From Lachnospiraceae bacterium (GTDB lineage Bacteria > Bacillota > Clostridia > Lachnospirales > Lachnospiraceae), in assembly GCA_022510685.1 (NCBI GenBank), contig JAFLTA010000002.1, positions 82,119 through 117,697 on the forward strand: a stretch of DNA of 35,579 nt, given 5' to 3'. The notes under the pieces are model-generated. The model had not been told where the DNA came from, searched no databases, and worked only from the letters and a program-made list of their open reading frames with translations. The position numbers and the translations under genes were made by a program. The stretch's first letter is position 1. Every line of letters starts with the position of its first letter. Positions 1 through 35,579 of this stretch are shown here, in pieces.

Positions 1-59
1 AAAGTGTTTCTAAGGCATAAAAAGACTATGCCTAAGAAAATCTACTGTTATGCGCTGGA

Positions 60-85
60 AGAACGCAAAACCGGCGTTCTTTTGT
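60..85 (+). terminator. Probable intrinsic terminator of an upstream transcript
   Basis: A 7-bp inverted repeat (AGAACGC at 60-66, GCGTTCT at 74-80) with a 7-base loop is followed by a short T run. It sits upstream of the thrS promoter, so it would end transcription arriving from the left edge. A second, weaker hairpin (AGGCATA 13-19 with TATGCCT 27-33) lies just before it and has no T tract. No coding gene is supported in 1-137. Confidence 0.5.
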
Positions 86-137
86 ATAAAACTTAAAATT
101 TTGGCAAATACATACAGATGTGGAGAAATTCGGTGTA

Positions 138-166
138 TTGACAAAGACAGAATATCGTATTAAGAT
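138..166 (+). promoter_or_regulatory. Sigma-A-type promoter for the thrS T-box transcript
   Basis: TTGACA at 138-143 and TAAGAT at 161-166 are separated by exactly 17 bases, so the -35 box is perfect and the -10 box is near consensus. Transcription would start near 173, about 40 bases before the T-box leader. It is the only strong promoter visible before thrS, rfbA, rfbB and rfbD. Confidence 0.8.
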
Positions 167-211
167 ACGAAGAAGCAAATAATTAATACGTTGATGAGAC
201 GAGTACATTTC

Positions 212-438
212 ATGCGTGATCACAGAGAGAGATGAGAATCGGAGTTTTCCGAGGTGCTGGGACATCTTATCACAAAGAAGTGGAAAACTACCTCGGAGTG
301 ACCCCAATCCGGTCCGGCTGACACCGTTATCGTCGAATGAAGCTGCAGTAAAATGGCAACGTTTTGCTGAAAAAGGGTGGAACCGCGATATTGTTATGAT
401 ACGTCCCTTCTATAGAGATATAGAAGGGGCGTTTTTTA
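212..438 (+). promoter_or_regulatory. T-box leader (tRNA-sensing riboswitch) for threonyl-tRNA synthetase
   Basis: The 14-base T-box core AGGGTGGAACCGCG is present at 374-387, matching the consensus that pairs with the acceptor end of uncharged tRNA. A stem I region begins with the AGAGAG-type motif near 222 and has a long arm (GAGGT near 251 pairing with ACCTC near 290). The most likely specifier is the threonine codon ACC at 301-303, but I placed it by position only. A terminator hairpin follows at 402-438. Family knowledge: uncharged tRNA-Thr stabilises the antiterminator and allows read-through into thrS. A short reading frame crossing this leader is not a gene. Confidence 0.93.
402..438 (+). 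terminator. T-box-controlled intrinsic terminator
   Basis: A 13-bp stem (402-414 with 419-431, one G-T pair) closes a GAGA tetraloop and is followed directly by TTTTTT. It lies 14 bases downstream of the T-box core, the expected place for the terminator that competes with the antiterminator. Confidence 0.93.
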
Positions 439-483
439 TAAATTATTTGTGTCGCCGGCGAAGGTGGCGGAATGGAGGATAGT

Positions 484-2469
484 ATGAAAATAACGTTAAA
501 GGATGGCTCTTTTAAGGAGTATGATGAGGCGATGTCAGCCATTGATATTGCCAAAGATATCAGTGAAGGACTGGCGCGTGTTGCCTGTGTGGCAGAAGTG
601 GATGGACAGGTTGTGGATTTACGTACCATGATTGACAGGGACTGCACGCTGAATATTCTTACCTTCGATTCTGAGGAGGGCAAAAAAGCGTATCGTCATA
701 CGTGCGCCCATGTAATGGCACAAGCTGTGCAGACATTGTATCCGGATGCCAAGTTGACAATCGGTCCGGCAATTGACAATGGATATTATTATGATTTCGA
801 TATGCCAAGCCTGACCAGAGAAGAACTGGATGCTATCGAAAAGGAAATGAAAAAGATTATCAAGAAAGGAGACAAACTGGAATATTACACCCTTTCTAAA
901 GAAGAGGCGATTAAGCTCATGACGGAGCGAGATGAGCCATACAAAGTGGAGATGATAAAAGAGCATGGAGATGACGAGACTCTGTCCTTTTATCAGCAGG
1001 GAGATTTCATTGAGTTCTGTGCGGGACCTCATCTGATGAGTACGAAACAGATTAAGGCATTTAAGCTGACTTCTTCTTCCGGTGCATACTGGCGTGGGGA
1101 TGAGCACAACAAAATGCTCACCCGTATTTACGGAACAGCATTTAGTAAAAAAGCAGATTTAGAAGAATATTTAGACTATCTTGCCGATATCAAGAATCGT
1201 GACCACAATAAGCTGGGTCGTGAGATGGATTTGTTTACTACAGTGGATGTGATTGGTCAGGGACTGCCTCTGTTCATGCCGAAGGGCACGAAGATGATTC
1301 AGAAGCTACAGCGCTGGATTGAGGATTTGGAGGACAATGAGTGGGGATATGTGCGTACCCGCACGCCGCTGATGGCAAAATCCGATTTGTACAAAATTTC
1401 CGGTCACTGGGGACACTATAAAGAGGGAATGTTTGTCCTGGGAGAGGATGACGAAGACGAAAATGGTGTCAGCGCATCCGGCAATGAAATTTTGGCACTG
1501 CGCCCTATGACTTGTCCGTTCCAGTATTATGTATACAAGGCGAGACAGAAATCCTATCGTGATTTGCCCTACCGTATGTCGGAGACTTCCACGTTATTCC
1601 GCAATGAGGATTCCGGGGAGATGCACGGACTGACCCGCGTACGCCAGTTTACCATTACGGAGGGGCACTTAGTGGTGCGCCCCGACCAGATGGTGGAGGA
1701 GTTTAAGGGTTGTCTTGCTCTGGCAAAATACTGTCTGCAGACTCTCGGCGTGGAAGAAGATGTTACTTATCATCTGTCCAAGTGGGATCCGGATAATCGC
1801 GACAAATACGAAGGTGAGCCGGAAGTTTGGGAAGAGACTCAGCAGCACATGAGAGAAATCATGGATGAACTGGATATTTCCTATGTGGAAGATGTGGGAG
1901 AAGCCGCTTTCTACGGACCGAAAATAGATATTAACGCGAAAAATGTATACGGCAAAGAGGACACCATGATTACGATTCAGTGGGATGCCCTTTTGGCTGA
2001 GCAGTTTGATATGTATTATATTGACAAAGACGGTGAGAAAAAACGCCCGTATATCATCCACAGGACTTCCATGGGCTGCTATGAGCGTACTCTGGCGTGG
2101 CTTATTGAAAAATATGCCGGCAAGTTCCCCACATGGCTGTGTCCGGAACAGGTTCGTGTACTGCCGATTTCAGAAAAATATCTGGACTATGCCGACAGTG
2201 TTTTGGCAAGCTTAAGGAAAAACGGAATTGATGCGGAGGTGGATGACCGTTCTGAAAAAATCGGATATAAGATTCGCGAGGCGCGTCTTGATAAAATACC
2301 GTATATGCTTGTAGTGGGTGCTAAAGAGGAGGAGGAAGGAAAGGTTTCTGTCCGCAGCCGTTTTGCCGGTGATGAGGGAGTGAAGGACCTGTCTGAATTT
2401 ATTACTGCTATCTGTGAGGAAATCCGCACAAAAGCAATTCGCAAGGAGCAACCACAGGAGACGAAGTAG
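484..2469 (+). CDS. thrS: Threonyl-tRNA synthetase
   Basis: Charges tRNA-Thr with threonine in the cytoplasm. The 661-residue length is normal for a bacterial ThrRS and all domains are present: an N-terminal TGS domain (about 1-60), an editing domain with HTCAH at 72-76 and the FCAGPH segment, a class II catalytic core with motif 2 ([17 protein letters not shown]) and motif 3 (GCYERTLAW), and a C-terminal anticodon-binding domain. Presumed zinc ligands are visible in MTCPF, TEGH and IIHRTS. I chose ATG 484 over the in-frame ATG 472 because GGAGG at 474-478 overlaps the earlier ATG and is correctly spaced for 484. Expression is controlled by the upstream T-box. rfbA follows 14 bases later, so the rhamnose genes may share the transcript. 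Confidence 0.97.
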
Positions 2470-2483
2470 AAAAGAGGTGTAAA

Positions 2484-3380
2484 ATGAAAGGAATTATTCT
2501 TGCAGGCGGTTCGGGTACCCGATTATACCCGCTGACAAAAGTAACCAGTAAACAGCTATTGCCGATTTATGATAAGCCGATGATTTATTATCCCATGTCA
2601 ATATTAATGAATGCCGGGATAAAAGAAATCCTTATTATTTCCACTCCGGAGGACACACCCCGTTTTGAGGCACTTTTGGGGGATGGTCATCAGTTTGGAA
2701 TTCATCTGGAATATGCCATACAGGAGAGTCCGGATGGATTGGCACAGGCGTTTATTATCGGAGAAGATTTTATCGGAGACAGTTGTGTGGCGATGGTGCT
2801 GGGGGATAATATCTTTGCAGGACACGGACTGAAAAAGAGACTGCATGCCGCAATGAAAAATGCGGAGGAAAAGAAGGAAGCTACAGTCTTTGGTTACTAT
2901 GTAGATGACCCGGAACGCTTTGGTATCGTGGAATTTAATCAGGAAGGCAAAGCGGTCTCCATTGAGGAAAAGCCGGAACATCCAAAGAGTAACTACTGCG
3001 TGACAGGATTGTATTTTTACGACAATGATGTGGTGGAGTTTGCTAAAGGTTTGAAGCCGTCCGCCAGAAACGAACTGGAAATTACGGATTTGAACCGGCT
3101 CTATCTGGAGCAGGACAGATTGAATGTAGAGTTGTTAGGTCAGGGATTTACCTGGCTGGACACGGGAACGCATGAGAGTCTGGTGGAGGCTACCAATTTT
3201 GTAGAGACCGTAGAGGTTCATCAGCATCGTAAAATTGCCTGTCTGGAGGAAATTGCATATCTGAACGGATGGATTAGCAAAGAGGACGTACTAATACTTT
3301 ATGAAGAGTTAAAGAAAAATCAGTACGGACAATATCTGATGGATGTAATCAATGGAAAATACATGGATACTTTGTACTAA
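2484..3380 (+). CDS. rfbA: Glucose-1-phosphate thymidylyltransferase (RmlA)
   Basis: Makes dTDP-glucose from dTTP and glucose-1-phosphate, the first step of dTDP-L-rhamnose synthesis. The N-terminus carries the nucleotidyltransferase signature ([16 protein letters not shown]) followed by the sugar-phosphate nucleotidyltransferase residues [16 protein letters not shown]. The 298 residues match the usual family length of about 290-300. Later landmarks include VLGDNIF, VEEK-type [11 protein letters not shown] and [12 protein letters not shown]. The start follows AGAGGTG with good spacing. It lies 14 bases after thrS with no visible promoter between them. rfbB follows 55 bases later. Confidence 0.96.
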
Positions 3381-3435
3381 TACATTTGAGTTGTGCGGAT
3401 TTAAAGTGAGACGATGAAATGAAGGAGGACATGTC

Positions 3436-4461
3436 GTGGGTAAGACGATTATTGTAACCGGAGGAGCCGGTTTTATCGGGAGTAACTTTGTGTTTTATAT
3501 GTTGGATAAGTATCCGGAGGACAGAATCATATGTTTGGATTGCCTAACCTATGCCGGTAATTTGTCTACATTGCAGTCGGTGATGAGCAATCCGAATTTT
3601 CGTTTTGTGAAGGAGGATATTACGGATAGGGAGGCTGTATGTAGATTATTTGAGGAGGAACATCCGGATATTGTAGTGAACTTTGCAGCAGAAAGTCATG
3701 TCGACCGTTCCATTGAGGATCCGGAAGTGTTCTTAAGAACGAACATTTTAGGAACAGCCGTGCTGATGGATGCATGTCGGAAATATGGCATAGAGCGGTA
3801 TCATCAGGTTTCCACCGATGAAGTGTATGGGGATTTGCCGTTGGACAGACCGGACTTGTTTTTCACGGAGGAGACGCCAATTCACACATCCAGTCCTTAT
3901 TCTTCCAGTAAGGCATCTGCTGATTTGTTGGTGTTGGCGTACCATAGAACTTATGGACTTCCGGTTTCTATCAGCCGTTGTTCGAATAACTACGGACCAT
4001 ATCATTTCCCGGAGAAGCTCATTCCTTTAATGATTGCCAATGCACTAAATGATAAACCGCTGCCTGTATACGGCAAGGGTGAAAATGTCAGAGACTGGCT
4101 GTATGTGGAGGACCACTGTAAGGCAATCGACTTGATTATACGGAAAGGACGGGTAGGCGAGGTATATAACGTGGGTGGTCACAATGAAATGGCAAATATT
4201 GACATTGTAAAGATGATATGTAAGGCATTGGATAAACCGGAGAGTCTGATTACCTACGTGGCAGACCGGAAAGGTCATGATATGCGCTATGCCATTGATC
4301 CGACAAAGATTCATAACGAACTTGGCTGGCTGCCGGAGACAAAGTTTGAGGATGGCATTAAGAAAACCATCCAGTGGTATTTAGATAACAAGGAGTGGTG
4401 GGAGGCTATCATTTCCGGGGAATATCAGGATTACTATGAAAAGATGTACGGCAATCGCTGA
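3436..4461 (+). CDS. rfbB: dTDP-glucose 4,6-dehydratase (RmlB)
   Basis: Second enzyme of dTDP-rhamnose synthesis, an NAD-dependent extended SDR that converts dTDP-glucose to dTDP-4-keto-6-deoxyglucose. The Rossmann glycine motif GGAGFIGSNFV is at residues 9-19. The catalytic segment VSTDEVYGDL and the active-site YSSSK are present, and the 341-residue length is typical. The start is GTG at 3436, because GGAGG at 3424-3428 gives a 7-base spacing and the nearby ATG at 3431 is out of frame. The reading frame ends 118 bases before rfbD; that gap contains no recognisable gene. Confidence 0.96.
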   Translation: MGKTIIVTGGAGFIGSNFVFYMLDKYPEDRIICLDCLTYAGNLSTLQSVMSNPNFRFVKEDITDREAVCRLFEEEHPDIVVNFAAESHVDRSIEDPEVFLRTNILGTAVLMDACRKYGIERYHQVSTDEVYGDLPLDRPDLFFTEETPIHTSSPYSSSKASADLLVLAYHRTYGLPVSISRCSNNYGPYHFPEKLIPLMIANALNDKPLPVYGKGENVRDWLYVEDHCKAIDLIIRKGRVGEVYNVGGHNEMANIDIVKMICKALDKPESLITYVADRKGHDMRYAIDPTKIHNELGWLPETKFEDGIKKTIQWYLDNKEWWEAIISGEYQDYYEKMYGNR

Positions 4462-4579
4462 TAGAGGTATAAGATGGATTTTCATTGTGGGTATTTAAGA
4501 GGAATGTAGTGCAAAGGGCTTGACGGAATAAATCCGTTACAAGTGACAAACAAAAATGGCACGGAAATGAGGGACAGTT

Positions 4580-5518
4580 ATGAAAGTGTTAGTGACAGGA
4601 GTAGGCGGACAGCTGGGACACGACGTAATGAATGAACTGGCAAAACGCGGAATAGACGGAATCGGTTCTGACATACAGCCGGAATATAGTGGTGTGCAGG
4701 ATGGTACGCCTGTTTGCACCATGCCCTATGTGTCTATGGATATTACGGATATAAGTATGGTGGAGCAGATATTTCAGGCAGAGAGACCGGATGTGGTTGT
4801 TCATTGTGCTGCATGGACGGCAGTGGATGATGCAGAGGACGAAGATAAACAGAAAATAGTTCATAATGTAAATGTTACCGGTACGGAAAATATTGCCAGG
4901 TCTTGTAAAGAGCTGGATGCAAAAATGCTGTATCTCTCTACCGATTATGTATTTGACGGGGAGGGAGAAAAGCCATGGGAGCCGGATTGCAAAGAATATG
5001 CCCCGTTGAATGTCTATGGAAAGAGCAAATTAGAAGGCGAGCAGGCAGTAGTCAACTACGTGGAAAAGTTTTTTATCGTACGGATTGCGTGGGTGTTTGG
5101 TGTAAATGGTGCAAATTTTATTAAAACTATGTTGCGTGTAGGGGAAAATCACGATGTGCTCACCGTGGTGAAAGACCAAATCGGTACGCCTACATATACT
5201 TATGATTTGGCGAGGCTGTTAGTGGATATGATTGGTACAGAGAAATACGGCTATTACCATGCAACCAATGAGGGTGGATATATCAGCTGGTATGATTTTG
5301 CCAAAGAAATTTTTAAGCAGGCGGCAGAGTTGGGAAAAGACTGTTACGATAAGGGTCATCTCACAGTAAAGCCCGTCACTACAGAGGAATACGGTGTGTC
5401 AAAGGCGAAACGTCCTTTTAATTCCCGCTTGGAACGCAGCAAGCTAACAGAGCAGGGGTTTGAACCTCTGCCAGACTGGAAAGACGCATTGGCAAGATAC
5501 TTAAACATTATTTTATAA
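4580..5518 (+). CDS. rfbD: dTDP-4-dehydrorhamnose reductase (RmlD)
   Basis: Catalyses the last step of dTDP-L-rhamnose synthesis, reduction of the 4-keto group by NAD(P)H. Motifs seen are the N-terminal VTGVGGQLGHDV nucleotide-binding loop, LSTDYVFDGEG, the catalytic YGKSKLEGE and the C-terminal RPFNSRLERSKL, all typical of RmlD. At 312 residues it is slightly longer than the usual 280-300. The start follows GAGGGA with normal spacing. The epimerase RmlC, usually encoded beside these genes, is absent from the window, so the pathway must use a copy elsewhere or RmlC activity from another protein. Confidence 0.93.
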   Translation: MKVLVTGVGGQLGHDVMNELAKRGIDGIGSDIQPEYSGVQDGTPVCTMPYVSMDITDISMVEQIFQAERPDVVVHCAAWTAVDDAEDEDKQKIVHNVNVTGTENIARSCKELDAKMLYLSTDYVFDGEGEKPWEPDCKEYAPLNVYGKSKLEGEQAVVNYVEKFFIVRIAWVFGVNGANFIKTMLRVGENHDVLTVVKDQIGTPTYTYDLARLLVDMIGTEKYGYYHATNEGGYISWYDFAKEIFKQAAELGKDCYDKGHLTVKPVTTEEYGVSKAKRPFNSRLERSKLTEQGFEPLPDWKDALARYLNIIL

Positions 5519-5579
5519 CTCTTTACAAATACACGTTTCTGCTTCCGGTATACTTTGACGGCGATTGTCATAGGATGGG

Positions 5580-5599
5580 AGCAGGGACGTGCTTTTTTT
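5580..5599 (+). terminator. Weak possible terminator after rfbD
   Basis: AGCA (5580-5583) pairs with TGCT (5590-5593) around GGGACG, with possible G-T extensions, and runs into seven Ts. The stem is short, so this is only a candidate. It is the best transcription end seen between rfbD and the rnf promoter. Confidence 0.3.
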
Positions 5600-5617
5600 A
5601 TTTATAGCACAAACGGA

Positions 5618-5642
5618 TGGCAAATTGTGTCATTTGTTGCCA
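5618..5642. promoter_or_regulatory. Inverted repeat upstream of the rnf promoter, possible operator
   Basis: TGGCAA at 5618-5623 and TTGCCA at 5637-5642 are perfect inverted arms separated by 13 bases. The repeat ends 27 bases before the -35 box of the rnf promoter, a place where an activator or a loop-forming regulator could bind. It does not match the Rex consensus that I know (TTGTTAA-N4-TTAACAA), and I cannot name the regulator. Confidence 0.35.
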
Positions 5643-5669
5643 ATTTTTGAGGTATCATAGCCATTTTTG

Positions 5670-5697
5670 TTGACATTTATCGTACAAATGATACAAT
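5670..5697 (+). promoter_or_regulatory. Sigma-A-type promoter of the rnf operon
   Basis: TTGACA (5670-5675) and TACAAT (5692-5697) are 16 bases apart. Transcription would start near 5704, leaving a leader of about 100 bases before rnfC. I see no terminator or riboswitch in that leader. Confidence 0.78.
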
Positions 5698-5803
5698 AAA
5701 AGTTAGGTTTTTATTTTGTGGGGAAATTCAGGTGTGTGCATGGCACGCAATGTTTCTCGTAAAGTAAAAATATCTATGTTAAAACAAAGAAAGGAGAACC
5801 GGA

Positions 5804-7126
5804 ATGAGTGAAGCAACGTTTCGTGGGGGTGTACACCCTTACGAGGGCAAGGAATTGTCCAAGGACCTTCCGATTAAAGCTGTGGAGCTAGAGGGAGAGT
5901 TTATTTTTCCTATGGCACAGCATATTGGAGCACCTGCCACTCCTGTTGTAGAGAAGGGAGATAAGGTGTTAGTTGGTCAGAAAATAGGCGAAGCCAGCGG
6001 TTTTATTTCTGCAAATATCTGCAGTTCCGTATCTGGTACCGTGAAAGCTGTGGAGCCTAGAATGCTGCTGAATGGCACTCAGGCAACCTGTGTTGTCATT
6101 GACAATGACGGGGAGTATGAGACCATCGAGGGGTTAGGTGAGGAGCGTGATTATACGAAGCTTTCTGCGGACGAGATTCGTGAAATTGTCAAGGAGGCGG
6201 GCATTGTTGGTATGGGTGGAGCAGGTTTCCCTACCAATGTGAAGCTGGCACCGAAGGAGCCGGATAAGATTGACTATATTCTGGTAAACGGTGCAGAGTG
6301 TGAGCCGTATTTGACCTCCGATTATCGTCAAATGTTAGAGCGACCGGAAGAAATTGTAGGAGGATTAAAGGTCATCCTGCAATTGTTTGACAAGGCAAAG
6401 GGTGTCATTTGTATTGAGGACAACAAACCGGATGCCATCGCTAAAATGCAGGAGGCGGTACAGGGTGAGAGTCGTATTGAGGTAAAAGCACTGAAGACAA
6501 AATATCCGCAGGGTGGTGAGCGCACACTGATTTCTGCTGCTACCGGACGGAAAATCTATTCCAAAAAGTTACCGGCAGATGCAGGGTGTATTGTAGACAA
6601 TATTTCCACGGTGATTGCAATCTATCGTGCCGTTTGCAAGCAAACTCCTCTTATCCAGAGGGTGGTAACTCTCACGGGAGAGGCATTTAATACTCCGGTG
6701 AATGTAGAAGTTCGTTTGGGCTGTAACCATGCAGACTTAATTGATGAGGGTGACGGATTTAAGGAAGAACCAAAGAAGATTATCTCCGGTGGTCCTATGA
6801 TGGGATTTGCCATGTTTGATTTGAAGGTTCCTGTGACCAAGACATCTTCTTCTATTTTGGCAATGACGGAGGATGAAGTGGCTGAGAATGAACCGACTCC
6901 ATGTATCCGTTGCGGACGCTGTGTATCAGCTTGTCCCGGTAATTTAGTGCCACAGAAGATGGCAGAAGCGGCGATGAACAACGACTACGATGCGTTTGTA
7001 AAATTAAGTGGTATGGAGTGTTATGAGTGTGGAAGCTGTACCTTTGTCTGTCCGGCAAAGAGACCGTTGACGCAGAGCTTTAAACAGGCGCGTCAATATG
7101 TGATGGCACAGGCCAGAAAGAAATAG
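5804..7126 (+). CDS. rnfC: Rnf complex subunit RnfC (NADH-side iron-sulfur subunit)
   Basis: Peripheral cytoplasmic subunit of the Rnf ferredoxin:NAD+ oxidoreductase, where NAD+/NADH reacts. It has 440 residues. The FMN/NADH-binding loop GMGGAGFPT is followed by NGAECEPYLT, and two [4Fe-4S] motifs lie near the C-terminus: CIRCGRCVSACPGN and CYECGSCTFVCPAK. An N-terminal biotinyl-like barrel (about 35-100) is typical. The start follows AGGAG with normal spacing. It is first in the order C-D-G-E-A-B, the clostridial arrangement, and rnfD starts 67 bases downstream. Its promoter is the one at 5670-5697. Confidence 0.97.
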   Translation: MSEATFRGGVHPYEGKELSKDLPIKAVELEGEFIFPMAQHIGAPATPVVEKGDKVLVGQKIGEASGFISANICSSVSGTVKAVEPRMLLNGTQATCVVIDNDGEYETIEGLGEERDYTKLSADEIREIVKEAGIVGMGGAGFPTNVKLAPKEPDKIDYILVNGAECEPYLTSDYRQMLERPEEIVGGLKVILQLFDKAKGVICIEDNKPDAIAKMQEAVQGESRIEVKALKTKYPQGGERTLISAATGRKIYSKKLPADAGCIVDNISTVIAIYRAVCKQTPLIQRVVTLTGEAFNTPVNVEVRLGCNHADLIDEGDGFKEEPKKIISGGPMMGFAMFDLKVPVTKTSSSILAMTEDEVAENEPTPCIRCGRCVSACPGNLVPQKMAEAAMNNDYDAFVKLSGMECYECGSCTFVCPAKRPLTQSFKQARQYVMAQARKK

Positions 7127-7133
7127 AAGCCTG

Positions 7134-7188
7134 TTTTGCAAGACGGTCACAAAAGTAACAGGCATAGAGTACTATGCAGAAATGAGGT
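7134..7188 (+). repeat. Intergenic leader element, copy 1 (before rnfD)
   Basis: This 55-base stretch shares three ordered blocks with the leader of leuC: TTTGCA-n-GACGGTC (7135-7148), ACAGGC (7158-7163) and the 16-base TATGCAGAAATGAGGT (7173-7188), which includes the ribosome binding site. Here GCCTGTT (7129-7135) can pair with AACAGGC (7157-7163) to form a hairpin inside the rnfC-rnfD gap. The similarity was found by eye. Confidence 0.55.
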
Positions 7189-7193
7189 GTAAT

Positions 7194-8186
7194 GTGAGTA
7201 ATTTATTAAATATATCATCGTCTCCACACGTGCGGGACAAATCGTCCACAAAAAGCATTATGTGGGATGTGGTTATAGCACTTTTGCCAACATCTATATT
7301 CGGTATATATAATTTCGGTGTGCGTGCGGCGGTATTGATTGCCGTTTGTATCGCAACCTGTGTTCTTTCCGAGTACATCTGGCAAAAATGTATGAAACTG
7401 CCATTGTCGGTAAGTGATGGGAGTGCTGCACTTACCGGATTGTTGCTGGCATTGAACCTGTCTCCGTCATTCCCTATCTGGATGGCGATTTTAGGTAGTG
7501 TGTTTGCAATCATAATCGTAAAACAGTTATTTGGTGGTCTGGGTCAGAACTTCATGAACCCTGCACTGGGGGCAAGATGTTTCCTGATGGTATCTTTTGC
7601 CGGTCAGATGACAAGCTTTGTACATGACGGAATTACCGGTCCGACACCACTGGCTATTATCAAAAACGGGGATAAAACGGAGTCTGTATCCAATCTGTTG
7701 GCAGCCGGTGACGGTGTGGCACAGGAGCCGACTACCGTGTTAAATATGTTTTTCGGAAGCATTGGCGGAACCATTGGTGAAACCTGTGCATTGGCATTGT
7801 TAATCGGTGCGGCATATCTGCTGGCGAAGAAAATCATCAGTTGGAGAATTCCGGTATGCTATATCGGTGTATTTGCAATTTTTATATTAATATTCGGTGG
7901 ACGTGGAATGGACATCACATATCTGGCAGCAGAGTTATGCGGTGGCGGATTGCTCCTTGGAGCATTCTTCATGGCGACTGACTATGTAACCAGTCCGATT
8001 ACCCCGAAGGGACAAATCGTGTTTGGTGTTCTCTTAGGTATTCTCACAGGTATTTTCCGTGTGTTCGGTGCATCTGCAGAGGGTGTATCTTATGCAATCA
8101 TCATCTGTAACCTGTTAGTGCCTTTGATTGAGAGAGTGACAATCCCTGTTCCATTTGGAAAGGAGGGCTTGAAGGATGGCGAATAA
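7194..8186 (+). CDS. rnfD: Rnf complex subunit RnfD (membrane flavoprotein)
   Basis: Integral membrane subunit of Rnf that carries a covalently bound FMN and takes part in ion translocation. Starting at GTG 7194 it is 330 residues with the typical beginning SNLLNISSSPHVRDK, many hydrophobic segments, the FMN-attachment motif ITGPTPLA (threonine about 151) and the late motif ATDYVTSPITPKG. I preferred GTG 7194 to the in-frame ATG 7182 because GAGGTG at 7184-7189 overlaps the earlier codon. It overlaps rnfG by 11 bases, which suggests translational coupling. Confidence 0.95.
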   Translation: MSNLLNISSSPHVRDKSSTKSIMWDVVIALLPTSIFGIYNFGVRAAVLIAVCIATCVLSEYIWQKCMKLPLSVSDGSAALTGLLLALNLSPSFPIWMAILGSVFAIIIVKQLFGGLGQNFMNPALGARCFLMVSFAGQMTSFVHDGITGPTPLAIIKNGDKTESVSNLLAAGDGVAQEPTTVLNMFFGSIGGTIGETCALALLIGAAYLLAKKIISWRIPVCYIGVFAIFILIFGGRGMDITYLAAELCGGGLLLGAFFMATDYVTSPITPKGQIVFGVLLGILTGIFRVFGASAEGVSYAIIICNLLVPLIERVTIPVPFGKEGLKDGE

Positions 8187-8853
8187 TGAAAAGACGGAAG
8201 TTAAGGAAGAAGTTAAGAAGGAAAAAAGCACACTGGTGCATGATTCCATCTGCCTGTTTGTCATTACTTTAGTAGCAGGTCTGCTCTTAGGTGCAGTGTA
8301 TTCCATTACCGTTGACCCCATTGATAAGCAGAATGAAAAGAAGAAACAGGAAGCTTATGCGGCTGTTTATGACGGAGCGGAATTTGAGACAGACAGTGAC
8401 ATTGATAAAAAGCTGGAAGATTTCAACAAGGAACTGGCTGCAGGAAAAATTTCATCCGAGCAGATGGGTGTGTTAAAAGATGTAGTTATTGAAGAAGTCA
8501 TGAAAGCAAAAGTGGATGGCAGTGATGCGGGTTACGTATTGACCTGTAGCGGTAAAGGATATGGCGGGGCAGTGAAAATGGCTCTCGGTATTGATGCAGA
8601 AGGTGCCATCAAGGGAATCCAGATTACGGATTGTACCAATGAGACGCCGGGTCTGGGACAGAATTCTTCAAATTCAGAGTGGAATGGTCAGTATGTTGGG
8701 ACAAATGCCTCTCAGGATTTGACGGTTGTAAAAGGTGAGGCAGGCAGTGCTGAGGCAGGAACCATCAGTGCCATAAGTGGTGCCACCATTACAAGTAGCG
8801 CAGTAACCAGAGCGGTAGACGGAGCATTTCAGTTTATCGCATCATTAGGATAG
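8176..8853 (+). CDS. rnfG: Rnf complex subunit RnfG (extracytoplasmic flavoprotein)
   Basis: Single-span membrane protein with a periplasm-like outer domain carrying covalent FMN. It has 225 residues: a charged cytoplasmic start (1-19), one membrane segment (about 24-45), then a soluble FMN-binding domain. The FMN motif SGATITSSAV is at 201-210, where the second threonine is the expected attachment site. The start at 8176 has AGGAGG at 8161-8166 inside the end of rnfD. The two genes overlap by 11 bases. The lysine- and glutamate-rich N-terminus (about 20 residues) is a mild oddity. Confidence 0.95.
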   Translation: MANNEKTEVKEEVKKEKSTLVHDSICLFVITLVAGLLLGAVYSITVDPIDKQNEKKKQEAYAAVYDGAEFETDSDIDKKLEDFNKELAAGKISSEQMGVLKDVVIEEVMKAKVDGSDAGYVLTCSGKGYGGAVKMALGIDAEGAIKGIQITDCTNETPGLGQNSSNSEWNGQYVGTNASQDLTVVKGEAGSAEAGTISAISGATITSSAVTRAVDGAFQFIASLG

Positions 8854-8863
8854 GAGGTCTCCC

Positions 8864-9676
8864 ATGAGTGTATATACAGAACGTTTGAAAAACGGTATCA
8901 TAACGGAGAATCCTACCTTTGTTATGATGCTGGGTATGTGTCCGACCCTCGCCGTTACTTCATCGGCAATGAACGGTCTGGGCATGGGACTTACCACGAC
9001 AGCGGTTTTGGTATTGTCCAACATATTTATTTCTTTGTTGCGTAAAGTCATTCCGGATAAAGTACGTATTCCGGCATTTATCGTAGTGGTAGCATCCTTT
9101 GTTACCATCATCCAATTGTTGTTGCAGGCGTTCATTCCTACGTTAAATGACGCTTTGGGCGTGTATATTCCGCTCATCGTTGTAAACTGTATCATCTTAG
9201 GTCGTGCAGAGGCATATGCTTCCAAAAACCCGGTTGTTGCATCCGCATTTGACGGTATCGGCATGGGACTTGGATTTACCTTTGGATTGACCTGTATCGG
9301 TATCTGCCGTGAGATTTTAGGAGCAGGAGCCATCTTCGGAAAAGAATTTATTCCGGATGATTTCCACATTACATTTTTCGTATTGGCACCGGGAGCATTC
9401 CTGGTATTGGCATTCCTGACAGCTGTTCAGAATAAACTGAAACTGCCATCTGCGACAAATGTAGAGACAGATGCAGACATTGCATGTGGCGGTAACTGTG
9501 CAGCATGTATCGGTGGGGCTTGTGTGGCTAACAAGGGTATCCTTGAGGCAGAGCGTGCAGCGGCTAAGGCAGCAAAGGCACAGGCGGCCAAGGAAGCTGC
9601 AGCAAAGGCAAAAGCAGCGAAAGAAGCAAAAGAGGCGGCTAAAAAAGATGAGAAACCGGAAGGAAAGGAGGACTAA
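8864..9676 (+). CDS. rnfE: Rnf complex subunit RnfE with an unusual cysteine and Ala/Lys-rich tail
   Basis: Integral membrane subunit; RnfE and RnfA are inverted-topology relatives that together hold a membrane-embedded [2Fe-2S] cluster. The expected cysteines are present at 26 (GMCPTL) and 109 (VNCIILG). The RnfE core ends near residue 195. The protein then continues to 270 with four cysteines in a C-x3-C-x2-C-x4-C pattern (208, 212, 215, 220) and about 45 residues of Ala/Lys/Glu repeats that look helical or coiled-coil. The reading frame is intact and the next gene begins four bases after the stop, so the tail is not an assembly artefact visible here. The start follows GGAGG. Confidence 0.95.
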   Translation: MSVYTERLKNGIITENPTFVMMLGMCPTLAVTSSAMNGLGMGLTTTAVLVLSNIFISLLRKVIPDKVRIPAFIVVVASFVTIIQLLLQAFIPTLNDALGVYIPLIVVNCIILGRAEAYASKNPVVASAFDGIGMGLGFTFGLTCIGICREILGAGAIFGKEFIPDDFHITFFVLAPGAFLVLAFLTAVQNKLKLPSATNVETDADIACGGNCAACIGGACVANKGILEAERAAAKAAKAQAAKEAAAKAKAAKEAKEAAKKDEKPEGKED

Positions 9677-9680
9677 ATAA

Positions 9681-10256
9681 ATGGGTGAATTATTTGTTAT
9701 CGTGATTTCATCAATGTTGGTGAGCAACGTGGTTTTGAGCCAGTTCTTAGGTATCTGTCCTTTCCTGGGTGTATCTAAAAAGGTAGAGACAGCAGCCGGC
9801 ATGGGTGCGGCGGTAATCTTTGTTATTACCATCGCCTGTGCTATCACATATCCGATTCAGAAGTGTATATTAGATCCTTTTGGATTGGGGTATTTGCAGA
9901 CAATTGCATTTATTTTGATTATTGCGGCACTGGTGCAGTTCGTGGAGATGGCATTGAAAAAATTTCTGCCGGCACTGTATGAGTCTTTGGGAGTGTTCCT
10001 TCCACTGATAACAACTAACTGTGCGGTGCTTGGTGTGGCAATCAATAATATCAATAACGATTACAACTTCATACAAAGTCTTGTGTGCGGTTTCTGTACA
10101 GCCGTTGGTTTCCTCATTGCCATTGTCATTCTGGCAGGTATCCGTGAGCGTATCGAATTTAACGATGTTCCGGATTCTTTTAAGGGAACCCCGATTGTAC
10201 TGGTAACGGCAAGCTTGATGGCGATTGCATTCTGCGGTTTTGCAGGATTAGTCTAG
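9681..10256 (+). CDS. rnfA: Rnf complex subunit RnfA
   Basis: Integral membrane subunit of about six helices, partner of RnfE in holding the membrane [2Fe-2S] cluster that links cytoplasmic and outer electron carriers. The cysteine motifs GICPFLG (Cys26) and TTNCAVLG (Cys114) are present, and the 191-residue length is standard. The start follows GGAGG with normal spacing, four bases after the rnfE stop. There is no tail like that of RnfE. Confidence 0.97.
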   Translation: MGELFVIVISSMLVSNVVLSQFLGICPFLGVSKKVETAAGMGAAVIFVITIACAITYPIQKCILDPFGLGYLQTIAFILIIAALVQFVEMALKKFLPALYESLGVFLPLITTNCAVLGVAINNINNDYNFIQSLVCGFCTAVGFLIAIVILAGIRERIEFNDVPDSFKGTPIVLVTASLMAIAFCGFAGLV

Positions 10257-10272
10257 AAAGGGGGACGATGAA

Positions 10273-11094
10273 ATGATACAGAGTATAATGTTAGCCTCTG
10301 GGATGAACGGAGTCCTCACTGCAGCAGCGGTTATCGGTATTACGGGACTGCTGATTGCAGTTCTGCTGGGTGTGGCAGCTAATGTGTTTGCCGTACCGGT
10401 GGACGAGAGAGCAGTTGCTATCCGTGATGTTCTTCCGGGAGCAAACTGCGGTGGCTGTGGCTATGCAGGTTGTGATGCATTGGCAGCAGCTGTTGCAGCA
10501 GGAGATGCACCGGTAAACGGTTGTCCCGTAGGTGGTGCAGCTGCAGCGGAAAAAATCGGAAGCATTATGGGTGTTTCTGCCGGAGATGCTGTAAAGCAGG
10601 TGGCATTTGTAAAATGTGCAGGAACCTGTGACCAGGCAGGTGTAAAGGCGAATTATTATGGAATTTCCGATTGTAAGCGTGCGGCAGCAATTCCGGGAAA
10701 AAGCGATAAAGCATGTTCCTATGGATGTATGGGATTTGGCTCCTGTGTGGCAGCTTGTAACTTTGATGCGATTCATGTTGAGCATGGAGTTGCCGTAGTG
10801 GACAAGGAAAAATGTGTAGCCTGCGGTAAGTGTATCGAGGAGTGTCCAAACAATCTGATTGAACTGATACCGTATGAGGCAACCAAAGCAGTTTCCTGTT
10901 CTAACAAGGACAAGGGACCAAAGGTTATGGCTGTCTGTGAGGTCGGATGTATCGGTTGCGGACTTTGCGTAAAACAGTGTGAGTTTGATGCTGTAGTGGT
11001 AGAAAATAACATTGCACACATTGACCAGACAAAATGTACCGGTTGTGGCAAATGTGCAGAGAAATGTCCGAAGAAGATCATTCGCGAGCACTAA
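10273..11094 (+). CDS. rnfB: Rnf complex subunit RnfB (polyferredoxin, ferredoxin-side entry)
   Basis: Accepts electrons from reduced ferredoxin and passes them into the Rnf complex. One N-terminal membrane segment (about 14-38) is followed by the RnfB-type cluster motif (NCGGCGYAGCDAL, with CPVGG further on). Four ferredoxin-like cysteine runs follow: CSYGCMGFGSCVAAC, CVACGKCIEEC, CEVGCIGCGLCVKQC and CTGCGKCAEKC. The 273-residue length fits clostridial RnfB. GGGGGACG precedes the ATG. It is the last gene of the operon, and the terminator at 11117 follows 22 bases later. A long open frame on the other strand is a shadow of this cysteine- and glycine-rich gene. Confidence 0.97.
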   Translation: MIQSIMLASGMNGVLTAAAVIGITGLLIAVLLGVAANVFAVPVDERAVAIRDVLPGANCGGCGYAGCDALAAAVAAGDAPVNGCPVGGAAAAEKIGSIMGVSAGDAVKQVAFVKCAGTCDQAGVKANYYGISDCKRAAAIPGKSDKACSYGCMGFGSCVAACNFDAIHVEHGVAVVDKEKCVACGKCIEECPNNLIELIPYEATKAVSCSNKDKGPKVMAVCEVGCIGCGLCVKQCEFDAVVVENNIAHIDQTKCTGCGKCAEKCPKKIIREH

Positions 11095-11116
11095 TTCAGA
11101 TGATAGAAACTATGGA

Positions 11117-11148
11117 GAGAGCCATGCTGAAAGGCATGGCTCTCTTTT
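11117..11148 (+). terminator. Terminator of the rnf operon
   Basis: A perfect 11-bp stem (11117-11127 with 11134-11144, GAGAGCCATGC) and 6-base loop are followed by TTTT. This is the clear end of the rnfCDGEAB transcript and separates it from the MATE gene. Confidence 0.93.
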
Positions 11149-11178
11149 AGAGATAAGTTACGGAAAGGCATGAAATTT

Positions 11179-12531
11179 ATGGAAGACAAAACGATTGTAA
11201 TATTTCGGGATGCACCGGTTCCCAAAGCAGTGTTCAGCAATATTATTCCTTCCATTGTCAGTATGATAATGGTTCTTTTGTATAATTTGGCAGATACTTT
11301 TTTCATCGGGCAGACTAAGAATGCCCTGATGGTGGCAGCGGTATCCATTGCTACTCCTGCATTTTTATTTTTTATGGCGGTGGGGATGCTATTTGGTATC
11401 GGTGGTACGTCCCTGATTTCCCGATTGCTGGGTCAGGGAAATGAGAAAAAGGCATTACATACATCATCCTTTTGTTTTTGGACAGGTCTGGTCATTGGTT
11501 TTGTATCTATGATATTAATCTGGATTTTTGTCCGTCCGGTTTGTGTGACGATAGGCGCCAGTGACGATACTCTGGGCTATACCGTGGAATATCTGAATAT
11601 TGTGGCTGTGGGTATTCCCTTTTTAATCGTCAGCAATACTTTCAGCAATATCATCCGTGCTGAAGGACAGGCAAAAATTGCCATGACAGGGATGATTCTG
11701 GGTAATCTTTTGAATATGGTTTTAGATCCCATTATGATTTTGGGACTGCATATGAATGTGGCAGGTGCAGCTGTAGCCACAGTGATCGGTAATGTGTCAT
11801 CGGCCATTTTTTATATAATACATTTGCTATCTAAGAAATCCATGCTGTCCATTCGTCCTCGGGACTACCGGTTGCGGAATGGTATTGCAACAGGTGTCAT
11901 GGCAATCGGTATTCCGGCGTCTTTAAACAGCCTGCTTATGAGTGTATCCAATATTGTGATTAACAAAGTCATGACCCAGTATGGAGATATGGCAGTGGCG
12001 GGGCTGGGAGTTGCCATGAAAGTGAATATGATCGTTGTCATGCTGCTCATTGGTGTGGGAACGGGAATCCAACCCCTTCTTGGCTATTGCTATGGTGCCA
12101 GAAATAAGAAACGGTATTTGGCAGTGCTTAAGTTTTCGCTGGGACTTGCTTTCTGTATGAGCGCTGTCATGACGGTGATCTGTTATGCCGGTGCAGGACC
12201 GCTTGTTACAGCGTTTTTGGACAATAAGGATGCCTTCGGATACGGAATGTCGTTTGCCAGAATTTACATTTTATCAGGTCCGATTATGGGTATACTATTT
12301 GTATTGATTAATGCGATTCAGTCTACCGGTGCTGCAATACCATCCCTGATTTTGTCCGTGAGCAGACAAGGATTATTGTTTCTGCCGATTCTTACCTTAT
12401 TTAACAGGTTATTTGATACGGCGCGATTGATAGCTTTGGCACAGCCGGTTACAGATTATCTATCTACGTTCTTGGCGTTTATATTATTCTTTGTCACTTA
12501 TCGTAACAGTATAAAAAATTTTCCGGAATAA
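11179..12531 (+). CDS. MATE-family multidrug/metabolite efflux protein
   Basis: Twelve-helix membrane transporter expected to exchange Na+ or H+ for organic cations or metabolites. The sequence is hydrophobic throughout its 450 residues. It carries the repeated MATE pattern: PKAVFSNIIPSIVSMIMVLLYNLADTFFIGQ near the start is the recognisable core, and QPLLGYCYGAR occurs at the beginning of the second half. I used ATG 11179 because AAAGG at 11164-11168 is about 10 bases upstream; ATG 11170 is in frame but only one base from that site. The substrate cannot be told from sequence. It sits after the rnf terminator, and I see no good promoter of its own. Confidence 0.9.
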   Translation: MEDKTIVIFRDAPVPKAVFSNIIPSIVSMIMVLLYNLADTFFIGQTKNALMVAAVSIATPAFLFFMAVGMLFGIGGTSLISRLLGQGNEKKALHTSSFCFWTGLVIGFVSMILIWIFVRPVCVTIGASDDTLGYTVEYLNIVAVGIPFLIVSNTFSNIIRAEGQAKIAMTGMILGNLLNMVLDPIMILGLHMNVAGAAVATVIGNVSSAIFYIIHLLSKKSMLSIRPRDYRLRNGIATGVMAIGIPASLNSLLMSVSNIVINKVMTQYGDMAVAGLGVAMKVNMIVVMLLIGVGTGIQPLLGYCYGARNKKRYLAVLKFSLGLAFCMSAVMTVICYAGAGPLVTAFLDNKDAFGYGMSFARIYILSGPIMGILFVLINAIQSTGAAIPSLILSVSRQGLLFLPILTLFNRLFDTARLIALAQPVTDYLSTFLAFILFFVTYRNSIKNFPE

Positions 12532-12555
12532 TATGCGCTCTTACATAGTGATTTC

Positions 12556-12584
12556 TTGACATAGATATAATATGATGCTACACT
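12556..12584 (+). promoter_or_regulatory. Sigma-A-type promoter for the CDP-polyol/leuCD gene run
   Basis: TTGACA (12556-12561) and TACACT (12579-12584) are 17 bases apart. A start near 12591 gives a leader of about 45 bases. No further promoter of this quality is visible before leuD ends at 18226, and gaps between the following genes are 21-71 bases. Confidence 0.7.
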
Positions 12585-12636
12585 AAAACATTAGTTAGGA
12601 TATACAAAAAGAAGTATATAGGAAATGGAGAATAAC

Positions 12637-14481
12637 ATGGAAAACATGGAAAAAGAGAACATCACGGAAAAAGAGGACATCATGGAAGAAGAGAACATGA
12701 TGGAAGAAGAAGTTATCCCGAGAAAACGTATTATAATGGAAAATCAAACGAAGGACAAGCGCCTTACGGCAACGATAGTGAATATAAGCTGGGAGCGTAT
12801 TATCGTACACATTGAATTACAGCTGGAATTTGCGGATGATACTCTGCGCGGTCAAAACCTTGATGTATATGCAGTGGATCAGAAGTTGCATGCAAGGGCT
12901 CGGTTCAAACAAACGGTACTGGGAGAGGATAGACTTCTTCTTTCTATGAATGTGACAAATCCCGGAAATCGCAGATGTCTGCCTATGGGCAGTTATTTCT
13001 TTTATGTTTGTCTCGACGACGTAATCCTTGCCAAATGTACGATATCACCTGAATTGGTACCTGAGGCGGAAAATGTTTCTCGTTCCTTTCTGCATAATAA
13101 CCGTACTCGTGCGTATATGGCGAATTTTTTTGTCACGGAAGGGGAGGATGATTTACCGCTTCAGTTGCACATTATGGATGCTTCGAAAGCAGGTATGGAG
13201 TTGAAGACGAATCGCGAGATTGTAAAGTCTTCCATGAAGGATCCGGTGACGAGATTGCGGAAAAATGCGGGTAAAATGCGTTGGAAGGCATACTATCACC
13301 AGCAGGTGAAGCAATATTGGAACAAAAAAAATGTCATTATGTTTATGACGGAACAGTCAGATACTCTGGGAAGTAATTTGCAGGCGGTATACGACCGTAT
13401 GTGTGAGCGGGGAATCGCGGACGATTATAAGATTTATATTTCGGCACGACCGGCATCCTATATAAAACAAGATAGCAGTTCTACCAAAAAGCTATTGCAT
13501 CGACTGGCGCAATGCGACATGGTATTTATTGACGATCATGTTCCTCTGTTTGACTGGTTGAAACTGGCTTCTCGTACAAAGGTGGTTCAGTTATGGCATG
13601 CCGGTGCAGGATTTAAATCTTCCGGATACAGCAGGTGGGGACATATAGGTTGTCCGGCACCGATTAGCTGTCACAGACAATATAGCTATGGTATTGCCGG
13701 TTCGCGACATATTGGTAAGTTTTTCTCTGAGGTATTTGGTATTAATGATGAGCAGATACTTCCTACGGGAATGCCTCGTATGGACGAGTATCTTGATGAA
13801 GATTACCGGAAAGCCAAGACGGAGGAATTGTATCGGGATTATCCTATGTGCAAAGGGAAAAAGGTGATACTGTTTGCACCGACTTATCGCGGGAAAAACC
13901 GGAAACTGGCTTATTATCCCTATGATATGATCGACTTCGACAGATTGTATGATTTCTGTGGCGATGAATATATAGTGCTTTTTAAAATGCATCCGTGGGT
14001 GAGTGAACCTGTACCAATTCGGGAGGAGCATCAGGACCGTTTTATAGATGTCAATTTATTTCCGAATATCAATGATTTGTTTTATATTACGGAAATACTG
14101 ATTACAGACTATTCTTCCAATATCTTTGAGTATAGTCTGATGCGTAAACCGATGCTTTTTTTTGCCTTTGATAAAATTCAGTATTCTTTCTCCAGAGGTT
14201 TTCACAGAGATTATGAGGAAGCGGCACCGGGAAAGGTCTGCTACACCTTTGAAGAAATCATGGATGCCTTGGAACAGAAGGACTATGAGTATGAGAAGGT
14301 GGAGGAGTATGTGGATCAGCACTTTGATTATATTGACAGCCATGCTTCCGACCGTGTGATTGATTGGATACTTCTGGGTAATATTCCGGAGGATATTCAG
14401 GAACAACTGCAACAAATCAGAATGATCAATCGAAGGTTAAGACTGATGAGTTTCCGCTCTTTGAAGGAGCAGGATGAGTAA
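12637..14481 (+). CDS. CDP-glycerol glycerophosphotransferase-family polymerase (TagF/TagB/TarL-like)
   Basis: Transfers polyol-phosphate units from a CDP-activated donor to a growing surface polymer at the inner face of the membrane. The catalytic domain covers about 220-590 of 614 residues. It shows the family landmarks VVQLWHAGAGFK (about 316-327), FAPTYRGKNR, FKMHPW and the DYSSNIFEYSLM motif. About 30-200 is an all-beta-looking accessory region. ATG 12637 was chosen because GGAG at 12627-12630 overlaps the in-frame ATG 12625. The N-terminus carries acidic hexapeptide repeats (see repeat at 12648). The neighbours encode a cytidylyltransferase and an SDR that could supply the donor. Donor identity (glycerol, ribitol or other) is not decided by sequence. 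Confidence 0.9.
   Translation: MENMEKENITEKEDIMEEENMMEEEVIPRKRIIMENQTKDKRLTATIVNISWERIIVHIELQLEFADDTLRGQNLDVYAVDQKLHARARFKQTVLGEDRLLLSMNVTNPGNRRCLPMGSYFFYVCLDDVILAKCTISPELVPEAENVSRSFLHNNRTRAYMANFFVTEGEDDLPLQLHIMDASKAGMELKTNREIVKSSMKDPVTRLRKNAGKMRWKAYYHQQVKQYWNKKNVIMFMTEQSDTLGSNLQAVYDRMCERGIADDYKIYISARPASYIKQDSSSTKKLLHRLAQCDMVFIDDHVPLFDWLKLASRTKVVQLWHAGAGFKSSGYSRWGHIGCPAPISCHRQYSYGIAGSRHIGKFFSEVFGINDEQILPTGMPRMDEYLDEDYRKAKTEELYRDYPMCKGKKVILFAPTYRGKNRKLAYYPYDMIDFDRLYDFCGDEYIVLFKMHPWVSEPVPIREEHQDRFIDVNLFPNINDLFYITEILITDYSSNIFEYSLMRKPMLFFAFDKIQYSFSRGFHRDYEEAAPGKVCYTFEEIMDALEQKDYEYEKVEEYVDQHFDYIDSHASDRVIDWILLGNIPEDIQEQLQQIRMINRRLRLMSFRSLKEQDE
12648..12719 (+). repeat. Four 18-bp tandem repeats at the 5' end of the polymerase gene
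   Basis: Units at 12648, 12666, 12684 and 12702 each begin GGAA(A/G)AAGA and encode acidic hexapeptides (EKENIT, EKEDIM, EEENMM, EEEVIP). The unit length is a multiple of three, so gain or loss of units would keep the frame. The fourth unit is diverged. Confidence 0.75.
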
Positions 14482-14538
14482 AATAAACATGCATATATGC
14501 TATGCCGTCTGCAAAAAGGCGGTGGAATGGAGGTTACT

Positions 14539-15282
14539 ATGAATATTGCAGCAATTTTTGCCGGCGGTAGAGGGGTGCGTATGGGTTCCGGTATTCCGAA
14601 ACAGTTCCTGGAAATACATGGGAAACCCGTATTGGTACACACGTTAGAGCTTTTTCAAGAGCATGACATGATTGATAAAATATATATTTCCGTATTGGAG
14701 GAATATATCGGCAGGACGCAGAAGCTTGTCAAGCGTTATGATTTGGATAAGGTGGTTTCTATTATTCCCGGTGGAGAGACAGCGCAGGATTCTATTTATA
14801 ATGCGTTGAAAGAGATTGAGAAAGAAAATGCGGATGATTCTATTGTACTTCTTCACGATGGTGTACGTCCGTTTGTCTCTTACGATACCATCAGACAGAA
14901 TATTGAGAGTGTGCAGGAACATGGTAATGCCATTACTTGTACAGCATGTTTTGAGACAATCCTATTAAGTAAAGACGGAGATAAAGTGGACTCTGTGCCA
15001 TATCGTAAAAATACATTTGCTGCACAGGCTCCCCAAAGCTTTTATCTGAAAGATATCATTGCCGCACACGATGAGGTGCGTGCAATCAATCCTACCTACG
15101 AAGATATGGTGGATGCATGTACGATTATGACGACTTTGGGTAAGGAAGTAAATATGATTCCGGGTAACCGCGGAAATATTAAGGTAACCACGCCGGAAGA
15201 TGTATATATGTTCCGCGCGTTATTAAATTATAAAGAGAATGAGCAGACCTTTGGTATTGGTTTGACAAACGGTATTCGCTAA
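14539..15282 (+). CDS. IspD/TarI-family cytidylyltransferase
   Basis: Activates a sugar- or polyol-phosphate with CTP. The family includes MEP cytidylyltransferase IspD and ribitol-5-phosphate cytidylyltransferase TarI. The 247-residue length fits. The nucleotide-binding start is AAIFAGGRGVRMGSGIPKQF, and LHDGVRPFVS, NTFAAQAPQSF and YEDMVDAC follow. The start is ATG 14539 with GGAGG at 14529-14533; the in-frame ATG 14527 overlaps that site. Being next to a CDP-glycerol-type polymerase and a nucleotide-sugar-type SDR argues for a surface-polymer role (TarI-like) rather than isoprenoid synthesis. That choice is inference from context. Confidence 0.88.
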   Translation: MNIAAIFAGGRGVRMGSGIPKQFLEIHGKPVLVHTLELFQEHDMIDKIYISVLEEYIGRTQKLVKRYDLDKVVSIIPGGETAQDSIYNALKEIEKENADDSIVLLHDGVRPFVSYDTIRQNIESVQEHGNAITCTACFETILLSKDGDKVDSVPYRKNTFAAQAPQSFYLKDIIAAHDEVRAINPTYEDMVDACTIMTTLGKEVNMIPGNRGNIKVTTPEDVYMFRALLNYKENEQTFGIGLTNGIR

Positions 15283-15311
15283 TTCAGAAAGCAGATAGAA
15301 TGGAGGGGACC

Positions 15312-16379
15312 ATGCTGGAAAGTCCGGATAATGAAATTTTACAGGAAGATATCGAGCAGGCAGTGGCGCAGAATCTGCCATTTGATGAGTTAAAAGACAG
15401 TCGTGTATTTGTCACAGGTGCAACCGGTCTGATCGGATCACAAGTTATTAAATTTCTGTTGTGCCTTAATCGTCTGAAAAATATGAATATTACGGTAATT
15501 GCTTTTGCCCGCAGTAAAGAGAAGGCAAAAAAAGTCTTTCCGTATCTGGAAGAAGAAGATCATCTTACTTTGGCACTGGGAGATATTTCCAACCCTGTGG
15601 ATTATGCGGGAGAAGTGGACTATATTTTGCACGGTGCCAGTCCCACCAGCTCAAAGTATTTCGTATCAAATCCGGTTGAGACTATAACCACAGCTATGGA
15701 CGGTACGAGGTATGTGTTGGATTTTGCCAAAGAAAAACAAGTAAAAGGTGTGGTTTATTTATCTTCTTTGGAAGTGTATGGTACTCCTGCAGAGGATGCC
15801 GGTATGATTACGGAAAAAGACTACGGATATATAGATCCATTGAGTGTACGCAGCAGTTATTCAGAAGGGAAGCGCATCATAGAGTGTCTGTGTGCATCTT
15901 ATGCCAAGGAGTACAATGTCCCGGTTAAAGTTGCCAGACTATCCCAAACCTTCGGCGCAGGGGTAGAGTACGATGATGGTCGAGTATTTGCGGAATTTGC
16001 CCGGTGTGCTATCGAGGGAAGGAATATCGTCCTTCACACGGAGGGAAAAACTGTCCGCAGTTATTGTTATACTATGGATGCTGTTACCGCATTGCTCACG
16101 ATTCTTATAAAAGGAAAAACGGGAGAGGCATATAATGTCACCAACATGGATACTGCAATTTCCATTTATGATATGGCGAAGTTGGTATGTGAGCTGCAAC
16201 CGGAATCAGGTATATCCGTGGAGAAAGACATTCCGGAGGATTTGGCAAGCTTCGGTTATAATCCGGAGATGGTTATCCGTCTGGATGCTACCAGATTGCA
16301 GGAACTTGGCTGGCAAGCTACGGTGGATATGCAGGGAATGTATAAGCGACTCATAGCCAGCATGAAATTAGAGAAATAA
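15312..16379 (+). CDS. Extended-SDR NAD-dependent epimerase/dehydratase
   Basis: A 355-residue extended short-chain dehydrogenase. The cofactor motif TGATGLIGS is at about 35-43. The catalytic serine region is YLSSLEVYG and the catalytic YSEGK follows SS. The family acts on nucleotide-activated sugars (epimerisation, dehydration or reduction). It begins 29 bases after the cytidylyltransferase, with GGAGGGG at 15302-15308 fixing ATG 15312 over the in-frame ATG 15300. It is not the zinc-dependent TarJ type that reduces ribulose-5-phosphate, so the substrate may be a CDP-linked sugar or a sugar phosphate. The exact reaction is not recognisable. Confidence 0.88.
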   Translation: MLESPDNEILQEDIEQAVAQNLPFDELKDSRVFVTGATGLIGSQVIKFLLCLNRLKNMNITVIAFARSKEKAKKVFPYLEEEDHLTLALGDISNPVDYAGEVDYILHGASPTSSKYFVSNPVETITTAMDGTRYVLDFAKEKQVKGVVYLSSLEVYGTPAEDAGMITEKDYGYIDPLSVRSSYSEGKRIIECLCASYAKEYNVPVKVARLSQTFGAGVEYDDGRVFAEFARCAIEGRNIVLHTEGKTVRSYCYTMDAVTALLTILIKGKTGEAYNVTNMDTAISIYDMAKLVCELQPESGISVEKDIPEDLASFGYNPEMVIRLDATRLQELGWQATVDMQGMYKRLIASMKLEK

Positions 16380-16380
16380 A

Positions 16381-16444
16381 TTTGCATGACGGTCTGGCTT
16401 ATCACAGGCTTGGGGCATCGAAAACATATATGCAGAAATGAGGT
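16381..16444 (+). repeat. Intergenic leader element, copy 2 (before leuC)
   Basis: Shares with the rnfC-rnfD gap the blocks TTTGCA-n-GACGGTC (16381-16394), ACAGGC (16404-16409) and TATGCAGAAATGAGGT (16429-16444). The last block is identical over 16 bases and ends in the ribosome binding site of leuC. The spacers differ in length and sequence. Confidence 0.55.
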
Positions 16445-16450
16445 AAGATT

Positions 16451-17716
16451 ATGGGAATGACAATGACACAAAAAATTCTTGCGGCTCATGCAGGACTTCC
16501 TTCCGTAGAGGCGGGACAGCTGATTATGGCAGATCTGGATTTGGTTTTAGCCAATGATATTACCGGTCCGGTTGCCATACATGAGGTACAGAAGTTAAAC
16601 AAAAAAACAGTATTTGATAAGGATAAAGTAGCGTTGGTGCCGGATCATTTTGCACCGAATAAAGATATTAAATCTGCAGAGCACTGTAAATGTGTAAGAG
16701 AATATGCCAAAGAGCATGACATCACTAACTATTTCGAGGTAGGTCAGATGGGTATTGAGCATGCCCTGCTCCCGGAAAAAGGCTTGATCGTTGCCGGTGA
16801 GACTTGTATCGGGGCTGACTCTCATACATGTACTTACGGAGCTCTTGGCGCGTTTTCCACAGGTGTGGGAAGCACAGACATGGGTTGTGGCATGATTACC
16901 GGGCAGGCATGGTTTAAGGTGCCGTCAGCTATAAAGGTAGTTCTCACGGGAAAACCGTCAAAATGGGTAAGCGGTAAGGATGTCATTTTGCATTTAATCG
17001 GTATGATTGGAGTGGACGGTGCACTGTACCGTTCTTTAGAGTTTACAGGAGACGGCGTGGCAAATTTATCCATGGACGATCGCTTTGCTATTGCAAACAT
17101 GGCAATTGAGGCGGGTGCCAAAAACGGTATTTTCCCGGTAGATGAAAAAACCATCGCATACATGGAAGAACATTCCACAAAGAAGTATACCGTATATGAG
17201 GCGGATGAGGATGCAGTATATGATGAGGAATATGTGATTGATTTGGGTACACTGGAACCTACGGTTGCTTTTCCGCATCTTCCTGAAAATACCAAAACGG
17301 TTAAGGAGTCAGGAGAGGTAGCTATCGATCAGGTGGTAATCGGTTCCTGTACAAACGGACGTATCGAGGATTTGCGTGTTGCAGCGGAGATTCTGAAAGA
17401 TAAAAAGGTTGCGGATGGTATCCGTACTATCGTGATACCGGCGACACAGGCAATATATATGCAGGCAATTGAAGAAGGATTGATACAGACCTTTATTCAG
17501 GCAGGTGCCATTGTCAGCACACCAACCTGTGGTCCATGTCTGGGTGGATACATGGGTATCCTCGCTGCAGGGGAGAGAGCGGTATCTACTACAAACCGTA
17601 ATTTTGTAGGTCGTATGGGACATGTGGAATCGGAAGTGTATCTGGCAAGTCCGGCTGTGGCAGCGGCAAGTGCAGTAACAGGAAAAATATCAGAACCGTC
17701 TGAGTTGGGCTTATAG
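16451..17716 (+). CDS. leuC: 3-isopropylmalate dehydratase large subunit
   Basis: With LeuD it isomerises 2-isopropylmalate to 3-isopropylmalate in leucine synthesis, using a [4Fe-4S] cluster in the cytoplasm. The 421 residues fit the short clostridial/archaeal-type large subunit. Cluster cysteines lie in [12 protein letters not shown] and in [13 protein letters not shown]. Earlier motifs [13 protein letters not shown] and GSTDMG are also typical of the aconitase superfamily. The start follows GAGGT inside the shared leader block. leuD begins 21 bases after the stop. leuA and leuB are not in the window. Confidence 0.95.
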
Positions 17717-17737
17717 TGTGATGGAATGGAGGAAATT

Positions 17738-18226
17738 ATGAAAGCATGTGGAACTGTCCATAAATATGGAGATAATGTAGATACAGATGTAATTATACCG
17801 GCAAGATATTTAAATTCTTCCGATCCGGCGGAACTGGCAAAAAGCTGTATGGAAGATATTGATGCGGATTTTGTAAAGAGAGTAAAACCGGGAGATATCA
17901 TGGTTGCAAATAAAAATTTCGGTTGCGGTTCTTCTCGTGAACATGCACCCATTGCCATTAAGGCATCGGGAATCAGCTGTGTCATTGCAGAGACTTTTGC
18001 CAGAATTTTCTATCGCAATGCGATTAATATCGGTCTGCCGATTATCGAGTGCCCGGAAGCGGCTAAAGGGATTGATGCGGGGGACACTGTAGAAATAGAT
18101 TTTGACAGTGGTATGATATATAACAAGACGAAAGGAACCGAGTATAAGGGGCAGGCTTTTCCGCCGTTTATGCAGAAAATTATTAAGGCAGAGGGTTTGA
18201 TTAACTATATTAATGAGACAAACTAA
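17738..18226 (+). CDS. leuD: 3-isopropylmalate dehydratase small subunit
   Basis: Swivelling-domain partner of LeuC that completes the isopropylmalate isomerase active site. The 162 residues and motifs fit the short-form family: [15 protein letters not shown] near the start, [11 protein letters not shown] in the substrate loop, and [17 protein letters not shown] 17738 is supported by GGAGG at 17728-17732; the in-frame ATG 17726 overlaps that site. No terminator is obvious in the 114 bases before the next gene. Confidence 0.95.
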
Positions 18227-18340
18227 TGACACAAAAAACTTTTATATTTTTACCTGTATCCTTGGATAATGTGGAAAAATATTTTAATCTTTCATATAAA
18301 AACGAGGGATGTTTCATTAGATAAAAACGGAGGTATGGAA

Positions 18341-21300
18341 ATGAGATTACTTGGTGTTTGGAAAAACAAGGTAATTGCAGGCGCATTGTCTATGGCTATG
18401 GTGATAGGTACAATGAGCGGGGTATCCTTGTCATTTGGCGACAAGGCGGATGCCGCTGATGCAGACGTTGCAAATTTACGATTGATTTATACATCGGATG
18501 TTCATGGTCAGATAACTACTGACGATTTTGAGAATGCCAGTGTTTTGCAAAGGGGTGGATTGTCACGTGCATACACAGTTATTAAAAATGCCAAATCTGA
18601 GGTAAATGCAAGTAATTCCATGCTCTTTGATTTAGGTGATGCGTTGTATGATTATACAACAGATTATATTTATAATTCTAATAGTTCTGCCAAACAGCCT
18701 GTTTTCACGGCATTATCCAAGATAGGATATGATGCTATGGTGCTGGGAAATCATGATTTTGATATGGACTTAAATTATATTCAAACACAGTTGAAGGGTG
18801 CAGGATTGACAGGAAAGATAGTTCTTTCCAATGTGACCGATACCAATACAGGAAAGCATGTCTGGGCAGAAAATAAAATAATTACGAAAAATATTGTGAC
18901 AGAATCCGGAAAGACGATCTCGGTGAAAGTCGGTCTAATTGGTGAGACGGTGCCGAAGCTTTCTAAGAAAAGGACCAGCTATAAGGGAGTCTTGACAGGT
19001 GAGGATATTGTAAACAATGTCAAGAAAGAAGTCACGGCTTTGAAGTCTAAAGGAGCAGACATTATCGTTGTCCTGGCACACTCCGGCATAGGAGAGGAAA
19101 AGCCGGAATTAAATGCAGTCAGCGTCGGATATGCATTGACTAAAATTAGCGGTGTGGATGCTGTGTTATGCGGTCATGCTCATAGAGATTTCCCGAATCC
19201 GTCAGGTTCATCTTATGATAACCTGCCGGGAGTCAATCTGAAAACCGGTCTTACAAATGGGAAACCACTGATTCAGGTAGTAGACCGTGCCGGCAGTGTA
19301 GGTGTGGTGGATTTAAAAATCACACAATCTGGAAATAAGCCCACGATTACAGGTGCTTCTACAGATGTTCGTAAAGTAACTTCAAATATTACTGCGGATC
19401 AGACCATAAACAATTGTCTGGGAAGCTGGTCTAAAACATTTATAGCGGATTGCAGCCAGATTCTCAGTGAGGTAGACAGTTCTGCTGATTTGCAAAGCTA
19501 TTTCGGAACGATGGAAGATACAGATGCGATTCAGCTTTTGAACATGATAAAAATGAGTTATGGATTGAAATATATTAATACTACGGGTACAGCATATAAA
19601 AATTTACCGGTAGTAGCAGCGTCTACATATATCAGATATGGTTCCGGTGATGGGAATGATTATGTAGATATTCAAGATGACTTTAAAAAATCCGATATAT
19701 ATAATTTGGTAACTTATAAAACCGGCTTGTATATGTATAAGCTGACGGGAGCGCAAATTAAAGAGTGGCTGGAATGGTCAGCAAGTTGTTATGAGCAGGC
19801 GGGAAAGAATGTTCTTCGTGAAGGGGGTACGTTAGATGACACAGATGACCAGGGTTCTGATGAGGTGTCCGGAGCAGCGTTGGAAGTAAACACTAAAACG
19901 GAAACGAAAAGTGCTGCCAATCCTCTATTGAATAACGCTTTAAAAACCCTGCCGTCTTTGAGTGACATTTTTGATTATGATTCTTCTAAGCCATTTATGT
20001 TTAACATGCAGGAAGATTATATTGATGACTGGTCAAAGTTTTATATCTTTGATGGTCTGGAATATGAGATAGATACCAAGATTGCACCGCGTTATAACGA
20101 GGACGGGGATAAAATTAACGATACGAGACGAGTTGTTTCATTGACCAGAAACGGTAAAGCGGTTGCGGATAAGGATAATTTTATCGTGATGACACACGAA
20201 TTTCCTAAGAGTAACGCAATGTACGATTCTATCAATGCTACAAAAATCATGAATACGCCTACATTGACGTATATGGAGTACATCCAATCCTACATTGAGA
20301 AGATATCTATGACCGGAACGATTAAATCAATGAAGGATGATAACTGGAGAGCGATTTATTCCGAAGATTATAATTATCTCGTACAGAGTGGTGTCACTGC
20401 AGAGAGATACCTTGGGAAAAAAGATTGGCTGGTTACTTCTCTGGGACGGGGAGAGTTTGATGAGTACTATTTGGTAGACCCGGCGAAGCAGTCATGGACA
20501 GATACGACAGGTCCGTGCTTAAATGTAGTTATTCAGAATGAAAGTGAGACGAATAAGAATGTGCCGATAATTATACAGGCTACAGACCGTTCAGGAATTG
20601 CATCTATCCGTTATGCAACCGGCAAATATAATGCTGATAATACGATATGGAATACAGCAACAAAGATCAGCGGGAATGTGTTTAACTGCTCTAAAAACGG
20701 CACATATACTATTTGTGCTACGGATGGTAAGGGGAATAGAAGTGTCGCGACTGTTAAAGTGCTTAACATCAATAAGAGTATGTTATCTGCGCCGGTGGTA
20801 GACACGTTCACCAACCGGAAAAAAGCCATCACCGGTAAAGCGGAGGCTAATGCAAGGGTATATTTCAAAATTGAAGGCGGGGCAACCTATTCAACAGTAG
20901 CTACTAAAAAAGGTACATTTTCCTGTAATATTCCCGCACAGAAAGCCGGAAAACGTATCTTTGTGTACGTGGTCGACAGTAAGGGAATGACGAGTTCCCG
21001 GACAATAGTTACAGTAAAACGTACCGGACCAAATAAACCGACTTTGAACAAGGTATATACAAATAAGCTGACCGTTACCGGTAACGTAAATGATACGTAT
21101 GCGTATCCGATGGTTTTGGTGGATAACAAAACAGTTTACGTTGCCAATAAGAATGTAAAAGCATTATATCTTAAATCAGGATTTTACAGTAAGAAATACA
21201 AGGTAAAGATAGGTAATTTTCAGCAGACGAAAGCCGGGAAATTTACATTGACTTTGTCAAGTTATCTGAAAGCTAATACAAGTGTGAAGTTGAGGACAGT

Positions 21301-21985
21301 GGATTCGGTTTCCCGAGAAAGCTTGTTGAATTCTACCAAAACTGTACAGGCAAAACCGATAAAGCCTACGACGAGTGTGGTAAAAAATAACTCTAAAAAG
21401 GTGAAAGTATATACGTCTGAAATATGTACTAAAGCAGCCGTAAAGATTGGAAAGAAAACGTACACGACTAAGCAGAAGACATACAATACAAAAAAGAAGA
21501 AATATTGTTTTACGATTAAAATTCCGCGTACGGATTCTACTACCTTGATGAAGGTGTTTACGGTAAATGCAAAGGGACGTGGCAGTGCCTTGACAATATA
21601 TCCTGTTCAGAAAGTGCCTGACACTCCGAGAATTATTACTGCTGATGCTGGTAAAACAAAAGTGACGGGTACGGTAAATCTGGTAGGAGCAAAGAAGAAT
21701 AAAACACCTACGGTTTCCAACACAAAGACAAAAGTGGTGCTCAAAATGGGCGAAAAGGAATATAAGGCAAAGATTAAGAAAGATGGTACATTTTCCGTAA
21801 AGGTACCAAAGCTTAAGGCGGGAGATAAGTTTACTCTTACTGCCAGTAACCGCGCAGGAAAAAGTAAATCGCTTACTGTCAAGATTAAGAAGAAAAAGTC
21901 TGGGAAGAAGACCAATAAGACTGATGATAAGGATAGTAAGGACAAGAGCGCAGACAAAACAAACAGTAAATCTACTAAAAAATAA
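18341..21985 (+). CDS. Secreted 5'-nucleotidase-like metallophosphatase with Ig-like and lysine-rich C-terminal region
   Basis: A large exported enzyme (1214 residues) expected to release phosphate from nucleotides or related esters outside the cell. A signal peptide spans about 1-38 (cleavage likely after ADA). The metallophosphatase motifs are in order: SDVHG (Asp53, His55), LGD (98-100), GNHDFD (136-141), AHSG (His247) and GHAHRD (278-283). A 5'-nucleotidase C-terminal-type domain follows to about 690. About 790-1180 looks like several beta-rich, Ig-like modules with KxG/VTG repeats. The end is a lysine-rich tail without an LPXTG signal, so wall attachment may be by charge. The start with GGAGG at 18329-18333 favours ATG 18341; upstream in-frame ATGs (18335, 18269) lack the signal-peptide logic or spacing. 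Confidence 0.88.
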   Translation: MRLLGVWKNKVIAGALSMAMVIGTMSGVSLSFGDKADAADADVANLRLIYTSDVHGQITTDDFENASVLQRGGLSRAYTVIKNAKSEVNASNSMLFDLGDALYDYTTDYIYNSNSSAKQPVFTALSKIGYDAMVLGNHDFDMDLNYIQTQLKGAGLTGKIVLSNVTDTNTGKHVWAENKIITKNIVTESGKTISVKVGLIGETVPKLSKKRTSYKGVLTGEDIVNNVKKEVTALKSKGADIIVVLAHSGIGEEKPELNAVSVGYALTKISGVDAVLCGHAHRDFPNPSGSSYDNLPGVNLKTGLTNGKPLIQVVDRAGSVGVVDLKITQSGNKPTITGASTDVRKVTSNITADQTINNCLGSWSKTFIADCSQILSEVDSSADLQSYFGTMEDTDAIQLLNMIKMSYGLKYINTTGTAYKNLPVVAASTYIRYGSGDGNDYVDIQDDFKKSDIYNLVTYKTGLYMYKLTGAQIKEWLEWSASCYEQAGKNVLREGGTLDDTDDQGSDEVSGAALEVNTKTETKSAANPLLNNALKTLPSLSDIFDYDSSKPFMFNMQEDYIDDWSKFYIFDGLEYEIDTKIAPRYNEDGDKINDTRRVVSLTRNGKAVADKDNFIVMTHEFPKSNAMYDSINATKIMNTPTLTYMEYIQSYIEKISMTGTIKSMKDDNWRAIYSEDYNYLVQSGVTAERYLGKKDWLVTSLGRGEFDEYYLVDPAKQSWTDTTGPCLNVVIQNESETNKNVPIIIQATDRSGIASIRYATGKYNADNTIWNTATKISGNVFNCSKNGTYTICATDGKGNRSVATVKVLNINKSMLSAPVVDTFTNRKKAITGKAEANARVYFKIEGGATYSTVATKKGTFSCNIPAQKAGKRIFVYVVDSKGMTSSRTIVTVKRTGPNKPTLNKVYTNKLTVTGNVNDTYAYPMVLVDNKTVYVANKNVKALYLKSGFYSKKYKVKIGNFQQTKAGKFTLTLSSYLKANTSVKLRTVDSVSRESLLNSTKTVQAKPIKPTTSVVKNNSKKVKVYTSEICTKAAVKIGKKTYTTKQKTYNTKKKKYCFTIKIPRTDSTTLMKVFTVNAKGRGSALTIYPVQKVPDTPRIITADAGKTKVTGTVNLVGAKKNKTPTVSNTKTKVVLKMGEKEYKAKIKKDGTFSVKVPKLKAGDKFTLTASNRAGKSKSLTVKIKKKKSGKKTNKTDDKDSKDKSADKTNSKSTKK

Positions 21986-22010
21986 GAGAAAGTTATTGGC
22001 AAATTAACTG

Positions 22011-22052
22011 ACAACAAAAACCTCTTCCCAAAAGGGAAGAGGTTTTTGTTGT
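22011..22052. terminator. Strong bidirectional terminator after the nucleotidase gene
   Basis: A perfect 19-bp stem (22011-22029 with 22034-22052) closes an AAAA loop. A/T-rich tracts on both outer arms (ACAACAAAAA and TTTTTGTTGT) let it work on either strand. It lies 25 bases after the stop codon. Confidence 0.93.
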
Positions 22053-22380
22053 ATAAGAAAGTTTTTCTTGCATCACATACATACTTGGATTGGCTCTTTT
22101 TATATTTCGAGCCTTCCAAAAATATATAGTCATTTTTGTTACATTTGTATATTGAGATTCTATTTGCTGTATTATATAATCGCATTAAAAGTACATATAT
22201 CTATTGATTCTATGATTCTTTAGAGTATCTGATTATGACGGATGGTTTTGAGTACACCGAATCATTCTGTTATCTTGGCATGGTAACTTTAGTCATGCTA
22301 TCTATTGAAATTCCCTATGACAGATAAACAGGAAAATGCCGGTGTGTCCTGTATTCTTTCATGAATTCATTGTGTCGAAC
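22053..22380. other. A+T-rich gene-free stretch
   Basis: No reading frame on either strand has a plausible start, ribosome binding site and family resemblance here. No tRNA-like cloverleaf or riboswitch core was recognised. Small inverted motifs occur, such as GGTAACTT followed by scattered TATCTATTGA copies at about 22197 and 22300. I can assign no function. Confidence 0.5.
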
Positions 22381-22415
22381 AATTAGTTTGTAAACTGATA
22401 TAAACTAATTATAAA
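22381..22415 (+). promoter_or_regulatory. Palindrome overlapping the promoter of the Rpn-like gene
   Basis: AATTAGTTT (22381-22389) and AAACTAATT (22402-22410) are perfect inverted arms 12 bases apart. A candidate promoter TTGTAA (22387-22392), 17 bases, TATAAA (22410-22415) lies over the same stretch. A protein binding the palindrome would therefore block the promoter. Start of transcription would be near 22422, 44 bases before the gene. Confidence 0.5.
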
Positions 22416-22465
22416 GAAAGTATTGTGTTTTTGTTGTTATGTGTTGTATAATAGGAGGAAATATA

Positions 22466-23440
22466 ATGGGAAAAAGTGAAAATGCATTTATACCTTTTCT
22501 GAAACAGGCAAAAGAGTTTGCAGACCTGTTCAATGGTTTCATCTTCGGCGGTGCACAGGTTATCCTTCCGGAAAATCTGTCATCACTATCGGAATCCCTG
22601 CGGAGCATTCTTCGGGACAAGACAGGTGCTTTTGACACCGTTGTACGGCATCGGGACATCGGCATGATGGCGACCATCGGGACAATCCGGATTTTACTGG
22701 TGTGCGCTGTAGAGTACCAGACCTATCTGGATTATTCATTGCCCCATAGAGTCATGGAATATGAAGCAATGGAGTATCATGAGCAATTGGAGAATATTGT
22801 CAGTGAAAACAGAAGCAACCGGAAACTGCCCTCAAAGTATTTCATCAGTGGGGTGACACTGGAGGATAAGCTCATTCCGGTGATTACGATTGTTGTGTAT
22901 TCCGGGAATGAAAAGTGGGAAGGGGCACGCTGTCTGCATGATTTCCTGGAGTTGGACGGGATTCCTGAGGACGCCCTTCCATACATAGGGAACTGGCCGC
23001 TAAACATGCTTGACTTAAATGAGCCAATAGACTCTTCAAAATACCACTCAGATTTGAGGCTGTTGTTTGAACTGGCAAAACGCAGGAAGGATAAAAGAGC
23101 GATACTGGACTATATCAGGAAACACGAAGAGTTCAAAAAACTGGGAAAGCTTACCTGTTACATGCTTTCTCAATATCTAAATGTAAACATCGAACCGGAT
23201 GCTTACAAAAATACAGACAAGGGAGGAATCAATATGTGTAATGCGATTCAAGAGCTGATGGAGGATGCACGGTTGGAGGGAATGGAAGAAGGCAGGACTC
23301 TGGGAGAACATGAGCATCTAATGCGTCAAATCCAATTAAAATACGACAAAGGCAAGAACCTTAATCAGATTGCCGACGAATGTGAGACCACAGAGGAAAA
23401 CATTCTTTCTATTATGGAAGAAATGAATTTGGCGTTCTGA
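22466..23440 (+). CDS. Rpn/PD-(D/E)XK nuclease-family protein (transposase-like, solitary)
   Basis: Belongs to the Rpn group of recombination-promoting PD-(D/E)XK nucleases often annotated as putative transposases. 324 residues. The presumed catalytic core is RHRD (61-64) followed by AVEYQT (81-86), giving an Asp ... Glu-x-Gln arrangement typical of this group. The segment around LPHRVMEYEAMEY is the conserved helix. The C-terminal third is charged and helical, with MEEGRTLGEHEHL-type repeats. AGGAGG just before ATG 22466 fixes the start. No terminal inverted repeats or target duplications were seen, so it is not an intact insertion sequence. Its stop is two bases from the convergent acyltransferase stop. 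Confidence 0.8.
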   Translation: MGKSENAFIPFLKQAKEFADLFNGFIFGGAQVILPENLSSLSESLRSILRDKTGAFDTVVRHRDIGMMATIGTIRILLVCAVEYQTYLDYSLPHRVMEYEAMEYHEQLENIVSENRSNRKLPSKYFISGVTLEDKLIPVITIVVYSGNEKWEGARCLHDFLELDGIPEDALPYIGNWPLNMLDLNEPIDSSKYHSDLRLLFELAKRRKDKRAILDYIRKHEEFKKLGKLTCYMLSQYLNVNIEPDAYKNTDKGGINMCNAIQELMEDARLEGMEEGRTLGEHEHLMRQIQLKYDKGKNLNQIADECETTEENILSIMEEMNLAF

Positions 23441-23442
23441 TA

Positions 23443-24471
23443 TTAATATCTTGTGTCACTATTTTCTTTTGACTTAGGTATTCCGTTTCGCCTTATATAA
23501 TCAAAGGGCACACCGAAAATCTTTATCGAGCAGAACAACGCGATAGCGATAGTTACCGGAATTGACAACCACATATGGTAAGCCGGGCATAATTCGGCAA
23601 GTACATTGATCATATCTGCTTTGTGCACGAGGAGCATCAATACAACAAAATGCAGTGCATATATCTGTAATGAGCGGTTACCTGTCAATGTCAGTATTTT
23701 AGATTTGTTTGGTATGATGGCGATAAAGCATGCGCTGACGAGGGCTGAAACAAAATAGTAGCAGAAGCGTATCAGTCCACCGTAATCAGCATATTCTTCC
23801 CCTAGTGAACTGAAAGGATTTCTTCCCGTAAGGAGTGGACGAATCCAATATATTTCATCGCCCTGAGCGCATACAATAAGCACAGATATGACAAGTACCG
23901 CTGCTGCGCTAATGCGTATCCATATATTCAGAAATGCCTTCTCCAGACTTTCGGGCTCAAAGCAATATCCCAAATAGAAAAACGGGAAAAATACAATTGT
24001 CCGGGAGAGGGTAAGGAAATCCCCGATGGAAGGATCGTAACCTATAAAGCATGCCAGAGTGATGCTGCATATCATGACATATTTTTTGTTTACATTGCGA
24101 AGTGCTATTGTTATCAGGTAATAATAGAATAAAACAAGGCAATACCACTGCGCACCATCATCTGTAAAAAAATGTGTCGTAAATTCCTGTTTTGCTATTA
24201 TCATCGTTACGCGCCGGATAATGATGATAAAGAAATACAGTACCAGAAACGGAACGACCTTTTTATAATTCTTTTCTCTTACCGTTTTTTTACTAAACAG
24301 ACCGGAAACAAAAAGAAAAAGCGGCATATGAAAAGTAGAGATTAAAAGAAACATAATCCGTGCATCTTTGAAATCGCTGGTATACAGATTGAGGACATGT
24401 CCGAGGACTACCAAAAATATTAGAGCTCCTTTGACGTTATCCCACTTTCCTATGCGAACTGAATTACTCAT
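23443..24471 (-). CDS. Acyltransferase-3 family membrane protein
   Basis: Integral membrane O-acyltransferase of about ten helices, expected to acetylate or otherwise acylate a surface polysaccharide or related glycan. The 342-residue sequence starts with the family pattern WDNVKGALIFLVVLGHVLNLY, where His25 lies in the conserved LGH. FHMPLFLFVSGLF at 47-59 is the second landmark. AGGAGG lies just upstream of the start on this strand. It stands alone on the minus strand, convergent with the Rpn-like gene and divergent from the glycosylation genes, which suggests surface glycan modification. The acceptor is unknown. Confidence 0.88.
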   Translation of the reverse strand: MSNSVRIGKWDNVKGALIFLVVLGHVLNLYTSDFKDARIMFLLISTFHMPLFLFVSGLFSKKTVREKNYKKVVPFLVLYFFIIIIRRVTMIIAKQEFTTHFFTDDGAQWYCLVLFYYYLITIALRNVNKKYVMICSITLACFIGYDPSIGDFLTLSRTIVFFPFFYLGYCFEPESLEKAFLNIWIRISAAAVLVISVLIVCAQGDEIYWIRPLLTGRNPFSSLGEEYADYGGLIRFCYYFVSALVSACFIAIIPNKSKILTLTGNRSLQIYALHFVVLMLLVHKADMINVLAELCPAYHMWLSIPVTIAIALFCSIKIFGVPFDYIRRNGIPKSKENSDTRY

Positions 24472-24677
24472 TCTCGTCCTCCTTTGATGTATTCTGATAA
24501 ACAGTCAGTATTTAGCATGATAGCACGGTCTGTTGTAATGACTGTCTTACGTTCGACTAGTATAAAAACCTACCAAACAATAATAATACATGTATCAGTA
24601 TAAATCAAGAAAAGTTGTAAAGAATTATGTATAGTTTAAGAGTTATTTGGAGTGCTTGATACAAGGTCTGTCCGGTA

Positions 24678-24706
24678 TTGAAAAAAAAACAGACAAATGA
24701 TATAAT
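24678..24706 (+). promoter_or_regulatory. Promoter for the glycosylation/ECF gene run
   Basis: TTGAAA (24678-24683), 17 bases, TATAAT (24701-24706), with an extended -10 (TGATATAAT). The start would be near 24713, about 150 bases before the YfhO-like gene. A second extended -10 box, TGATATAAT at 24749-24757, lacks a good -35 and might be a minor start. Confidence 0.75.
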
Positions 24707-24735
24707 AAACGCGCAGTGTGCGTGTATTATATCAT
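24697..24735. repeat. 39-base near-perfect palindrome over the -10 box
   Basis: ATGATATAATA (24697-24707) is mirrored by TATTATATCAT (24725-24735). The interior also pairs (AACGC with GCGT, then GC with GT), leaving a 3-base loop and one A/G mismatch. The arm places an extended -10 hexamer on each strand. A third arm, ATGATATAATACGC, follows at 24748-24761, and ATGATATAATAAACGC recurs at 35501-35516. Confidence 0.75.
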
Positions 24736-24860
24736 GCACAGTAAAGTATGATATAATACGCTCTGTGTGATGGAATATACATACGGGGGTGTGTCGGTAG
24801 CATTTGATTACATAAGACAGATTGTAAAATTATACTCAATAAGATAGAGGGGCAGGAATA

Positions 24861-27842
24861 ATGAAGATTTCCTATTTAGTTGAAAAATTATCGAGTGGTA
24901 GACAGCATTTATCACAATCAAATAAAAAACACAGACTTCTCCAATATTATGTGCTCTACACGGTACTGTTTGTATTTGTGTGCTTTATGGTTTTTTGTTG
25001 GTATTTCTTTACCGGAAGAACATTTATTTGGCAATTAGATGGCTGGGAACAGCATTATAAGGCTTTGGTACGTTATGCTCAATATTTGAATTCCATCATT
25101 AATGAACTGCTGTACAACCATCGTTTTGTTTTGCCAGAGTGGGATTTTGCTATCGGAGAAGGAAATGATATTCTTCACTCCCTTCACTATTATGTCATCG
25201 GAGACCCGTTTACATTGTTGTCGTTTTTAGTCCCTTCTCGCTATATGTGGATCTATTACGATTTCATGGTATTATTTCGTCTATATCTGGCAGGTATTGC
25301 CTTTTCCTGGCTTTGCTTTTATACAAAGAAAGACATTGGAGGATATGCGGTTATGGCAGGTGCATTGTCCTATGTATTCTGTTACTGGGCAATTTACAAT
25401 GTAAATCGTCATCCGTACTTTCTAAATCCAATGATATATTTTCCCCTCATTATCCTTGGTATTGAGAAAGTTTTGAAAAAAGAAAGAGCCTATTTACTGA
25501 TTATATCTGTGTTTCTTGCGGCAATTAGTAACTTCTATTACTACTATGTCATTGTACTTTTGACAGTTGCCTATGTAGCAATACGATTTCTCGTAGAATA
25601 TAAGACGGATATTCGCTCCATGCTCAGCGCACTTTTGCGAATAGCCGGCAGCTCCATTCTTGGTTCAGTTATAGGCGGTGTTATTTTGCTTCCTGTCATG
25701 TTTGCTTTCTTGAATGATTCGCGGATGGATTCCGGGAATGCCAGACATTTGGTATATCCGTTGTCTTATTATAGCGGATTATTGGGGGTTTTCTTTTCCG
25801 GAAACGGGAGTTATTGGTTGTGTCTGGGCTATGCCGCTCCTGTGATACTCGCTATTTTCCTGCTCTTTATGCGTAAACGGCAGCATCAGCTGTTGAAGAT
25901 TTGTTTTCTGGCATGTTCGCTCATTATCTTGATTCCGGCATTTGGTCAGGTTTTAAATGGAATGTCTTATATGAGTAATAAATGGTGTTGGGCATTTGCA
26001 CTCCTGTGTGCTTATGTTTTTACTGTGATGTGGCAGGAATTGATGGAACTGAAAATACAGGATGCTGCAAAACTGGCATTGTTTTTAAGTTTATGTTTTC
26101 TGGGACTGCTTATGTTCGAATACTCCCGTACGACAGTCGCATTTGCCGGTATTGGGATAGCATTCATATTTTTAATAGTTATTTTTCCGTTTCAACTTGA
26201 AGAACCGCAGGTTGAACTGTGGAAAAAATGGAAACAGGTAGTTGCCATCGCCTTGGTGATTATAGCCGTTGCTAATGTCAGTTTTTTCAAAAATGCATCA
26301 TCTACAGATAATTATGCAGATGAAGCTAAGACCGTAAAAGATATGGAAGAACAGTTTATGCTGACGGAGACAAATGCTGTTGAATCACTTGCAGAGGCTG
26401 ATGGTACAACCAAATTCTATCGCTTTTCGGGTCGGGGTACTTCGCGAAATGCGGGATTGATGAAAAATATGTCCAATACAAATTATTATTGGAGCATATC
26501 CAATCCTTATATAGATGATTTTCGAAACACGATGCAAATGCGCGAGCCATTATTTCAACTATATCAGGGATATGATGATAGGACGGCACTTCTGGCATTG
26601 AGCTCTGTGAAATATTTTGTAGTACCGGATAGTGCCAAAGTGTTAGTACCATACGGCTTTGCTTATGTGGACAGCATTAATGTAAAAGAGAATATAACGG
26701 ACGAAGCAAAATCACATCTTCTTGAGGAGTTAGGAACAGAGGAATTATCGGATTCCCAAATTAAAGTGATAGAAGAGGCGACTGCATCAACTTATCAAAT
26801 CTACCGGAATACAATGGCGTTACCTATTGCTTATGGGTATAATGCTATCATCAGTGAGGATGAATGGGACAGGCTTTCTGAAGTAGAGAAGCAGGAGGCA
26901 ATGCTTCAATCGGTTCTGCTTGACGGATATGACGGTGAAACACAGGATGATGAAGTTGATTGCAGCAGCAGGTCGCTTGATTACTCCATAGAGTGTGACG
27001 GTACCGGTGTTTCACTAGAGGATAGCAGTTTTGTGGTTACGGAAGAAAATGCGACTGCCACTATTAAATTTGAAGGGGTTGAGGATAGTGAAACATACTT
27101 TTCAATCAATGGTCTTGATTTTGACGGTGTTTCCACCTACGAGTTGTATTTTGGGAGTGGACGGTACGATCCGCTGAATTTGTTTTCGGAAACCCGCTGG
27201 AATCTTTTGCCCTATACAGAACGTGAAGCTGCAGAGAAAGAGCGTCTTTTTTGGTCGGAACCCGTCGAAGCAAATTTGGTGCTGCAATCTTCTGTCGGTG
27301 TAACTAAAATGATTAATTATCTTGCATGTGATCACAGCAGTTACAATGACCGTCATGATTTTACGGTGAATCTTGATTATACGGAGGATGCTGTGAAATC
27401 TATTACCGTCACCTTTTCTGCTGTTGGAGTCTACTCGTATGATTCCATACGGATTATCTGCCAGCCGATGGACAGCTATTCGAAACAGGTGTCAGCTTTG
27501 AAAAAAACAAAGCTTACAAAGGAGAAAGTTGGTACAGATACCATCAGCGGAACAGTTTCTCTGGATGAGCCGAAGATACTCTGCTTATCTGTTCCTTACT
27601 CCGAAGGATGGACCGCCTATGTAGATGGAGAAGAAACAAAACTCTACCGGGCTAATATAAAAAATATGGCATTGATGCTTGATGAAGGTAAACACAAAGT
27701 AAAGCTGGTATACCATACACCGTTTCTCAGGATGGGAGCGGGATTATCTGCTATGGGTGTTGCTGTTTTTGTTATGTTGTTACTAATTGATATACTAAAA
27801 AAGCGAAAATTACCAGGAGCCAAAAGGAGTGAGTCACTATGA
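24861..27842 (+). CDS. YfhO-family membrane glycosyltransferase (GT-C-like)
   Basis: A 993-residue polytopic protein. The N-terminal half (about 30-475) has many membrane helices and a first outside loop rich in acidic and aromatic residues (TFIWQLDGWEQHYKALVRYA). A large soluble, outward-facing region spans about 480-955, and one last membrane helix (about 960-985) is followed by a basic end. Family knowledge: in B. subtilis YfhO transfers sugar from undecaprenyl phosphate to lipoteichoic acid outside the cell, working with CsbB and GtcA-type partners. Homologues of both partners follow here with 4-base overlaps, which strongly supports that role. The start follows AGGGGCAGGA. Acceptor and sugar are unknown. 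Confidence 0.88.
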   Translation: MKISYLVEKLSSGRQHLSQSNKKHRLLQYYVLYTVLFVFVCFMVFCWYFFTGRTFIWQLDGWEQHYKALVRYAQYLNSIINELLYNHRFVLPEWDFAIGEGNDILHSLHYYVIGDPFTLLSFLVPSRYMWIYYDFMVLFRLYLAGIAFSWLCFYTKKDIGGYAVMAGALSYVFCYWAIYNVNRHPYFLNPMIYFPLIILGIEKVLKKERAYLLIISVFLAAISNFYYYYVIVLLTVAYVAIRFLVEYKTDIRSMLSALLRIAGSSILGSVIGGVILLPVMFAFLNDSRMDSGNARHLVYPLSYYSGLLGVFFSGNGSYWLCLGYAAPVILAIFLLFMRKRQHQLLKICFLACSLIILIPAFGQVLNGMSYMSNKWCWAFALLCAYVFTVMWQELMELKIQDAAKLALFLSLCFLGLLMFEYSRTTVAFAGIGIAFIFLIVIFPFQLEEPQVELWKKWKQVVAIALVIIAVANVSFFKNASSTDNYADEAKTVKDMEEQFMLTETNAVESLAEADGTTKFYRFSGRGTSRNAGLMKNMSNTNYYWSISNPYIDDFRNTMQMREPLFQLYQGYDDRTALLALSSVKYFVVPDSAKVLVPYGFAYVDSINVKENITDEAKSHLLEELGTEELSDSQIKVIEEATASTYQIYRNTMALPIAYGYNAIISEDEWDRLSEVEKQEAMLQSVLLDGYDGETQDDEVDCSSRSLDYSIECDGTGVSLEDSSFVVTEENATATIKFEGVEDSETYFSINGLDFDGVSTYELYFGSGRYDPLNLFSETRWNLLPYTEREAAEKERLFWSEPVEANLVLQSSVGVTKMINYLACDHSSYNDRHDFTVNLDYTEDAVKSITVTFSAVGVYSYDSIRIICQPMDSYSKQVSALKKTKLTKEKVGTDTISGTVSLDEPKILCLSVPYSEGWTAYVDGEETKLYRANIKNMALMLDEGKHKVKLVYHTPFLRMGAGLSAMGVAVFVMLLLIDILKKRKLPGAKRSESL

Positions 27843-28786
27843 TTTCTATCATTGTACCATGCTTTAATGAGCAGGAATCTTTGCCGTTGTTTTATGAAGA
27901 GGCAAAGAAGGTCCTGGAAGGGATCGAACAGTCTTATGAAATGTTATTTGTGAATGACGGTTCGTCAGATGGGACGCTTGATATTCTTCGCGAACTGTCT
28001 GAAAAAGATACCGCAGTCAAATACTTATCTTTCTCGCGCAACTTTGGTAAGGAATCTGCCATGTATGCCGGTCTTCAGCATGCGAAAGGCGATTATGTGG
28101 TGATGATGGATGCTGATCTTCAGCACCCGCCGGCTATGCTGGAAGAAATGTATCTTGCCATTAAAGAGGAGGGATATGATGTGGTGGCAGCCAGACGCGT
28201 ATCCCGAAAGGGGGAGCCACTCATACGGTCCTTATTTTCAAGGTGTTTCTACCGCATTATCAATAAGATATCCAGTGCGGAGTTTGTGGATGGCGCTTCG
28301 GATTTTCGTATGTTTTCTCGGAAAGTAGTGGATGCCATGGTGGAGATGGGAGAGTATAACCGGTTCTTAAAGGGAATTTTTGGCTGGGTGGGCTTCAAAA
28401 CCAAATGGGTTCCCTATGAAAATGTAGAGCGGGTAGCAGGAGGGACCAGCTGGTCTTTTTGGAAGCTTTTTCTCTATTCTTTAGAAGGTATTATTGCATT
28501 TTCTACGGTTCCGCTGGGAATTATTTCCATAATCGGAGTGATGTTTTTCGTAGTTGCCTTTGTTTGGATGATTGGCATCATAGTGAGGACTCTTATTTGG
28601 GGTGACCCTGTGGCAGGTTTTCCGACCTTGGCATGTATGCTGTTACTGATTGGCGGTTCTATTCAGTTGTCGTTAGGAATCATCGGGCAGTATCTGGCAA
28701 AGACCTACCTGGAGACGAAACGTCGACCACATTACATTATAGCGGAAACCAATGAGAGAAAGCAAAACGAGGATAAACAGGTATGA
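27839..28786 (+). CDS. GT2 polyprenyl-phosphate glycosyltransferase (CsbB/DPM-like)
   Basis: Loads a sugar from a nucleotide donor onto undecaprenyl phosphate at the cytoplasmic face of the membrane. 315 residues. A GT-A domain starts IIVPCFNEQESLP, with VNDGSSDGT at 38-46 and the metal-binding DAD at 91-93 (MMDADLQHPP). Two membrane helices lie near 220-285 (IIAFSTVPLGIISIIG and ACMLLLIGGSIQLSLG), followed by a basic tail. It overlaps the YfhO-like gene by 4 bases (ATGA) and gtcA by 4 bases. This is the CsbB-like member of a three-component system. The sugar is not decided by sequence. Confidence 0.92.
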   Translation: MISIIVPCFNEQESLPLFYEEAKKVLEGIEQSYEMLFVNDGSSDGTLDILRELSEKDTAVKYLSFSRNFGKESAMYAGLQHAKGDYVVMMDADLQHPPAMLEEMYLAIKEEGYDVVAARRVSRKGEPLIRSLFSRCFYRIINKISSAEFVDGASDFRMFSRKVVDAMVEMGEYNRFLKGIFGWVGFKTKWVPYENVERVAGGTSWSFWKLFLYSLEGIIAFSTVPLGIISIIGVMFFVVAFVWMIGIIVRTLIWGDPVAGFPTLACMLLLIGGSIQLSLGIIGQYLAKTYLETKRRPHYIIAETNERKQNEDKQV

Positions 28787-29238
28787 AACGTATTCGAGAT
28801 TTTTTAAAATCACATCGGGAACCAATATCCTATCTATTCTGGGGGGTTATGACAACCATAGTCAGCTGGGGAACATACAGTCTTTTTGTGACAGTCACGA
28901 AATCTGTCATTATTGCAAACGTGCTATCGTGGATTTGTGCGATACTGTTTGCCTTTGTCACGAATAAACTGTGGGTATTCCGGAGCATGAGTTGGTCTCC
29001 GGATACGGTATTGACAGAATTGTGGACATTTGTTGCAGCCCGAATTGCAACCGGATTTTTGGAAATCGCAGGCGTTCCTTTTCTTATAAATATTGGCATG
29101 AACCAGAGGATATTAGGTATAGAGGGAATGGTGGCAAAAGTTTTTGTCAGTGTTGTGGTAGTCATACTAAATTATGTATTAAGTAAACTTCTGGTGTTTA
29201 GGAATGACGGTGTGTCCGAAAAAATTAACAGTAAGTAA
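28783..29238 (+). CDS. GtcA-family membrane protein (putative lipid-linked sugar flippase)
   Basis: A small protein of 151 residues with four predicted membrane helices (about 15-37, 40-60, 78-98, 118-140). It has the family start EPISYLFWGVMTTIVSWGTY and the conserved FVTNKLWVFRS. GtcA proteins are thought to move undecaprenyl-phosphate sugars to the outer face of the membrane. It is the third part of the YfhO-GT2-GtcA set and overlaps the GT2 gene by 4 bases, so translation is probably coupled. The next gene starts 25 bases downstream. Confidence 0.9.
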   Translation: MKRIRDFLKSHREPISYLFWGVMTTIVSWGTYSLFVTVTKSVIIANVLSWICAILFAFVTNKLWVFRSMSWSPDTVLTELWTFVAARIATGFLEIAGVPFLINIGMNQRILGIEGMVAKVFVSVVVVILNYVLSKLLVFRNDGVSEKINSK

Positions 29239-29263
29239 CAATGTTCATAAATGGAGAAAAATT

Positions 29264-30124
29264 ATGTGGATTGCAGATGAATGGGAAGATTATGAGGTAC
29301 TTGATACTTCAGGCGGTGAAAAACTGGAGCGTTGGGGGGATTATATTTTGGTGCGCCCAGATCCTCAGGTAATCTGGAATACTCCCCGCAAAGAGTCCGG
29401 ATGGAAGAAAAAAAACGGACATTACCATCGAAGTAATCGTGGTGGCGGGGAATGGGAATTTTTCGATTTGCCAAAGACATGGAGTATCAGATACAAAGAA
29501 TTGACATTTCATCTTCAGCCTTTTCAGTTTAAGCATACGGGATTATTTCCGGAGCAGGCGGTCAACTGGGAGTGGTTTGGCGCAAAAATCCATGGGGCAA
29601 ATCGTCCTGTGAAAGTTCTCAATTTATTTGCTTATACGGGAGGGGCAACATTGGCGGCAGCGGCAGCAGGTGCAAGCGTTACCCATGTGGATGCCTCCAA
29701 GGGCATGGTGACATGGGCGAAGGAGAATGCAGCGGCTTCCGGTCTGGCTGACAGACCGATTCGCTGGCTGGTGGATGACTGTGTAAAATTTGTAGAGCGG
29801 GAAATTCGTCGTGGCAATAAATATGACGGAATTATCATGGACCCTCCCTCCTATGGCAGAGGACCAAAGGGAGAAATATGGAAAATAGAGGAAAAGATTT
29901 ATCCGCTTATTCAGTTATGTACGGAAATACTGGCAGAAGATGCACTGTTTTTTTTGATTAATTCTTATACGACAGGATTGCAACCGGCAGTGTTGTCGTA
30001 TATGATGAATACGGAAATCGTAAGTCGCTTTGGCGGACATGTGGATGCACAGGAGATTGGGCTGCCGGTTAGCAGTAATGGACTGATACTTCCCTGTGGT
30101 GCTTCAGGACGTTGGGAGAAATAA
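29264..30124 (+). CDS. Class I SAM-dependent methyltransferase (RlmI-like, PF10672 type)
   Basis: A 286-residue methyltransferase. Cofactor motif I is LNLFAYTGG (119-127), the acidic residue is in HVDAS (Asp143), VDDCVKFVERE follows, and the catalytic DPPSYGRG starts at 193. This resembles the catalytic half of rRNA cytosine-C5 methyltransferases such as RlmI, without an N-terminal PUA domain. The short form is common in Firmicutes and its RNA target is not known to me. The start at ATG 29264 is fixed by GGAG at 29253-29256 (7-base spacing), which removes a 20-residue extension. It lies between the glycosylation genes and the DUF4430 gene, probably co-transcribed by position rather than function. 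Confidence 0.9.
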   Translation: MWIADEWEDYEVLDTSGGEKLERWGDYILVRPDPQVIWNTPRKESGWKKKNGHYHRSNRGGGEWEFFDLPKTWSIRYKELTFHLQPFQFKHTGLFPEQAVNWEWFGAKIHGANRPVKVLNLFAYTGGATLAAAAAGASVTHVDASKGMVTWAKENAAASGLADRPIRWLVDDCVKFVEREIRRGNKYDGIIMDPPSYGRGPKGEIWKIEEKIYPLIQLCTEILAEDALFFLINSYTTGLQPAVLSYMMNTEIVSRFGGHVDAQEIGLPVSSNGLILPCGASGRWEK

Positions 30125-30154
30125 CTGGTTATAGAGAAAAGAGGATGTTGTATA

Positions 30155-31072
30155 TTGGATAATAAGCGTAAAATCAAGAAGATTGCCACCATTATCATTC
30201 TGGTGGTATTCCTTGTGATCGGACTATCCGGTCTGAGGATTCGCTCTGTGGGGCAGTATCGGCAGGAGCAGAAGCAGTTGGCGAAGGAAATCCTCGTGGA
30301 TGAGTCCTCCGGGACGGACGCATCGACAGAAGTCGAAACGAATACACCTGAACCGGATAAATCAGCTGTTCAGGAAAGTGATTCCAAGGGTAGTACGGCT
30401 TCTTCGGATAAAGGAAAAAGTTCCGGAGATGAGACCGGTTCCGCTGATAGGAATGGCAAGAGTTCTGATGGTACGGGAAGTTCTTCGGGTAAAAGTAAGA
30501 GTTCCGGAGGTACGGCAAGTTCTTCCGGCAAAAGTAAAAGTTCCGGAGGTACGGCAAATTCTTCCGTTAAAAGTAAGGGTTCCTATACAAAAGCAAGTTC
30601 TTCCGGCAAAGGGAAAGCTACGAAAAAGCCGGCAACAGCAAAGCCGGAAAGTCGTGCCACACAAACACCTTCCAGGTCAGACGGCAGCTCTGTCTGTTCT
30701 ATAACGATTCGCTGTGACAGTCTGCTAAAGCACTGGGATGATTTGAGTGATAGTGTGAAAAAAAAGGTTCCGGAAAGCGGATTTATATTGCGGAAAACCA
30801 ATGTGAAAGTGACGAATTCGGATACGGCATTTTCCATTTTGCAAAAAGTATGCAAAGCAAAAAATATTGCGTTGGATGCGGAGTATAGTAATGTGTTTTC
30901 CACAGAATATATTCAAGGAATTGGCTACCTGTATGAAAAAGAAGCAGGGGATATGAGCGGATGGCTGTACAGGGTAAATGGGAAAATACCAAATTATGGT
31001 TCTTCCGGATATCAATTGCAGGCAGGGGATGATGTAGAATGGGTATACACCTATACAGGAGAATGGGAATAG
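30155..31072 (+). CDS. Membrane-anchored DUF4430 (transcobalamin-C-like) protein linked to an ECF transporter
   Basis: 305 residues: a short basic cytoplasmic start, one membrane segment (about 11-29), a low-complexity Ser/Gly/Lys stalk (about 50-175) with 13-residue repeats, and a C-terminal DUF4430 domain (about 180-305) ending SGWLYRVNGKIPNYG and DDVEWVYTYTG. DUF4430 (PF14478) resembles the C-terminal domain of transcobalamin and intrinsic factor. The start is a TTG at 30155 about 10 bases after GAGG; no ATG in frame is near. It sits immediately before EcfT, the fused EcfA and an S component, so an outside capture or handover role for the ECF substrate is plausible. A corrinoid substrate is only a suggestion from the fold. 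Confidence 0.85.
   Translation: MDNKRKIKKIATIIILVVFLVIGLSGLRIRSVGQYRQEQKQLAKEILVDESSGTDASTEVETNTPEPDKSAVQESDSKGSTASSDKGKSSGDETGSADRNGKSSDGTGSSSGKSKSSGGTASSSGKSKSSGGTANSSVKSKGSYTKASSSGKGKATKKPATAKPESRATQTPSRSDGSSVCSITIRCDSLLKHWDDLSDSVKKKVPESGFILRKTNVKVTNSDTAFSILQKVCKAKNIALDAEYSNVFSTEYIQGIGYLYEKEAGDMSGWLYRVNGKIPNYGSSGYQLQAGDDVEWVYTYTGEWE
30440..30634 (+). repeat. 39-bp tandem repeats in the DUF4430 stalk
   Basis: Five 13-residue units start at residues 96, 109, 122, 135 and 148. Units 2 and 3 both read SSSGKSKSSGGTA and are almost identical in DNA. The others are diverged. The unit length keeps the reading frame. Confidence 0.8.
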
Positions 31073-31117
31073 AACGAAAACAGATATATATGTAGCAGGG
31101 AATAGACAGGAGGAAAA

Positions 31118-32056
31118 ATGCAGAGGTCAGTATTTGAGACATATCATCCATGGGTGGTGTTTGGATATTTGGTTGCAGTGCTTATTGTGACGATGTCCGG
31201 TATGCATCCGGGAATGATTTTTACGTCCTTTGCCGTCTCTTTTGTCTATTCCCTTTTTTTGTACGGAAAAACGATATGGAAGCGCAGTTTGTTTGTGGGG
31301 ATTCCCGTGGCAGTATTTGCGATGGGCATCCTGCCTCTGTTTCGCCATAATGGCGTCACACCGTTGTTTTACATCAATGATATGGCTGTTACGTTGGAGA
31401 GTATTATTTTTGGCGGCATGATGACACTGTTGCTTCTGGCGGTTTTGCAATGGTTTTATGTCTGGAATGCGTTGTTGGGGCAGGAGAAATTATTATATCT
31501 GATAGGAAGGGCGATGCCGTCTGTGGCGTTAGTCATCAGTATGACATTACGTTTGCTACCGCTTATGGGAAAACGCTTGCAGGATATCCGGGAGGGAAAC
31601 CGGGGGTTGGAAGGGCGTCCGGCGCATGGAATCAGAGGAGGGCTGCAGGATTTATCTGTATTGGTATCATGGTCGTTGGAGGATTCGCTGGAGACCTCCA
31701 TGATTATGGAGACACGAGGTTACGGGATTAAAAGACGAACTTCTTTTCATTTGTATCGGTGGCGGATGAGGGATGTAATGTGGCTTACAGGGATTCTTTT
31801 GCTCTTTATAGCTGTACTTATACAAATGTCAGAGGGATTTACTGACTGGGCATATTTTCCGGAGCTGGTTTGGGAGAAGCGACCCGTTCGGATTGGTGTT
31901 TGTATGCTGTCATTTGGTATGCTTGCCGGAATCCCTTTTTTTACTGACATGGTATATCGGTTGAAACGAAATGTGGGAGAAAGACGCTTTCGGACGGAGG
32001 ACTTTTCGGAGAGAGAGATTGAATATTTGCACGGAATATACGGGAAGGAGGACTAG
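31118..32056 (+). CDS. ecfT: ECF transporter transmembrane component EcfT
   Basis: Couples ATP hydrolysis by the EcfA module to movement of the S component in the membrane. The 312-residue sequence has several hydrophobic helices (about 14-45, 57-75, 95-120, 135-150, 220-235 and 255-275). A cytoplasmic coupling region holds LEDSLETSMIMETRGYG (187-203), and the Arg-Gly pair at 200-201 is the EcfT signature that contacts the ATPase. The start follows AGGAGG. It lies 45 bases after the DUF4430 gene, and its stop codon nearly touches the start of the ATPase gene. Confidence 0.92.
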   Translation: MQRSVFETYHPWVVFGYLVAVLIVTMSGMHPGMIFTSFAVSFVYSLFLYGKTIWKRSLFVGIPVAVFAMGILPLFRHNGVTPLFYINDMAVTLESIIFGGMMTLLLLAVLQWFYVWNALLGQEKLLYLIGRAMPSVALVISMTLRLLPLMGKRLQDIREGNRGLEGRPAHGIRGGLQDLSVLVSWSLEDSLETSMIMETRGYGIKRRTSFHLYRWRMRDVMWLTGILLLFIAVLIQMSEGFTDWAYFPELVWEKRPVRIGVCMLSFGMLAGIPFFTDMVYRLKRNVGERRFRTEDFSEREIEYLHGIYGKED

Positions 32057-32057
32057 C

Positions 32058-33737
32058 ATGGCATTGTTACGGTTTGAAAGAGTGAACTTTTGTTATCCGG
32101 AAAGCGAAAAACAAGTGCTTAAAGAAGTGTTTTTTTCCATTGAGCAGGGAGAGTTCGTGTTGCTGTGCGGGGCTTCCGGATGCGGAAAAACAACACTGTT
32201 GCGTCATGTCTTGAAAAGTCAGATTCCTGTGGGAACCGGAGACGGAGAAATGATTTTTGACGGAAACGATATTGAGCGAATGCCGGATGAGGAGGCTGCA
32301 AGACGTATCTCCTTCGTGGGGCAGGATCCGGAAGCGTCCGTAATTACCGAAACGGTATGGCAGGAGCTTGCATTTGGCTTGGAGAGTTTGGGGACTCCGG
32401 TGGAACAAATGAGGAGACGGACGGCAGAGATAGCGGAGTATTTCGGACTGGGAAAGTTGTTTCGCAGGAACACGGCTGAATTATCCGGAGGACAAAAACA
32501 GCTTTTGCAGTTGGCATCAGCGATGGTGATGCAGCCGGAATTGCTGGTGTTGGATGAGCCTACGTCTCAGCTGGATCCTATTGGGGCAGGACGTTTTTTA
32601 GAGACTCTGGTTAAGCTAAACCGGGATTTTGGCGTAACCATACTACTATCAGAACAACGGTTGGAGGGTGTGCTGCCTCTCGCAGATAAGGTGTTGGTTA
32701 TGGATGAAGGTCAGGTTGAAGTTTGTACTCCGAGGGAATGTAGTATGCTTTTGCAGGAAAAAGGGAGTGCAGTTTTATCTGCGTTACCTGTAGCAAGTCG
32801 TGTGGCAATGGAGTGGAAGGGGACAATGTACGGCAAGTCGACACCAAAACAGGAATCTATTCCCCTTACTATACGTGAGGGACAAATGTGGCTGAGAAAA
32901 CAGAGGAATGTTATAAATGAAAAAAGAAAAAAAGATTTCTCTGTCCGAGATGATAAAACGGAAATAAATATGGAGAGCAAGGAAAATGTTCTTATACAGA
33001 CGAGGCATATATCTTTTGCTTACAATAAAGGGGAACTCATCCTGCGTGACTTTAACTGGAAATTGCAAAAAGGCAGTATATATTGTATTCTTGGAAGCAA
33101 TGGTTCGGGGAAAAGTACACTCCTTAAACTGCTTGCCGGTATTTATAAACCACAGGGTGGCAGAATCATTTCTAAGGCGCGGATCATTTATCTGCCACAG
33201 AATCCTAAGGCTGTGTTTTCAGATATTTCCGTGGAGGAAGAGTTGGCTCAGTTTTTATTGCGGAAACAGTTATCGCAAAAGGAAATGATAGATAAAACGG
33301 AGGAAATGTTAGCGTTTATGGATTTGACAAAGGTGCGTAACAACCATCCCTATGATTTAAGTGGTGGTCAGGCACAGCGTCTGGCAATTGCCAAAGCGTT
33401 ACTTACGGAGCCTGAAATTCTTTTGCTGGATGAGCCTACTAAAGGGTTGGATGCTGCGTTTAAGAAGACATTGGGAAAGTATTTGCAGAAAATGACAGAC
33501 AGGGGGATTACCGTTGTTCTGGTTTCCCATGATTTGGAATTTTGTGCAGAATATTCGACCCATTGTGGATTGTTGTTTGATGGCGAGATGATTTGTCAGG
33601 GATACACCGAAGAATTTTTCCGGGATAATTATTTTTACGTTCCTGCCGCCACACGGATGGCAGATGGTATCTGGGAGGATGTGCTGACAGGAGAAGATAT
33701 TGTTAAGAAGTTAAGTTTAGATAGTAACTTTTTGTAA
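32058..33737 (+). CDS. Fused double ATPase of the ECF transporter (EcfA1-EcfA2 type)
   Basis: One 559-residue chain carries both ATPase domains. Domain 1: Walker A GASGCGKT (38-45), signature LSGGQ (142-146), Walker B LLVLDEPT (162-169). Domain 2: Walker A GSNGSGKS (346-353), signature LSGGQ (434-438), Walker B ILLLDEPT (454-461). Domain 2 has a normal switch histidine (VSHDLE), while domain 1 has SEQRLE, with Gln200 where histidine is usual. A linker (about 250-310) joins them. The start is ATG 32058 after AAGGAGG at 32045-32051; in-frame codons further upstream lie inside ecfT. Fused ATPases occur in several clostridial ECF transporters. Confidence 0.93.
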   Translation: MALLRFERVNFCYPESEKQVLKEVFFSIEQGEFVLLCGASGCGKTTLLRHVLKSQIPVGTGDGEMIFDGNDIERMPDEEAARRISFVGQDPEASVITETVWQELAFGLESLGTPVEQMRRRTAEIAEYFGLGKLFRRNTAELSGGQKQLLQLASAMVMQPELLVLDEPTSQLDPIGAGRFLETLVKLNRDFGVTILLSEQRLEGVLPLADKVLVMDEGQVEVCTPRECSMLLQEKGSAVLSALPVASRVAMEWKGTMYGKSTPKQESIPLTIREGQMWLRKQRNVINEKRKKDFSVRDDKTEINMESKENVLIQTRHISFAYNKGELILRDFNWKLQKGSIYCILGSNGSGKSTLLKLLAGIYKPQGGRIISKARIIYLPQNPKAVFSDISVEEELAQFLLRKQLSQKEMIDKTEEMLAFMDLTKVRNNHPYDLSGGQAQRLAIAKALLTEPEILLLDEPTKGLDAAFKKTLGKYLQKMTDRGITVVLVSHDLEFCAEYSTHCGLLFDGEMICQGYTEEFFRDNYFYVPAATRMADGIWEDVLTGEDIVKKLSLDSNFL

Positions 33738-33764
33738 TAGGACCGGAAGAATAGGAGAATGTGC

Positions 33765-34625
33765 ATGAAAAGAAACCGTGATGTCTCTTATAGGAGGCAC
33801 TATCAGCCGGAAGTGGAACGAAAAAAGCGTCTGGTACGTAATCTGTGTCTGTTGGGGGTCATTGTTTTACTATTGGCTTGTTTATTTTTGTTCTCTCAAT
33901 TGGCTTACATGAATACCCATTATCTGCTTGTGAGTGTATTTGTTCTCGCTGGAGGGCTTTTGCCTGTATTTGTCAGTTTTGAACAGAGGAGACCTCAGGC
34001 ACGGGAAGTGGTTCTGTTGGCAGTGATGACTGCTCTGTGCGTGGGTGTGAATGTACTTTGCAGTCACACCATACCCCTTCATGCAGGAACCATGCTTGTC
34101 ATTTTGACCGGAATTGCACTGGGGCCGGAGGCGGGATTTCTCGTGGGAGCTTTGGGGCGTCTGGTTTGTAATTTCTTTGACGGACAGGGTCCATGGACAC
34201 CGTGGCAAATGTTGACGTGGGGGCTGCTGGGGCTGTTGGCAGGACTTGTGTTTTATAGAGGAGGCAGTCGAAGGAAAAGGATAGATGGGAATGGGGTGTT
34301 TGGCAGAAACCCTAATTCGGATGGGAAGGAGAAGAAGAGTATTTCTTTGCGGGAAAGTATTTTATGTATGACCGTATTTACTTTTTTAAGTGTATTTATC
34401 ATTTATGGAGGTGTGATGAATTTAGCAGCGTGGCTTATGAGTCATGCCATGAGTCCTACGGATACACCGTTGACCTTGGAAGAACTGCTTGTAATTTATG
34501 TGACAGGTGCTCCCTATGATATACTTCATGGGGCAGGAGCGGCAATCTGCATGTTTTTGTTTGGGGATATCCTTCTACAGAAAATAAGACGGGTACAAAT
34601 CAAATTTGGTATCTATATTGGCTAA
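33765..34625 (+). CDS. ECF transporter substrate-binding S component
   Basis: Integral membrane protein that would bind the vitamin-like or other substrate of the ECF transporter. 286 residues: a basic cytoplasmic N-terminus (1-25), then hydrophobic segments at about 27-47, 53-71, 85-105, 108-130, 145-165, 205-230 and 255-275. GIALGPEAGFLVGALGRL and NFFDGQGPWTPWQML are characteristic of S components. AGGAG at 33753-33757 supports ATG 33765 over the in-frame ATG 33759. A charged insertion sits between segments at about 165-200. Its stop overlaps the convergent ZIP gene stop. The substrate is not known. I see no cobalamin, TPP, FMN or other riboswitch ahead of the cassette. Confidence 0.85.
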   Translation: MKRNRDVSYRRHYQPEVERKKRLVRNLCLLGVIVLLLACLFLFSQLAYMNTHYLLVSVFVLAGGLLPVFVSFEQRRPQAREVVLLAVMTALCVGVNVLCSHTIPLHAGTMLVILTGIALGPEAGFLVGALGRLVCNFFDGQGPWTPWQMLTWGLLGLLAGLVFYRGGSRRKRIDGNGVFGRNPNSDGKEKKSISLRESILCMTVFTFLSVFIIYGGVMNLAAWLMSHAMSPTDTPLTLEELLVIYVTGAPYDILHGAGAAICMFLFGDILLQKIRRVQIKFGIYIG

Positions 34626-35407
34626 CCCAATGCCACATCCAACACCATCATCAGTACAAACCCTGCTGCTACACCGATAGTCGCAATATTTGTCTGATTA
34701 CCTGACTGGGATTCCGGAATCAACTCCTCTACCACTACATATATCATTGCTCCGGCAGCAAACGCCAGCAGATACGGCAAAACCGGCAGAATTGTCCGAG
34801 TTAGTAATATCGTAACAAGTGCTGCCACCGGCTCAGTCACTCCGGATAGAAACGCATATCCAAATGCTTTTTTCTTTGTTGCGCCTGCACCGTGTAAGGG
34901 CATGGAAATAATTGCTCCTTCCGGTATATTTTGAATTGCAATGCCAACTGCCAGCACAAACGCTCCGGCAAAACTGATTCCTGTATTGCCCATCATTGCC
35001 CCGGCAAAACTTACTCCCACTGCCATTCCCTCCGGTATATTGTGTAAAGTTACCGCAAATACCAACATGGCAATTTTACTTCTGCTGGTTTTAACTCTCT
35101 TTGCCTGATCATCACTAACTTTATCAATATGTAGATGGCGTATCACGCTGTCTAATAAGAGTAAAAAAGACATTCCCAGCAGAAATCCCACTGTAGCAGG
35201 AACCCACGGGATTTTTCCCTGTTCTGTAGATAAATCTATAGCAGGAATCAGCAGCGACCATACAGAGGCAGCAATCATAACTCCTGCCGCAAAGCCAAGC
35301 AACAGCTTTTCCAATTGGCGTAGTATTTCTTTTTTTATCAGGAATACCATGGCGGCTCCCACAGTGGTTCCCAGCAGAGGAGTTATAATTCCTGTAAATA
35401 GCTGCAT
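34622..35407 (-). CDS. ZIP-family divalent metal transporter (ZupT/GufA-like)
   Basis: Membrane transporter for Zn2+ or other divalent metals into the cytoplasm. 261 residues and about eight helices. The metal-binding motifs are HNIPEGMAVGV (His122, Asn123, Glu126) in helix IV and QNIPEGAIISMPLH (Asn160, Glu163, His172) in helix V. ATG 35407 is preferred over the GTG at 35410 because GAAAGAAG is better spaced for it. The stop codon (TAG) shares bases with the TAA of the S component in the four-base CTAA at 34622-34625, and no terminator hairpin is seen between them. Confidence 0.92.
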   Translation of the reverse strand: MQLFTGIITPLLGTTVGAAMVFLIKKEILRQLEKLLLGFAAGVMIAASVWSLLIPAIDLSTEQGKIPWVPATVGFLLGMSFLLLLDSVIRHLHIDKVSDDQAKRVKTSRSKIAMLVFAVTLHNIPEGMAVGVSFAGAMMGNTGISFAGAFVLAVGIAIQNIPEGAIISMPLHGAGATKKKAFGYAFLSGVTEPVAALVTILLTRTILPVLPYLLAFAAGAMIYVVVEELIPESQSGNQTNIATIGVAAGFVLMMVLDVALG

Positions 35408-35482
35408 CACATACTTCTTTCCAAAAGTCTCTTATAATTATTCTATGCAGATATGATAGAGTGGTGCATATTAAGGATGGGG

Positions 35483-35510
35483 TGGACAAAAAAAATTAGC
35501 ATGATATAAT
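35483..35510 (+). promoter_or_regulatory. Promoter reading out of the window
   Basis: TGGACA (35483-35488), 16 bases, TATAAT (35505-35510), again with extended -10 TGATATAAT. It shares ATGATATAATAAACGC (35501-35516) with the promoter at 24697-24712. Transcription would start near 35517 and continue beyond the right edge. Confidence 0.7.
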
Positions 35511-35516
35511 AAACGC

Positions 35517-35579
35517 AAAAGCAACGTTTATCTTGTGAGAACTTCGTTCTCAATATGCGCAGAAACCTTGCGCAGTGTA
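35517..35579 (+). other. Hairpin-rich leader of a transcript leaving the window
   Basis: TGAGAAC (35536-35542) and GTTCTCA (35546-35552) form a 7-bp hairpin with a TTC loop. TGCGCA at 35556-35561 and 35569-35574 can pair across a 7-base loop. The last bases include GCGCAGTGT, which also occurs in the loop of the palindrome at 24711-24719. The sequence is cut off, so its role cannot be told. Confidence 0.45.

Follow-up and report, generated by a model that had tools for sequence, protein, structure and literature searches.

Organization of the DUF4430-ECF locus

The window analyzed here, a 35,579-nucleotide stretch of Lachnospiraceae DNA, carries four genes on one strand at positions 30155-34625. 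In order, these encode a DUF4430 protein, the transmembrane protein EcfT, a fused EcfA and an S component, with intergenic gaps of 45, 1 and 21 nt. The genes and features are as follows.

30155..31072, + strand: membrane-tethered DUF4430 (transcobalamin beta-like) protein, 305 aa, TTG start; PF14478 at 58.4 bits, hydrophobic segment at residues 9-27
30290..30685, + strand: Ser/Gly/Lys/Thr/Ala-rich stalk, residues 46-177 of the DUF4430 protein; 36 S, 18 G, 17 K, 14 T and 11 A among 132 residues
30686..31069, + strand: predicted beta-grasp domain, residues 178-305 of the DUF4430 protein; AlphaFold2 pLDDT 94.8, top Foldseek match the transcobalamin beta domain
31118..32056, + strand: EcfT, transmembrane coupling protein, 312 aa; 21-sequence profile matches solved EcfT 5d3m_D at 6e-18
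32058..33737, + strand: fused EcfA-EcfA' ATPase, 559 aa from its probable start; two ABC_tran domains, with Walker A, LSGGQ and Walker B in both
33759..34625, + strand: CbrT-like S component, 288 aa; PF07155/PF12822, best profile match CbrT (6fnp_A) at 2.4e-20, eight-helix model

Gene order, common strand and short gaps are as first described, and the domain assignments of all four genes hold (PF14478, the EcfT profile, two ABC_tran domains, and PF07155/PF12822). EcfT, the S component and a pair of EcfA ATPase domains are all co-encoded here, as expected of a dedicated ECF module.

In the DUF4430 protein, PF14478 covers residues 223-299 (cut-off 23.8 bits). The original prediction had placed this domain on a membrane-tethered Ser/Gly/Lys stalk, and the protein indeed has a single hydrophobic segment and then a stretch of 132 residues in which S, G, K, T and A make up 73%. 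It lacks a lipobox cysteine, because residues 1-60 contain no Cys. Over relatives, a loose lipobox pattern matched 11 of 33 rows (window row included), and this pattern fails on some likely lipoproteins, e.g., those of loci L051 and L090. A model of the DUF4430 domain built from residue 175 gave 19 Foldseek matches at E<=1e-3, 17 of which are transcobalamin, intrinsic factor or haptocorrin chains, while the other two are chains of the bacterial homologue 3u7z. The match to 5no0 had an E-value of 4.7e-6 and a TM score of 0.75 (target length) at 15% identity. The predicted domain has a beta-grasp fold like that of the beta domain of transcobalamin, in line with the kinship to cobalamin carriers on which the original prediction drew. 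The sequence profile of the domain had no match among solved structures, so the transcobalamin link rests on fold and PF14478; a full-length profile gave 14 weak matches, and the four displayed alignments resemble low-complexity matching.

Pfam found no match in the window EcfT alone, even at E<=1. The profile that identifies it combines this protein with 20 relatives, and 13 of the 21 sequences match CbiQ. The fused EcfA contains Walker A motifs at 32169 and 33093, LSGGQ at 32481 and 33357, and Walker B at 32541 and 33417; its start is probably 32058 rather than that of the longer open reading frame at 31971.

The S component is the only PF12822 match in its own genome. Against solved structures, its profile ranked CbrT first, ahead of RibU (5.6e-8), 4hzu_S (1.1e-4) and FolT (0.46); judged by sequence, its nearest solved relative is CbrT, a cobalamin S component. 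Its model (pLDDT 85.3) has eight helices, two of which precede the six-helix core and are presumably extra relative to it. Foldseek with this model returned no match at E<=0.001; FolT, 4hzu_S, RibU and ThiT ranked at the top with similar TM scores, and CbrT was not among the best 50 of 94 matches. The Foldseek ranking speaks against a corrinoid importer, the profile ranking for one. We rejected a folate or riboflavin specificity read from family names, as TIGR04518 scored 32.4 bits (cut-off 60) and PRK13661 26.9 (cut-off 99). The original prediction had asked whether the S component belongs with a family of unrelated substrate; the folate and riboflavin families match it below cut-off, and CbrT is best by sequence profile. 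The FolT and RibU family matches, both under cut-off, leave a little room for a different ligand (either another corrinoid-like or an unrelated cofactor), with the B12-type parts merely inherited. CbrT being the best solved relative counts against this alternative, which we consider improbable.

Conservation of the pairing and riboswitches in relatives

A genome survey revealed DUF4430 directly next to the ECF genes, in the same orientation, at 53 of 60 loci of relatives (upstream at 48, downstream at 5), and a looser rule gave 63 of 80 loci in a named set that partly overlaps the 60. Such adjacency in 53 loci places the pairing above chance, and under both rules it backs the joint function that had been suggested. 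In three of the 60 loci (L050, L076 and L078), no DUF4430 was found in the stretch examined, and a contig end is not the cause; the genome of L076 (G227) has one DUF4430 about 8.6 kb upstream. The sole other genome sampled from the same genus (G192) had no S component match. Of 100 family genomes that have the S component (own genome included), 98 carry PF14478, as do 96 of 297 that lack it. These counts come from related genomes, which makes a p-value computed from them unreliable as it stands; the presence of PF14478 in genomes without the S component indicates that the domain also works elsewhere. DUF4430 lies beside a CbrT-like S component in Lachnospiraceae-type and other Clostridia, and also in Paenibacillus.

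In the window, only 30 nt separate the DUF4430 gene from an unrelated methyltransferase gene ahead of it, whose transcript it could share, as would be expected if it just happened to neighbor the ECF operon in this genome. The pair is kept in 53 of 60 relatives' loci, and of 100 genomes with the S component, 98 also encode DUF4430; on the adjacency we ruled out chance neighbors, and coincidence is exceedingly improbable.

Another alternative is that the S component alone suffices for cobalamin import, and that the DUF4430 protein helps at the surface layer without direct hand-over, whether by storage, by protection against competitors, or by assembling with other DUF4430 or toroid proteins of the surface. 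Purified ECF-CbrT transports cobalamin in liposomes with just the ECF module and CbrT, the part of that account cited here mentions no extracytoplasmic partner, and substrate capture in ECF transporters is ascribed there to the S component (PMC5997447). Furthermore, some of the DUF4430 proteins that relatives encode at these loci are large and surface-located, that of L087 having Big_2 domains, and the DUF4430 gene is behind the S gene rather than ahead of the EcfT gene in 5 of the 53 loci. Its place next to the ECF genes at 53 of the 60 loci argues against a helper without hand-over, which we regard as unlikely.

The original prediction noted a missing riboswitch as weakening the cobalamin guess. 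The absence stands: neither the window nor the assembly it comes from gave an RF00174 match, lenient settings included, and the space ahead of the DUF4430 gene is only 30 nt. This counts against cobalamin and would fit a different ligand. In relatives, taking the nearest riboswitch per locus, an upstream RF00174 match in the same orientation is found within 2 kb at 9 of 60 loci, within 5 kb at 16 and within 12.5 kb at 30, compared with rough expectations of 0.05, 0.13 and 0.33 loci. RF00174 matches exactly once in each of 26 genomes, and 20 of these have it at the ECF locus: in 16 it is upstream in the same orientation, in 3 it precedes a convergent toroid-like gene that lies behind the S gene, and in 1 it is across a probable contig break. 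In 3 more of the 26, it precedes other DUF4430 genes, two of which have a toroid on the same or next gene. This riboswitch link argues against a different ligand.

Proposed corrinoid import and proposed role of the DUF4430 protein

The own assembly encodes a MetH-like B12 enzyme, while CbiC (one biosynthesis marker) and a FecCD permease were not detected in this assembly, which is 90.65% complete; this too disfavors a different ligand. The CbrT-like S component, the predicted transcobalamin-beta fold, the relatives' riboswitches and the MetH-like enzyme without detected CbiC or FecCD lead us to a corrinoid reading, so that the ligand class first proposed is now strongly supported. This gene set of a gut-type bacterium very probably imports vitamin B12.

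We consider it likely that the locus encodes an ECF corrinoid importer whose DUF4430 protein binds the ligand and either concentrates it locally or passes it to the S component. We infer that both proteins bind corrinoid, make contact and transfer it. EcfT, the fused EcfA ATPases and the CbrT-like S component would form the pump. Outside the cell, on its membrane anchor and flexible stalk, the DUF4430 protein would bind corrinoid through its transcobalamin-beta-like domain and increase the local concentration or hand the ligand to the outward-facing S component. Following the general ECF model, the S component would then topple and ATP would drive corrinoid release inside, where the MetH-like enzyme could use it.

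Separate toroid partners in relatives suggest a split transcobalamin. In this tentative extension, a tethered beta domain and a separate surface alpha/alpha-toroid, within one cobalamin-riboswitch regulon, would close on the corrinoid by analogy with TC-alpha and TC-beta, before delivery to the CbrT-like S component. The toroid profile matched squalene-hopene cyclases and not transcobalamin alpha among solved sequences, so the label "alpha-domain-like" rests on fold class. PF00432 was not found in the own genome, and the toroid profile matched there only at its tail (positions 403-458). With no toroid found, the beta domain would here act alone or with a second DUF4430 protein of 434 aa. The N-terminus of that protein resembles relatives' surface proteins weakly (BLAST E 0.001 to 0.05), phmmer found no match between them, and no exact overlap joins contig ends C15 and C18 in a way that might place its gene beside the window; C18 cuts off the 5' side of that gene.

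If the proposed importer is real, it would be an ECF system that captures its substrate outside the cell first, much as BtuF does for BtuCD, and a candidate B12 entry route for a bacterium whose assembly shows no FecCD permease. It would also supply an actual bacterial context for the idea, put forward in 2007 in the part of the paper cited here, that animal B12 carriers were acquired from Gram-positive bacteria (PMC1796856).

Comparison with known systems

Pairing a capture domain with an ECF transporter is less new than first thought, as the cited part of Burroughs et al. 2007 gave its general form (PMC1796856). There, transcobalamin-like SLBB domains are encoded with CbiO/CbiQ genes and B12 scavenging is proposed; toroid fusions and paralogous SLBB proteins are noted, and a distinct metabolite is allowed for archaeal members, which would accord with a different ligand. 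Like those operons, the window combines a secreted or surface SLBB domain (taken here as PF14478) with a CbiO-like ATPase and a CbiQ-like protein. Unlike our analysis, that part of the paper leaves S component and riboswitch control unnamed and implicates CbiQ in cobalt transport. In the open-licence PMC literature, we found no report of the CbrT-like S component, the riboswitch link or separate toroid partners.

In Lactobacillus rhamnosus, a table entry reads "Additional lipoprotein component of putative cobalamin ECF transporter", in name only, and a DUF4430 protein lies beside rtpR (both in the part of PMC9963975 cited here); we infer that these are one protein. The window DUF4430 protein, unlike that annotated lipoprotein, has no lipobox. 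Cobalamin synthesis and BtuCDF are predicted for Roseburia in the cited part of PMC7478625, and a Roseburia metagenome-assembled genome (L102) carries the DUF4430-ECF route, so some carriers may do without it.

CbrT is described as an ATP-dependent cobalamin and cobinamide importer; L. delbrueckii has eight predicted S components that use a common ECF module, CbrT among them, and CbrT is encoded there in the setting nrdJ-cbrS-cbrT-pduO (PMC5997447, in part). In the open-licence PMC literature, a joint search for CbrS and CbrT led to this paper alone, whose cited part gives no identity for CbrS. The window resembles ECF-CbrT from that species (6FNP) in having EcfT, an EcfA pair and an S component nearest CbrT. 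It differs in that T, fused A and S are co-encoded, a DUF4430 partner lies ahead, and S has two more N-terminal helices. Finally, human TC-beta was crystallized alone with cyanocobalamin and cobinamide (PDB 5no0 and 5np4; PMC5599065, in part); compared with human transcobalamin, the window domain sits on a membrane stalk and the alpha toroid is not on the same chain.

Gene set and its conservation

The original prediction described a DUF4430 membrane protein encoded directly ahead of EcfT, a fused EcfA and an S component, on a common strand and with short gaps. Coordinates and domain matches confirm this order:

29204-30124, + strand: RNA-methyltransferase-like gene, ending 30 nt upstream of the DUF4430 gene
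30155-34625, + strand: DUF4430, EcfT, fused EcfA and S-component genes, with intergenic gaps of 45, 1 and 21 nt
34622-35410, - strand: gene for a ZupT-like ZIP metal transporter, which converges on the S gene and overlaps its end by 4 nt

Purine-rich sequence lies ahead of each of the four genes of the set. In the DUF4430 protein, residues 9-27 form a hydrophobic anchor, and residues 1-60 contain no cysteine. The stalk spans 132 residues, 73% of which are S/G/K/T/A, and the PF14478 domain is C-terminal. Pfam did not recognize the window's EcfT on its own; a profile built from 21 EcfT sequences matched the solved EcfT at 6e-18. Walker A, LSGGQ and Walker B motifs are present in both halves of the fused ATPase, and the S component was modeled with eight helices (pLDDT 85.3).

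At E<=1e-8, 100 of 397 family genomes, among them the window's own, contain a match to the S component. We surveyed 60 loci from 59 of the other 99 S-bearing genomes, mostly the best-scoring, with some genomes of similar score (e.g., G175, G044 and G219) left out. The predicted adjacency recurs across these genomes: DUF4430 directly adjoins the ECF core on the same strand in 53/60 loci, 48 times upstream and five times downstream. Among the other seven, DUF4430 lies one or two genes off (L065, L083), contig ends cut the locus (L045, L066) or the stretch fetched holds no DUF4430 (L050, L076, L078), the genome of L076 (G227) having a DUF4430 gene ~8.6 kb upstream. A separate scan covered 80 named loci from Clostridia, Blautia, Paenibacillus and others, of which at least two (L094 and L102) were already in the first set; by a looser rule, 63 of the 80 have DUF4430 close to S and in the same orientation. 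Furthermore, PF14478 occurs in 98/100 S-bearing family genomes versus 96/297 others. Two results count against the overall reading: DUF4430 is common outside this setting, as in those 96 genomes, and the only other genome of the same genus sampled (G192) lacks an S match, with a DUF4430 match at 5.4e-7. Overall, the four-gene system is real and conserved.

Gene architecture varies among the 60 loci. In 11 (L045, L047, L059-L062, L067, L070, L071, L084 and L089), a single open frame of 809-983 aa covers both the ATPases and S, which suggests an EcfA-EcfA'-S fusion, and in L072 (G145) S lies between DUF4430 and EcfT. Many of the DUF4430 matches listed for the 96 genomes without S are short proteins (~140-200 aa).

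Evidence for a corrinoid ligand

The ligand had been proposed to be a corrinoid or similar compound, and four lines of evidence point there: the S-component profile, the DUF4430 fold, riboswitches in relatives and the B12 gene content of the window's own genome. The best solved relative of the S profile (39 sequences) was CbrT, the cobalamin S component of Lactobacillus delbrueckii, by twelve orders of magnitude. A result on the other side is that Foldseek did not single out CbrT with the S model. The DUF4430 domain model (pLDDT 94.8) gave 19 structure matches at E<=1e-3, of which 17 were transcobalamin, intrinsic factor or haptocorrin chains and two belonged to 3u7z, which comes from Ruminococcus gnavus and was deposited as a putative metal-binding protein. 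The modeled fold is thereby consistent with the relation to transcobalamin that had been claimed. The isolated human beta domain has been crystallized with cyanocobalamin and with cobinamide (PMC5599065). Against a need for a capture protein, ECF-CbrT moves cobalamin in liposomes, and the available part of that report mentions no extra protein (PMC5997447).

The cobalamin riboswitch RF00174 was matched in 53/60 genomes searched (51 above cut-off), the window's own genome being among the misses; a few matches fell under the Rfam gathering score (e.g., 27.9 bits in G188, locus L070). Counting the nearest match per locus and measuring to the first EcfT or S gene, RF00174 lay upstream on the same strand within 2, 5 and 12.5 kb in 9, 16 and 30 of 60 loci, where uniform scatter predicts ~0.05, 0.13 and 0.33 (computed with 144 riboswitches, although the per-genome matches add up to 139); a second match ~11.6 kb upstream in L079 falls outside this count. 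RF00174 directly precedes DUF4430 in L034, L038, L073 and L081, and in L043 it precedes a short ORF ahead of DUF4430. In G286, it sits at a contig end before a DUF4430 start nearly identical to the DUF4430 gene cut by the edge of contig C113, and the two are probably one gene across the break.

Among the 26 genomes with exactly one RF00174 match, 20 have it at the four-gene locus: upstream on the same strand in 16, before a convergent toroid-like gene behind S in G300, G336 and G257, and as described in G286. Elsewhere, the sole match precedes other DUF4430 genes (G259, G098, with a toroid gene next, and G282) or large proteins that look secreted and match none of our profiles (G078, G240), or lies at a contig end (G372). 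In the named set, 27 of 80 loci were scanned and 16 had RF00174 on the S strand, 12 upstream and four downstream only.

Very large DUF4430 proteins (948-1932 aa) are encoded at L183 (G259), L184 (G098), L185 (G282) and L048 (2245-7476). The first three follow the sole cobalamin riboswitch of their genome, and that of L185 bears a toroid on the same chain.

Riboswitch absence and B12 genes in the window's genome

The missing riboswitch had been taken to weaken the cobalamin reading, and its absence was confirmed: only 30 nt precede DUF4430 (versus 610 nt in L034), no Rfam match was found in window positions 24500-35579 even at E<=5, and none of the 84 candidates scored in the assembly was a cobalamin riboswitch. 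Because the methyltransferase-like gene ends 30 nt before DUF4430, the ECF genes may use an unrelated upstream promoter. A second DUF4430 gene (L002 754-2058; C18:39289-40593) encodes a secreted-looking protein of 434 aa with a further C-terminal part, and is followed by a gene for a 543-aa protein that is beta-propeller-like by eye. A contig end cuts its 5' side, 57 nt from the TTG start (111 nt if the first ATG is used), and any riboswitch there would have escaped detection. The best-matching S component is that of G078, whose only riboswitch lies ~60 nt upstream of the probable ATG of a protein that looks secreted (965-aa frame); this position is suggestive, and no more, for the missing riboswitch.

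In this genome, the one strong match among B12-binding proteins is MetH-like (TIGR02082, 379 bits, under the cut-off of 1010.85, from a scanned locus holding 617 residues of an 882-aa frame). Searches of the assembly yielded neither CbiC nor a FecCD permease, and at E<=0.01 the only PF12822 S component was the window's. With 102 contigs at 90.65% completeness, these absences are provisional.

Candidate toroid-like partners and relation to known systems

Separate proteins of single-linkage cluster 3 are present in 27/60 loci. The cluster is heterogeneous: DUF4430 is also present in nine members, and the toroid check covered part of the cluster. Many members show the toroid-like consensus YTEYxRxxLALxAxGxDP...QGxNGxIWALxA. 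Pfam Prenyltrans matched 6/16 aligned toroid-like proteins, and a profile of them finds squalene-hopene cyclases. In L036, L041 and L049 (the last under the gathering score), RF00174 precedes a toroid-like gene running towards the four-gene set and related by phmmer to the cluster 3 toroids. Since human TC-alpha and TC-beta, the transcobalamin domains, co-eluted only with cyanocobalamin present (PMC5599065), a membrane beta domain and a wall toroid could, by analogy, act as a split transcobalamin that closes on one shared ligand. The window's genome yielded no toroid.

A MoxR-like AAA ORF (by eye), an unassigned ORF and a Transglut_core protein (in L040) sit between DUF4430 and the toroid gene at L040 (2435-6551) and L044 (9063-13178); this trio recurs in four loci.

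Carriers may have other B12 routes. Roseburia are predicted cobalamin makers with BtuCDF (PMC7478625); a Roseburia MAG bears the four-gene system (L102), which we counted against the reading, and cobalamin riboswitches number up to eight in several carriers. The system thus need not be their sole route. We conclude that it very probably imports corrinoids, with putative capture by DUF4430 and transfer to S.

In PMC9963975, a table lists a protein as 'Additional lipoprotein component of putative cobalamin ECF transporter'. Among the titles and abstract openings that our searches of open-licence papers listed, none reports testing a DUF4430 protein as partner to an ECF transporter. This kind of system was already predicted in 2007, when Burroughs et al. 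(PMC1796856) proposed B12 scavenging by operons of a transcobalamin-like domain with CbiO/CbiQ; here the S component is CbrT-like and relatives show a link to riboswitches, both of which make that prediction testable.
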